The position numbers and the translations under genes were made by a program. A stretch of DNA of 45,211 nucleotides from positions 1 through 45,211 of the IMG/VR virus record IMGVR_UViG_3300047317_000073, one strand, 5' to 3'. Shown here one piece after another: positions 1 to 45,211 of this stretch. The notes beneath the pieces were generated by a model. It saw only the letters and a program-made list of their open reading frames with translations, did not search any database and was not told the origin of the DNA. This DNA comes from a virus. Every line of letters begins with the position of its first letter. The first letter of the stretch is position 1.

Positions 1-1515
1 TTTGAGTCTCTCGACATTGTCGTGGGGCCAGGGATCAACGTTGTCGACGTCACGCAAACAGGTCAACCTGCTGTAGAAGTTGTTGAAGCGACAGGTGTTA
101 CGCCTGTTGACATCGAAGTTGTTGAGGTGCTCGCGGGTGTTGCTGGCCCACCAGGAATACAAGGACCACCAGGGACAAATGGGACAAATGGGACCGATGG
201 AGCGACAGGCCCGGCTGGTCCGCCAGGCCCGCAAGGTGCAAATTCAACTGTTCCTGGCCCACAAGGCCCACAGGGTCCAGCCGGACCACAAGGAGCAACA
301 GGTGCCACAGGAGCGCAAGGTGCAATTGGTCCAGCCGGACCCACTGGTAACACAGGCAATACTGGACCTCAGGGCGTTCAGGGCCCAATTGGCCCAACAG
401 GCGCGACAGGGCCCACTGGTGCCAATTCGACTGTCCCTGGCCCAACAGGACCTCAAGGGGCAAAAGGTGACAAAGGCGACACTGGCGCTACGGGTGCCAC
501 AGGTGCCGCGTCAACAGTCCCTGGCCCTCAAGGCATTCAGGGAATCACTGGAGACGTTGGCCCGCAAGGCCCGCAAGGCATTCAAGGCATTCAGGGACCG
601 ACTGGCGCAACTGGTGCGACAGGTCCGACAGGCCCTACAGGACCAGGCCCGGCAACGGCAGACATCCAAGTCTTTAACACGGCAGGCTCATTCACTTGGA
701 CAAAGCCTGCCGGCACGCCCCAATTCGTCAGGGTCATCACAATTGGCCCAGGTGGTGCGGGAGGGGCAGGCAGACGTGGAGCAACGGGCACCCTGAGATC
801 AGGTGGCGGTGCTGGAGGCGCAGGCGGCTTCACTGATCGGACCATCCCCGCAAGCCTTTGCGGGCCAACAGAAGCGGTGACAGTCGGGACTGGCGGCTCA
901 GCAACGCCTGGGCAAACGGTAGACAGCAATAATGGTGGGAACGGTGCCAATGGTAGCGGTGCCTCATTCTTTGGTCTCGCGAGTGGCCAAAGATATGGCA
1001 CGCGAGGCAGCGCAGGCTTTGGTGGTGGCGGTGGAAATGGTGGCGGATCAGGCTCTGGCGGTGGCTCCGGTCTAGGACAATTCAATGGTGGCCCTGGTGC
1101 AACATCAAGTGCGACAGGTGGCGCAGGACCCCAGCCGGGTAACGGGATTAGCGCACCCGCAGGCGGTGGAGCAGGCGGTGGCTTGGCCTCAGGCGGCGAT
1201 GTGCCGACGAATGGTGGAGCAGGTGGAAACACAAACTGGCTCAATGGACTCGGGCAGGCAACGGGTGGCGTTGCGGGTGGTGCCCTACCGTCTGGTCCAG
1301 ACTCGGCAACGCAAGGTTATTGCTTGGCGGCGTGGCAAGGTGGAACAGGCGGTGGAGGTGGAGCAAGCAGTGCGACAGCCGCAGGACAAACTGGCACAGC
1401 AGGGATGCAGCCCGGTGGTGGAGGTGGAGGCGGTGGAGCCAGCCTGAATGGCTTTGCCTCTGGTGGTGGCGGAGCAGGCGGCAATGGGCTCGTTGTCGTG
1501 ATTACGACATACTGA
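1..1515 (+). CDS. Collagen-like, glycine-rich tail fibre/minor tail protein (5' end outside window)
   Basis: The reading frame is open to the first base, so the true start lies upstream; a GTG at 22 is in frame but has no convincing ribosome binding site. After about 45 residues comes a Gly-X-Y collagen-like stretch of roughly 170 residues, interrupted three times by a STVPGP spacer (twice as ANSTVPGP, once as AASTVPGP). Then follows a glycine-rich C-terminal domain of about 280 residues that opens with [10 protein letters not shown] and ends in GLVVVITTY. That TWTKPAG...GGGGGAGG...VVVIT pattern is the glycine-rich terminal domain of many actinophage minor tail proteins. Likely role is an extended receptor-contacting fibre: a collagen-type triple helix carrying a glycine-rich tip. 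The family call is firm; the exact position on the virion is inferred. Confidence 0.85.
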
Positions 1516-1530
1516 AAGGTGTTGGCTAGC

Positions 1531-1644
1531 ATGAGCGAACAGCCTGAGCAGGACATGCTGGACTTCCCTGAGCACAGCGAGCCAGAGGACATGGAAAACA
1601 ACGACGATCAGGCCAATGAGATAGAGGCTGAGCAAGATGGTTGA
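1531..1644 (+). CDS. Small acidic protein, unknown function
   Basis: A 37-residue peptide beginning MSEQPEQDML and very rich in Glu, Asp and Gln. It fills the gap between the fibre gene and the endolysin and overlaps the endolysin start by 8 nt, which suggests translational coupling. The upstream GAAAGG is a weak Shine-Dalgarno. I recognise no family; reality as a gene rests on the packed arrangement. Confidence 0.5.
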   Translation: MSEQPEQDMLDFPEHSEPEDMENNDDQANEIEAEQDG

Positions 1645-2323
1645 CACCAGTTACAACGGCTGGGTTGCGAGCCCCAACCCTGGCGTCATCGGCGTCCAGC
1701 CATTTGTCATCGCCGGTGCCTCATTCCCGCAGGGCATGAAGGGTGGCGATGTTGCCACCGTGCTTGGCTATGTGTTCAACCAAATGCATTTGCGTGTTGA
1801 ACCGATCCATCCTGGTTGGTGCTGGGGCTACTCGTACAGGCCAAACGTCAACAACCCCAGGGTGTTGTCGTGCCACGCAAGCGCAACGGCTGGCGACTGG
1901 AATGCGCCTGACCACCCCAATGGGGCGAGCGGCACATTCACGCCGAACCAGGTTGGGATCATTCGCAACATTCTCCGTGAGGTCAGTTATTCTGTGCGAT
2001 GGGGTGGTGACTTCAGCGGCAAGAAGGATGAGATGCACTTTGAGATCTGTGTCTCTGCATCAACTCTCGCACCCATCGCTGCTCGCCTCAGTGGCACAAC
2101 GCCCAGGCCACCAAGGCCATCAATTCTGGATGAGGAAGTGGAAGCAATGCTGCTTCAGCGACAGTCAGACAAGAAAGGAATGCTCATCGTCGGTGGCAAG
2201 GCTGTTTGGGTCACCACCGGTGCCGACTATTCTGCCATGGATGCTGGTGGTCTGCCGGCAGCCGTCGTGAGTGATGCCTTGTTCGCCAGTGTGATCAAGG
2301 CTCTGGGTCAGCCCGTAGGATAG
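1637..2323 (+). CDS. Endolysin, M15-type L,D/D,D-peptidase
   Basis: A 228-residue protein with the zinc-peptidase signature of family M15: S78-x-H80...D87 in SCHASATAGDW, and D131-E-M-H134-F-E. The spacing of His, Asp and second His matches the metal ligands of Listeria endolysin Ply500 and VanX/VanY-type enzymes. It should cleave peptidoglycan stem or cross-bridge peptides at lysis. The C-terminal approximately 65 residues, after a proline-rich linker, form a separate domain (MLLQRQSDKKGM onward) that may bind the cell wall or be a phage add-on. No signal peptide is visible, so export would depend on a holin; the next gene is a membrane protein. Confidence 0.85.
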   Translation: MVDTSYNGWVASPNPGVIGVQPFVIAGASFPQGMKGGDVATVLGYVFNQMHLRVEPIHPGWCWGYSYRPNVNNPRVLSCHASATAGDWNAPDHPNGASGTFTPNQVGIIRNILREVSYSVRWGGDFSGKKDEMHFEICVSASTLAPIAARLSGTTPRPPRPSILDEEVEAMLLQRQSDKKGMLIVGGKAVWVTTGADYSAMDAGGLPAAVVSDALFASVIKALGQPVG

Positions 2324-2532
2324 TGAATCTGGCCGCGTTCACTGCAACCAATGCGGGCTTCATTCTAGCCGCAATGGTTATCGCGCCGGCAGTGATTATC
2401 TTGGTGGTGCTCGCATTGCGTGGGTACAACATCAAGATCGACCTCACCAGAAGTAATGGTGGATGGTTCAGCCGCAAGCACAACCACAAAGATGACAATG
2501 GGAAGCATGAGGAGGGTGGCACCAATGGGTGA
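2323..2532 (+). CDS. Small one-pass membrane protein, possible holin
   Basis: A 69-residue protein with a GTG start that overlaps the endolysin stop by one base. Residues about 12-33 (GFILAAMVIAPAVIILVVLAL) form one clear transmembrane segment, followed by a basic, His/Lys-rich hydrophilic tail. Position directly after the endolysin and the one-TM topology fit a class III-like holin or a lysis accessory protein. Function is inferred only from context. Confidence 0.6.
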   Translation: MNLAAFTATNAGFILAAMVIAPAVIILVVLALRGYNIKIDLTRSNGGWFSRKHNHKDDNGKHEEGGTNG

Positions 2533-3958
2533 GACCGATGTTGAGGACACAGAGGTGGCTGCCATCGTCGCAGACGCTGTCCCTGACCTAGTCATCGGTG
2601 AGATGCCGGTGGACACGACCAACAGTTTCACCATGCCCGTCATGGTGCTTGAGGGTGCTTGGACTGGGGACAACCGCAAGATTGACCCTGGCGTCCTGAC
2701 GTGGCGCGATCTGCCGCTGCCTGTCATGGCAATCACCAAGACCACCATGGGCCACGAGGATGCGGAATTGGTCGGCAAATTGACCAGCATCACTCGTGGC
2801 GACGCCAACGAGGCAAGCATGACAGACTCGCGCACTGGCGATGCCTACCCTGATGGCACCATGTACCTCAAGGCTGAAGGTGAGTTTGACTCAGCCGACT
2901 GGGCACAAGAGGTCAAGCGGCTTGTCAGCGATGGCTTCTTGCGCGGCGTCAGTGTCGATCTTGGCGATGTCACCAGTGAACTGGTCATCGTCGATGCTGA
3001 TGGCAATGAGTCTGAAACAGACTTCTGGGATTGGCTGTTTGGGGATGGTGAGGATGAGGGCACTCTTGGTGAGAAGATCACAGCAGGTCGTGTCATGGGT
3101 GTCACAATTTGTCCCTTCCCTGCCTTTGAGGGTGCCTACATCGAGATCCCAGACGGAGACAGCACTCTCGTGTCTAGCGCTGCTCCAGCGAGTGACCCCA
3201 ACGAGCAAGGACCATCGGTGATCAACATGGACAAGCCATTTGCTCGCACAGGCCCAATTGTTGCGGGCGCTGGTCCGCTTGCGCCGCCAGTCGAGTGGTT
3301 CGACAACCCTGGCCTTGATGGCCCAACGCCCATGATGATCGACAAGGCTGGGCGCGTGTTCGGGCATTTGGCCACATGGAATGAATGCCACACTGGCGTC
3401 ACGGGTCAATGTGTCCGGGCACCCCGCAGTGCCGCGCAATATGCCTACTTCACGACAGGTGCTGTTCTCTGTGATGATGGAGAAAGCCTTGTCCCGACAG
3501 GTGTCCTCACAATGGGCACCGGTCACGCGGAGATTTGGCAGGATGCGACCGCTGCCAAGGCTCACTATGACAACACAGGTACTGCTGTCGCGGATGTCGC
3601 TGTCGGCGAGGACAAGTACGGCATTTGGTTCGCTGGAGCATTGCGGCCAGATGTTGGTGACCTCACCATTCGCGCATTCCGTGGATCGTCACTTTCTGGC
3701 GACTGGCGTCAACGTGGCGGTCGCCTTGAACTTGTTGCCGCGCTTGCGGTAAACGTGCCAGGCTTCCCCGTGGTGCGTCCGCGTGCTCGCGTGGCTTCTG
3801 GGCAGGAACAGGCGCTGGTTGCTGCCGGCATTGTCACAGCCAAGACAGCGCACAAGATGTCCACACAGGCCCCATCGGCACCTAGTGCTGCAATGCCTGA
3901 GAAGTATGAGAGGATGGTGAGGCAGTCACTGCGCGATCGTGTGCATCAGCACAGGTAA
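2525..3958 (+). CDS. Capsid (prohead) maturation protease
   Basis: A 477-residue protein. I start it at the ATG at 2525 because GAGGAGGG lies 8 bases before it; an in-frame ATG at 2420 would overlap the previous gene by over 100 nt. The N-terminal part (PVMVLEGAWTGDNRKIDPG...) and the C-terminal part (GHLATWNECHTG, YAYFTTGAVLCDDGE, GTGHAEIW, HYDNTGTAVADV, ALSGDWRQRGG-like and ELVAALAVNVPGFP) match the pattern of actinophage capsid maturation proteases. It would process the scaffold and major capsid protein during prohead maturation and sits immediately upstream of the capsid gene. I cannot assign the catalytic triad with certainty. Confidence 0.75.
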   Translation: MGETDVEDTEVAAIVADAVPDLVIGEMPVDTTNSFTMPVMVLEGAWTGDNRKIDPGVLTWRDLPLPVMAITKTTMGHEDAELVGKLTSITRGDANEASMTDSRTGDAYPDGTMYLKAEGEFDSADWAQEVKRLVSDGFLRGVSVDLGDVTSELVIVDADGNESETDFWDWLFGDGEDEGTLGEKITAGRVMGVTICPFPAFEGAYIEIPDGDSTLVSSAAPASDPNEQGPSVINMDKPFARTGPIVAGAGPLAPPVEWFDNPGLDGPTPMMIDKAGRVFGHLATWNECHTGVTGQCVRAPRSAAQYAYFTTGAVLCDDGESLVPTGVLTMGTGHAEIWQDATAAKAHYDNTGTAVADVAVGEDKYGIWFAGALRPDVGDLTIRAFRGSSLSGDWRQRGGRLELVAALAVNVPGFPVVRPRARVASGQEQALVAAGIVTAKTAHKMSTQAPSAPSAAMPEKYERMVRQSLRDRVHQHR

Positions 3959-4021
3959 GGCAAGTGCCACATAGTGGTGCTGACGTCATCCACGATCAAA
4001 CAAACATGAAAGGCAAGTCTG

Positions 4022-5695
4022 ATGGGACCCAAGCTGAAGGCGAGGCTGGCGACAATCGCCAGCATGAGCAAGAGTGATCTTGCTCAACTGCGCCTGGACC
4101 TCAGGGCTGCCTTTGACCTGATTGACGACAATGGCGGATCGGTCGATGAAATGACCGAGATTGCCGACGCTGTCGATGAGGTCAAGGCAGAAGAGACCAA
4201 GCGCGATGAGGCCGATGCTCTCCGTGACCGTGTGCACGATGACGGTGACGCAGGCGAGCAGGACGACAGCGAGACCACGCCGGACTATGGCGCGCCTGAG
4301 GAAGAGCAGGCACCTGTGGATGCTCCTGCCAACCCCGACACCGTGCCCACGTACGGTGAGCCGAACACTGGCGATGACGATGGCGACACGGAGCACAGTG
4401 ATCAGCCTGAGGGCATCGCTGCGTCCACGCGGCCACCGCTCGCTGATGTCAAGCGTGCGCAGAGCACCAGCCGAAAGGCTGTGCAGCCAACAACTCTCCG
4501 CGTCAAGAGCAGGATGGTTGCTGCTGGCGATGTCGCAGGGTTCAGTGCCGGCCAGGAGATCACCACCACGCGTGATCTTGCCCTTGCAATTCAGCGCAAG
4601 CTGGAAAGCATTGGCCGCAATGGCCCGTCGGGTGACGTGGTTGTCGCGTCCATCCACAAGGAGTACCCTGCCGAGCGCACGCTGGGCGACGACGCAATGC
4701 TCAACGATGAGATGATCGAAAAGGTCGTTGGCGCAGAAGCACTTGTCGCATCTGGTGGGCTTTGCCAGCCGGTGGCGGTGGACTACGCCATCAACACCAT
4801 CGGCTCCACGGCACGTCCACTCCAGTCCTCGCTGCCGTCATTTGCGGCAACGCGCGGTGGCCTGCGGTTCACCCCGCAGCCTCTGCTCGGCACGGTCACG
4901 CCGCCCACGCCGTACACCATCGCAATGGATGTTGCAGCGACACCCAAGACGTGCTTCACGATTGTCTGTGGAACACCTGTTGAGGCTGATGTTTACGGCA
5001 TCCCGGTGTGCATCAAGGTCGGCAACTTCCAGGGCAGGTTTGCCCCGGAAACCGTTGCAGCGCAGGCATCCCTGCTTGATGTCGCGACGGCACGTGTGGC
5101 CGAGGCCACGCTGCTCAACGCCATCGACGCAGGCTCGACTGCTGTGACGTCAACAGGAGTCCTGGGCGAGATCAGGACCATCCTGCCGACCCTGGACCTG
5201 CTCAACGCTGGCTACAGGTACCGCAACCGACTGGACAACACCAGCCAGGTTCGGCTTGTTCTGCCGGCATGGGTGCGGGACGCTGTGCGCGCAGACCTGG
5301 CAATGGAACTGGCGCACGACCGCGATGGCAGCGACAACAACCTGGCGGTCACCGATGCCCAGGTGGACGCCTACTTCGCATCGCGCAACGTCAGCACGGT
5401 GTGGATGCTGGAGGACAAGGCAAACTCGTTCGGCGGTGCCCAGGGCGCAGGTGCCCTGAACGCATGGCCGAACACGTTTGTTGCGTACTACTACGCAGAA
5501 GGCACCTGGCAGTTCCTGGATGGCGGGCGCATCGACCTTGGTGTGACCCGCGACAGCACCCTCAACGCCACGAACGACTATGAAATTTGGCGTGAGGACT
5601 TTGAGGGCATCGCAAAGCGTGGCGCGGAGTCCCTCAAGTGCACCGTCACCACCCACCCGACAGGCATGTCGGCAGGCACCCTCCAGGTGGCCTGA
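4022..5695 (+). CDS. Major capsid protein with N-terminal scaffold domain (HK97 fold)
   Basis: A 557-residue protein. Residues 1-60 form a charged helical segment and 60-125 a very acidic, Asp/Glu/Pro-rich linker, as in HK97-type capsid proteins carrying a built-in scaffold (delta) domain removed by the protease. The remaining about 400 residues carry the shell domain, with VASGGLCQPVAV, a long helix (ETVAAQASLLDVATARVAEATLLNAID), and a C-terminal beta region (DGGRIDLGVTRDS). The gene has noticeably more GC-rich codon choice than its neighbours, typical of a highly expressed gene. The preceding Shine-Dalgarno is AAAGGCAAG. A strong hairpin follows the stop codon. Confidence 0.85.
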   Translation: MGPKLKARLATIASMSKSDLAQLRLDLRAAFDLIDDNGGSVDEMTEIADAVDEVKAEETKRDEADALRDRVHDDGDAGEQDDSETTPDYGAPEEEQAPVDAPANPDTVPTYGEPNTGDDDGDTEHSDQPEGIAASTRPPLADVKRAQSTSRKAVQPTTLRVKSRMVAAGDVAGFSAGQEITTTRDLALAIQRKLESIGRNGPSGDVVVASIHKEYPAERTLGDDAMLNDEMIEKVVGAEALVASGGLCQPVAVDYAINTIGSTARPLQSSLPSFAATRGGLRFTPQPLLGTVTPPTPYTIAMDVAATPKTCFTIVCGTPVEADVYGIPVCIKVGNFQGRFAPETVAAQASLLDVATARVAEATLLNAIDAGSTAVTSTGVLGEIRTILPTLDLLNAGYRYRNRLDNTSQVRLVLPAWVRDAVRADLAMELAHDRDGSDNNLAVTDAQVDAYFASRNVSTVWMLEDKANSFGGAQGAGALNAWPNTFVAYYYAEGTWQFLDGGRIDLGVTRDSTLNATNDYEIWREDFEGIAKRGAESLKCTVTTHPTGMSAGTLQVA

Positions 5696-5707
5696 GCAAC
5701 TGAGGCT

Positions 5708-5772
5708 GGATGAGAGGTCAGATTGCGCGATGGGGCATGGCGCAGGTGAGAGGGATATCTGGCCTCTCATCC
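5708..5772 (+). terminator. 15-bp hairpin after the major capsid gene
   Basis: The arm 5708-5722 (GGATGAGAGGTCAGA) pairs over 15 positions with 5758-5772, with a single G-U wobble and a 35-nt loop. It sits in the only sizeable gap of the head module (93 nt). No uridine run follows, so it is not a standard intrinsic terminator. It could be a partial terminator or a 3'-end stabiliser that raises capsid mRNA over downstream mRNA. The downstream Shine-Dalgarno (TGGAGG) begins shortly after the right arm. Confidence 0.55.
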
Positions 5773-5788
5773 ACTCAATGGAGGTGAC

Positions 5789-6658
5789 ATGACAACCACA
5801 GAATTTGGGATCGGCACGGTTGACAGGGAGTTTGCCCTGGTGGCCGCTGGCCTGCAGATGCCAGTAACGCCATCGGCTCCAGTGGCAAGCCCGGTCAACC
5901 TGGTTCGGTCCTCCCGCATTCCGCCAGATGAGACAAATGGCCGTTGGGTCAATGGGTTTGCCTATCTGCCTGAGGGCGTTGGCAAACTGACGATGTTCGA
6001 TGATTGCTCAAACACAGAGCAGACCATCGCTGACATCACACCATTTGTGTCAGACTGGCAGCCATACGTTCTGAGTGCGCAGTTCAGGTGCTCAACGTTT
6101 GGCTTTGACGCGGCTGATTACATGGGCCGCGCAACAAGGCTGCTCGATGCCGCTACACCCAAGATGCTTGAGGAGGAGTTCTGGAATGGGACTCTTTCGC
6201 AGGCAGCAAGCCTGGCAAACACGTGGCTGGAGAAGGCTGGTAGCACAGCGTTCACGGCCACGTCGATGCGGCAGGCATTCGCCATTTGCGAGCAAGCACT
6301 TGGCGATGCGGCATATGGTGGGCGTGGATCAATTCACATGCCACCCTACCTGGTGCCGTACGCGGCATTTGAGCAGCTGATCAGGCGTGAGGGCAACTTG
6401 CTGCTGACAGACAAAGACACCATCGTGGTGCCTGGGTCTGGCTACGGCAAGATGGCCGACGCACCGGCAGGCTTGCACGTGTATGCCACTGGTATCACTG
6501 ATGTTCGCCTTGGCGACATCATCGTGACGCCGGACGGTGGCAACATGGCGCAGAGCATCGACAAGGCAAGCAACACAGTGGTTGTCAAGGCTGAGCGTTA
6601 CGCATGCGCCAGTTGGGATGAATTGCTGTGGGTCAAGGTAACCGTCACTCTGCCGTGA
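5789..6658 (+). CDS. Capsid-associated structural protein (actinophage family)
   Basis: A 289-residue protein directly after the major capsid gene. The composition and blocks WVNGFAYLPEG, ADYMGRATRLLDAATPK, LEEEFWNGTLSQAASLAN, RGSIHMPPYLVPY, LIRREGNLLLT and DTIVVPGSGYG resemble a family found next to head-tail connector genes in many actinophages. The LEEEFWNG and RGSIH blocks suggest a capsid-like or head-vertex protein. No enzymatic motif is seen. Shine-Dalgarno TGGAGGTG precedes the ATG. Structural role is likely; the precise role is unknown. Confidence 0.6.
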   Translation: MTTTEFGIGTVDREFALVAAGLQMPVTPSAPVASPVNLVRSSRIPPDETNGRWVNGFAYLPEGVGKLTMFDDCSNTEQTIADITPFVSDWQPYVLSAQFRCSTFGFDAADYMGRATRLLDAATPKMLEEEFWNGTLSQAASLANTWLEKAGSTAFTATSMRQAFAICEQALGDAAYGGRGSIHMPPYLVPYAAFEQLIRREGNLLLTDKDTIVVPGSGYGKMADAPAGLHVYATGITDVRLGDIIVTPDGGNMAQSIDKASNTVVVKAERYACASWDELLWVKVTVTLP

Positions 6659-6667
6659 GGAGGACAG

Positions 6668-7543
6668 ATGGCAAACCTGTGCGGCGCCTCATTGCAGTGT
6701 GCCGCTATCCGCGTGACTGAATTGGATGCCGCTGGCGTTCCACAGCCAGGCGCAGCCATGTACGTCACCGACAATCTGGTGAAGATCGACTTCAACCCTG
6801 AGATGGAAACAGGGCAGGAGATCAGCAACAAGAATGCGGCCGGCAACCTGTGTGTTGTCTACCGTTCACCAGACATCATGAAGAGGCTGACAATGACCGT
6901 TGAGGTCTGCGTCCCTGACCCTGAGTTGGAAGTCCTGCTCAGTGGTGGTGATCTCTTCATGGAGGGCACCGGTCCAAGCGCTGAGGTCATGGGTTGGTCC
7001 TACCCACCGCTCATGGTTGACCCCACGCCGAACGGGTGCTCCATCGAAGCATGGACACGGTACGTCATCGATGGCTATCAGGACCCTGATCAGCCATTCA
7101 TCAGATGGGTGTTCCCTCGCAACAAGCTGCGCAAGGGCAACAGGACCATCGACATCAACGCCATGGCCAACGTCTATGAGGGATTTGCAATTGAGAATCC
7201 TTCATGGGGCGATGGTCCACTGAATGACTGGGAGTGGGATTCATCCCGAGTCGCTCAGGCTGCATTTGCGGACAGCGTCCCGACCGTGCAGTGTGGCGGC
7301 ATGACAGTGCCCACCTCTCCTGGTGCGGCAACTGGTGCTACGGCTGGTGTTCCTGGTGCTTGGACCCCAAGCGGCGCAACACCTCCAGCCACCGTCGCTG
7401 CTCTGATCGCTGGCACGCCCAACACGGTCGTGGCATCGCCAGGCACCGCATGGACGACTGGCCAGTACGTTCAGACGGCAACGGCTGGTGTCCCTGGCCA
7501 GGCGCACTGGAATGGCACCATCTGGGTCACTGGCGTTGCGTGA
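6668..7543 (+). CDS. Major tail (tube) protein-like, with C-terminal Gly/Ala/Thr module
   Basis: A 291-residue protein beginning MANLCGASLQ. The first approximately 210 residues (VTELDAAGVPQPG, VTDNLVKIDFNPEMETGQEIS, NKNAAGNLCVV, VEVCVPDPELEVLLSG) match the pattern of actinophage tail-tube proteins. After about residue 215 comes a low-complexity PTSPGAATGATAGVPG linker and a short module ending in TAWTTGQYV...AHWNGTIWVTG, a surface module also found on other phage virion proteins. It is placed before the head-tail adaptor, earlier than usual for a tail-tube gene, so a head-associated role is an alternative. Confidence 0.6.
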   Translation: MANLCGASLQCAAIRVTELDAAGVPQPGAAMYVTDNLVKIDFNPEMETGQEISNKNAAGNLCVVYRSPDIMKRLTMTVEVCVPDPELEVLLSGGDLFMEGTGPSAEVMGWSYPPLMVDPTPNGCSIEAWTRYVIDGYQDPDQPFIRWVFPRNKLRKGNRTIDINAMANVYEGFAIENPSWGDGPLNDWEWDSSRVAQAAFADSVPTVQCGGMTVPTSPGAATGATAGVPGAWTPSGATPPATVAALIAGTPNTVVASPGTAWTTGQYVQTATAGVPGQAHWNGTIWVTGVA

Positions 7544-7552
7544 GGATGAGCC

Positions 7553-8341
7553 ATGGCTACTACAACTGACTGGGTGACACTCGACCAGATGATGGAGTAC
7601 CTGGGGAGTGACGCACCTGACGACACGACTGGTGAGGCACGACTTGCCAACGCAATTTCATCGGCAAGCGAATCGCTGTATGCGCTGAGTGGGCGCAAGT
7701 TTCCTGGCATCCTTCAGGCCACGGTGCGACCCACAGCCCGCATGGAGCAAGTGCCATATCCTGAGCGTCGTCCAGGGCAAATTGGGTCTTTGTCGTGGCC
7801 GAACCAGACGTGGGGTTGGTGCTATGGTGGGTTGCATCTCACCTGTTCCAACCCCACGTCAATTGGTCTTGGTAGAGGACCAATCATCAGTGTGGAAGAG
7901 GTTGTCCTGCATGAAGAAATCCTTGACCCGATCAACTACAGGGTTGAGGATCAGAAGTGGCTCGTGCGCAGTGACTGCAGTGGCTGGCCAACATGCGGGT
8001 GTGAGTCCTGCCATGATCCATTCATGGTGTCCTTCACATTCGGTGAAGAGCCGCCACAATTGGGCATCGACGCAGCAACGATCCTGTCCGCTGAGTTGTA
8101 TCGCGCCAACACACCCAACCAAGTCTGCAAGTTGCCCGTGCGTCTGACGAGCATCACCCGTCAGGGCGTGACGATGGCCGTCATCGACAGCATGGACTTC
8201 TTCAAGAATGGCTTGACGGGCAACTACCAGGTTGACCTGTTCATCAAGACCTTCAACCCTGCTCAGCAGATCAGGAAGCCAATTGCGTTCAGCCCGGACA
8301 TGATAAACACGGGCAGGCGTACCACGTGGCCGACATCGTGA
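7553..8341 (+). CDS. Head-to-tail adaptor
   Basis: A 262-residue protein with the typical actinophage adaptor pattern: an N-terminal helical part (YALSGRKFPG), a Trp/Cys-rich middle, ISVEEVVLHEEILDP-NYRVEDQKWLVR, a SFTFGEEPPQLG turn, and a C-terminal CKLPVRLTSITRQGVTM and DSMDFFKNGLTGNYQVDLF. It should dock on the portal and start the connector. The Cys-rich patch WPTCGCESCHD is at about residues 144-154. Confidence 0.8.
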   Translation: MATTTDWVTLDQMMEYLGSDAPDDTTGEARLANAISSASESLYALSGRKFPGILQATVRPTARMEQVPYPERRPGQIGSLSWPNQTWGWCYGGLHLTCSNPTSIGLGRGPIISVEEVVLHEEILDPINYRVEDQKWLVRSDCSGWPTCGCESCHDPFMVSFTFGEEPPQLGIDAATILSAELYRANTPNQVCKLPVRLTSITRQGVTMAVIDSMDFFKNGLTGNYQVDLFIKTFNPAQQIRKPIAFSPDMINTGRRTTWPTS

Positions 8342-8351
8342 GGAGTGAGCA

Positions 8352-8711
8352 ATGACCATTCAGCCGCTTGGGGCGCCTGCGGTCGTCAAGATTGACGACC
8401 CTGCGCACAACCCTTTCTGGCCTAAGAACATGAGCGGTGGCCAGGCGCCAGACGCACCGGCGGCCAACCACATCGACATCACAAGCATCACGTTCGGCGC
8501 GGCACCCGCATATGCCGCAACAATCAACGTGGTGACAACGCCAGTCAACACGGCGTGGACGGTGGACTGGGGCGATGGCACTGCGGTGGACAATGTGACC
8601 GCAGGGACAAACCTGAAGGCCCACACCTACGCTGACGTGTCGAGCGGCAAGAAGTACGTTGTCCAGGCAGCCAGTGGTGGCGACACGGATCAGCAGACTG
8701 TCGAGTACTGA
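8352..8711 (+). CDS. Small PKD-like (Ig-fold) virion protein
   Basis: A 119-residue protein. Its second half has the hallmark of a PKD domain: TAWTVDWGDGTAVDN followed by AHTYADVSSGKKYVVQAAS. PKD domains in phages are usually surface decoration or adhesion modules on head or tail. It lies between the adaptor and connector genes, with GGAGTG upstream of the ATG. Virion location is inferred. Confidence 0.6.
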   Translation: MTIQPLGAPAVVKIDDPAHNPFWPKNMSGGQAPDAPAANHIDITSITFGAAPAYAATINVVTTPVNTAWTVDWGDGTAVDNVTAGTNLKAHTYADVSSGKKYVVQAASGGDTDQQTVEY

Positions 8712-8713
8712 GC

Positions 8714-9241
8714 ATGGACGTCCAGGTGCTGGCTCAGGCGTTGCTAGACAACATGGTTGAGCAGTTGACTGCTCAAGACATCGCGTTGCCCAGCGTCCAG
8801 TACCTTGCGCCTGGAGCCGAAGTTGCATTTGATTGCGAGCAGTTGACCGTTAGCCTGACTCGCATCATTAGCAACTTTGGCGGAGCAGACACACCGTTCC
8901 CTCATCCATCCGCTTTGCTCATGAGCAGTGCTGAGTTCTTTGTCACCCTAGTCCGTTGCGTACCAACATTTGACGACAACGGTAATCCTCCACCCTCAAG
9001 TGCTATGTCCGATGCTGCCGGAGTGATCATGCAGGATGCGAGAGCACTCCGGCGCAGCCTGGAGAAGATTGACCAGGCACACAAGATTGTGCCCAGAAAT
9101 GTTCCAGTGACAATTGGGGAATTGAGGACTATCGGGCCAAGTGGTGGGTTCGCAGCCTGCAGCATCATGTACACTGTGATGCTTGTTGACAATCAATGGG
9201 CGCCAGATCAGCGCCCAGTGGCAGCGACCAGGAGGCTTTGA
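8714..9241 (+). CDS. Head-tail connector/tail completion protein
   Basis: A 175-residue protein with the pattern VAFDCEQLTVSLTRI, VTLVRCVPTF and a helical SDAAGVIMQDARALRRSLEKI segment, which resembles the small connector protein that follows the adaptor in actinophage genomes. It may be a stopper or terminator-type subunit. The stop codon overlaps the next ATG by one base. Confidence 0.55.
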   Translation: MDVQVLAQALLDNMVEQLTAQDIALPSVQYLAPGAEVAFDCEQLTVSLTRIISNFGGADTPFPHPSALLMSSAEFFVTLVRCVPTFDDNGNPPPSSAMSDAAGVIMQDARALRRSLEKIDQAHKIVPRNVPVTIGELRTIGPSGGFAACSIMYTVMLVDNQWAPDQRPVAATRRL

Positions 9242-10170
9242 TGGGATACGAGAGTGATGCTGGCAATGTCGGCAAGAATGCCGACAATGAAGTTGCCATC
9301 CTGAAGGATCAGGTTGGGACCCTGACAAGCGCCAACCAGACGTTGGCTGCCAAGAATGCTGACCTCCAGAAGCAACTGGATGCAGCAACGCAACCACCTG
9401 TGCCGCCAAAGCCGAAGGACATCATCTGGTCCTCAAGCCTCGCAAATGGCACAGGCACTTTGGCAGCGACAGCGGCATTGTTTGGCTGCTCAGCAGTCCG
9501 TGCCTACAACTCTGGCCCGGTGTCTGGATGGTCTTCGGCTGCTGGCGCTGCCGCTCCATCTGGCGTGAGTCCGTTTGACTCGGCCAAGTGGGACCAGAAT
9601 GCGGTGGCGGCCAACGATTCTGCCACGATGATCCAGATCAGGGACTGGCTGCTGAATGGTGGCGGCTGGCGTGCATGGCACCATGAGCCTGAGGGTGACT
9701 TCCCTGTCGCGACCTACAAGGCAGCATATGCCAACATCGTCAAATTGGGCGTGCGTCTTGACCGGCTTTGCCCGACGCTCATGGGTTTCAGCCTGACGCC
9801 TGCTGGCATTACCAAGTGGGGTGGAGTGGAGCAGTATTACATTCCAGAGGCTGGCTTGCTCGGCTTTGACGCATATGCTGTCAAGGGCACCAACTTCAAC
9901 CAGTTTGACCTGGCGTCCAGTTATGCCATCAGCAAGAACAAGGACTGGATCTTGGCCGAGTTTGGCTACCAGGTCATTTCATCGACCAACCCATACCCCA
10001 ACGATGACCAACTGCTGGCATTCATGCAGCGGGTGGTCCCATACCTGCGCAATCTGCCCAAGCCGCCCATCATGGCGTCACTGATGAATCACGGTGCCCA
10101 GACGATGGACGGCAAGACCAATCCGAAGTCCACGGCGTACTACAAGGATGTGTGTGCCGGCAAGGCCTGA
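9241..10170 (+). CDS. Coiled-coil plus glycoside-hydrolase-like (clan A) protein, copy 1
   Basis: A 309-residue protein. I choose the ATG at 9241, 5 nt after a strong GGAGG, rather than the in-frame ATG at 9196. Residues 1-45 form a coiled coil (EVAILKDQVGTLTSANQTLAA and on), then a proline linker (PPVPPKPK), then a TIM-barrel-like domain. Likely catalytic acids are E149 or E151 in WRAWHHEPEGD (acid/base) and E240 in LAEFGY (nucleophile), the layout of GH26/GH5-type enzymes. This suggests a virion-associated polysaccharide hydrolase. The next gene is a diverged paralog. Enzyme activity and substrate are not shown by the sequence. Confidence 0.6.
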   Translation: MGYESDAGNVGKNADNEVAILKDQVGTLTSANQTLAAKNADLQKQLDAATQPPVPPKPKDIIWSSSLANGTGTLAATAALFGCSAVRAYNSGPVSGWSSAAGAAAPSGVSPFDSAKWDQNAVAANDSATMIQIRDWLLNGGGWRAWHHEPEGDFPVATYKAAYANIVKLGVRLDRLCPTLMGFSLTPAGITKWGGVEQYYIPEAGLLGFDAYAVKGTNFNQFDLASSYAISKNKDWILAEFGYQVISSTNPYPNDDQLLAFMQRVVPYLRNLPKPPIMASLMNHGAQTMDGKTNPKSTAYYKDVCAGKA

Positions 10171-10197
10171 TCTGTTGATGTGATGGTGGCAATGGGG

Positions 10198-10216
10198 CAA
10201 ATGCTATTTGCATTTG
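10198..10216 (+). other. AT-rich perfect hairpin between the two paralogs
   Basis: CAAATGC pairs with GCATTTG around a TATTT loop in the 85-nt gap between the two glycosidase-like genes. It is followed by GGGGGCCTTTTGT, which gives a short uridine run. A weak terminator or a relic of the gene duplication are both possible. Confidence 0.35.
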
Positions 10217-10255
10217 GGGGCCTTTTGTCCAGGGCATCAGCAACCAGGAGGAACA

Positions 10256-11203
10256 ATGAGTTATGCCAGTGATGCAAATGCGGTCGGGGTGGCTGCAGAT
10301 ACAGAAGTTGCGGGGCTGAAGGACCAGAACGCGACACTCACGGCAGCCAATCAAACGTTGGCCGCCAAGAATGTCGATCTTCAGAAGCAACTTGATGAGG
10401 CCACCAAGCCGCCGACACCAAAGGCGACAACGGTGTATGGCTCATGCCCGATCAGTGGCGGATGGAAGAGCGTTGCCACTCGCTGGGATGGCAAGGCAGG
10501 CAAGGCTTGTGTGCGAGCCTTCCAGTCTGGCGCGACACCGAGGCTCACAGACATCCCGCAAGAGGCTGATCGTCGCATTGCCTACTCGTACAAGCCGACA
10601 ATTGGCTCATTGGCCAATGGCTCAGCAATTGGCACCCTCCAGAACTTCTTGGCGGGCCTGACAGTACCGACTGACGTGTGCATTTGGCACGAGATTGACA
10701 GCAAGGTGAACAAGGGCCAGGTTGACCCTGCTGCTTGGAAGGCTGACATGGCTGCGGCTGTCAAGGTCTTTGATCAGCAGAAGTGGGGCCGTCTTGGCTA
10801 CATTGTCACACTGTGGACACGAGGGTCATGGCAGACGTACCAAGTGCCTGGCGTGAAGTGGCTCGGTGTTGACTACGATGGACTTCCGCCTGGTGGCACT
10901 GCGGCTGCTGGTTACCCGACAAAGTCCATGGACGCCTACCTGGCAGACAGTGACGCGATCAAGGCTGCTGGACTTGCTTTGATTGTTGGCGAGTTTGGCG
11001 CCCAGTTGGCATCGTGGGACACGACGCCACAGCGTGGCTCGGCTCGTGGGGCTTGGATGACCAAGTACGGCAATCAGTTTGCTCAGGCAGGCTATGAGTA
11101 CGTCTGTGCTTACGAGTCCCACAACTACGATGCCGCTGATGGCACAGGGTACTGCCTGGATGACCCAGGTTCGGCAAATGCTTGGCACGCTCTGATCCCT
11201 TGA
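10256..11203 (+). CDS. Coiled-coil plus glycoside-hydrolase-like (clan A) protein, copy 2
   Basis: A 315-residue paralog of the preceding gene: the N-terminal coiled coil is nearly the same (TAANQTLAAKNVDLQKQLDE), while the barrel domain is strongly diverged. Candidate catalytic acids are E146 in CIWHEIDSK and E246 in IVGEFGAQ. AGGAGG lies 5 nt before the ATG at 10256; an in-frame ATG at 10208 lacks a binding site. The conserved coiled coil with different barrels suggests a shared virion attachment handle carrying two different carbohydrate-binding or cleaving heads. Confidence 0.6.
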   Translation: MSYASDANAVGVAADTEVAGLKDQNATLTAANQTLAAKNVDLQKQLDEATKPPTPKATTVYGSCPISGGWKSVATRWDGKAGKACVRAFQSGATPRLTDIPQEADRRIAYSYKPTIGSLANGSAIGTLQNFLAGLTVPTDVCIWHEIDSKVNKGQVDPAAWKADMAAAVKVFDQQKWGRLGYIVTLWTRGSWQTYQVPGVKWLGVDYDGLPPGGTAAAGYPTKSMDAYLADSDAIKAAGLALIVGEFGAQLASWDTTPQRGSARGAWMTKYGNQFAQAGYEYVCAYESHNYDAADGTGYCLDDPGSANAWHALIP

Positions 11204-11212
11204 GAGGCAACA

Positions 11213-11668
11213 GTGACCAGTGACTTCCGCACCAACAATGGTCGTGGTGTCGTCGTTGTCATATCTGGTCAGGCCTTGGATGAGATCATCAGGAGCCCAA
11301 CTGGCTACCTGTGCACGAACATGATGTACCGCATGGAGATTCTCCAGACGGCAGCCAAGCGTCAGATCAGGCTTGGACATATCCATGGTGGTGGTGGATA
11401 TGGCAATTTGCGTGACAGCATCGTCAAGCGTCTCCAGACACAGAAGAGCAGTGGCTTGCCCCTCGGCATTGTTGGATCATCGCACCCCATTGCGTTGATT
11501 CACCATGAGGGCACCAAGGCGCACATCATCTTGCCTGTCAAGGCAAGAGCGCTGCGATTCCCAGGGCCAACAGCCTCAGGCTTTGTCTTTGCCAAGGTTG
11601 TCCACCATCCTGGGACGCGCCCCAACAGGTACCTGACAGACAACATCCCTCTAGCAATGGCAGGATAA
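11213..11668 (+). CDS. Neck/tail-completion protein (HK97 gp10-like)
   Basis: A 151-residue protein with a GTG start and GAGAGG upstream. The helical N-terminus with AAKRQIRLG, a LRDSIVKRL segment and the C-terminal HHEGTKAHIILPVKARALRF, VHHPGTRPNRYL match the neck or tail-completion family typified by HK97 gp10 (minor capsid/tail-completion). It is in the usual place, right before the tail assembly chaperones. Confidence 0.7.
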   Translation: MTSDFRTNNGRGVVVVISGQALDEIIRSPTGYLCTNMMYRMEILQTAAKRQIRLGHIHGGGGYGNLRDSIVKRLQTQKSSGLPLGIVGSSHPIALIHHEGTKAHIILPVKARALRFPGPTASGFVFAKVVHHPGTRPNRYLTDNIPLAMAG

Positions 11669-11672
11669 CTTC

Positions 11673-12032
11673 ATGACTACCAAGCAGTTTCGTGTCCCAC
11701 GGGAGGATCGGCCACCGCTTGACTTTGAGTTGGTCTATGACCGCTTCATCAACGATGAATGGGTCGAGCAGACAGACAAATTCCAAATGCGGCCAACGGT
11801 GCCGGGCAACCTGATGCTTGCGATGACAGCGGCAGCAAATGCCAGCGAGGCCATCCAGGCGAGTGAATTGGTGCGCATGCTTCATCGTGCGATCATCAAA
11901 GATGATGAAGAACGATTCTTTGAATTGCTCGACGACAGTGACACAGCAGTGCCCATCGAGACACTGGCCGACATCATTGTCTGGTTGGCTGGTGAATATG
12001 GAGGCCGCCCTACTCGGAGTGCCAAGTCATAA
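11673..12032 (+). CDS. Tail assembly chaperone (G-like)
   Basis: A 119-residue, mostly helical acidic protein (FELVYDRFINDEWVEQ, LVRMLHRAIIKDDEERFFELL, ETLADIIVWLAGEYGG) directly before a second small gene in the -1 frame and the tape measure gene. This is the standard place and size for the tail assembly chaperone that keeps the tape measure protein extended during tube polymerisation. The frame ends in GRPTRSAKS and a TAA, but the -1 frame continues; see the frameshift entry. Confidence 0.8.
   Translation: MTTKQFRVPREDRPPLDFELVYDRFINDEWVEQTDKFQMRPTVPGNLMLAMTAAANASEAIQASELVRMLHRAIIKDDEERFFELLDDSDTAVPIETLADIIVWLAGEYGGRPTRSAKS
11996..12032 (+). promoter_or_regulatory. Probable -1 programmed frameshift window (G to G-T chaperone)
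   Basis: The -1 frame has a stop at 11993-11995 and is then open from 11996 through 12400, passing through CQVIIDWAQQVWGDV. A -1 slip must therefore happen between 11996 and the TAA at 12030-12032. I see no textbook X_XXY_YYZ heptamer; the best local candidate is the CGC_CCT_ACT stretch near 12003-12011, where a Pro tRNA could re-pair CCU to CCC. The site is inferred from the frame layout and known tail-chaperone biology. Confidence 0.55.
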
Positions 12033-12076
12033 TTGACTGGGCACAGCAAGTCTGGGGCGACGTTGAGGGCAGATGC

Positions 12077-12400
12077 GTGTTGGCGGGCATTGACTTTGAG
12101 GAGATTGACGCAGAGCAGACAGTGTCCCTGATGTACTCGATGATGGTGGATGATGTAATGAGCGTTGGTGTTTCTCGTGCTGAGGCACGCGAGGCCATTG
12201 ACAAAGAGATCATGAATGTTGCTCTCTCGTCAGAGGCTCGCAGGGCCAAGGCACGCCAGGACCGCCAACGTGAAGCTGGTCAGCCAGTGGAGCCATTGCC
12301 GCCTGCTCAGCCGCTTGAATTGTCGCCCGACATTATGTCTGCATTTGGTCTCCGGCCACCGAAGCCACGGCCACCCGCAGAAGGTGGTGAGCAAGGATGA
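12077..12400 (+). CDS. Tail assembly chaperone extension (T-like), probably made by -1 frameshift
   Basis: The -1 frame segment downstream of the first chaperone. A GTG at 12077 could act as an independent start (GAGGGC upstream), but the frame is open back to 11996, so the main product is probably a fused G-T protein. Visible features are a helical acidic stretch (GIDFEEIDAEQTVSLMYSMM), a basic helix (EARRAKARQDRQRE) and a proline-rich end. The stop overlaps the tape measure ATG. Confidence 0.7.
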   Translation: MLAGIDFEEIDAEQTVSLMYSMMVDDVMSVGVSRAEAREAIDKEIMNVALSSEARRAKARQDRQREAGQPVEPLPPAQPLELSPDIMSAFGLRPPKPRPPAEGGEQG

Positions 12401-14601
12401 TTGTTGGGACCGCTGAGGTTCGGCTCATCGCCAAAGATGATTTCACCATGCCGCTCAAGAAAGGCTCTGAGGACGTAGGCAAGAAGATTGGTGATGAGAC
12501 TGAGAAGGCTGCTGGCCGTAGCAAGGTGGCGTTCAAGGCAGCCTTTGGTGCATTCAGAGGGGCATTTGGGCAAGCACTTGGCCCAATTGGTGAGATGATT
12601 GACAAGTTTGAGAGCGCATCTGGTGCTGCTGAGAGCATGCGTAGCAAGGTCGGCAAGAGTTTGGTCATCACAGGTGCGGCTGCGACAACTGTTGGCTCGG
12701 CACTTCAAATATGGGGTGACAAGGACAGGATCGCACAAGAGCAACTCAAGCAGGCCATTGACCAGACTGGCGGCTCATGGGATGACCGTGAGAAGCAAAC
12801 AGAAGAATTGATCAAGTCTGGTGAGAAGTATGGTCACACGGCTGAGGAGACGCAGAACACGCTCAAGGCAATCACGTTGCGTACCAACGACTCTAAGGCT
12901 GCCTATGACAACATGAATCTGGTCACCAACTTGGCTGCTGCGCGGAACATTAGCCTGGCTCAAGCCGGTGACATGGTCGCCAAGGTGTACAATGGCAATA
13001 CCAGAGTCCTCAAGTTGTATGGCATCACATCTGCTGATTTGGCCAAGGCCACGCATACCCATGCGCAAACGCAACTTGAGACTCGGGCAGCGTTGGACCG
13101 CACCAGGATTGCATTTGAGCAGAACATCATCGCTACCACCAAGGACAAGGACGCAAAGGCCAAGGCTCGACAGGCATTGACTGGCTACAAGGATGACCTG
13201 AAGAAGACAAACACTGAATTGAAGAACAGCGTTGACAAGCACGCAGAAGCAGAGGCTGCACTCAAGTTGCTCGACACGCGCATGCAAGGGCAAGCCTCCA
13301 TAGCGGCCAACACATTCACTGGTAAGTTGAAGAATATGCGGGCCAGTGTGGAGGATGTCGTTGCACAAGTTGGCCAGAAGTTTGGCCCGGCCATCACCGT
13401 TGCTGGGCCGCTCATGATGGGCTTTGGGGCCATCATGGAGGCTGGTGTTGGTGAGAAGATCAAGAAGGCAACTGAGGCAGTCAAGGAATTCAACATCTGG
13501 GGCAAGATCACGCAGGCAATGACCAAGGTGTGGACTGGCATTCAGATGGCATTCAACCTGGTCATGGACGCCAACCCCATCGTGCTGATCGTGATTGCCG
13601 TTGCTGCGTTGGTGGCTGCGTTTGTGTTGGCGTACATGAAGATCAAGCCGTTCCATGACTTGATCAATGCGCTTGCTCGGGACGTGGGTTCATTCTTTGT
13701 GAGCGCATGGCATTTGGCCATTGATGCCTTCCATTGGTTTGTGTCTGCATTTGAGACAGCCTGGAATTACGTCGCAGGCATCGTGAAGAAGTATGGGCTG
13801 ATCATCCTGGCCTTTGTGGCGCCATTCATCGGCATCCCGATCTTGATCATGAAGAATTGGGGCGCCATCACTGGATTCTTCAAGAAGGTGTGGGACGACA
13901 TCACCCACTTCTTCAGCAGCGCAGTTGGCTCGATCATCAGTTGGATTGGGCGCTTGGTGACCACTGTGTGGGGTGAGTTTACAGGCATGCTCCAGAAGTT
14001 GAAGATATTGGTACTCAACGGTTTGGCCGACATCGTCAACTTCTACATCCAACTGCCGTTCAGGATCGCCAGTGGGCTGGCCACGTTGGGCAGCACCATT
14101 TGGAGCACATTCTCAAAGGCACTTGGCACGGTCAAGACAAATGTGGTCAACTTTTTCAAGGGTGCGGGCTCGTGGCTCCTTGATGCAGGCAAGAACATCA
14201 TCACAGGCATCATTGGCGGCATCACCAGCATGGGTGGCTGGTTCATGTCGCAGGTCAGCAAGTTTGTCTCTGATCACCTGCCAGGCTTTGTCAAGAAGAT
14301 TCTGGGCATCGGCAGCCCATCAAAGGTGTTCATGGAAATTGGCAAGAACACCATGGTGGGCTTGCAGATGGGCATCCAGTCACAAGCCACATCAGTCAGC
14401 AGCACGATGAACGCTGTCATGGGAAACGTGTTGCGTAGCAGTGTAATGCAGCCCACGGCTGCTGCGGCCGCAGGTGCGGGTGTCGGTGGCGGACGGGTGG
14501 TCAATTTGTTCCCAGGCGCGACAGTCGGCATGCGTGAACCTGCCGATGCTGACACAATTGTCAAGAGGCTTGAAGCATTGGTTGGCGGGAGCAGACTATG
14601 A
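12397..14601 (+). CDS. Tape measure protein
   Basis: A 734-residue protein, the longest of the tail genes. It has an N-terminal amphipathic helical region, a Lys/Glu-rich coiled coil around residues 230-300 (KARQALTGYKDDLKKTNTELK), two strongly hydrophobic segments (about 391-412, IVLIVIAVAALVAAFVLAYM, and about 467-485, GLIILAFVAPFIGIPIL), and a Gly/Ile-rich end with LGIGSPSKVFMEIGKNTM, a hallmark of tape measure C-termini. At about 1.5 A per residue the length predicts a tail near 110 nm. It starts inside the previous stop (ATGA). Confidence 0.9.
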   Translation: MIVGTAEVRLIAKDDFTMPLKKGSEDVGKKIGDETEKAAGRSKVAFKAAFGAFRGAFGQALGPIGEMIDKFESASGAAESMRSKVGKSLVITGAAATTVGSALQIWGDKDRIAQEQLKQAIDQTGGSWDDREKQTEELIKSGEKYGHTAEETQNTLKAITLRTNDSKAAYDNMNLVTNLAAARNISLAQAGDMVAKVYNGNTRVLKLYGITSADLAKATHTHAQTQLETRAALDRTRIAFEQNIIATTKDKDAKAKARQALTGYKDDLKKTNTELKNSVDKHAEAEAALKLLDTRMQGQASIAANTFTGKLKNMRASVEDVVAQVGQKFGPAITVAGPLMMGFGAIMEAGVGEKIKKATEAVKEFNIWGKITQAMTKVWTGIQMAFNLVMDANPIVLIVIAVAALVAAFVLAYMKIKPFHDLINALARDVGSFFVSAWHLAIDAFHWFVSAFETAWNYVAGIVKKYGLIILAFVAPFIGIPILIMKNWGAITGFFKKVWDDITHFFSSAVGSIISWIGRLVTTVWGEFTGMLQKLKILVLNGLADIVNFYIQLPFRIASGLATLGSTIWSTFSKALGTVKTNVVNFFKGAGSWLLDAGKNIITGIIGGITSMGGWFMSQVSKFVSDHLPGFVKKILGIGSPSKVFMEIGKNTMVGLQMGIQSQATSVSSTMNAVMGNVLRSSVMQPTAAAAAGAGVGGGRVVNLFPGATVGMREPADADTIVKRLEALVGGSRL

Positions 14602-15503
14602 CGACAGCCTCCAGACTCGTTGACGAGATCACTGGCGAGAGCATTCAACTTGCCTATGACGATGGCGACCCATGTCGTTGCTGTGGGCCCATCTTCACGA
14701 CGCATTTGGACCTTGGCTTCCCAGTGCCGCGTGCCGTGACCTACAACAACCCAAATGTCAATGGGGCAACTGACCAAACGGCATTGTGGGGCGAGCGTGT
14801 TGTCTCATGGTCTGGGTACATCGCGCCTGATGCCGATCACCCATACCCGGCAGTGGTTTGGGACAAGATTCGGGCCTTGTCTGCCCCCGCACGTCGTCCA
14901 TGGTTGTACTACATCGAGGATGGTTGGCCTGCTGAGCGCAGGATGCAATTGCGTGGTGACACGCTCACATCGCCGTTGACTCGTGAACTTGGGCCTGTGA
15001 TCATCGGTGGTGTAACGTGGAAGTCACCGAGTGGTGCGCAAGAGAGTGCGGCCAGTCGTGACTACCTTGTCACGCCATCTGGTTTCTCCACTGGCGGCAT
15101 GTGCTTCACAGACCCCAACGTTTGCTTTGATCCAGTCTGTGGGCCCAACTTTGGCCAAGGCTACATTGCGTCCACAACCATTGTTGTCAACAATGGCAAT
15201 GTGTTGGCATACCCCAAGATCATCTTCATTGGTGCGGTGACCAATCCCAAACTGACGAATTTGACAACAGGGCAGACAATTGCATTGACTGGCGCCATTG
15301 CTGCCAACGCACAGATCTACGTCAGCACTGCGAACAAGACAGTGCTTGAGAACGATGATCCAACGCTCAATCGCCTCAACATGTATGACTTCAGCCAGAG
15401 CACTTGGATGTACTTGGTGCCTGGCCTGAATGAATTGGCTTACTCGTTCACTGGCAGTGCTGGTGGATCTTGTATCGTGCGCATGAGAGACAGGTGGATC
15501 TAA
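14598..15503 (+). CDS. Distal tail (Dit)-like minor tail protein
   Basis: A 301-residue protein following the tape measure with an ATGA overlap, the usual distal-tail position. The beta-rich sequence has WSGYIAPDADHPYPAVVWDKIRAL and a galectin-like C-terminal half (NVLAYPKIIFIGAVTNPKLTN...PGLNELAYSFTGSAGGSC). A Cys-rich patch (CRCCGP, CFTDPNVCFDPVCGP) could bind metal. Family membership is likely but based on pattern and place. Confidence 0.65.
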   Translation: MTTASRLVDEITGESIQLAYDDGDPCRCCGPIFTTHLDLGFPVPRAVTYNNPNVNGATDQTALWGERVVSWSGYIAPDADHPYPAVVWDKIRALSAPARRPWLYYIEDGWPAERRMQLRGDTLTSPLTRELGPVIIGGVTWKSPSGAQESAASRDYLVTPSGFSTGGMCFTDPNVCFDPVCGPNFGQGYIASTTIVVNNGNVLAYPKIIFIGAVTNPKLTNLTTGQTIALTGAIAANAQIYVSTANKTVLENDDPTLNRLNMYDFSQSTWMYLVPGLNELAYSFTGSAGGSCIVRMRDRWI

Positions 15504-16669
15504 TGCCTAATCCGGTCTATGGGGCGACAACACCTGTCTGGATGCAGCCAGCCCCAGGTGACGCCAACGTTTGTTACACAGCACAGGACTACAGGTCAGT
15601 CATTGGGGTGATGTTCCCAACTGGTGGCGTCACAAATGACACTGACTTCAAAGTCACACAGCATGGGCTTGGCGACAACACTGTAGATGTTGCCGCTGGA
15701 ACGGCAGCCGTGGCTGGGACTTCTGTTGCGCACCAAGGGTCATACCTGGTCTACAGTGCTGCGACTGTCACTGTTCAGCCGCCCACGCCACCCGCAGCAA
15801 ACCCCAGGATTGACATTGTTGTGCTTGGTGTCGAGGATGGTCAGGTCACAGGCACGCACCAGTACCGATGGTTCATCCAGGTCATCGCCGGTGCTGAGGC
15901 TGGAACACCAGTCGTACCAGCCACTCCGGCCAACTGCTTGCTACTTGCGACAATTGCTCGCCAAGTGGGCGTGTCGAACATTCTCACTGGCGCTCCAATT
16001 GTCAACGTGGCCAGCCGAGCCAATCGTGGCGGCATGGCATCCTACCCACCGGGTGGGGCTGCGCCTGACCTGAACCTCATCAACGCCAACGGTTTGTACT
16101 GGTCAAATGTGGCTGGTGCAGCGACAACGCTCAACATGCCTGCTGGTGCCGGCCAATGCGTCGTCCATGCTGCTGTCGCTGACAGCAACAACCAGGTTCA
16201 ATCGGCATTTGAATTGGCGTCGCCGGTGCGGGAGTGGCTGAGGGCAAAGGTCGCTGGCGCTTGGAACGCATGGGTGCAAGTGCCTGCTCAGCCACAGGGT
16301 TCATTTGGGACATCAGCAATTGGGCCCGTCGCAGCGCACGCAGATGCCAACCTGGCCCTTGCCCCCGCAATTGCTGGCATTGTCTCATTGGCTGGTGACA
16401 CATACACAGTGATCCGGCCTGGCATGTTCTCCATCTTGGCTGCCATGAACATCGCAGGCAACATCAGCAGTGGCGTGAAGTTGGTCATCAATGGCGCGCA
16501 GACGTTGGTCAGGATGTATGACTATGACTGGACCATTGCCTCGCGCAGCCAGATTGAGTGGCAGGGAATGTTGGTAGCCAACAACACGATCAAGGTCAAC
16601 GCTCACAACAACGATGTCAGCGCACGCACTTTCACAGGCTACTGCTGGCTGAACTACATGGGCTCATGA
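15503..16669 (+). CDS. Minor tail protein
   Basis: A 388-residue protein. The ATG at 15503 shares a base with the previous TAA. Beta-rich with DNTVDVAAGTAAVAGT, NPRIDIVVLGVEDGQ and a C-terminal region (VIRPGMFSILAAMNIAGN...) that resembles jelly-roll modules of actinophage tip proteins. Likely a baseplate or side-fibre protein; exact function not readable. Confidence 0.6.
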   Translation: MPNPVYGATTPVWMQPAPGDANVCYTAQDYRSVIGVMFPTGGVTNDTDFKVTQHGLGDNTVDVAAGTAAVAGTSVAHQGSYLVYSAATVTVQPPTPPAANPRIDIVVLGVEDGQVTGTHQYRWFIQVIAGAEAGTPVVPATPANCLLLATIARQVGVSNILTGAPIVNVASRANRGGMASYPPGGAAPDLNLINANGLYWSNVAGAATTLNMPAGAGQCVVHAAVADSNNQVQSAFELASPVREWLRAKVAGAWNAWVQVPAQPQGSFGTSAIGPVAAHADANLALAPAIAGIVSLAGDTYTVIRPGMFSILAAMNIAGNISSGVKLVINGAQTLVRMYDYDWTIASRSQIEWQGMLVANNTIKVNAHNNDVSARTFTGYCWLNYMGS

Positions 16670-17712
16670 CTGAGTGGCAGATGCTTGCTGGACCGAACAA
16701 CGTTGGCCCTCAGGTGGAGTTGGCCAAGGCCAGGAATCGACAACTGTCATTTGCCGTCGATGACTCAGCATCATTGACATTCAACCTTGACGGCCACGAC
16801 CCCGCATTTGCCTACATCACCGAGTTGGTCACCGATGTCTGGGTCCTCAGGGACGGCACTGTGTTCTTCAGGGGCAGGGTTGGGCCAACGTCAGACGTCA
16901 TTGATGAGGATCAGCATGTTGTCCAAATCAATGTGTTTGACTACAAGGAGTGGCTGGGGCGACAGATCATCGGGCCTGGTGCGACGTTGACATGGGTTAA
17001 CAAGACACCAACGCAAATCATCACAGACTCGTTGACGTACATCAATGCTCACCCGCCAACAGCCATCAGGCCAGCGATCACTTTGGATGCCACAAAGTTG
17101 TCGACTGGCCTTCAGAACTTTGAGACACTTGTCGGCACGACCATGAAAGACTTCTTGGCGGCCATGGTTGGCTTTGGCTGGCAGGTTGTGCCAACCAGCA
17201 TGACAGCGTTGAGCCTCAAGTGCATCTCACCCTTCTACTACAACCTGAACTCATACTTTGTGATGGAGTATGGAGGTGCTGTCAAGAAGATCACTCGCAA
17301 TTTGAACACAGGCGCATATGCCAATGAGGTGTTTGTCTCAGGCGACATGGCATTGCCGCCAGTCGTGAGTTACTCAAGCGACATCGCGACAAACACAAGA
17401 GGTCCACTAGGCATCGTGGTCAGTGACCCCAGCATCCTGACAGCAACAGCGTTGTCCGGCAGAGCGGCACAGGAATTGCAGAACAGGAACATTGTTGCCG
17501 CTACATGGAACGTTGAACTCAAGCCAGGTGCTTGGATCAATGAGCACGATGCCTTTCTTGGTGACATTGTTCGCTTTGTCGTCAATAGCGGTCGCATCAA
17601 CATCAACGACCAATATCGCATCACTGACCTGAGCATCAACATCAGTGATGATGGCGACCAGCACACAGTGTCGATCACGCTTGTCCGCCCACCATTTGTC
17701 CCAACGTCATGA
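16666..17712 (+). CDS. Tail tip/baseplate hub protein (ReqiPepy6 Gp37-like)
   Basis: A 348-residue protein starting at the ATG at 16666 (ATGA overlap). The order VELAKARNRQLSFAVDDSASLTFNLDGHDPA, then VWVLRDGTVFFRGRVG, VNVFDYKEWLGRQI-like, and the C-terminal DIVRFVVNSGRININDQYRITDLSI fits the siphovirus ReqiPepy6 Gp37-like family, a hub or gp27-like fold at the tail tip. It likely organises the receptor-binding proteins encoded just after. Confidence 0.75.
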   Translation: MTEWQMLAGPNNVGPQVELAKARNRQLSFAVDDSASLTFNLDGHDPAFAYITELVTDVWVLRDGTVFFRGRVGPTSDVIDEDQHVVQINVFDYKEWLGRQIIGPGATLTWVNKTPTQIITDSLTYINAHPPTAIRPAITLDATKLSTGLQNFETLVGTTMKDFLAAMVGFGWQVVPTSMTALSLKCISPFYYNLNSYFVMEYGGAVKKITRNLNTGAYANEVFVSGDMALPPVVSYSSDIATNTRGPLGIVVSDPSILTATALSGRAAQELQNRNIVAATWNVELKPGAWINEHDAFLGDIVRFVVNSGRININDQYRITDLSINISDDGDQHTVSITLVRPPFVPTS

Positions 17713-17721
17713 GGTCTTGAA

Positions 17722-19242
17722 ATGCCTCTGCCGCCCAACCCACTCAAGGCTTTCGACAACCTTGACTTGCGTGTTGGCATCCTTGAGCGCAAGCAGTCAA
17801 GCGCTGGTGCAGGCACAGGTGTTTCCCAGGCACTCGCTGTCCAGAAGTGGAAGTTGAACGCACCGTGCTCGGTGCCGACTGGCGTGTGGAACAATGTGGG
17901 CCCGATGGTCCTGGTTGCTGCTGATTCATCAGACACCGACAATGCCATCACAGTCACTGCCGGGCCAGCCACGACACAGGTGACGGTCAACAAAGATGGC
18001 ATCTACACCCTTGCCTTCATCACAACAGCCATCACGTCAAATGCTGTTGGCGCTCGTGTTGTGCGTTGGGTCCGCAATGATGGCGTCGTGGTCGCTGACA
18101 ATGGCCCACCCTCATCATCGGCAACGCCACCAACAAGAGCAGCAGCCATCGTGACTTTGTGGGCGACGGCAGGCACCTACTTCAACCCGCAGTACTGGCA
18201 GAACAGCGGCTCCACTTTGTCGCTGCCGGCAGACAATGCTGGTGCTGGCGCAATGCAAGCCATCTATGTCGCATTCCACGGCAACAAAGAGCCCAAGGGT
18301 GACCAGGGCACCGCTGGAGCGCAAGGCCCTGCGGGGCAAGGGATTCCGACTGGTGGGGCTGCCGGGCAAACGCTTGTCAAGTTGAGTGGCGCCGACTATG
18401 ACACACAATGGCAAACGCCCAGTGCTGTCGTGTCTGGCGATGAAGTGCTCATCAGTGCTGGTGTGCCTGGCGCTCCCAACTTTGAGTTGTGGATCGACAT
18501 TGATGATGACACAGGCAATCCTGCGGGTGGTGGGTCAACGCCATACATGTACCATCTGCCTGCGGACACGATGATCAATGCGACGCCAGGCACGGCATTT
18601 GGTGATGGCTTGACGTTCATGAACATTCAGAACGTCACGGCTGGTTGGCCATCGGTGCCTGCAGAGTTGTGGACGTACAAAGAGGGTGCGTACATCCAGC
18701 AAGACCTGCGCACTGTCGATCTTGCCAACATTGTCTACAGGCGTGTGTGGCAGGGCTCGCCAACAAATGCTTGGTCGCCATGGTCCTCAACACAAAACAC
18801 GACACTGTCGAGGGCACTCAACCCCGCACGTGCGTACTCATTCTTGACAGCCAACCAAAGCATCGGCACTGGCTCATGGACACAATTGGCTGGCTTGACA
18901 AACAAATACCTCAAGGGCGGCATGGTGTTGGGCGCCAACGCATTTGTTGTGCCCTATGATGGCCTGTATCACTTCAGCGGTCACTGCTACTTCAGCAGTG
19001 GCTCTGCCGCTAGCACCAGGCGTGGCGTTGCCTTGCTACGCAACGGTGTCCTGTCGCACCAGGGACTCTTGTTGGTAGGCAACATCGCACAGACTGCTGC
19101 TGCGTTGCTTGACCTTGACGTTGAGTTGACCGCTAATGACTCCATTGGGGCGTCGGTGTTCCAGGATTCAGGCGGCTCAATCTCTGCCACTGCTGGTGAA
19201 TTTGCGACCTGGTTCTCTCTGAGATATGTGAGCGCACTCTGA
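17722..19242 (+). CDS. Minor tail protein with C1q-like domains and a short collagen-like linker
   Basis: A 506-residue protein. N-terminal helix (FDNLDLRVGILERKQ), a jelly-roll region with KDGIYTLAFITTAI, a collagen-like linker (PKGDQGTAGAQGPAGQG, about residues 193-209), a middle domain with FELWIDIDDDTGNPAG, and a C-terminal C1q/TNF-like domain (FVVPYDGLYHFSGHCYFSSG...ATWFSLRYV). Trimerising tip protein that probably touches the host surface. The ELWIDIDDD block has a diverged copy (DLWIDTDEV) in the next gene. Confidence 0.7.
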   Translation: MPLPPNPLKAFDNLDLRVGILERKQSSAGAGTGVSQALAVQKWKLNAPCSVPTGVWNNVGPMVLVAADSSDTDNAITVTAGPATTQVTVNKDGIYTLAFITTAITSNAVGARVVRWVRNDGVVVADNGPPSSSATPPTRAAAIVTLWATAGTYFNPQYWQNSGSTLSLPADNAGAGAMQAIYVAFHGNKEPKGDQGTAGAQGPAGQGIPTGGAAGQTLVKLSGADYDTQWQTPSAVVSGDEVLISAGVPGAPNFELWIDIDDDTGNPAGGGSTPYMYHLPADTMINATPGTAFGDGLTFMNIQNVTAGWPSVPAELWTYKEGAYIQQDLRTVDLANIVYRRVWQGSPTNAWSPWSSTQNTTLSRALNPARAYSFLTANQSIGTGSWTQLAGLTNKYLKGGMVLGANAFVVPYDGLYHFSGHCYFSSGSAASTRRGVALLRNGVLSHQGLLLVGNIAQTAAALLDLDVELTANDSIGASVFQDSGGSISATAGEFATWFSLRYVSAL

Positions 19243-20201
19243 TGCCAACACTCAAGTACAAGGACCCAGCGAGCGGTACATGGGTGCCGTTGGGTGTCAA
19301 CGGCATTGGTGGCCCCGCAGGCCCACCAGGCAATGAAGTTGTTGTGCAGCCTAATGATCCTGGCTTGCCTGCTGGCCTTGACCTGTGGATCGACACCGAT
19401 GAGGTCGCACCATCGGCATCTGGGACATTCTTGCTGCCTGATGACTCGGTGGCATTTGCGTCTGGGCCGACGTCATACCCTCAGGGCATGTCCCTCATGA
19501 ACATCACGTTGACTGGTGGGCTCACGACGTGGCCGATCAGTCCAGCAACGGTGCTCACATTCCTTGATGGTGCCTATGTGCTGCAAATGCTCATCGGCCA
19601 GTCCAACAACTACACCATCTTGTTCCGCAACTGGGTGGCGACGGGCACGCCGGCATGGTCAGCCTTCACGCCGCTCAACGCTGCATACATCATGACGGGC
19701 ACCAGTTTCCCGACCTACGCGATGCCTGGCGCTTTGGCATTCGCAACGGACACCGGCATTCTCTACTGCTACAACTCGGCCACTGCGTCATGGTCACGAG
19801 TTAGCAGAGTTGGTAAGCAGGCCTATTCAGCATATGGGCCAGCAGTTGATGCACAAACGACATTCACGGCATTCATCGATGTCCCCAGCCTGAGCGTGAG
19901 TTGGACTGCAGACCCACTCAGGCTTTACAGGACAACGGTAATTGGCTTGAGCGATCAGCAGACCAATGCCGCCAACCAAACCGTGGCCATCACGGATGCT
20001 GCCAACGCAATCATCAGACAGACCAACCAAAGTGCTGGCATCAATGGCTTCTTGTCGTGGAATCTTCCTGTCACAGAGAGCGGCTTGTCTGGAGTCATCA
20101 CACGCAAGGCACGCATCTTCTCAACGGGCGCAACAGGTCGCATCAGAGCATCAACGCCCAACCCATTCACCATTCTCGTTGAAGACATTGGGGCTGCCTG
20201 A
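19242..20201 (+). CDS. Minor tail protein, N-terminal KYxDPxSGxWV motif
   Basis: A 319-residue protein whose ATG shares a base with the previous TGA. It opens with LKYKDPASGTWVPLG and a GPAGPPG collagen stub, then a domain with DLWIDTDEVAPSASG and DGAYVLQML related to the middle domain of the preceding gene, and a beta-rich C-terminal region. The KYxDPxSGxWV opening is repeated at the start of the next gene, suggesting a shared attachment module. Confidence 0.65.
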   Translation: MPTLKYKDPASGTWVPLGVNGIGGPAGPPGNEVVVQPNDPGLPAGLDLWIDTDEVAPSASGTFLLPDDSVAFASGPTSYPQGMSLMNITLTGGLTTWPISPATVLTFLDGAYVLQMLIGQSNNYTILFRNWVATGTPAWSAFTPLNAAYIMTGTSFPTYAMPGALAFATDTGILYCYNSATASWSRVSRVGKQAYSAYGPAVDAQTTFTAFIDVPSLSVSWTADPLRLYRTTVIGLSDQQTNAANQTVAITDAANAIIRQTNQSAGINGFLSWNLPVTESGLSGVITRKARIFSTGATGRIRASTPNPFTILVEDIGAA

Positions 20202-21403
20202 TGGCCGTGCTCAAGTACAGGGACCCAGTCAGTGGTGCGTGGGTTGTGCTGCCCAGCGTTGGCCCAGCAGGTCCCCCTGGCCCACCCGCACCCTACAATG
20301 ACAATTTGTTCGCAAATGCTGAATGGGAGCAATGGGACAGCGCTGGCAATCCTTCTGGTTGGACTGGCTTCTGGCATGTGCCGAGTGCTAGTGGCGCACC
20401 ACAGCCATTGCTGGGACCGATTGGCGCACCCTATGCCTACCAAGGTGCATCAAGTGCCAACTGCTACTTCCCTGCTCAGCCTGCGGGCACTGACCAATTG
20501 CTGAGGCTTTGGCCTGTAACAGCAATTGCTTGCACGCCTGGCGCCACTTACTACACGAGCACCTATGTGCGGTCGCTCATTGCTGGCGCTGGTGGCTTGG
20601 AGTTGTTGATCATTTCAGCACCGGCTGGTACAAACCCCGACATCTTCCAGCCTGGCACAAATGTCCAGGTACTTGGTCGTTTCAACTTGAGCGGCAGTGC
20701 TTGGCAGAAATATGACTACACATTCCAGGTGCCACTTGGTGATGTGAACATGCGTGTTGGTTGGTGTCCAGGCTGTCGGACCGACAAGGCAGACACCACA
20801 GCCGACAACAACATCTTCGCTGACACGATGGTGCTGAAACGCATTGACCCGTATGGTGCTCCAGCACTTGCGGGGAATGGGACCGCACTGACGGCTGCCC
20901 ATTCTGATCACTGGCACGGCACGCCTGTCGTTGACCTGGCAAACAGGCCACGCATTCAGGCAATCCTGGCGACAAATGGCGCCAACCTGGCCGCCTCATG
21001 GGTGCTGGTGACAGGCCTGACATCGTTGTACACCAAGGGTTTGCCTGCTCCAGCAATTGTGAGCGGAAGCCGGGTGGCGGTCACTGCCGATGGCGAATAC
21101 ATGTTGACCGCCAACAACTGGTGGACTTCATTGGCCTCTGGTCAGGGCACCTTGCGTGCGCTCCAGTTGCGCAAGAACAGTGGTGGCTCGCAGACTGGTG
21201 GCACATTGATTGCTCAGTCCAACGTCCCTGTTTCGGCTGCTGGTGCCAACTCGTGGGCTGGTGTGACCAAGCCTGTTGAATTGCTTTCTGGTGACTACGT
21301 TGAAATGTTTGTCTGGCACAATGCTACTGGCAGCGTTGGACTGCTTGGTGATGCTGCCGGTGCCTCCACATCATTGACCCTTGATTGGCTCCAGCCACTC
21401 TAA
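20201..21403 (+). CDS. Minor tail protein, N-terminal KYxDPxSGxWV motif
   Basis: A 400-residue protein beginning AVLKYRDPVSGAWVVL then GPAGPPGPP. The central part looks like a carbohydrate-binding-type jelly roll (NLFANAEWEQWDSAGNPSGW...YYTSTYVRSL) and the C-terminal part like a C1q-like domain (RVAVTADGEYMLTANNWW, DYVEMFVWHNATG). Likely a receptor-binding side fibre. Confidence 0.65.
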   Translation: MAVLKYRDPVSGAWVVLPSVGPAGPPGPPAPYNDNLFANAEWEQWDSAGNPSGWTGFWHVPSASGAPQPLLGPIGAPYAYQGASSANCYFPAQPAGTDQLLRLWPVTAIACTPGATYYTSTYVRSLIAGAGGLELLIISAPAGTNPDIFQPGTNVQVLGRFNLSGSAWQKYDYTFQVPLGDVNMRVGWCPGCRTDKADTTADNNIFADTMVLKRIDPYGAPALAGNGTALTAAHSDHWHGTPVVDLANRPRIQAILATNGANLAASWVLVTGLTSLYTKGLPAPAIVSGSRVAVTADGEYMLTANNWWTSLASGQGTLRALQLRKNSGGSQTGGTLIAQSNVPVSAAGANSWAGVTKPVELLSGDYVEMFVWHNATGSVGLLGDAAGASTSLTLDWLQPL

Positions 21404-21419
21404 CCTGTTGGGAGACAAC

Positions 21420-21728
21420 ATGTCTTATGAGAGTCAGGCCGCACTGAGCACCAACGATGCCTTTCGCGGCAGGGTGTTCACCTGTTGCAAGCAGCAAGCG
21501 ATGATCTTCAAGGATGACACCCGGCGTGAGTTCTTCATGCTAGCCAACCAGATCATCGCTGCGCCCAACACTGCTGAGGGCATCTTCCAGCTTGTTGTGG
21601 TGCACCCCAACTACGCTGACGTGACAGACCAATCAGCGGTGGAGGACAACGACATCATGGGCGTTGTCCAGGCCGTGTGGCCTGTCTACGGTGCCGTGAT
21701 GTACCCAGAGGTGCCAGCAGCCCCGTAG
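21420..21728 (+). CDS. Last gene of the structural block, unknown function
   Basis: A 102-residue protein starting MSYESQAALSTNDAFRGRVF; the ATG at 21420 has GGGAG 8 nt upstream. The pattern (FTCCKQQAMIFK, LANQIIAAPNTAEGIF, NDIMGVVQAVWPVYGAVM) suggests a compact helical protein, possibly a virion or tail protein. Its MSYES start resembles the starts of the glycosidase-like genes (MGYES, MSYAS), which may be chance. It closes the late gene block before the long non-coding hub. Confidence 0.6.
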   Translation: MSYESQAALSTNDAFRGRVFTCCKQQAMIFKDDTRREFFMLANQIIAAPNTAEGIFQLVVVHPNYADVTDQSAVEDNDIMGVVQAVWPVYGAVMYPEVPAAP

Positions 21729-21892
21729 CCTCCCTGTCCACGACGGCCCCACTGTCCGGATGGCGGTGGGGCACAGTCACGTTCGGACCCCACCCCGCAA
21801 ACCTCATGCCCCGCAACAACATTCACAAGCTCTGCCTTGGAAAGTTGTTGCGTACCAACAACTTCAGCGCAACAGCTCTGCCTCAGCCTCAG

Positions 21893-21940
21893 GCTCAAGA
21901 TCGACATCACGCTCAAGATCGACATCACGGACCAAGATCG
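21893..21940 (+). repeat. Iteron-like tandem repeat (18 bp twice plus partial third)
   Basis: GCTCAAGATCGACATCAC occurs perfectly at 21893-21910 and 21911-21928, followed by a partial copy with CAAGATCG at 21933-21940. The core CAAGATCG recurs in the hub at 22177 and 22452, in reverse at 21981 and 22142, and outside it at 24432. This is typical of iterons or operator arrays. Confidence 0.7.
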
Positions 21941-21964
21941 TTACCCGTCGGTAACTTATAACGG
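21940..21964 (+). promoter_or_regulatory. Inverted repeat plus TTATAACGG, possible promoter or operator
   Basis: GTTACC (21940-21945) and GGTAAC (21950-21955) form a perfect 6-bp inverted repeat, followed immediately by TTATAACGG. The same TTATAACGG string recurs at 22206, where it forms the -10 of a better promoter. No convincing -35 is seen here. Confidence 0.35.
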
Positions 21965-22097
21965 GCCTCTCCCGAGAAGTCGATCTTGACCCACACTAGG
22001 ACCTGCCCTCGACCCCTACGGCCGTCTACGGTGTGTTGACGCACGCGCAACACACACTCTAGGCCCCAGCCTACCCGAGCCGAGCCGGGCGACGGCT

Positions 22098-22198
22098 ACG
22101 GAGAGTAACGAAACCAGAAGCTCCAGTTACGGAGAGTAGTTCGATCTTGGTCCGGCTACGGAGAGTAACCGAAACACAAGATCGTTGTTACTCTCCGT
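22098..22198 (+). repeat. Phased ACGGAGAGTAAC repeats with a 12-bp inverted repeat
   Basis: ACGGAGAGTAAC occurs at 22098-22109, ACGGAGAGTAG at 22129-22139, ACGGAGAGTAAC at 22158-22169, and the exact reverse complement at 22187-22198. Steps are 31, 29 and 29 bp, close to three helical turns, so bound proteins would line up on one face. The last two form a perfect 12-bp stem with a 17-nt loop that contains CAAGATC. Likely operators of a phage regulator, or an origin element. Confidence 0.7.
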
Positions 22199-22212
22199 CA
22201 ACCATTTATAAC
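22185..22212 (+). promoter_or_regulatory. Sigma70-like promoter for the early genes
   Basis: TTGTTA at 22185-22190, a 16-nt spacer, and TATAAC at 22207-22212. The -35 box overlaps the right arm of the 12-bp inverted repeat, so a protein bound there would block it. It points into the ribozyme-punctuated early operon, with about a 415-nt leader before the first start codon. Confidence 0.55.
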
Positions 22213-22493
22213 GGTTTGGTCTCGTTTAGGTAACGAAACGGTAACTTCGGGCGCTCATCCCTGTTGGAGCAGGTAGGTTCTCTCTCGAACGTGAACGTGG
22301 ACGCCGGGACCGACCGGCTGGCCAGCCTGGGTATGAGCCGGGTGCCGCTGAACCTCAGGCGGCAGTGAGTCGGTACGATGAGGCGATCAGGCCCCGTTGA
22401 ACTGAAGGCCCCGAGTCTGTGGGGCGCGCAGGGAAAGCGGCTGGGACCTACCAAGATCGTAACTAACTCAAGAGAGTGAATCCTCCCTCCAAT

Positions 22494-22600
22494 GACGAAA
22501 CGTTGGGGCGTCGCATCAGTCGTCCGGTCAGCACCGCGAACCGCACGCCGCGAACCTCAACGTCCATCGGAACCAAGGCCCAGTCCGATGCTGATGAGTC
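22494..22600 (+). ncRNA. Hammerhead ribozyme 0, type II, enlarged stem-loop III
   Basis: Stem II strands GAC 22494-22496 and GUC 22598-22600; GAAA 22497-22500; stem III 22501-22508 with 22555-22562 (8 bp, one G-U) closing a 46-nt insert; cleavage after C22564 (GUC); stem I CATCGGA 22565-22571 with TCCGATG 22584-22590; CTGATGA 22591-22597. Loop I GGCCC (22577-22581) can pair with GGGCC (22601-22605) directly 3' of stem II. First and largest member of the array. Confidence 0.85.
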
Positions 22601-22628
22601 GGGCCACAATCCCTTGGAGGGAAACGAA

Positions 22629-23066
22629 ATGAACGCCAACACCACTGTTCTGAAGACCAACGCTGGCCGCCACTTCCACCTGTTCGCTGACTGCGCTGCC
22701 CTGGAGACTGGGCGCCGCAACAGTGAGAAGGCTGGCCGTGAGATCCACGTTGAGATGTGGGTGCCGTTCGCAGAGGCCATCGATGACGCCATGTTCGGCT
22801 GCATCGCGTGCCACAAGCGTGCGGGCGTGAGCCTTGCTCCTGAGGCCGACCGCAAGGCAGTCTACGCAGCGCGCGCCGCTGCTCGGCTGGCCAAGCGTGA
22901 GGCCAAGGCTGCGGCTCTGGCTGCCAAGGCCACCCCGGTGGCTGAGGTCACCGTCGTGGTCGAGACGCCTGCTGTTGTCGACACCATCGATGCTGACGTG
23001 GAGCGCATGCTCAACGCCATCATCACCTACCTGTCGCAGTTTGGCCTGACGGTCGCTGCGGCTTGA
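22629..23066 (+). CDS. Small Cys/His-containing, Ala/Lys-rich protein, unknown function
   Basis: A 145-residue protein. The ATG at 22629 has GGAGG at 22616-22620 with 8-nt spacing; an upstream in-frame ATG at 22476 is rejected because it would translate through the ribozyme. Visible: HFHLFADCAALETG, MFGCIACHKRA (a CxxCH motif, possible metal site), then a long Ala/Arg/Lys helix (YAARAAARLAKREAKAAALA) and a helical acidic end. As the first gene behind the hub it is probably expressed early and strongly. Family not recognised. Confidence 0.7.
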   Translation: MNANTTVLKTNAGRHFHLFADCAALETGRRNSEKAGREIHVEMWVPFAEAIDDAMFGCIACHKRAGVSLAPEADRKAVYAARAAARLAKREAKAAALAAKATPVAEVTVVVETPAVVDTIDADVERMLNAIITYLSQFGLTVAAA

Positions 23067-23125
23067 GGCGAAACTCGTTGCCTAGCAACGAGTCCACCGG
23101 CTTGGTATGCCGGTGCTGATGAGCC
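23067..23125 (+). ncRNA. Hammerhead ribozyme 1, type II
   Basis: Starts on the base after the TGA. Stem II GGC 23067-23069 / GCC 23123-23125; GAAA 23070-23073; stem III CTCGTTG/CAACGAG (23074-23080/23086-23092); cleavage after C23094; stem I CACCGGC/GCCGGTG (23095-23101/23109-23115); CTGATGA 23116-23122. Loop I TTGGTA (23102-23107) pairs with TACCAA (23126-23131). Confidence 0.93.
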
Positions 23126-23144
23126 TACCAACTTGGAGGATGAA

Positions 23145-23321
23145 ATGGAAGACACTGGCCGAGTGTGGTTCATCGTTGAAGGTGACGTTGACCTGCTGAC
23201 AGTCGAGCCCACCGGGCTTGACTATGAGACCTGGACAGAAGCCAAGGATGAAGATGGTGACCTCTGGTATCTCTCAGATACTGGGACGGTGCTGTCTGCT
23301 GATGAGTTCTTTGGCGAGTGA
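23145..23321 (+). CDS. Small acidic protein, unknown function
   Basis: A 58-residue protein (MEDTGRVWFIVEGDVDLLTV...). The start is the ATG at 23145, 5 nt after GGAGG (23135-23139); this GGAGGATG-type leader recurs in the other ribozyme-linked genes. Beta-rich, Trp-containing and acidic; looks like a small SH3-like fold, but no family is recognised. Lies between ribozymes 1 and 2 as a one-gene cassette. Confidence 0.65.
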   Translation: MEDTGRVWFIVEGDVDLLTVEPTGLDYETWTEAKDEDGDLWYLSDTGTVLSADEFFGE

Positions 23322-23380
23322 GGCGAAACACGTTGGGAGCCAACGTGTCCGGTGACTTGGTATGTCACCGCTGATGAGCC
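23322..23380 (+). ncRNA. Hammerhead ribozyme 2, type II
   Basis: Directly abuts the TGA at 23319-23321. Stem II GGC/GCC (23322-23324/23378-23380); GAAA 23325-23328; stem III CACGTTG/CAACGTG (23329-23335/23341-23347); cleavage after C23349; stem I CGGTGAC/GTCACCG (23350-23356/23364-23370); CTGATGA 23371-23377. Loop I TTGGTA (23357-23362) pairs with TACCAA (23381-23386). Stem I and stem III differ from ribozyme 1 by compensating changes. Confidence 0.93.
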
Positions 23381-23400
23381 TACCAAACTGGAGGATGACA

Positions 23401-23592
23401 ATGGACAGAATCCGCAAGTGCATGCGATGCGGACAGCCGTTCACGTTGGGCCCCAAGCAGTCGTTCACCACGACCACTTGCCCCACGTGTCGTGAAGTCC
23501 AGGACCGCCACCAGTCGGCGGCCAGGCTTGACCGCAAGGTCAACCGTGGCCTCCAGGGTGGCTTCCCTAAGCCACCCAACTTGAGGTGGTGA
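23401..23592 (+). CDS. Small zinc-ribbon protein
   Basis: A 63-residue basic protein with two CxxC knuckles, CMRCGQ and CPTCRE, 20-25 residues apart, and a basic C-terminal tail. A zinc ribbon that could bind nucleic acid or a host protein, for example the transcription machinery. GGAGG precedes the ATG at 23401. One-gene cassette between ribozymes 2 and 3. Confidence 0.7.
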   Translation: MDRIRKCMRCGQPFTLGPKQSFTTTTCPTCREVQDRHQSAARLDRKVNRGLQGGFPKPPNLRW

Positions 23593-23651
23593 GGCGAAAC
23601 TTGTTGCAGCGCAACAAGTCCATGGGGTTGAGCATCCCATGCTGATGAGCC
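23593..23651 (+). ncRNA. Hammerhead ribozyme 3, type II
   Basis: Abuts the TGA at 23590-23592. Stem II GGC/GCC (23593-23595/23649-23651); GAAA 23596-23599; stem III CTTGTTG/CAACAAG (23600-23606/23612-23618); cleavage after C23620; stem I CATGGG/CCCATG (23621-23626/23636-23641) plus a G-U; CTGATGA 23642-23648. Loop I TGAGC (23629-23633) pairs with GCTCA (23652-23656). Confidence 0.92.
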
Positions 23652-23672
23652 GCTCACAATTTGGAGGATGAG

Positions 23673-23828
23673 ATGAACAAGTACACGATCCACCTGGTGA
23701 ACGGTGATGGTGTTGTTGTGCGTGGTGTCATGACCACCAGCGACGACACCGTGACGGTCACTGAGAAGGGTGGCAAGGCATACGTGTTCCCAAGCGCATC
23801 TGTCCTGTACTGGACGGTGTCAGCCTGA
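23673..23828 (+). CDS. Small beta-rich protein, unknown function
   Basis: A 51-residue protein (MNKYTIHLVNGDGVVVRGVM...). GGAGG lies 5 nt before the ATG. Strong alternation of hydrophobic residues (VTVTEKGGKAYVFPSASVLYW) suggests a small beta barrel. Its stop overlaps the next ATG by one base, so the two genes are translated together. Confidence 0.6.
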   Translation: MNKYTIHLVNGDGVVVRGVMTTSDDTVTVTEKGGKAYVFPSASVLYWTVSA

Positions 23829-23974
23829 TGGCCACGACGCACGACGTGTTCACGTGCCACTGCCACGAGACTTGCTCGTGGTGCACGGAGCCAGTGCTGA
23901 ACAGCAGTCTGCGCGAGACCAACGATGGTGCGCGTATCTGTCGTGCTTGCTGGGCAGTGTACACCAGCAAGTGA
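23828..23974 (+). CDS. Small Cys-rich zinc-binding protein
   Basis: A 48-residue protein with FTCHCHETCSWC near the N-terminus and ICRACW near the C-terminus, giving two likely zinc-binding knuckles. Coupled to the previous gene through a one-base overlap. Function unknown. Confidence 0.65.
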   Translation: MATTHDVFTCHCHETCSWCTEPVLNSSLRETNDGARICRACWAVYTSK

Positions 23975-23975
23975 T

Positions 23976-24036
23976 GGCGAAACCTGTTGCGAGACAACAG
24001 GTCTGCGGGTGATGGGCAACCCCGCACTGATGAGCC
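23976..24036 (+). ncRNA. Hammerhead ribozyme 4, type II
   Basis: One nt after the TGA. Stem II GGC/GCC (23976-23978/24034-24036); GAAA 23979-23982; stem III CCTGTTG/CAACAGG (23983-23989/23995-24001); cleavage after C24003; stem I TGCGGG/CCCGCA (24004-24009/24021-24026); CTGATGA 24027-24033. Loop I TGGGC (24013-24017) pairs with GCCCA (24037-24041). Confidence 0.92.
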
Positions 24037-24057
24037 GCCCAACAATGGAGGATGACA

Positions 24058-24309
24058 ATGGCAGGCGATTACACGGGACCTGGACACCGCTTGGTGTCTG
24101 GTGAGGTCCCAGCCGTTGGGATGCGCGTGATGAACAATGACCTCCGATGGGGTGTCATCGTTGAAGTTGCCGATCCTGACGGTCACCAGACCTGCGGATG
24201 GTACTGCTTGGCTTGGCACAAGGTTCAGGTTGATGGCCAGAGTGGCACGAGCAGTTTTAATTGTGACCGTTTGACCACGGTTGACAACATCCGCGTGAAC
24301 CGTCGCTGA
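24058..24309 (+). CDS. Small protein, unknown function
   Basis: An 83-residue protein (MAGDYTGPGHRLVSGE...). I prefer the ATG at 24058, 6 nt after GGAGG (24047-24051), to the ATG at 24052 that lies directly on the binding site. Beta-rich with VGMRVMNNDLRWGVIVEVADP and CGWYCLAWHKVQVDG, reminiscent of a small SH3-like or KOW-type barrel. One-gene cassette between ribozymes 4 and 5. Confidence 0.6.
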   Translation: MAGDYTGPGHRLVSGEVPAVGMRVMNNDLRWGVIVEVADPDGHQTCGWYCLAWHKVQVDGQSGTSSFNCDRLTTVDNIRVNRR

Positions 24310-24311
24310 CA

Positions 24312-24368
24312 GGACGAAACACCATGACTACCATGGTGTCGCGGCATCATGTGCCGCCTGATGAGTCC
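24312..24368 (+). ncRNA. Hammerhead ribozyme 5, type II
   Basis: Two nt after the TGA. Stem II GGAC/GUCC (24312-24315/24365-24368); GAAA 24316-24319; stem III CACCATG/CATGGTG (24320-24326/24332-24338); cleavage after C24340; stem I GCGGCA/TGCCGC (24341-24346/24352-24357); CTGATGA 24358-24364. Loop I TCATG could pair with CATGA at 24380-24384, but 11 nt away from stem II, unlike ribozymes 0-4. Confidence 0.92.
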
Positions 24369-24479
24369 ACAATAAAACTCATGAGTCTAGGACCTACCCA
24401 GGCCGGTCCGGCTGGCGTAGGCTCCGCGTAGCAAGATCGTTTCCGATGGTCGGAAACGTGTTGTGAATTGGAGGATGGA
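24369..24479 (+). promoter_or_regulatory. Structured leader between ribozyme 5 and the next gene
   Basis: A 111-nt leader, the longest after any ribozyme. It contains CTCATGAG (palindrome), a 9-bp hairpin with one bulge (CCTACCCAG...CTGGCGTAGG, about 24393-24421), then CAAGATCG (24432-24439) that runs into a perfect GTTTCCGA/TCGGAAAC hairpin with a 3-nt loop (24438-24456). The CAAGATCG-plus-hairpin layout copies that of the hub at 21933. It ends in TTGGAGG before the ATG at 24480. Confidence 0.55.
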
Positions 24480-25004
24480 ATGACAGAGACCACTGTCAAG
24501 GCACCAACGGCTGAGGCCGATGGCGCCACCGAGGCAGAGGCTGCGGCCACACCTGAGAAGCCTGCGAAGACCATGCAGGAGAAGGTGACCGCAGCCATGC
24601 AGCGGCCCATGCCTGAGTTCCACGTTGACTTTGTCAACTGGCTCTCTGGCTACGGCGTGGACGACATTGACCTGCGGTCGGTGCTCGCTACGATGTCGCT
24701 GTACAACGTGTTCCGTGCCACGCCTGAGTTCATCGCCAAGCGCGATGCAGTGAAGGCTGACCGGGCCACGAAGACCAAGCCTGAGAAGGATCTCAGCACG
24801 CTCACGCCTGCTGAGGCCAAGGCTGAACTGGAGAAGATCCAGGCGGCTCAGGTTGCAGCGCAACAGCGTCAGGCCAAGCAGGCCGAGCGTGCCGCTGCGA
24901 TCCAGGCGATGCTGGCTGAGGCTGGCGTCAGCACCGCATCGGATGCCGATGGCGAGGCGGTCGATGAGGTTGCGGTCGATGAGGAGACTGCCGAGGCTTT
25001 CTAG
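24480..25004 (+). CDS. Ala/Glu/Lys-rich helical protein, unknown function
   Basis: A 174-residue protein with a GGAGG leader. N- and C-termini are acidic and Ala-rich; residues about 45-85 are a folded block (PEFHVDFVNWLSGYGVDDID, LATMSLYNVFRATPEFI); about 105-145 a coiled coil (AEAKAELEKIQAAQVAAQQR). Its long structured leader and the strong hairpin after it suggest separately controlled, high expression. It may be a DNA- or host-protein-binding early protein; family not recognised. Confidence 0.6.
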   Translation: MTETTVKAPTAEADGATEAEAAATPEKPAKTMQEKVTAAMQRPMPEFHVDFVNWLSGYGVDDIDLRSVLATMSLYNVFRATPEFIAKRDAVKADRATKTKPEKDLSTLTPAEAKAELEKIQAAQVAAQQRQAKQAERAAAIQAMLAEAGVSTASDADGEAVDEVAVDEETAEAF

Positions 25005-25017
25005 CCCAAGCAGCACG

Positions 25018-25050
25018 GTGGGCCCCAGGGTGACGCGCCCTGGGGCTCAC
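25018..25050 (+). terminator. Strong 13-bp GC-rich hairpin
   Basis: GTGGGCCCCAGGG (25018-25030) pairs with CCCTGGGGCTCAC (25038-25050), 13 pairs with one G-U, loop TGACGCG. There is no uridine tail. Likely a terminator, partial terminator or 3'-end protector for the preceding mRNA. It sits just upstream of ribozyme 6. Confidence 0.6.
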
Positions 25051-25063
25051 CCCGCATGTCACA

Positions 25064-25120
25064 GGACGAAACTTGTTGCCTAGCAACAAGTCCAGCGCTA
25101 GTTGCGCTGCTGACGAGTCC
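25064..25120 (+). ncRNA. Hammerhead ribozyme 6, type II
   Basis: The only copy not near a stop codon (59 nt away, behind the hairpin). Stem II GGAC/GUCC (25064-25067/25117-25120); GAAA 25068-25071; stem III CTTGTTG/CAACAAG (25072-25078/25084-25090); cleavage after C25092; stem I CAGCGC/GCGCTG (25093-25098/25104-25109); CTGACGA 25110-25116, showing the tolerated N7 change. The flank AGATTGACTT is shared with ribozyme 8. Confidence 0.92.
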
Positions 25121-25147
25121 AGATTGACTTCAATTGGAGGATTAGTA

Positions 25148-25603
25148 ATGCGTGCCGCCAAGATTATCATCACCATTGGTGCTCTCGTGACCGTTGCGGG
25201 CATTGCCCTCACGGCATGCGGGGCCAGTGGCGCGACCAACTCGCCTGCCGTCAGCACGACGCCGGTGGCCGAGCAGTCGCAGGCACCGGACATGACGACA
25301 GGGCAGCAGAACGCTGTTCAGTCGGCGCAGTCCTACTTGGACATGGGCAGTGGCTTCAGCCAGGCCGGTCTGATGGAGCAGTTGACCTCCACCTCAGGTG
25401 AAGGCTTCAGCAAGGCAGACGCAACGTTTGCTATCAACAACATCAAGCCGGACTGGAATGAGCAGGCTGTGCTCAGCGCCAAGGGTTACATGAAGATGGG
25501 CGGCTTCAGCCGTGCGTCGCTGCTTGAGCAGTTGACGTCCAAGGCTGGTGCCGGCTTCACCCAGGCGCAGGCGCTTCACGCGCTGAAGGCTGTTGGGTAC
25601 TGA
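25148..25603 (+). CDS. Ltp-like lipoprotein, probable superinfection exclusion factor
   Basis: A 151-residue protein with a lipoprotein signal peptide: MRAAK, a hydrophobic core, and the lipobox LTAC with the acylated Cys at residue 24. After a Ser/Thr/Pro linker come two repeats of the Ltp domain (QNAVQSAQSYLDMGSGFSQA...LMEQLTS and EQAVLSAKGYMKMGGFSRA...LLEQLTS). In Streptococcus phage TP-J34 this domain blocks DNA injection by related phages. It should be displayed on the outer face of the host membrane and stop superinfection. GGAGG lies 7 nt before the ATG, behind ribozyme 6. Confidence 0.8.
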   Translation: MRAAKIIITIGALVTVAGIALTACGASGATNSPAVSTTPVAEQSQAPDMTTGQQNAVQSAQSYLDMGSGFSQAGLMEQLTSTSGEGFSKADATFAINNIKPDWNEQAVLSAKGYMKMGGFSRASLLEQLTSKAGAGFTQAQALHALKAVGY

Positions 25604-25606
25604 ACA

Positions 25607-25663
25607 GGACGAAACCCCATGCGCGCCATGGGGTCCGCACGTGAAGCGTGCGCTGATGAGTCC
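25607..25663 (+). ncRNA. Hammerhead ribozyme 7, type II
   Basis: Three nt after the TGA of the lipoprotein gene. Stem II GGAC/GUCC (25607-25610/25660-25663); GAAA 25611-25614; stem III CCCCATG/CATGGGG (25615-25621/25627-25633); cleavage after C25635; stem I CGCACG/CGTGCG (25636-25641/25647-25652); CTGATGA 25653-25659. Loop I is TGAAG. The flank ATCAGAAA is shared with ribozyme 11. Confidence 0.92.
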
Positions 25664-25685
25664 ATCAGAAAGTCAAGGAGGATGA

Positions 25686-25946
25686 ATGAGTGCGATGATC
25701 ACCGAGGATTGGCAGATCGCATTGTTTGCGCTTCAGCAGGCAAAGCATCGGCTGCGTCTGGAGATCAACACTGGCATGCGCTTCAAGTCAAGCACCGTGA
25801 AAGCGTTGCGGAGTCTGGGATACACCAGCGCTCGCAACAACGTTGGCGCGCTGACTGACCTGGAGTACATGCTTGAGAAGATCGCAGACGGCAAGATGGT
25901 CTACGACAGCAGCACTCACCGATGGAAGGATGTTGGCGATGTCTGA
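25686..25946 (+). CDS. Small helical protein, unknown function
   Basis: An 86-residue protein (MSAMITEDWQIALFALQQAK...). AAGGAGG lies just upstream. Basic helical N-terminal half (KHRLRLEINTGMRFKSSTVKAL), then YTSARNNVGALTDLEYMLEK. Could be a small DNA-binding or regulator-type protein. It overlaps the next gene by 8 nt. Confidence 0.6.
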   Translation: MSAMITEDWQIALFALQQAKHRLRLEINTGMRFKSSTVKALRSLGYTSARNNVGALTDLEYMLEKIADGKMVYDSSTHRWKDVGDV

Positions 25947-26181
25947 GCAGCCGATTGTCGAGCAGCCTGAGAAGGGCAAAGACACATTCGTGGATGAGAT
26001 TCCTGACTGTGACTTCGACAGCCCTGAAGAGCAGGCCAAGGCAACGGTCGATGGTGCGACCATCTTTGGCTACTGGGCGAACATGTGCAACTTCCACTGG
26101 CTGCAGTACGGTCGTGGGCTGGGCACTGGTGTCGGGCAGCGGCTTCACCCGCTTGCTGAGAAGCCTGAGGGTTGGGAGTAA
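25939..26181 (+). CDS. Small acidic protein, unknown function
   Basis: An 80-residue protein. The start at ATG 25939 has GGAAGGA upstream; an earlier in-frame start at 25873 would overlap the previous gene heavily. The first half is acidic (EQPEKGKDTFVDEIPDCDFD); the second half has aromatic residues (TIFGYWANMCNFHWLQYGRG). No family recognised. Confidence 0.55.
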   Translation: MSEQPIVEQPEKGKDTFVDEIPDCDFDSPEEQAKATVDGATIFGYWANMCNFHWLQYGRGLGTGVGQRLHPLAEKPEGWE

Positions 26182-26183
26182 CA

Positions 26184-26240
26184 GGACGAAACCTCATGCT
26201 AGCCATGAGGTCGCAGGCTGAATGCCTGCCTGATGAGTCC
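26184..26240 (+). ncRNA. Hammerhead ribozyme 8, type II
   Basis: Two nt after the TAA. Stem II GGAC/GUCC (26184-26187/26237-26240); GAAA 26188-26191; stem III CCTCATG/CATGAGG (26192-26198/26204-26210); cleavage after C26212; stem I GCAGGC/GCCTGC (26213-26218/26224-26229); CTGATGA 26230-26236. Loop I is TGAAT. Flank AGATTGACTT as in ribozyme 6. Confidence 0.92.
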
Positions 26241-26262
26241 AGATTGACTTGTGGAGGATGAA

Positions 26263-26454
26263 ATGTACGAGACCAGAGACGTCAGCCACCTCACCCTCAA
26301 AGCCGACAGCGATGTCGTCCGTGAGCAGGTCATCCGAATCAACCTTGATTCAATTGACATCGCTGAGAATGTCGACACCGTGCGTCTCGCCGTGATGACC
26401 TCTCGTGGTCGGGTGCGGTCGATGGTGTTCCGGCGTGATCAGGTGGTGTTCTGA
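26263..26454 (+). CDS. Small protein, unknown function
   Basis: A 63-residue protein (MYETRDVSHLTLKADSDVVR...), GGAGG 5 nt before the ATG. Alternating hydrophobics (QVIRINLDSIDIAENVDTVRLAVM) suggest a small beta-rich fold with a basic end. Next gene starts right after its stop. Confidence 0.55.
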   Translation: MYETRDVSHLTLKADSDVVREQVIRINLDSIDIAENVDTVRLAVMTSRGRVRSMVFRRDQVVF

Positions 26455-26697
26455 ATGGCCACGTTGCGCAGCCCCAACGAGTTGGTTGAGGCTGGCATCG
26501 AAATCATGTTGGACGGCAAGGCGCCAGCCAATCGTGATGAGCAGGTGATGCTGATGAACTTCATGGCAGCAAACATCGCCCATGGAGTTGAGCCTGCTGC
26601 CTGCAGGTTGATGAAGACACTGTACGGAGACCACTTTGGTCTCCTCACAGATGACGATGTCGAGCGCATCGCTCTGTACCAGCAAGGTCTGAAGTAA
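26455..26697 (+). CDS. Small helical protein, unknown function
   Basis: An 80-residue protein starting directly at the previous stop codon (TGA|ATG). Helical, with NELVEAGIEIMLDG, DEQVMLMNFMAANIAHG and LLTDDDVERIALYQQG. Co-translated with its neighbour in the two-gene cassette between ribozymes 8 and 9. Family not recognised. Confidence 0.55.
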   Translation: MATLRSPNELVEAGIEIMLDGKAPANRDEQVMLMNFMAANIAHGVEPAACRLMKTLYGDHFGLLTDDDVERIALYQQGLK

Positions 26698-26699
26698 CA

Positions 26700-26756
26700 G
26701 GACGAAACCTGTTGGTAGCCAACAGGTCCGTGGGTAAGGCCCACGCTGATGAGTCC
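26700..26756 (+). ncRNA. Hammerhead ribozyme 9, type II
   Basis: Two nt after the TAA. Stem II GGAC/GUCC (26700-26703/26753-26756); GAAA 26704-26707; stem III CCTGTTGG/CCAACAGG (26708-26715/26719-26726); cleavage after C26728; stem I CGTGGG/CCCACG (26729-26734/26740-26745); CTGATGA 26746-26752. Loop I is TAAGG; flank AGGTTGACTT resembles ribozymes 6 and 8. Confidence 0.92.
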
Positions 26757-26781
26757 AGGTTGACTTGCGTTGGAGGACAAA

Positions 26782-27348
26782 GTGGCATCAATCAAGTGCG
26801 GCAATTGCGGACAGAGCCATGAATCAACGGCCCAGGTCCGTACGTGCTACGCCACCCCCGCAGTGCCCAAGATCACGTCCAATCAAATGGGCTACCTGCA
26901 AAGTCTGATCACCTCACGCGTGACGCCAGATGGCATCAATGGTGAGATGCTCCGTGACTTGAGCAAGGTTGAGGCCAGCAAACTGATCGACAAGATGCTG
27001 GGTCAGCCGTTTGTGACCAACGCTGGGCTCATCCCAGATGACATCCCCGATGGGCGCTATGCGTTCATCGAGGACAAGGTCGCAAGGTTCTACAGGGTCA
27101 CGACAGACAAGCGGAACAACAGGAAAGTCCAGCGAGTGCTGGGTGCTCCTGGTGACTTCAGGTACATGCCGATCCCAAGAACAGAAGCACAGAAAGTCAT
27201 CACGATCATCAAGGATGACCCTGCGCTTCACAGCCAGCTGTTTGGCCATGTTGTTGGGGCGTGCGGGGTGTGTGGCAGCCCATTGACCGATCCTGAGAGC
27301 ATTGAACTCGGCATCGGTCCCATCTGCGCAGGCAAGATGGCTTGGTGA
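26782..27348 (+). CDS. Zinc-ribbon protein with C-terminal DUF6011-like motif
   Basis: A 188-residue protein with a GTG start (TGGAGG upstream). The N-terminus has a zinc knuckle (IKCGNCGQSH, later TCYATP). The middle is basic and helical (GYLQSLITSRV, LSKVEASKLIDKML). The C-terminal CGVCGSPLTDPESIELGIGP-ICAGKM matches the DUF6011 signature (CxxCxxxLxDPxSxxxGxGPxC), a zinc motif common in phage proteins. Possibly nucleic-acid binding; role unknown. Confidence 0.7.
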   Translation: MASIKCGNCGQSHESTAQVRTCYATPAVPKITSNQMGYLQSLITSRVTPDGINGEMLRDLSKVEASKLIDKMLGQPFVTNAGLIPDDIPDGRYAFIEDKVARFYRVTTDKRNNRKVQRVLGAPGDFRYMPIPRTEAQKVITIIKDDPALHSQLFGHVVGACGVCGSPLTDPESIELGIGPICAGKMAW

Positions 27349-27406
27349 GGTCGAAACCTGTTGCCTAGCAACAGGTCCGTGGCTAAAGAGCCATGCTGAA
27401 GAGACC
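27349..27406 (+). ncRNA. Hammerhead ribozyme 10, type II
   Basis: Abuts the TGA. Stem II GGUC/GACC (27349-27352/27403-27406), a compensated version of GGAC/GUCC; GAAA 27353-27356; stem III CCTGTTG/CAACAGG (27357-27363/27369-27375); cleavage after C27377; stem I CGTGGCT/AGCCATG (27378-27384/27389-27395, one G-U); CTGAAGA 27396-27402 (N7 = A). Confidence 0.9.
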
Positions 27407-27423
27407 GGGAGGATTGGTGTTCA

Positions 27424-27642
27424 GTGAACGACAGCAGCAACAGAACGGTGGGTCATGCGAGCAAGCGTGCGCGTGGCTTCAAGGGCAGGCTTACCGTCGT
27501 GCCCAAGCCTCAGCCGGCAATCACAATCAAGCCGGACCCACTGGCGTGGCGCACGGCTGTGCAACTTGCTGGTGGCGACCACAGCCGGTGCGTCGCTCAG
27601 AGTGACGGAACAGTCATGATCTACAACAACTCTGTGAGGTAG
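27424..27642 (+). CDS. Small basic protein, unknown function
   Basis: A 72-residue protein with a GTG start, 11 nt after GGAGG. N-terminal half is Lys/Arg-rich (HASKRARGFKGRLTVVPKPQ), followed by AITIKPDPLAWRTAVQLAGG. Might bind nucleic acid. First of three packed genes between ribozymes 10 and 11. Confidence 0.5.
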   Translation: MNDSSNRTVGHASKRARGFKGRLTVVPKPQPAITIKPDPLAWRTAVQLAGGDHSRCVAQSDGTVMIYNNSVR

Positions 27643-27644
27643 CA

Positions 27645-27818
27645 ATGCCTGAAACGCAGAAGCACAAGTTGAGCCTGTTCCGAGGCAAGGATGGGTGGAC
27701 AAGCGCCTGTCTTTGTGGATGGGTCGGCAGGGTCAGCGGCAGTCGCACATATGCTGAGAATGACGGCGATGATCACATGATCGCTGTCACTCGCAGCGAG
27801 CCAGATGAGGTGGCGTGA
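27645..27818 (+). CDS. Small protein with a CxC motif, unknown function
   Basis: A 57-residue protein (MPETQKHKLSLFRGKDGWTS...). The ACLCGWVGRVSGSRTYAEND block and a later DDHMIAV suggest a small metal-binding fold (Cys-x-Cys and His). Its stop overlaps the next ATG by one base. Confidence 0.55.
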   Translation: MPETQKHKLSLFRGKDGWTSACLCGWVGRVSGSRTYAENDGDDHMIAVTRSEPDEVA

Positions 27819-28024
27819 TGCCCAAGTACATGATCATCTACAGGCTGCGAGATTCAGACGAGTGGCTGATGAACATGGCCTACTTCACGAATCACATTGG
27901 CGTGTTTGAGTATGACATGATCTTCACCATTCGCACTGAGAATGGCGATGACAGTGTTCGTGTCATTGACTTGAACAAGGGCAATGTGACGAGTGAGATC
28001 AAGGATCCACGTTTGCCCAAGTAA
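27818..28024 (+). CDS. Small protein, unknown function
   Basis: A 68-residue beta-rich protein (MPKYMIIYRLRDSDEWLMNM...). An in-frame GTG sits one codon earlier, but the ATG overlap with the previous TGA is the more usual arrangement here. No family recognised. Confidence 0.55.
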   Translation: MPKYMIIYRLRDSDEWLMNMAYFTNHIGVFEYDMIFTIRTENGDDSVRVIDLNKGNVTSEIKDPRLPK

Positions 28025-28026
28025 CA

Positions 28027-28081
28027 GGTCGAAACGCGCCAGCCAGGCGCGTCGCTGGGTCGGGCCCAGCCTGATGAGACC
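28027..28081 (+). ncRNA. Hammerhead ribozyme 11, type II
   Basis: Two nt after the TAA. Stem II GGUC/GACC (28027-28030/28078-28081); GAAA 28031-28034; stem III CGCGCC/GGCGCG (28035-28040/28046-28051); cleavage after C28053; stem I GCTGGG/CCCAGC plus T-G (28054-28060/28064-28070); CTGATGA 28071-28077. It precedes the SNF2 helicase gene, the first large gene of the array. Confidence 0.9.
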
Positions 28082-28105
28082 ATCAGAAACCCATTGGAGG
28101 GCATG

Positions 28106-29923
28106 ATGAATCGCGACAACAAAGTTGTCGTGGATGTAGACCTTGGTGAGAACAAAGTCATCACCATGTCTGCTTATCAAGAGGCTGATCCAGACAAATT
28201 CAAGGCGGCTGGTTTCTCTTGGCAGAAGACCACCAGAATGTGGCGAGCGCCACTGACGATGGACTCATGTCGAGCGTTGCGTCGTGAGTTTGGCAATCGG
28301 CTTGTTCTGTCGCCAGAGATCACTGCGTGGGCGACAGCACAGAAGCAGGCAGATGCTGAGTTGCGTGAACTCGCCAAGGCTTCAGCCGCGACACTGACGG
28401 TCACGCCGACCCTTGCTCCCGCAATGGCCAAGTTGATGGACAACCGCACCTATGAGCAAGTGGGCGCTCAATTCATCAACAAAGCGAATGGCAATGTGCT
28501 CATCGCTGATGAGCCAGGGCTGGGCAAGACTCTTGAGGCCATCAGTGGTCTCATGGAGGCTGGTCGGTGGGGTGGACCGATCTTGATTGCGGCTCCAATG
28601 ACAAGCCTGCGGCCAACATGGCTGCGTGAACTGACAAGGTTCACACCCGATGCTCACATCACGATTGGTGTCCCACCAACTCGTGACAGCGCAGCGGCCA
28701 GGCGAGAGTTGTTGGAGCGGTGGCTTTCTGCGTACCTTGCGACGCCAGACGAGCCACACATCCTGGTGATCAACGCTGAGATGGTCAGGACGGCTGCGGA
28801 GAAGTTCCCAGTCATCGCTGGCATCACCTGGAACGCAATCATCCTTGACGAAAGCCACAAGTATCTCAGTGGCATTCGGAGTGCGCAGAATCTCACCTTG
28901 ACTGGTGAGGCGATGTTGGCTCTCAAGGGTGACTTCAAGATCGCACTGAGTGGAACGCCCATGCGGGGCAAGCCTCGGAATTTGTGGGGCACGCTCCACT
29001 GGCTCAGGCCAAAGCAGTACACGTCATTCTGGCGTTGGGCTGGCCAGTACCTTGTCGTTGAGGAAGGCAAGTACGGCAAGATCGTGGGTGGTTTGAAGCC
29101 AGGCGTTGAGGCTGACTTGTACCACAGCCTGGACGGAATCATGTTGCGGCGCACCAAGTCTGAGGTGGTCAAGGAATTGCCACCGAAGCAGCACATTGAT
29201 GTGATGTGCGACATGACAAAGGAACAAGCACGGCAGTACAAGCAGATGGAAGAGAAGTCATACACCGAATTGGGCGATGAGCGAATCACCGCTGCGGGTG
29301 TGCTGGCAATCATGACTCGCCTGAAGCAGATGGCATCGTGTGCATGGGAGCCTGGGCCTGCTGGTAAGCCCAAGCCGCTCATGAACGCCAAGATGTCTGG
29401 CAAGGCGGCCATGATTGAGCAGATGCTCATCGAGCGTGGCATTGCTGGTGATGCCAGAGAGGGTGACGGCAAGATCGTCATTGCCTCTCAGTTCACAGAG
29501 ATTGTGGACTCACTTGAGAAGTTCCTGGCCGAGATCAAGGTGCCTACCATGAAGATTACGGGTGCCGTGAAGGAGAGCAGGCGGCTGGAGGTCACCCAAG
29601 ACTTCCAGTCAGTCGGTGGACCACGAGTGCTGCTTATGAACACCATGGCTGGTGGCGTGAGCATCACTCTGGATGAGCACTGCGATGAATTGATCATCAT
29701 TGACGAGACGTGGGTGCCGGACGACCAGGAACAACTGGAAGATCGGATTCACCGCGTCTCCCGCATTCACCAGGTGATGATCTACAGGTTGCTCACGACC
29801 GACACTGTTGATGAAGAGATTGATGGCGTCAACATTGCGAAGGATCAAGTCCAGAAGCAATTGCTTGATGGACGTCGTGGAGTGGAATTGGCCAAGCGGC
29901 TACTGGGAGGACAAGCAGCGTGA
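28106..29923 (+). CDS. SNF2-family DEAD/H-box ATPase (helicase-like)
   Basis: A 605-residue protein. An N-terminal approximately 100-residue region (FKAAGFSWQKTTRMWRAP, HARP-like) precedes the ATPase. Motifs: Q-like TYEQVGAQFIN, Walker A DEPGLGKT (135-142), motif Ia AAPMTSLRPTW, DESH near 249, SGTPMRGKPRNLW, then C-terminal helicase motifs (IVIASQFTEIVDSLEKFL, LLMNTMAGGVSITL, VPDDQEQLEDRIHRVSR). Start ATG 28106 gives 5-nt spacing from GGAGG; an ATG at 28103 is also possible. Likely a DNA translocase acting in phage replication or recombination. Confidence 0.88.
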   Translation: MNRDNKVVVDVDLGENKVITMSAYQEADPDKFKAAGFSWQKTTRMWRAPLTMDSCRALRREFGNRLVLSPEITAWATAQKQADAELRELAKASAATLTVTPTLAPAMAKLMDNRTYEQVGAQFINKANGNVLIADEPGLGKTLEAISGLMEAGRWGGPILIAAPMTSLRPTWLRELTRFTPDAHITIGVPPTRDSAAARRELLERWLSAYLATPDEPHILVINAEMVRTAAEKFPVIAGITWNAIILDESHKYLSGIRSAQNLTLTGEAMLALKGDFKIALSGTPMRGKPRNLWGTLHWLRPKQYTSFWRWAGQYLVVEEGKYGKIVGGLKPGVEADLYHSLDGIMLRRTKSEVVKELPPKQHIDVMCDMTKEQARQYKQMEEKSYTELGDERITAAGVLAIMTRLKQMASCAWEPGPAGKPKPLMNAKMSGKAAMIEQMLIERGIAGDAREGDGKIVIASQFTEIVDSLEKFLAEIKVPTMKITGAVKESRRLEVTQDFQSVGGPRVLLMNTMAGGVSITLDEHCDELIIIDETWVPDDQEQLEDRIHRVSRIHQVMIYRLLTTDTVDEEIDGVNIAKDQVQKQLLDGRRGVELAKRLLGGQAA

Positions 29924-30099
29924 GCGAGTTGACAAGGTGTAACTTCTGTATCCTCAACAACATCATCAGACGCTACAGTGGGTCTGGGATCAAGGTTGGG
30001 CTCCAGCCTGCTGAGGATGGCTCTGGCTGGATGGAAGTTTGGGTGGCTGGCCAGCGCCAGGCATCGTTCATGGAATTGACCGATCACTGCGTCTGCTGA
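29920..30099 (+). CDS. Small Cys-containing protein, unknown function
   Basis: A 59-residue protein with a GTG start overlapping the SNF2 stop (GTGA). The RCNFC knuckle near the N-terminus and HCVC at the C-terminus suggest a zinc site assembled from both ends. Beta-rich middle (GWMEVWVAGQRQASFMEL). Coupled translation suggests it may partner the helicase. Confidence 0.55.
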   Translation: MSELTRCNFCILNNIIRRYSGSGIKVGLQPAEDGSGWMEVWVAGQRQASFMELTDHCVC

Positions 30100-30108
30100 G
30101 GAGAAGAA

Positions 30109-30267
30109 ATGGCTGGACGTTCTGGCACCTCTGTTCTGCTGAAGTTCTTCGGCAAGATCGACCCAACACAGACTCTTCAGGCATTTGCTGATGAGACGCA
30201 CGACCTGTCTGACCGTGACTTTGAGCAATTGAAGTCAGGCATTGAGAGCGGCACCTTCACCTACTAG
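30109..30267 (+). CDS. Small protein, unknown function
   Basis: A 52-residue protein (MAGRSGTSVLLKFFGKIDPT...) with GAGGAGAAG upstream of the ATG. Helical C-terminal half (DLSDRDFEQLKSGIESG). No family recognised, but codon use and context support a real gene. Confidence 0.55.
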   Translation: MAGRSGTSVLLKFFGKIDPTQTLQAFADETHDLSDRDFEQLKSGIESGTFTY

Positions 30268-30282
30268 GTCATGGGAGGCAAC

Positions 30283-30369
30283 ATGATCAAGTGGTGGCGC
30301 AGGCGTCGTGCTCGCCGTCGTGCCGAGTATGAGGCATGGGTCAAGTACGACAGTCAGCCATACGACTGA
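30283..30369 (+). CDS. Very small, strongly basic peptide
   Basis: A 28-residue peptide, MIKWWRRRRARRRAEYEAW followed by an aromatic, acidic end. GGGAGG precedes the ATG and the stop abuts ribozyme 12. The N-terminal half is almost all Trp/Arg, which could bind RNA, DNA or membrane. It is short enough that its reality rests on the good binding site and the tight fit between neighbours. Confidence 0.5.
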   Translation: MIKWWRRRRARRRAEYEAWVKYDSQPYD

Positions 30370-30437
30370 GGACGAAACCTGTTGAGGGCCAACAACTCTC
30401 AGCAGGTCGCTGGCTACCTGGCCAGCCTGATGAGTCC
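30370..30437 (+). ncRNA. Hammerhead ribozyme 12, type II, long stem III
   Basis: Abuts the TGA. Stem II GGAC/GUCC (30370-30373/30434-30437); GAAA 30374-30377; stem III is 11 bp including two G-U pairs (30378-30388/30396-30406) with loop CCAACAA; cleavage after C30408; stem I GCTGGC/GCCAGC (30409-30414/30421-30426); CTGATGA 30427-30433. Loop I CCU could touch the AGG of the downstream binding site. Confidence 0.88.
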
Positions 30438-30456
30438 AAATGGGAGGGTGAAGAAA

Positions 30457-30723
30457 GTGAACAACGAACGACGCAAGAAGATTGCTGAGGTTCAGGCCAA
30501 GTTAGAGGCAATCAGCATCATCAACCTGGTGCCTGAACTCCAGGTCCTGCTTGAAGAAGAGCAGTCCTACGTGGACAACATGCCTGAGTCATTGTCAGGC
30601 AGCGAGCGTGCGAGCATGGCTGAAGAGGCTGTGAATGCGCTCGATGAGGCAGTGTCCAATCTTGAGGATGCTGCCAACACGCTCCAGGCGTCCATCGACG
30701 CACTGACCGATGCGGGTGCGTGA
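30457..30723 (+). CDS. Helical coiled-coil protein, unknown function
   Basis: An 88-residue protein with a GTG start 9 nt after GGGAGG. An in-frame ATG at 30382 is rejected because it lies inside ribozyme 12. Almost entirely helical: RRKKIAEVQAKLEAIS, then EEAVNALDEAVSNLEDAANT. Probably dimeric; family not recognised. The stop overlaps the next ATG. Confidence 0.6.
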   Translation: MNNERRKKIAEVQAKLEAISIINLVPELQVLLEEEQSYVDNMPESLSGSERASMAEEAVNALDEAVSNLEDAANTLQASIDALTDAGA

Positions 30724-30989
30724 TGGCCATACCCGCAGAGACGTTCACCATTGAGTATCAGATTGTTCCTGATAATGGTGAGCCATTCCCAATTGAACAA
30801 ATGCAATTCTTCATCGACGGTGTCCCTGAGGACTGGGCCGTCTGTGAGGCCTGCGGCAAGGAGTGCACTGAAGGCTTCAACGGTGAAGTTGTTACCTGCA
30901 CAGCATGCACGTTGCACTTCCTGTTCATGAGTGGCGATGTTCGCATTGTCTCATTCAATGGACAGCCAATCAAGATGGCTGGTGCGTAA
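30723..30989 (+). CDS. Small zinc-knuckle protein
   Basis: An 88-residue protein coupled to the previous gene (TGATG). CEACGKEC and CTACTLHF form a zinc ribbon at about residues 42-66; the rest is beta-rich (FTIEYQIVPDNGEPFP). Its stop TAA overlaps the next ATG by one base. Role unknown. Confidence 0.6.
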   Translation: MAIPAETFTIEYQIVPDNGEPFPIEQMQFFIDGVPEDWAVCEACGKECTEGFNGEVVTCTACTLHFLFMSGDVRIVSFNGQPIKMAGA

Positions 30990-31210
30990 TGGCCATCGTG
31001 GAGGGTGTTGAATGCCCAAGAGGGCATGCGATTGAGTACAACGGCAATTACTTCTGTGTCACTGGTTGCTGGGTCATGGGTGAGGAGAGAAGCAAGTTCA
31101 ACAAGCACATCATCAGGACCTACTTGCTTCAGGTCTACAACGATCCCAGGTCCACACCATCAGTCAAGGAAATGGTGCTTCACTACCTGAAGGAATACGC
31201 AGATGAGTGA
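30989..31210 (+). CDS. Small protein with an N-terminal Cys/His motif
   Basis: A 73-residue protein starting MAIVEGVECPRGHAIEYNG. CPRGH followed by FCVTGC may form a metal site. C-terminal half is helical (SKFNKHIIRTYLLQVYND). Overlaps the next gene by 8 nt. Family not recognised. Confidence 0.55.
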   Translation: MAIVEGVECPRGHAIEYNGNYFCVTGCWVMGEERSKFNKHIIRTYLLQVYNDPRSTPSVKEMVLHYLKEYADE

Positions 31211-31706
31211 TGACAACGGGGTGCGTGGCTTCAACAGCATGGAGGAAGCGTTTGCCTACATGGCTGAACAGCGTGAGCGTGCTGATGCAGGTGTTGTGCC
31301 TCTCCAGCGCACTTTGCTGGATGGGCAAGAGCATTGGTACTACACTGAATACTTCGGCCTGGCTATTGCAGGCTACATCCCCACCGTGGAAAGTCTCGTT
31401 GAAATTGAGCGAGGCTATTACGACATGACCGATCCGATGGACAAAGCCGAGTTTGAGTACACGGCAAACATGATGCGGAACATGGTCCACAACAACATCG
31501 TCCAGGTCAAGGCTTACTCCACGGTGGAGCCAAATGGCGAGCCTGGCAGCACTCATGTGGTTGCCTGTTTGCCAATCACTGAAGAGGCATTTGACGAGTT
31601 CATCGCCAATGGCTTCAGAATGGGCAAGGACACACCCACGCTCATTCGCAATGTCGTGGATGCAATGTCCACGATCGGAGAACAGATGGGAGAGGCTGGC
31701 AAATAA
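31203..31706 (+). CDS. Unknown protein, 167 residues
   Basis: Acidic protein (MSDDNGVRGFNSMEEAFAYM...) with mixed helix and strand: FGLAIAGYIPTVESLVEIER, EYTANMMRNMVHNNIVQVKA and MGKDTPTLIRNVVDAMSTIG. It closes the transcription unit before the 31.73-kb promoter. No recognisable motif. Confidence 0.6.
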   Translation: MSDDNGVRGFNSMEEAFAYMAEQRERADAGVVPLQRTLLDGQEHWYYTEYFGLAIAGYIPTVESLVEIERGYYDMTDPMDKAEFEYTANMMRNMVHNNIVQVKAYSTVEPNGEPGSTHVVACLPITEEAFDEFIANGFRMGKDTPTLIRNVVDAMSTIGEQMGEAGK

Positions 31707-31731
31707 CAGAATAAATAGACGCCGAAATACC

Positions 31732-31760
31732 TTGATCCAACAGGGGAAACCCGGTAGAAT
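31732..31760 (+). promoter_or_regulatory. Sigma70-like internal promoter
   Basis: TTGATC (31732-31737), an exact 17-nt spacer, and TAGAAT (31755-31760) in an 80-nt gap whose A/T-rich start (AATAAATAGAC) stands out from the coding DNA. Transcription would start near 31768, giving a leader of about 20 nt before the TTG start of the next gene. It marks the start of the recombination and replication unit, which has no ribozymes. Confidence 0.6.
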
Positions 31761-31786
31761 AGCCCTAGTGGACAGGAAGGAAACCG

Positions 31787-31996
31787 TTGGCGAGCAACGA
31801 TGAAGTGCTTGAGGCCATTGCGAGCCTCAAGGCTCATTCAGACAAGATGTTCCTAGCGCAAGACAGCCAATTCAGCGCTTTGTCTTACTTGCTTGAGCAG
31901 CAGACAAGGCGCTTGGACGAACAGGTGAAGTTGATTGATCGCCTGCTGCTGCGCAACCACCAACTCCACATGGAAAGTTTGAAACGTGGCCGCTGA
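31787..31996 (+). CDS. Small helical protein, unknown function
   Basis: A 69-residue protein starting at a TTG codon, with AGGAAGG 5-8 nt upstream. Predicted helical, probably coiled coil: NDEVLEAIASLKAHSDKMF and LLEQQTRRLDEQVKLIDRLL. First gene after the 31.73-kb promoter. Overlaps the next gene by 11 nt. Confidence 0.55.
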   Translation: MASNDEVLEAIASLKAHSDKMFLAQDSQFSALSYLLEQQTRRLDEQVKLIDRLLLRNHQLHMESLKRGR

Positions 31997-32219
31997 TAGC
32001 ATCCTGCTCCTCAATGCGTGGTGTCCGATGCATGAGGAGACAGACAAGGATGGCAACAGGATCAAGTTCACGTCCAAGGTACGGCTCCAATTCGTTGAGT
32101 TGCCGGCTGACCCGGTGTACGATGCTTGGGTCTGCTCACTGCCGCCTGATGAATGCTCATGGTTCATCTTGGTAACCAAGGGTTCCACTCGTGCTGGTGA
32201 CTTCATGAGTCAATCATGA
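31986..32219 (+). CDS. Small protein, unknown function
   Basis: A 77-residue protein with a GTG start (VAADSILLLNAWCPMHEETD as translated from the GTG). Beta-rich with KVRLQFVELPADPVYDAWVC and SWFILVTKGSTRAGDFM. Its stop overlaps the nuclease gene start, so it may be a small partner of that enzyme. Confidence 0.55.
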   Translation: MAADSILLLNAWCPMHEETDKDGNRIKFTSKVRLQFVELPADPVYDAWVCSLPPDECSWFILVTKGSTRAGDFMSQS

Positions 32220-33214
32220 GCGACCTCATCGTGATCCGCACGAGCGAGCGAGCGGCACTGAAGCGCTGTCCCCAGCGTTGGTGGTGGGGCTGGCGTGAAG
32301 GCTGGAAGCCCAAACGGCCAGCAGATGCTTTATGGTTCGGAAGTGGCGTTCACCTTGCGCTCGCAAAGTGGTATTTGCGGGGTGGCGAACGGGGCCCAAC
32401 ACCCGCAGAAACATGGGCGCGATGGGTTGTTGATGAGGAGCGATACATCAAGACCCAAGGTGTGCTGATCGATGAGACAAAGTGGATCAGTGCGCGTGAC
32501 CTTGGCTTTGCCATGCTCATGGACTATGTTGATACGTATGGCAAAGATGACAACTGGGACGTCATCGCGACAGAGCAGCCGTTTCAGGTTCGCATCCAGG
32601 CAGCCCATGTGCCTGGTGGCTACATCATCTTCAGCGGCACATTTGACGGGGTGTATCGTGACCTCGTGGATGGCTCGCTGTGGTTGATGGAACACAAGAC
32701 AGCCAGTGGCTTTCCAAACATTGGCTTCTTGGAGTTGGACGATCAAGCCTCTGGCTATTTCATGGCAGCCGAGATCACGTTGCGGCACAAGGGTTTGATC
32801 AGTGAGCACGAGCATTTGTCTGGCATCATGTACAACTATCTTCGCAAAAAGATGCCCGATGATCGGCCAAAGGATGCACAAGGCCGAGCACTCAACAAAG
32901 ATGGGTCAATCAGCAAGCAACAAGATGTGGCGCGCTACATGAGGCATCCTGTGTGGCGGTCTGTGGAACAAAGGCAACGGACAAAGCAGGCCATCATCAA
33001 TGAGGCCGAGTTGATGGTGATGTACAGAGAGCACAGGCTGTCCATTACCAAGACTCCAACTCAGGACTGCACATTCTGTCCATTCTTCCAGATGTGTCAA
33101 TTGCATGAATCTGACGCAGACTGGATGGAGTTCAGGGACGCCATGTTTGATCGGCGTGATCCCTACAGTGACCATCGGCTCGCAATCAAATCAGCCGGAT
33201 CGGAGGTGATTTGA
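32216..33214 (+). CDS. Cas4/RecB-like PD-(D/E)XK nuclease with Fe-S cysteines
   Basis: A 332-residue protein. Cys18 (LKRCPQRWWWGW) plus Cys285, Cys288 and Cys294 (DCTFCPFFQMC) make the four-cysteine iron-sulfur pattern of Cas4 and AddB-type nucleases. The catalytic core is visible as SGTFDGVYRD near 141-150 and LMEHKTA near 157-163 (D...EHK). Expected activity is DNA end resection to give single strands for recombination. It lies three genes upstream of the SSB-like gene and next to the Sak4-like gene. Confidence 0.85.
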   Translation: MSDLIVIRTSERAALKRCPQRWWWGWREGWKPKRPADALWFGSGVHLALAKWYLRGGERGPTPAETWARWVVDEERYIKTQGVLIDETKWISARDLGFAMLMDYVDTYGKDDNWDVIATEQPFQVRIQAAHVPGGYIIFSGTFDGVYRDLVDGSLWLMEHKTASGFPNIGFLELDDQASGYFMAAEITLRHKGLISEHEHLSGIMYNYLRKKMPDDRPKDAQGRALNKDGSISKQQDVARYMRHPVWRSVEQRQRTKQAIINEAELMVMYREHRLSITKTPTQDCTFCPFFQMCQLHESDADWMEFRDAMFDRRDPYSDHRLAIKSAGSEVI

Positions 33215-33215
33215 A

Positions 33216-33431
33216 GTGGCACGACACAGCGCAACCACTCGCGGTCTGAATGACCTGGCGAGCCTAAAGAGCAGGCTTGCTCGTGACTACGGCTTTGGCC
33301 GCGTCAGTTGGGACGACTTTGAGTTCATCAACATTCGGTTGAATGAGGTTGAGGGCCGTCTTGTTGAGATGGCAGCCAACGACCCAACTCGACTGATTGA
33401 GGAGGCACGGCGTGACAACAGCGTCGCCTAG
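33216..33431 (+). CDS. Small helical protein between nuclease and recombinase
   Basis: A 71-residue protein with a GTG start (MARHSATTRGLNDLASLKSR as translated). Helical, with LNDLASLKSRLARDYGFG and DFEFINIRLNEVEGRLVEMA. Overlaps the Sak4-like gene start by 20 nt. Family not recognised; context suggests an accessory to recombination. Confidence 0.5.
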   Translation: MARHSATTRGLNDLASLKSRLARDYGFGRVSWDDFEFINIRLNEVEGRLVEMAANDPTRLIEEARRDNSVA

Positions 33432-34308
33432 CACCACCGGCCTACCAGAAGCCATTATTTCACTTGAGGCGTATGACGAATCCATCAACATGATGATCGT
33501 CGCTGAGAGTGGATGGGGCAAGACGGTAATGGCCGGCACCGCAGATCAGCGCAAGACAGATGGTCCCAGGGCTCTGTTCCTAGCGACAGAGACTGGGACC
33601 ATTTCTGCTGCTCGGGCAGGCTCGACAGCCAACATGTGGCCCATCAAGCAGTGGTCTGATCTTGTTGAGGCATATGCCTATCTCACCCAGGGTGATGGGA
33701 TGGAGAAGTTTCAGTGGGTGCTGCTGGACAGCGTCACTGAGATGCAGAAACTTTCCATGGACGACTCTTTGCGGAGGGCAGTTGACTCCAGCAAGGGCAC
33801 GCGTGACCCTGACGTGCCTCAGATTCAAGATCACCTCAAGGTCCAGCAGCAGACGCTGAACATGTTGAGGCGCTTTAACGAATTGCCCATCAACTGTCTG
33901 TACACGGCTTTGCCGTTGCGGCTGGATGATGAGGAGGGCAACCCATACTTCCTGCCGGCACTCGATGGCAAGCAGGGTGGGATCGCTCAGCAGGCCATGG
34001 GCTACATGCATGTTGTAGGACATGGTGTCAAGCGCAACATCAAGGTCACAGTCGATGGGGCTGAGAAGACCAAGATGGTGCGGCGCGTGTACTTCCAGAG
34101 CAATGGCCCATACAAGGCCAAGGACAGGTACGGTGTGCTTGGTCGGTTCCTGGATGACCCGACCATTCCCCGCATCGAGGAATTGATCAACAAAGACAAG
34201 CCCAAGGACGCAATGCGGATCGCCCACACTGTCACGCCTGTCCTGGCCATTCCATCGGCTCAGGTTGGCGAGATTGTGGACGCCGAGATAGTCAGTGATG
34301 AGTACTGA
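33412..34308 (+). CDS. Sak4-like RecA-family ATPase (single-strand annealing/recombinase)
   Basis: A 298-residue protein. I start it at the GTG at 33412, with GAGGAGG 7 nt upstream. Walker A is AESGWGKT (31-38), Walker B the hydrophobic strand in FQWVLLDSVTEM, and later LPINCLYTALP. The small size and single ATPase core fit the phage Sak4 type of recombinase. It should load on SSB-coated DNA and promote annealing or strand exchange during replication and recombination. The neighbouring nuclease and SSB support this. Confidence 0.8.
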   Translation: MTTASPSTTGLPEAIISLEAYDESINMMIVAESGWGKTVMAGTADQRKTDGPRALFLATETGTISAARAGSTANMWPIKQWSDLVEAYAYLTQGDGMEKFQWVLLDSVTEMQKLSMDDSLRRAVDSSKGTRDPDVPQIQDHLKVQQQTLNMLRRFNELPINCLYTALPLRLDDEEGNPYFLPALDGKQGGIAQQAMGYMHVVGHGVKRNIKVTVDGAEKTKMVRRVYFQSNGPYKAKDRYGVLGRFLDDPTIPRIEELINKDKPKDAMRIAHTVTPVLAIPSAQVGEIVDAEIVSDEY

Positions 34309-34543
34309 GCAAAGTGCTGTCACCGCTGTGTCTGTCTTTCAATCGGCATATCCGGTGTACATTCACTACTTCTCACAGGCCAAAGGTGGCGTGACTATCG
34401 TGTCACGCTACCCAACAAAGGGTTGTTTGGTTGTCAAGACAACGCTGGGCAAGGAGGTGTTTGAGGACACGACATACTTCAGGAACGACAGTGCTGTTTG
34501 GCGCTTTGCCAAGAAGGTTGGCAAACCCTATGAGGAGGCTTGA
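34298..34543 (+). CDS. Small protein, unknown function
   Basis: An 81-residue protein (MSTEQSAVTAVSVFQSAYPV...). Either the GTG at 34295 or the ATG at 34298 may be the start. Beta-rich (YIHYFSQAKGGVTIVSRYPT) with a basic end. It overlaps Sak4 and abuts the SSB-like gene, so it may be part of the recombination complex. Confidence 0.55.
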   Translation: MSTEQSAVTAVSVFQSAYPVYIHYFSQAKGGVTIVSRYPTKGCLVVKTTLGKEVFEDTTYFRNDSAVWRFAKKVGKPYEEA

Positions 34544-35154
34544 TGCCCAAAGTAATCATCGACACCAGTGGCGTACCAGAGGGCAATTTCCAGCCCTATG
34601 ATGGGCCCATCCCGCCTAAGGGTCTGTACAAGGCAGTCTGGAAGCGTGGATGGTGGACCAAGAGCAGCACGGACAAGCCGATGATCAAACTGCTCTTTGT
34701 CCTTGAGACGGACAACGCGCAGAAGAAGCAATTCAACGGCTGCCCACTCTTCCACAACATCACGTACGAGGCATCAACGATGTGGAAGATGAAGGAATTG
34801 TTCAATGCGCTGAATGCGGGCGCCAAGGCCGGCATCGACTACGATGACAAGGGTGATGTCAAGCGAATTGGCCGAGCGCAGCCAGGCAAGACATTTCTGC
34901 TCATCCACAGCGATGTGGGCTCGTGGAAGGGACAGGCACGTGCGGAAATCTCAGCCCTAGCACCACTTCCAAGGGCAGAGGGTGAAGAGGAAGTTGAGTC
35001 GTTTGAGGACGACGGTGAAGAGGCCACGGCATTTGAGGATGCCCAAGGCGTCGACATGAGCGCAGGCGATGAGTTCAGTGGTGAGGACATGGGCGATCCA
35101 TGGGCCACGCCAAGTGGCGGCATCCCAGAGCAAACAGATGAGCCACCGTTCTAG
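34543..35154 (+). CDS. SSB-like single-stranded DNA binding protein with acidic C-terminal tip
   Basis: A 203-residue protein. About residues 1-125 look like an OB-type or DUF669-like domain (YKAVWKRGWWTKSSTDKPMI, LFVLETDNAQKKQFNGCPLF). The last about 70 residues are an acidic, low-complexity tail ending in DEPPF. The end recalls the DDDIPF tip that bacterial SSB uses to recruit partner proteins. Probably coats single-stranded DNA at the fork. GAGGAGG lies 4 nt before the ATG at 34543. Confidence 0.7.
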   Translation: MPKVIIDTSGVPEGNFQPYDGPIPPKGLYKAVWKRGWWTKSSTDKPMIKLLFVLETDNAQKKQFNGCPLFHNITYEASTMWKMKELFNALNAGAKAGIDYDDKGDVKRIGRAQPGKTFLLIHSDVGSWKGQARAEISALAPLPRAEGEEEVESFEDDGEEATAFEDAQGVDMSAGDEFSGEDMGDPWATPSGGIPEQTDEPPF

Positions 35155-35162
35155 CAACAATT

Positions 35163-35191
35163 GGCTGGGTGGCCTAGCAAGCCACCCAGCC
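35163..35191 (+). terminator. Perfect 11-bp hairpin after the SSB-like gene
   Basis: GGCTGGGTGGC (35163-35173) pairs perfectly with GCCACCCAGCC (35181-35191), loop CTAGCAA. There is no uridine tail. It is the only long hairpin of the replication block; the CTAGCAA loop recalls the CCTAGCA loops of ribozyme stem III (copies 1, 6 and 10). Likely a terminator or 3'-end stabiliser. Confidence 0.55.
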
Positions 35192-35211
35192 ACCAAACCA
35201 ACGGGAATCAA

Positions 35212-35898
35212 ATGATGAAAGTTCACCTGCCATACGCAGATTGGAAACTCAATGCTGCCATTCTTGACGACAGGGTCCTTGACATCCAATGCAATCACAC
35301 GGTCACGATCCTGGAGACCATACTAGGCAAGACAAAGGGCTGGCAGTGGCATCCTGGTGTCACCATGTGGATGGGGCACGAGGACTTTCTGGCTCAGCAG
35401 TCTTTCCTGTTCTACAAACAGTGGGCTGATCTCGGCTACCCAGACCACTGGACAAAGCGGCTCAACAAACTTGGTTACTTCAAGGGACACACCCAACCAG
35501 AGAAGCCATGGTGGTGGGGCCACAAGCATTTCCACGAGACGAACAAGTCAGCGTTGCTGAGGATGAATCCTCAGTGGTACCAACAGTTCTTTGTGGGCGT
35601 GCCCAATGATCTGACTGAGTGGTGGCCAGCACGTGAGCCAGGTCACTGGCGATATGGGCCACAGCCTCAGCCTGGTGGCGGCTTTGACTACATCATTGAT
35701 GGCAAGCCCATCTACAAGTCTGTCAAGACGATGCCCCAGGAGGCATTTGTGCAGCACGCAAATGTCTTCCACAATTTGATGCCTGATTTGAAGACAGGCG
35801 TCCCTGAGAACCTCAACGACACGATGCGCGAGATTCTTGTTGCGCTGCATGATCGGTTCCACAAGCAAAGGGTGTACATCAGTCACGACCATTCGTGA
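35212..35898 (+). CDS. T4 endonuclease V-like/MSMEG_6728-type protein
   Basis: A 228-residue protein starting at 35212 (or the ATG at 35215). The pattern MKVHLPYADWKLNAAILDDR, VTILETILGKTKGWQWHPG, VTMWMGHEDFLAQQ and FHETNKSALLRMNPQWYQQFF matches the MSMEG_6728 family, related to pyrimidine-dimer DNA glycosylases of T4 endonuclease V type. That suggests a base-excision DNA repair or DNA-modification role. The extra approximately 80 C-terminal residues (FDYIIDGKPIYKSVKTM) are not part of the core and are unassigned. Confidence 0.65.
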   Translation: MMKVHLPYADWKLNAAILDDRVLDIQCNHTVTILETILGKTKGWQWHPGVTMWMGHEDFLAQQSFLFYKQWADLGYPDHWTKRLNKLGYFKGHTQPEKPWWWGHKHFHETNKSALLRMNPQWYQQFFVGVPNDLTEWWPAREPGHWRYGPQPQPGGGFDYIIDGKPIYKSVKTMPQEAFVQHANVFHNLMPDLKTGVPENLNDTMREILVALHDRFHKQRVYISHDHS

Positions 35899-35907
35899 GG
35901 TGGGCCT

Positions 35908-36738
35908 ATGTCGAGCGTTGCGGTATTGGGCTGTGGACCTGCGGGGTTGTTGGTCGCTCATGCGGCCCAACTCAGTGGCCACGGTGTCACGATCTTCAGC
36001 AGGAAAGTCAGGAGCCCCATGGAAGGTGCGCAGTATATGCACACCGACATTCCAGGGCTCAAGGCACCCCAGCCGATGATCCTCAAGTACAGCCTCATCG
36101 GCTCTATCGATGAGTACCGTGCCAAGGTGTATGGTGCGGGTGACCCGGACATCGTTGTCTCACCTGAGCAATTTCTTGGTGAGCACAAATGCTGGGATAT
36201 CAGGGCTATGTACAATCGGCTCTGGATGCACTGGGAAGGGCACATCGTCAACTTTGTCGTGACACAGGCGTCAATCGCGACAATTGTTGAGAGCCATGAC
36301 TTCACGTTCAGCAGCATCCCATCGACGGCACTGTGTCGATTCGGCAATCACACTGAGAGTCCGCACAAGTTTGACTATGTGCCCGTGTGGATTGATGGAA
36401 TGTGGAGTGGGCCGACACCAGCCGAAGATCCAGGGCTGTGGGGCCTCACCCCGCATGTGGTGCTTTGTAATGGGCTGAAGGCAGACCCAGGACGAACATT
36501 GCTAACAGGTTGGTACCGCACAAGTCACATTTATGGCCACAATAACACCGAGTGGTCATCGCCATCGCTCATTCCAGAGCACAGGCAAGTGGCGGAGAAT
36601 CTCTGGCGAGTGCGAAAGCCCATAGGTACCAACTGTGATTGCTGGTCTGAGGTCATCAGGGTTGGGCGCTATGGCGCATGGAAGAAAGGTGTGCTGTCTC
36701 ACGAAGCGTTCAATGTGGCCTTGGAAGTCCTGTCGTGA
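35908..36738 (+). CDS. FAD-dependent oxidoreductase-like protein
   Basis: A 276-residue protein with an N-terminal dinucleotide-binding motif, VAVLGCGPAGLLVAHAAQ (GxGxxG), then VTIFSRKV. Later parts (DIPGLKAPQPMILKYSLIG, GVLSHEAFNVA) have no clear motif to me. Related FAD proteins occur in other actinophages with unknown substrate. Being next to a HAD phosphatase, the endonuclease V-like gene and a MazG-like gene, it may modify nucleotides or DNA; this is inference only. Confidence 0.6.
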   Translation: MSSVAVLGCGPAGLLVAHAAQLSGHGVTIFSRKVRSPMEGAQYMHTDIPGLKAPQPMILKYSLIGSIDEYRAKVYGAGDPDIVVSPEQFLGEHKCWDIRAMYNRLWMHWEGHIVNFVVTQASIATIVESHDFTFSSIPSTALCRFGNHTESPHKFDYVPVWIDGMWSGPTPAEDPGLWGLTPHVVLCNGLKADPGRTLLTGWYRTSHIYGHNNTEWSSPSLIPEHRQVAENLWRVRKPIGTNCDCWSEVIRVGRYGAWKKGVLSHEAFNVALEVLS

Positions 36739-37349
36739 AACCTGTTGTCGCCATTGACATTGACGGCACGCTTGGGGATCACTATGAGTGGACGCACAGG
36801 TTCGCTGAAATGTGGACGGGGCATGAGATCAAGTACAACCCCCACGCAGGGTGGACAATCCCCAAGACCAAGTTTCAATTCCACAAAGCGTTGGGTGTGA
36901 GCAAGAGCACGTACAGGCAGATCAAGTTGGCATACCGACAGGGTGGCATGAAGCGTTCGATGCCTTGCTTCCCAGGTGCCGATGAGTTGACGCGTGGCTT
37001 GCGCAAGAATGGCGTTGAGGTGTGGATCTGTACCACTCGGCCATATCTGAGGTTGGATGGGATTGACCCTGATACACGACACTGGTTGCGTCGCAATCAC
37101 ATCCAGTTTGACAATTTGCTTTATGGCGAGCGCAAGTATTACGATCTTGTGAAACTTGTTGACCGCCAACGTGTTGCGTGTGTTCTTGATGATCTGCCTG
37201 AGATGTGCGAGCAGGCAATGCGTTGTCATCTCACGGCAGTGCTCGCAGACCAACCCCACAATGTTGATTCGCCATGGACAGGGCCACGAGCATTTGACTT
37301 GGTCCATGCCTTTCAACTGATCATGGAGGCTGTGGATGGACAGAGGTGA
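36735..37349 (+). CDS. HAD-superfamily phosphatase (5'-nucleotidase-like)
   Basis: A 204-residue protein with a GTG start overlapping the previous stop (GTGA). HAD motif I is VVAIDIDGTLGD (DxDGT), motif II ICTTRP, motif IV ACVLDDLPEM. Substrate is probably a nucleotide or a phosphate ester, given the neighbours. The nucleophile Asp is at about residue 8. Confidence 0.75.
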   Translation: MKPVVAIDIDGTLGDHYEWTHRFAEMWTGHEIKYNPHAGWTIPKTKFQFHKALGVSKSTYRQIKLAYRQGGMKRSMPCFPGADELTRGLRKNGVEVWICTTRPYLRLDGIDPDTRHWLRRNHIQFDNLLYGERKYYDLVKLVDRQRVACVLDDLPEMCEQAMRCHLTAVLADQPHNVDSPWTGPRAFDLVHAFQLIMEAVDGQR

Positions 37350-37671
37350 TGTGACGAGTGGCGAGTACATCGTCAACTTCCTGTTGCCTGAGTGGGAGGA
37401 TTACTTCTCAGAGAAGCAGGGTGACTACCAGGGTGCCCATCAAGAGTTGGGCGTTGCCGCTCAATTCGTGGACATCAACCGCAAGGTTGTGAAGTTGCGG
37501 CGTGCTCTCTGGGAGGGCATTCCGTTGACCGGTGAGCAGCCGCGTGAGATTCTCATGGACCTCATCGGCCACTGCTTCCTCACAATTGACCTACTGGATG
37601 AGGAAGCGAATGCTGTTGAAGCGCAAGCAGAAACGCCAACGATCATCGCCACCTTGGTGGTCGATGAGTAA
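37336..37671 (+). CDS. All-alpha MazG/Nmad-like small protein
   Basis: A 111-residue helical protein. The block FSEKQGDYQGAHQELGVAAQ, then INRKVVKLRRALWEG and MDLIGHCFLTIDLLDEE resembles the all-alpha pyrophosphohydrolase and nucleotide-modification-associated families. Overlaps the HAD gene by 14 nt. Probable role in nucleotide pools; exact family unsure. Confidence 0.5.
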   Translation: MDRGDVTSGEYIVNFLLPEWEDYFSEKQGDYQGAHQELGVAAQFVDINRKVVKLRRALWEGIPLTGEQPREILMDLIGHCFLTIDLLDEEANAVEAQAETPTIIATLVVDE

Positions 37672-37774
37672 CACCTACTTCATGTTCATCATGTTGGCGC
37701 TCGCCATGTTGTTCGCAGTCCTCATTATCTTGATTGGAGTTGAGATAATGCAACCAGGAAGGCCACCATCGTGA
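37664..37774 (+). CDS. Small membrane peptide
   Basis: A 36-residue protein that is one transmembrane helix (FMFIMLALAMLFAVLIILIG) with a short polar end. Starts 8 nt before the previous stop and overlaps the next start. Function unknown. Confidence 0.55.
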   Translation: MSNTYFMFIMLALAMLFAVLIILIGVEIMQPGRPPS

Positions 37775-38115
37775 CCACATTCTTTGAGTACCAAGAGCAG
37801 ACACGTGAGACAGCCATCTACCCTGGCGCAATGAAGGCAGACATGGATGCTGTCTCCTACACAGTTCTCGGCCTCATCGGTGAGGCTGGTGAACTCGCCA
37901 ATACCTACAAGAAGGTGATGCGCGATGACAACTACATCATCACGCCGGACCGCATGGAGCGCATGGCTGGCGAGATTGGCGATGTACTTTGGTACGCTGC
38001 CAGGCTCAGTGATGAGTTGGGATTGAACCTCAATGTCATCGCGCTGGACAACCTGTTCAAACTGAAGGACCGCCAGAAGCGTGGGACACTGCCTGGCTCT
38101 GGTGACACCAGGTGA
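37771..38115 (+). CDS. MazG-like nucleotide pyrophosphohydrolase
   Basis: A 114-residue helical protein with a GTG start. The MazG fold is visible as LGLIGEAGELANTYKKVMRD (ExxE half) and EIGDVLWYAARLSDELGL (GDVLWY half). Such enzymes hydrolyse nucleoside triphosphates, including odd or alarmone-type ones, and are common in phages of slow-growing or starved hosts. It sits in a block with HAD and ThyX genes. Confidence 0.8.
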   Translation: MTTFFEYQEQTRETAIYPGAMKADMDAVSYTVLGLIGEAGELANTYKKVMRDDNYIITPDRMERMAGEIGDVLWYAARLSDELGLNLNVIALDNLFKLKDRQKRGTLPGSGDTR

Positions 38116-38315
38116 TCCAAATCACAATGGACATGGGTGTCACCCACAGCGAGTTTGGGCCTCACGATGAACTGTGGATCTTGACCGACAATGGCTGGTA
38201 CGGCATGGCTGGGCATCGTGCCCACAACCAAGACGTCATCGAGCCCGTTGGTTGGTGGTGTGAGGCCAAGCGTGAAGAGTTGTTGGCCCGCCTGGCAATT
38301 CGGGTCCGGGCATGA
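38112..38315 (+). CDS. Small protein, unknown function
   Basis: A 67-residue protein with a GTG start inside the MazG-like gene end. Aromatic-rich (DELWILTDNGWYGMAGHR, IEPVGWWCEAKREELL). Family not recognised. Confidence 0.5.
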   Translation: MIQITMDMGVTHSEFGPHDELWILTDNGWYGMAGHRAHNQDVIEPVGWWCEAKREELLARLAIRVRA

Positions 38316-38413
38316 GAGCCAACCTCTCATTCGCATTTGCGATCTTGGCATTGATCCTGGCCATCATCGCAATTGTTATGGCAATGAGGCAGAAGAAGGG
38401 AGGTGATAAATAA
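38312..38413 (+). CDS. Small membrane peptide
   Basis: A 33-residue peptide, one transmembrane helix (FAFAILALILAIIAIVMAM) with a basic tail (RQKKGGDK). The start overlaps the previous gene and the stop TAA overlaps the next ATG. Together with the 37664 gene it gives two tiny membrane peptides in this block. Confidence 0.5.
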   Translation: MRANLSFAFAILALILAIIAIVMAMRQKKGGDK

Positions 38414-38673
38414 TGGCTGAGCACAGGGCAAGTGACATGCCGACCGATGAGCAAGTTGTTGCCTTGCTCGCATCGACCTACAAGTTGATGAAGTGGATGG
38501 ACAAGTCATTCAAGGAGAACAGGCCATTCTTCGTGCTGGACAAGGTGCGTTGGATGATCGATGAACGCCCCATGCAAATGGATGGCGTCTCATACTCTGA
38601 AATGCGCGAGTACATCAGAGACTTCATGGAGCGCAGGCTCCATGAGCCCACACCAAAGGGAGAGGATTACTGA
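38413..38673 (+). CDS. Small helical protein, unknown function
   Basis: An 86-residue protein (MAEHRASDMPTDEQVVALLA...) with helices TYKLMKWMDKSFKENRPFFV and YSEMREYIRDFMERRL. Overlaps the next ATG by one base. No family recognised. Confidence 0.5.
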   Translation: MAEHRASDMPTDEQVVALLASTYKLMKWMDKSFKENRPFFVLDKVRWMIDERPMQMDGVSYSEMREYIRDFMERRLHEPTPKGEDY

Positions 38674-38909
38674 TGGGACAAGAGTACAACATCATGGTCA
38701 AGGGCAAGTTGAAGATGGATGACCCGACCAACGATGTCACAACGGAGGATGTCCAGCGTGTCTTGATGGAGGTGCTTGACACCACTGACGTCACCGTTGA
38801 GGTGGACAACCCCGAGTACGATGACAACGACGACGACAGCGATGAGCCAGAGCAGGTCGATGTCGTCGGCACATTCAACGTTGAGTCGGTTGAAGTAACG
38901 GAGGTGTAG
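38673..38909 (+). CDS. Small acidic protein, unknown function
   Basis: A 78-residue protein with a highly acidic C-terminal half (DNPEYDDNDDDSDEPEQVDV). Could mimic DNA or bind a basic partner. Shine-Dalgarno GGGAGAGG precedes the ATG. Function unknown. Confidence 0.5.
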   Translation: MGQEYNIMVKGKLKMDDPTNDVTTEDVQRVLMEVLDTTDVTVEVDNPEYDDNDDDSDEPEQVDVVGTFNVESVEVTEV

Positions 38910-38912
38910 CCC

Positions 38913-39173
38913 ATGCCGATGCGGGGTGGTGACGATCCGTACGCACTGTACAACGTCAAGCGTGGCGAGGCAATTGCCTTGTTGCGTACCATGAGGATTC
39001 TCTGGGCAGAGCACAGGCACGATGAGTTCCATGTGCTCTGGCAGAGCCTTGATGATGAGGCCAAGGAGATTGTCTTCACGGTTTGCTTCTCACTACTGCT
39101 CCAGGCGACTGAAATGCAGATACACGTCATTGAGATGATGACAGGTGAGGAGCATGGGGATGTCCAGGACTGA
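38913..39173 (+). CDS. Small helical protein, unknown function
   Basis: An 86-residue protein (MPMRGGDDPYALYNVKRGEA...) with two long helices (IALLRTMRILWAEHRHDEF, DEAKEIVFTVCFSLLLQATE). Overlaps the DnaE start by 14 nt, so translation is coupled to the polymerase. A small polymerase accessory is possible. Confidence 0.5.
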   Translation: MPMRGGDDPYALYNVKRGEAIALLRTMRILWAEHRHDEFHVLWQSLDDEAKEIVFTVCFSLLLQATEMQIHVIEMMTGEEHGDVQD

Positions 39174-42100
39174 CTTTGTGTCACTCCACACTCACACGAC
39201 ATACTCATATGGCGACGGACACGGGCAGCCCATGAACTTTGCGACACGGGCAGCGGAGTTGGGCCACCCCGCATTGGCGCTCACCGAACATGGCAATGTG
39301 AGTAGTCATGTGAAGCACGAGCAAGCCTGTAGCGCCAACAACATCCAGCCGATCTATGGGTGTGAGTTGTACACACGCGATGAGCCGAACATGCACAAAT
39401 TCCACCTCATTGCGTTGGCGATGAACCAGCAAGGCTACAAGGATTTGCTGTCACTTGTGTCAGCATCGTGGCGCAATTTCTACTACTTCCCCACGACAAC
39501 ATCCGGCATGATGAGCGAGTTTGGAGGTGATCTCATTGTCCTCAGTGGATGTCTTGGTAGTGCCATCGCGTGCCGAGCGTTGGGCGGCAAGGGCATTGAG
39601 AGTGCCGATGCTGGGGGATTATCTGCTGCCCTTGGTGTGGCCAAAGCGATGGAGCGCAGATTTGGTGACCGCTATTATCTTGAGGTCCAAGCATTCCCAG
39701 AATTGCCCAGGACCAAGCGGCTCAACCAACTTCTTGTCAAGGTGCATGAGGAGACTGGCATTCCGATGGTCGTCACGTTGGATGCTCACTATCCAACGCC
39801 AGATGACAAAGGGATGCACAGCCTTGTCCATGCCATCAGTCGTGGTGGCGCGGCAGGCAAGAAAACTGTTGACCAGCAAGAGGAATCCTGGAACTACCAG
39901 GTACCAATGACTTTGTTTGACAGACAAAGTGTTGGGCGCAGATTGGCGGCTGCGGGTGTCGATGACCGACGGCTCGTGAGCCAATGCTTGGACAACACGC
40001 TGGAGATTGCGCAGCGATGTGAAGTGACGTTGCCCAAGATGCATCAAATGGTGTACCCATTGCCACCTGGTGTGGTGAAGCCTGAGGACCTGTTGTGGGA
40101 ATGGTTGCGTGATGGGTGGCGCTACCGTGACATGAACCACAATTTGGCGCCAGGCATGACGGCTGCTGACTACACGGCCAGGTTGAATCGTGAGGTTGGC
40201 CTGGCCATCAAGCAAGGCTTTGTGGATTACTTCTTGGTGATGAGCGACGTTGTGCGATGGGCCAAGGGTCAGCAGATAGTTGTTGGCCCGGCACGTGGTT
40301 CGGCTGCTGCATCGTTGATGTGCTACTTGCTTCGCATCACTGAGATTGACCCATTGTTCTACAGTCAAATGTACTTTGAGAGGTTCATGGACCCGAACAG
40401 GACAGACATCCCTGACATCGACCTGGACTTTGATGATGAGCGGCGTGATGAGATCAGGCTGTATCTCTCGCGTAAGTACGGCAGTGATCATGTTGGTAAC
40501 ATTGGGACTTTCACCAAGTACAAGGGTCGCATCGCGCTTGATGATGTGGCCAGGGTGACCAAGGTTCCATTGGCTGAAGTGACGCGGCTCAAGGAGTTTG
40601 TCATTGAGCGGTCATCTGGTGACTCTCGTGTGAGCAACACGCTTGAGGACACCATCGAACAATTCCCAATGGCCAGGGCAATCTATGAGCGCAATCCATC
40701 GTTGTCACAGGCGTTGGACCTTGAAGGCATGTTGAAGAGCATGGGTGTTCACGCTGCGGGGTTGGTCATCAGCGACCAGCCGTTGACTGATGTTGCTGCG
40801 TTGTACACCCGTGAGATCAAGAGCAAGATACCAGGTGGTAAGCCTCGCAAATTGTCTGTGCTGTCTGTGGACAAATATGATGCTGCTTACCTGGGCATGA
40901 TGAAGGTGGACATCCTTGGTCTCACCACGTTGGGGCTCATCAGGATTTGTCTTGAAATGACAGGCATGACGCTTGATGAGTTGTATGGCCTGCCCATGGA
41001 TGATGAGCGAATCATCGATGCGTTTCGTCGGTGCGACGTCAAGGGCATTTTCCAGTTTGAGGGCCGGACCACCCGCAGTGTCGTTGCTGAATTGAAGCCA
41101 GACAACTTCCAGGAATTGGTCGATATCAATGCGTTGAGTCGGCCAGGCCCATACCACTCGGGCACAACGTTGGACTACATCAACTCCAAGTGGGGCAAAT
41201 GGAACAGATCTGATGTGCGCAACGCATGGACGTTCAACGAGGACATCGAACGCATATGCGGCTACACAAAGTTCCAGATCATCTACCAGGAGCAGATGCT
41301 GGCCATTTGTCGTGAGATTGGCAACTTTGGTTGGCAGCATGCTGGTGAGATGCGCAAGATGATCTCACTCAAATATGGCGAGGCAGCGATGAACAGCAAG
41401 CGTGCGTTGTTCATCGAGGGTGCGTTGGCCAATGGCCTTGATGAGCATTTGGCTGACTTGATCTTCAAGCGCATCGTGACTGCTGGTCAGTACGCATTCA
41501 ACTTGGCGCACAGCGTCTCATACTCGATGCTTGGGTATTGGGCGATGTACTTCAAGGTGTACCATCCAGCAGTGTTCTATGCGGCATCGTTGCGCAAGAC
41601 GGACAAGGCCAAGTGGGCAAACCTCATGCGGGACATGCTTGATCCCAAATTTGCGGGTTTGCGGGTGGGTGGTGATCGACTGACCGTGGGCGCAATTGAC
41701 ATCAACAAGTCGAGCATCACTTGGACGGTGGATCAGGAGCGTGGCATCATCCTTCCTGGCTTTGCTCAAATTCCAGGCATCGGTGTCAAGATGGGTGCCG
41801 AGATTGCTGTTGAGCGCAAGATGGCTAGGGACATGGGCCAGACATGGGACTGGACGGCCATTGGCACAATCAAGGGCATCGGCCCCAAGAAGTTGGAGGT
41901 GTTGCGCGAGTGGGCGACAAAGGATGACCCATTTGGCGTGACATCGTTGCACATCAGCCTTGAGGAAATCAGGATGATGTTGCGTGCTGGCCAATTGATC
42001 GACGGTGGCGGGGCCATGCTTCCCGCACCCAGCCACAAGAGTGAAGATTTGCCGTTTGACATGGGTGTGCAATTCTATGACGAGCATGGAAACGCCATGT

Positions 42101-42435
42101 GGGGCAATGAGGAACGGCTGCCTGTCACGTGGATTGGGCGAGTGAAAGAGCGCAACTTGCGAGACATGTTTGAGGAGTACAGGACACGTGAAGGCAGCGA
42201 CCTTGACCCCGCAAGCATTAGGCACCCAGAGAAGAAACTCAGCATGATCATGTATGCCTATGACGACACCGATGAGATCAACTTGCGTGTGTCACGGTAC
42301 AAGTTTGATCAATTCAAAGACACATTGATGAAGATCAGACTGGACCATGACGTCGTTGTTGTCGACGGCTACAAGACAAGATCGTTTGGCCGCAAGGTTG
42401 AGATCAACCGCATGTGGCTCATTGATCCAGATTGA
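39160..42435 (+). CDS. dnaE: DNA polymerase III alpha subunit (DnaE) with intact PHP domain
   Basis: A 1091-residue polymerase. I use the ATG at 39160, with GGTGAGGAG 7 nt upstream. The PHP domain is complete (HTH at 10-12, ALTEHG, GCELYT, DAHY), so a metal-dependent exonuclease site may be active, as in actinobacterial DnaE1. The palm has GPARGSAAASL and the catalytic PDIDLDF (418-424), then KVDILGLTTLGL with the third carboxylate, and an HhH region (GTIKGIGPKKLEVL). C-terminal OB-like and tail segments follow (VTWIGRVKERNLRD). It is the replicative polymerase of the phage. Confidence 0.92.
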   Translation: MSRTDFVSLHTHTTYSYGDGHGQPMNFATRAAELGHPALALTEHGNVSSHVKHEQACSANNIQPIYGCELYTRDEPNMHKFHLIALAMNQQGYKDLLSLVSASWRNFYYFPTTTSGMMSEFGGDLIVLSGCLGSAIACRALGGKGIESADAGGLSAALGVAKAMERRFGDRYYLEVQAFPELPRTKRLNQLLVKVHEETGIPMVVTLDAHYPTPDDKGMHSLVHAISRGGAAGKKTVDQQEESWNYQVPMTLFDRQSVGRRLAAAGVDDRRLVSQCLDNTLEIAQRCEVTLPKMHQMVYPLPPGVVKPEDLLWEWLRDGWRYRDMNHNLAPGMTAADYTARLNREVGLAIKQGFVDYFLVMSDVVRWAKGQQIVVGPARGSAAASLMCYLLRITEIDPLFYSQMYFERFMDPNRTDIPDIDLDFDDERRDEIRLYLSRKYGSDHVGNIGTFTKYKGRIALDDVARVTKVPLAEVTRLKEFVIERSSGDSRVSNTLEDTIEQFPMARAIYERNPSLSQALDLEGMLKSMGVHAAGLVISDQPLTDVAALYTREIKSKIPGGKPRKLSVLSVDKYDAAYLGMMKVDILGLTTLGLIRICLEMTGMTLDELYGLPMDDERIIDAFRRCDVKGIFQFEGRTTRSVVAELKPDNFQELVDINALSRPGPYHSGTTLDYINSKWGKWNRSDVRNAWTFNEDIERICGYTKFQIIYQEQMLAICREIGNFGWQHAGEMRKMISLKYGEAAMNSKRALFIEGALANGLDEHLADLIFKRIVTAGQYAFNLAHSVSYSMLGYWAMYFKVYHPAVFYAASLRKTDKAKWANLMRDMLDPKFAGLRVGGDRLTVGAIDINKSSITWTVDQERGIILPGFAQIPGIGVKMGAEIAVERKMARDMGQTWDWTAIGTIKGIGPKKLEVLREWATKDDPFGVTSLHISLEEIRMMLRAGQLIDGGGAMLPAPSHKSEDLPFDMGVQFYDEHGNAMWGNEERLPVTWIGRVKERNLRDMFEEYRTREGSDLDPASIRHPEKKLSMIMYAYDDTDEINLRVSRYKFDQFKDTLMKIRLDHDVVVVDGYKTRSFGRKVEINRMWLIDPD

Positions 42436-42445
42436 GGTGGCGGCC

Positions 42446-43483
42446 ATGTGGCGGCGCAACAAGAAACAGGCTGCTGTCTTTGAGCAGCCAATCCATGTTC
42501 ACACAATCCCAGTGGAGGCAAGCGTGTCAGACAGACAAGATGTTTCAATTTGGTCAAGGGCGTCTGACCAGGTTGACACCAACCCATTGTTGCGTGATGT
42601 CGCGTTCAACAAGCACTCACGCAACTTTGCTCCCGGCGGCGCAGACATCGTGTCGCCAACTGCCCAAGGCATAAACCAGGTTGGCATCGATGGCATTGGT
42701 GTCAAGTTGGTTCAAGGCCTGCCTGCTGAGCGCGATGTCGCACGTGTCATCTGGAAGGGTCAGCAAGCAACGAAAGGCGTTGATATCTCTGACGATTCAG
42801 CGATGGACGCGGCAATTGGCGACGACCCTGAGGGTTGGCAGGAAATGTTCAAGGGTGGCCTACAAACGGCCATGGAAGCATTCGTGCTCGTGTTTGAGGT
42901 GTCGGGGGCGTCACGTACATGTACGCACCAAATTGTGAGGTCACGGCGAGCAGGCTTTCACCAGCAGTCGCAACGTGCGGGGTCATATGTGACTGAGGAT
43001 GGCATTGGCACCAACGTGCGGGTACCTGAGAGCGTCAGACGAGCCATGGTGGCGGATGGTGACGTTGCTGACGCATGGCAGGAAGCGTTGTACTGGTCGC
43101 GTCGTGCGTACCGTTTGGCTTGTGAAGCCGATGTGTCGTACCAAGACGCCAGGTACATCTTGCCTGAGGGCACAACGAATTACATCATGTGTGAGTACAC
43201 GCTTCGTGAGTTTCTCAACGTGTACGCATATCGCGCATGTTCGATGTTCTCCTGGGAGATCACGCACGTTGTTCGTGAGATGGGCAAGTTGCTCGTGGCG
43301 GACAGTCCTTGGCTAGTTGGGACAGGTGGCGATCCCAAGATCAGTTGTGAACGGTCAAGTGGCCCGGCTGAATTGGGTGGCCACATGTGCACCTTCCAGG
43401 GTTGGGAAAGGGTCGAATCACAATGCGCGTTCCCTTGGGCCGTCGAGTCGAATCGGACGTTCAAGCCCCGGTCCAACATCTGA
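42446..43483 (+). CDS. thyX: Flavin-dependent thymidylate synthase, ThyX-like, with RSR in place of RHR
   Basis: A 345-residue protein; the ATG at 42446 has GAGGTGG upstream, while a GTG at 42524 with GGAGG is a possible shorter start. The ThyX signature RHRx7S appears as R165-S-R-R-A-G-F-H-Q-Q-S175, so the usual His is Ser. C-terminal motifs ARYILPEGTTNYIMCEYTLR, FLNVYAYRACSMF and WEITHVVREMG are typical. Makes dTMP from dUMP using FAD/NADPH and methylene-folate. Activity with the changed motif is not certain. Confidence 0.8.
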   Translation: MWRRNKKQAAVFEQPIHVHTIPVEASVSDRQDVSIWSRASDQVDTNPLLRDVAFNKHSRNFAPGGADIVSPTAQGINQVGIDGIGVKLVQGLPAERDVARVIWKGQQATKGVDISDDSAMDAAIGDDPEGWQEMFKGGLQTAMEAFVLVFEVSGASRTCTHQIVRSRRAGFHQQSQRAGSYVTEDGIGTNVRVPESVRRAMVADGDVADAWQEALYWSRRAYRLACEADVSYQDARYILPEGTTNYIMCEYTLREFLNVYAYRACSMFSWEITHVVREMGKLLVADSPWLVGTGGDPKISCERSSGPAELGGHMCTFQGWERVESQCAFPWAVESNRTFKPRSNI

Positions 43484-43611
43484 GAGTTTGTGACAGCGGG
43501 ACGCACAAATGGATGACAGTGGTGAGTGCTGGAACTGTTGCCCGGCAGTGTGTTTACTGTCACATCTGGGAGTACGCAGACCCAAGTGAGGAGCACACGT
43601 CGTGGACATAA
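43423..43611 (+). CDS. Small Cys-containing protein, unknown function
   Basis: A 62-residue protein overlapping the ThyX end by 61 nt, with GGGAAAGGG about 10 nt before the ATG. C-terminal part has CVYCHIWEYADP, a possible half-zinc site. The long overlap makes the start uncertain; a shorter version is possible. Confidence 0.45.
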   Translation: MRVPLGRRVESDVQAPVQHLRVCDSGTHKWMTVVSAGTVARQCVYCHIWEYADPSEEHTSWT

Positions 43612-43859
43612 AGACACCACAAGAATGTCGTGATGCTTGGGCCTTGTCAGCAGCGTGGGCGCGACAGGATCAAGAAGGCTATGCAGCGCTGTTGACGCCG
43701 TACATGGATGACAGGCAAAAGGCATTTGAACTCATCAGTGCTTTCTCGATGATGTTTGCTCAGACATACGCGATGTTTCTGGATGTTCCCATGGAAACAA
43801 TTCATGAGGGACTTGAAGTTGCCTTAGCACAATTGGTGCTACAGGAGGATGGTGGATAG
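43602..43859 (+). CDS. Small helical protein, unknown function
   Basis: An 85-residue protein with a GTG start. Helical (CRDAWALSAAWARQDQEGYA, FELISAFSMMFAQTYAMF). Its stop overlaps the GTG of the primase gene. Family not recognised. Confidence 0.5.
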   Translation: MDIKTPQECRDAWALSAAWARQDQEGYAALLTPYMDDRQKAFELISAFSMMFAQTYAMFLDVPMETIHEGLEVALAQLVLQEDGG

Positions 43860-45211
43860 TGCCTGCTCACACCGACTGGAGAAATGTCACAGTCAATGAA
43901 GCCTGGTATCAGGCGCGACAGGCTGAGTTGACACCGGTGACTGCTGATGGCTTGTGTAAGGCTCGTGGATTCCCCACCACAGAGCGCATGCTCAATGCCT
44001 TGTCGAGAGGTGTTGGCTGGCATGGTGGGGAGCAACGTTGGGTGATTCCATTGCCCAACATTCACGGCAACATCTACCAAGCCAAGTTGTGGCGTAACTA
44101 CACAGCTGAAGCCCAAAAGAAATACAGGTGGATGACTGCGGGTGGGCCACGAGCCGCTGAATTGTCGGTGAGTGGTGAACCTGTTGGGCGGCTGTTTGAT
44201 TTGCCATGGGTGATCGAACACGCCGACAGCGCAAAGGGTGGCGGCTGGTTGTGGTTCCTGGAAGGCGAATGGGACGTCATCATGGCCCGCATTGGCGGGC
44301 TCGCAGCCACGTGTAGCATTCTGGGTGCCGGTGCTAGCACTCCTTGGTTGCTAGACGAGTTTGGAGGTGAAGAGACAGCAAGGTCTTTGCTCATGCGCTT
44401 CAAAGGCATCGGCATCGTGTATGACACCGATAATGCTGGTGACGTTGGCGTGCTCAAGATGAGCAAGACACTTGAAACAATGTGCGACAAGTTGGCAATT
44501 GACGCGCACCACCCAGAGTGGCACGGAATCAGGGCTGTCGATTTGCGACAGTCGGAATGGTACAAAGGTGAACAAGGCTGGGACTTCAGTGACTTTGTCC
44601 ATGCTGCCATTGCTGCGAAGCAAGGTGGTCGTGCGCCGAAGTGGCTTGTGTCTTCTGTTGAAGGCACAGATGAATCAGGTCATGTCTTCATTGCAGCAAT
44701 GTTTGGCCTTGACCCTTTGGATTCATCTCAGCCATCGCTTGACACAGTGTTTGTTGATCGTGAAGGCATCAAGACCATCGACATCAAGGACATTCTTGAT
44801 GCTGGGTTCCGCTACGCTGTCTCATCGGGCACCCGCAACCAGGGCATCTTTCACGCTGGACAAAAGGCTTTGCGGGGTGGTTGGCGCTACGATGAATTGG
44901 TGGATGAACAGGCTGGTGAAAGGTACGTTGAAACAGTGAATGTGATGTTCCCTGACAGGGAGCCATTCACAGTTGCTGAGGCGTATGAGCAACTCAAGCG
45001 ATCTTTCCTGCTCTACAAAGGCCAGGTCAATTTGGCCGATGACATCGCCAACATGAAGCGCATTTACTACTACTTCCCATTTGTCATGGTCCACCCAAAT
45101 CGTGGTTGGTTGTGGTGGTCTGGCGAGCACTGGGAGGCAGGCGAGTTGCAGGTGTGGGATCATGTGCGTCGCATCCCTGAGAAGATTGATGAAGAGTCAT
45201 CGCGTATGTTT
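43859..45211 (+). CDS. TOPRIM primase/primase-helicase (3' end outside window)
   Basis: A GTG-started frame (AGGAGG upstream) open for 451 codons to the window edge. Early residues carry RGVGWHGGEQRWVIPLPN; the TOPRIM part is visible as WFLEGEWDVIMARIGGLAA with Glu135 and VYDTDNAGDVGVLK with the D189-x-D pair, the metal-binding acidic set of DnaG/twinkle TOPRIM domains. No N-terminal zinc finger is seen. Later residues (GTRNQGIFHAGQKALRGG) are unassigned. It would lay primers for the DnaE polymerase. Confidence 0.8.
   Translation, partial: MPAHTDWRNVTVNEAWYQARQAELTPVTADGLCKARGFPTTERMLNALSRGVGWHGGEQRWVIPLPNIHGNIYQAKLWRNYTAEAQKKYRWMTAGGPRAAELSVSGEPVGRLFDLPWVIEHADSAKGGGWLWFLEGEWDVIMARIGGLAATCSILGAGASTPWLLDEFGGEETARSLLMRFKGIGIVYDTDNAGDVGVLKMSKTLETMCDKLAIDAHHPEWHGIRAVDLRQSEWYKGEQGWDFSDFVHAAIAAKQGGRAPKWLVSSVEGTDESGHVFIAAMFGLDPLDSSQPSLDTVFVDREGIKTIDIKDILDAGFRYAVSSGTRNQGIFHAGQKALRGGWRYDELVDEQAGERYVETVNVMFPDREPFTVAEAYEQLKRSFLLYKGQVNLADDIANMKRIYYYFPFVMVHPNRGWLWWSGEHWEAGELQVWDHVRRIPEKIDEESSRMF

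Follow-up and report, generated by a model that had tools for sequence, protein, structure and literature searches.

Two genes on the plus strand, GH1 and GH2, stand in tandem among the neck genes of a phage, and each encodes a short N-terminal coiled coil, here called the handle, followed by a barrel of predicted GH26-like type (Table 1). The window analysed is the entire IMG/VR record IMGVR_UViG_3300047317_000073 (45,211 bases). Contig G001 overlaps both window ends without mismatch (100%) and adds 9,455 bases (listed as window 1-45211 plus L051-L053); the window is therefore an incomplete, permuted part of a genome of about 54.7 kb. The source is an uncultivated relative of actinobacteriophages, and its hexamer-type capsid protein, pentamer-type protein, tail protein and adaptor have kin in that group. 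The gene order is capsid, second capsid protein, major tail protein, adaptor, PKD-like protein, G24, GH1, GH2, G25, a small chaperone-like gene, a second small gene, and tape measure. Homologs of G24 are found in VanDeWege (gp27), Teamocil (gp33), Pumpernickel (gp90) and, weakly, Atuin (gp81), and those of G25 in Atuin (gp82), Pumpernickel (gp91), Marley1013 (gp26) and Teamocil (gp34). Elsewhere in the window, a collagen-repeat tail fibre (22-1515) and then an M15-type endolysin (1637-2323) lie directly upstream of a portal-like gene, an SNF2-family helicase is encoded at 28094-29923, and a long gene for DNA polymerase III alpha with a PHP domain (39145-42435, 1096 aa) is present in this phage of about 55 kb.

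Table 1. Features of the GH1/GH2 locus, in window positions.
Feature	Position	Strand	Basis
G24, left flank, neck-region protein (phrog_810)	8714..9241	+	PHROG match
AGGAGG ribosome site of GH1, within the end of G24	9230..9235	+	sequence
GH1, coiled-coil handle and GH26-like (beta/alpha)8 barrel, 309 aa	9241..10170	+	ORF, profiles, hhalign, AF2
GH1 handle, N-terminal coiled coil, residues 1-54	9241..9402	+	72-73% identical to GH2 handle
GH1 linker and barrel domain	9403..10167	+	profile, AF2, Foldseek, hhalign
GH1 Glu149, predicted acid/base (WHHEPEG, end of strand 4)	9685..9687	+	invariant, aligned with HE of GH26 relatives; AF2
GH1 Glu240, predicted nucleophile (AEFG, strand 7)	9958..9960	+	alignments, AF2
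AGGAGG ribosome site of GH2	10246..10251	+	sequence
GH2, GH1-type handle and a different GH26-like barrel, 315 aa	10256..11203	+	ORF, profiles, hhalign, AF2
GH2 handle, N-terminal coiled coil, residues 1-54	10256..10417	+	72-73% identical to GH1 handle
GH2 barrel domain	10418..11200	+	profiles, AF2, Foldseek, hhalign
GH2 Glu146, predicted acid/base (WHE, end of strand 4)	10691..10693	+	alignments, AF2
GH2 Glu246, predicted nucleophile (GEFG, strand 7)	10991..10993	+	alignments, AF2
G25, right flank, tail completion/neck-like protein	11213..11668	+	phrog_5, E 3e-4

The tandem pair that a first-pass annotation had placed at 9241-11203 is present as two ORFs with starts at 9241 and 10256. Both ribosome sites are perfect and strong, comparable to that of the major tail protein. 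The 85-base gap between the genes (10171-10255) contains a perfect CAAATGC-TATTT-GCATTTG hairpin; a scan of this gap for a terminator found none, and the gap folds only modestly better than its shuffles (z -1.9).

The setting of the pair was compared with 79 related IMG/VR loci collected by their major tail protein, the overlapping contig G001 being the eightieth. Both G24 and G25 can be read in 75 of these loci, which are not mutually independent, and the two frames abut or overlap in every one (75/75; gap -111 to +4 bases, stop to stop). At the closest relative, L059 (tail protein 79% identical), the site is empty, and a single ATGA holds both the stop of G24 and the start of G25; the G24-like and G25-like genes of Atuin, Pumpernickel and Teamocil are adjacent too. 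No match to the handle or the barrels was found in the 79 loci; for 50 of these the search with the barrels covered the complete records and was likewise negative. Since the junction is closed in all 75 relatives, GH1 and GH2 are an accessory insertion between two neck genes, exactly at the gene junction. The lack of both genes in G001 was discounted as evidence because that contig ends at window 8344, before either gene. The first-pass annotation had put the pair between connector and neck genes and thought the place odd for depolymerases; the location is real, between the phrog_810 protein and the tail-completion/neck-like G25 and upstream of the chaperone and tape-measure genes, and it is an insertion into an otherwise closed junction. 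The small PKD-like gene between the adaptor and G24 (8352-8711), which has a WTVDWGDGT...HTY motif and lacks a Pfam match, has sequence counterparts in four relatives (L059, L060, L061 and L064) and possibly encodes a decoration protein. Its membership in the GH1/GH2 insertion was ruled out, as close relatives carry it without the enzymes.

That the pair is an assembly chimera or stray bacterial DNA, and no feature of the phage, is highly improbable. The insertion is covered by no second assembly, given where G001 ends, but the GH1 start overlaps the G24 stop codon (TGATG), the base composition of both genes agrees with that of their neighbours, and both flanks of the insertion are collinear with L059. 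Moreover, no hydrophobic signal sequence is seen in the translation of GH1 or GH2, unlike several bacterial relatives, which carry signal peptides.

The family of the barrels was recognized by profile comparison. Single-sequence searches with GH1 or GH2 gave no useful match in Pfam, NCBIfam, PHROGs, PDB or named phages, the weak NCBIfam and PHROG matches being coiled-coil noise, and the curated GH26 model PF02156 matched neither protein at E up to 10, so the label "GH26-like" is used rather than "GH26". GH1 matches one phage protein (L001/L002) with 34% identity around WHHEPEGD. At E 0.01, a two-sequence profile of GH1 and this protein had matches in 11 of 396 actinobacterial genomes, the weakest being doubtful. 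The sound ones are GH26-like and show motifs such as FHHEPEND...GEYG, and several of them bear Tat signals; two bacterial proteins recovered in this way score above the PF02156 cut-off. The family alignment, with eight members, matches the lichenase CtLic26A (endoglucanase H, PDB 2bv9) at 2.7e-37, with the HE and E motifs falling on the acid and nucleophile residues of that enzyme. A bacteria-only profile of secreted actinobacterial GH26 enzymes, whose members were chosen with guidance from GH1 and not from GH2, ranks GH1 first (2.3e-6) and GH2 second (1.4e-3) among the 378 window ORFs. The same two ORFs head the ranking (GH2 6.3e-4, GH1 4.6e-3) with a profile made from five further phage proteins, to which neither GH1 nor GH2 contributed. 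Among 962 ORFs from relatives the best score with each of the two profiles was 3.5 bits; the bacteria-only profile gives 22.9 for GH1 and 13.7 for GH2. Alignment to the bacterial family with hhalign gave a probability of 95 (E 3.4e-8) for GH1 and 74 (E 2.9e-5) for GH2. Two other searches were set aside: a scan of bacterial genomes for DNA encoding WHHEPE.D gave chance matches only, and actinobacterial matches to GH2 alone were also due to chance, the ORFs opened being sulfotransferase-like and other unrelated proteins.

AF2 models of both proteins show eight alternating strands and helices, i.e. a (beta/alpha)8 barrel (pTM 0.65 for GH1 and 0.62 for GH2). Built from seven sequences, the models are of moderate confidence (pLDDT 61-63) and are thus used for fold class only. 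Foldseek searches with both models returned mainly TIM barrels, including GH158, GH5, GH128 and GH26 structures as well as non-glycosidase barrels, with TM-scores mostly 0.4-0.6. Together with the profiles, the models place GH1 and GH2 as predicted GH26-like members of clan GH-A. The first-pass annotation had likewise proposed TIM-barrel glycosidases, and both the predicted fold and the two profiles that single out exactly these ORFs agree with it; neither a fold other than a barrel nor acids outside the pocket was seen, the Glu residues being placed directly behind strand 4 and at strand 7. Of the acid and nucleophile motifs it had ascribed to both proteins, HxE and EFG stand (WHHEPEG...AEFG in GH1, WHEIDS...GEFG in GH2), whereas the EP.G form of the acid motif is absent from GH2. 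The domains are as different as it had stated: BLAST cannot align the proteins beyond the handle, and the global identity of the barrels is 24% (z = 2.8 over shuffles).

The two-Glu mechanism of GH26 enzymes and the roles of their residues have been described (PMC6556568). In the alignments and models, GH1 and GH2 both retain the two catalytic Glu and the His that precedes the acid. With regard to the other subsite -1 residues (Arg, His, Tyr and Trp of BoMan26B), D-x-Y is present in GH1, while the strand-8 Trp is absent, as is the Arg three positions before the His, which the actinobacterial relatives lack as well. Since several of these residues are missing, activity or specificity may differ. 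The loss of subsite residues and the strong divergence could also be explained if the barrels had lost their sugar-cutting function and served the virion as adhesins that bind glycans, as the neck decorations of 936 phages are mainly sugar-binding (PMC6669499). The retention of both catalytic Glu and the preceding His in two barrels that are only about 24% identical argues against adhesins, which are considered quite unlikely, and GH1 and GH2 are probably enzymatically active and may be retaining beta-glycan hydrolases.

In contrast to the barrels, the handles of GH1 and GH2 are identical at 40 of 55 residues (BLAST E = 2e-21); within the motif quoted in the first-pass annotation for a near-identical coiled coil, 15 of 16 residues match. 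The heptads have Leu in all four d positions and V/N, N, N and L in the a positions, a pattern typical of parallel dimers, which suggests that the handle is a short parallel coiled coil that oligomerises the proteins. Among the 39 identical residues after the start Met, the codon differs at 21, as compared with 23.2 +- 2.9 expected with independent codons. Synonymous sites in the handle are thus as different as chance would make them, so its likeness is kept by selection and is not that of a recent copy; the handle is old and maintained by selection. A recent tandem duplication is ruled out by the same saturation, and the barrels either diverged separately or were swapped while the handle stayed. 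No homolog of the handle and no virion-docking domain was found in Pfam, NCBIfam, PHROGs, PDB, named phages or the 79 related loci.

Proteins with the same domain occur in other phages and in bacteria. Those of phages L044 (7416-8582), L002 (7788-8576) and L048-L050 (around 6001-6850) have no Pfam or PHROG matches. They carry a WHHEPEGD or MHEPGPKD motif and share with GH2 a C-terminal LDD.PS..AW motif; unlike GH1 and GH2, they have no handle. The genes of L002/L001 and L044 directly follow genes for a GH25-type lysin and membrane proteins, whereas those of L048-L050 are not part of the structural cluster, L048 and L050 having theirs upstream of terminase-like genes. The L044 protein has about 100 additional N-terminal residues, Ig/PKD-like in look, before its barrel. 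Secreted actinobacterial GH26 proteins and CtLic26A (PF02156) share with GH1/GH2 the barrel and the HE acid motif after strand 4; the E.G nucleophile motif at strand 7 is common to the actinobacterial proteins and the pair, and CtLic26A has EFA there. GH1 and GH2 differ from both in having no signal peptide, an added handle, no direct PF02156 match and the loss of several subsite residues. One actinobacterial genome (G228; L028, L039, L041-L043) encodes five divergent GH26-like proteins, most with apparent Tat-type signals; those scanned gave no Pfam glycosidase match above cut-off.

Because the handle is missing from those GH26-like proteins of other phages whose genes are close to lysis genes, a soluble role at lysis remains the main rival to a place on the virion. 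GH1 and GH2 would then be made late and freed at lysis to loosen the matrix surrounding the burst cell so that progeny can spread, with the coiled coil serving only to dimerise them. The gene positions of the phage relatives, which have no virion anchor, and the want of a docking homolog for the handle both favour such a role. It is nevertheless held to be rather unlikely, as GH1 and GH2 lie in the neck cluster, away from the M15-type endolysin, and the common handle kept by selection occurs only in them and not in the relatives from other phages.

The simplest reading of the strong ribosome sites, late production, absence of a signal peptide, shared root with different heads and neck-gene setting is a virion-borne pair of glycosidases. 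We give about even chances to GH1 and GH2 being glycan-cutting decorations of the virion that function in the manner of lactococcal neck passage proteins, oligomerised and docked by the handle. Both proteins would be produced late together with head and tail proteins and would join through their common coiled coil, either as homodimers or as a GH1-GH2 pair. Through the handle they would probably attach to the virion, with the neck as the likeliest site, and the diverged barrels could attack two kinds of linkage, or two portions of the host surface or matrix polysaccharide, during the approach of the phage; the pair probably helps the phage through sugary coats. A more specific form, in which matched coiled coils form a GH1-GH2 hetero-oligomer at one neck site with two complementary GH26-like activities and the handle is a plug for exchangeable heads, is speculative and judged doubtful. 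Most searches for sugar-cutting enzymes of phages look to tail fibres and spikes, and GH1/GH2 point to the neck-gene cluster as a further site for plugged-in glycosidases. The GH26-like barrel is a domain overlooked in phages by standard family models, and a small coiled coil may act as an exchangeable socket.

The first-pass suggestion of decoration enzymes that help the phage through exopolysaccharide is plausible and has precedents. The neck passage structure (NPS) of lactococcal 936 phages, present in only some of them, has a constant region of the first ~180 aa and variable heads that are sugar-binding or beta-helix (PMC6669499). Like the NPS, GH1/GH2 are accessory genes of the neck region with a constant N-terminal root and a variable C-terminal sugar-active head (handle 72-73% and barrels 24% identical), a pattern known here from two genes of one genome. 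They differ in their GH26-like heads, their 54-aa root and the presence of two same-root genes in one phage, and no sequence relation to the NPS was found. Gordonia phage Sour, which has a related neck, also carries a putative glycan-active protein among its adaptor and tail genes: gp22 (L008:6836-8938), annotated as hypothetical, matches pectate-lyase PF12708 and EPS-depolymerase/tailspike PHROGs. It is of beta-helix type, is a single gene between the major tail protein and adaptor genes, and lacks the GH1/GH2 handle. In a Staphylococcus phage, a pre-neck appendage protein is reported to have EPS-depolymerase activity (PMC4658415).
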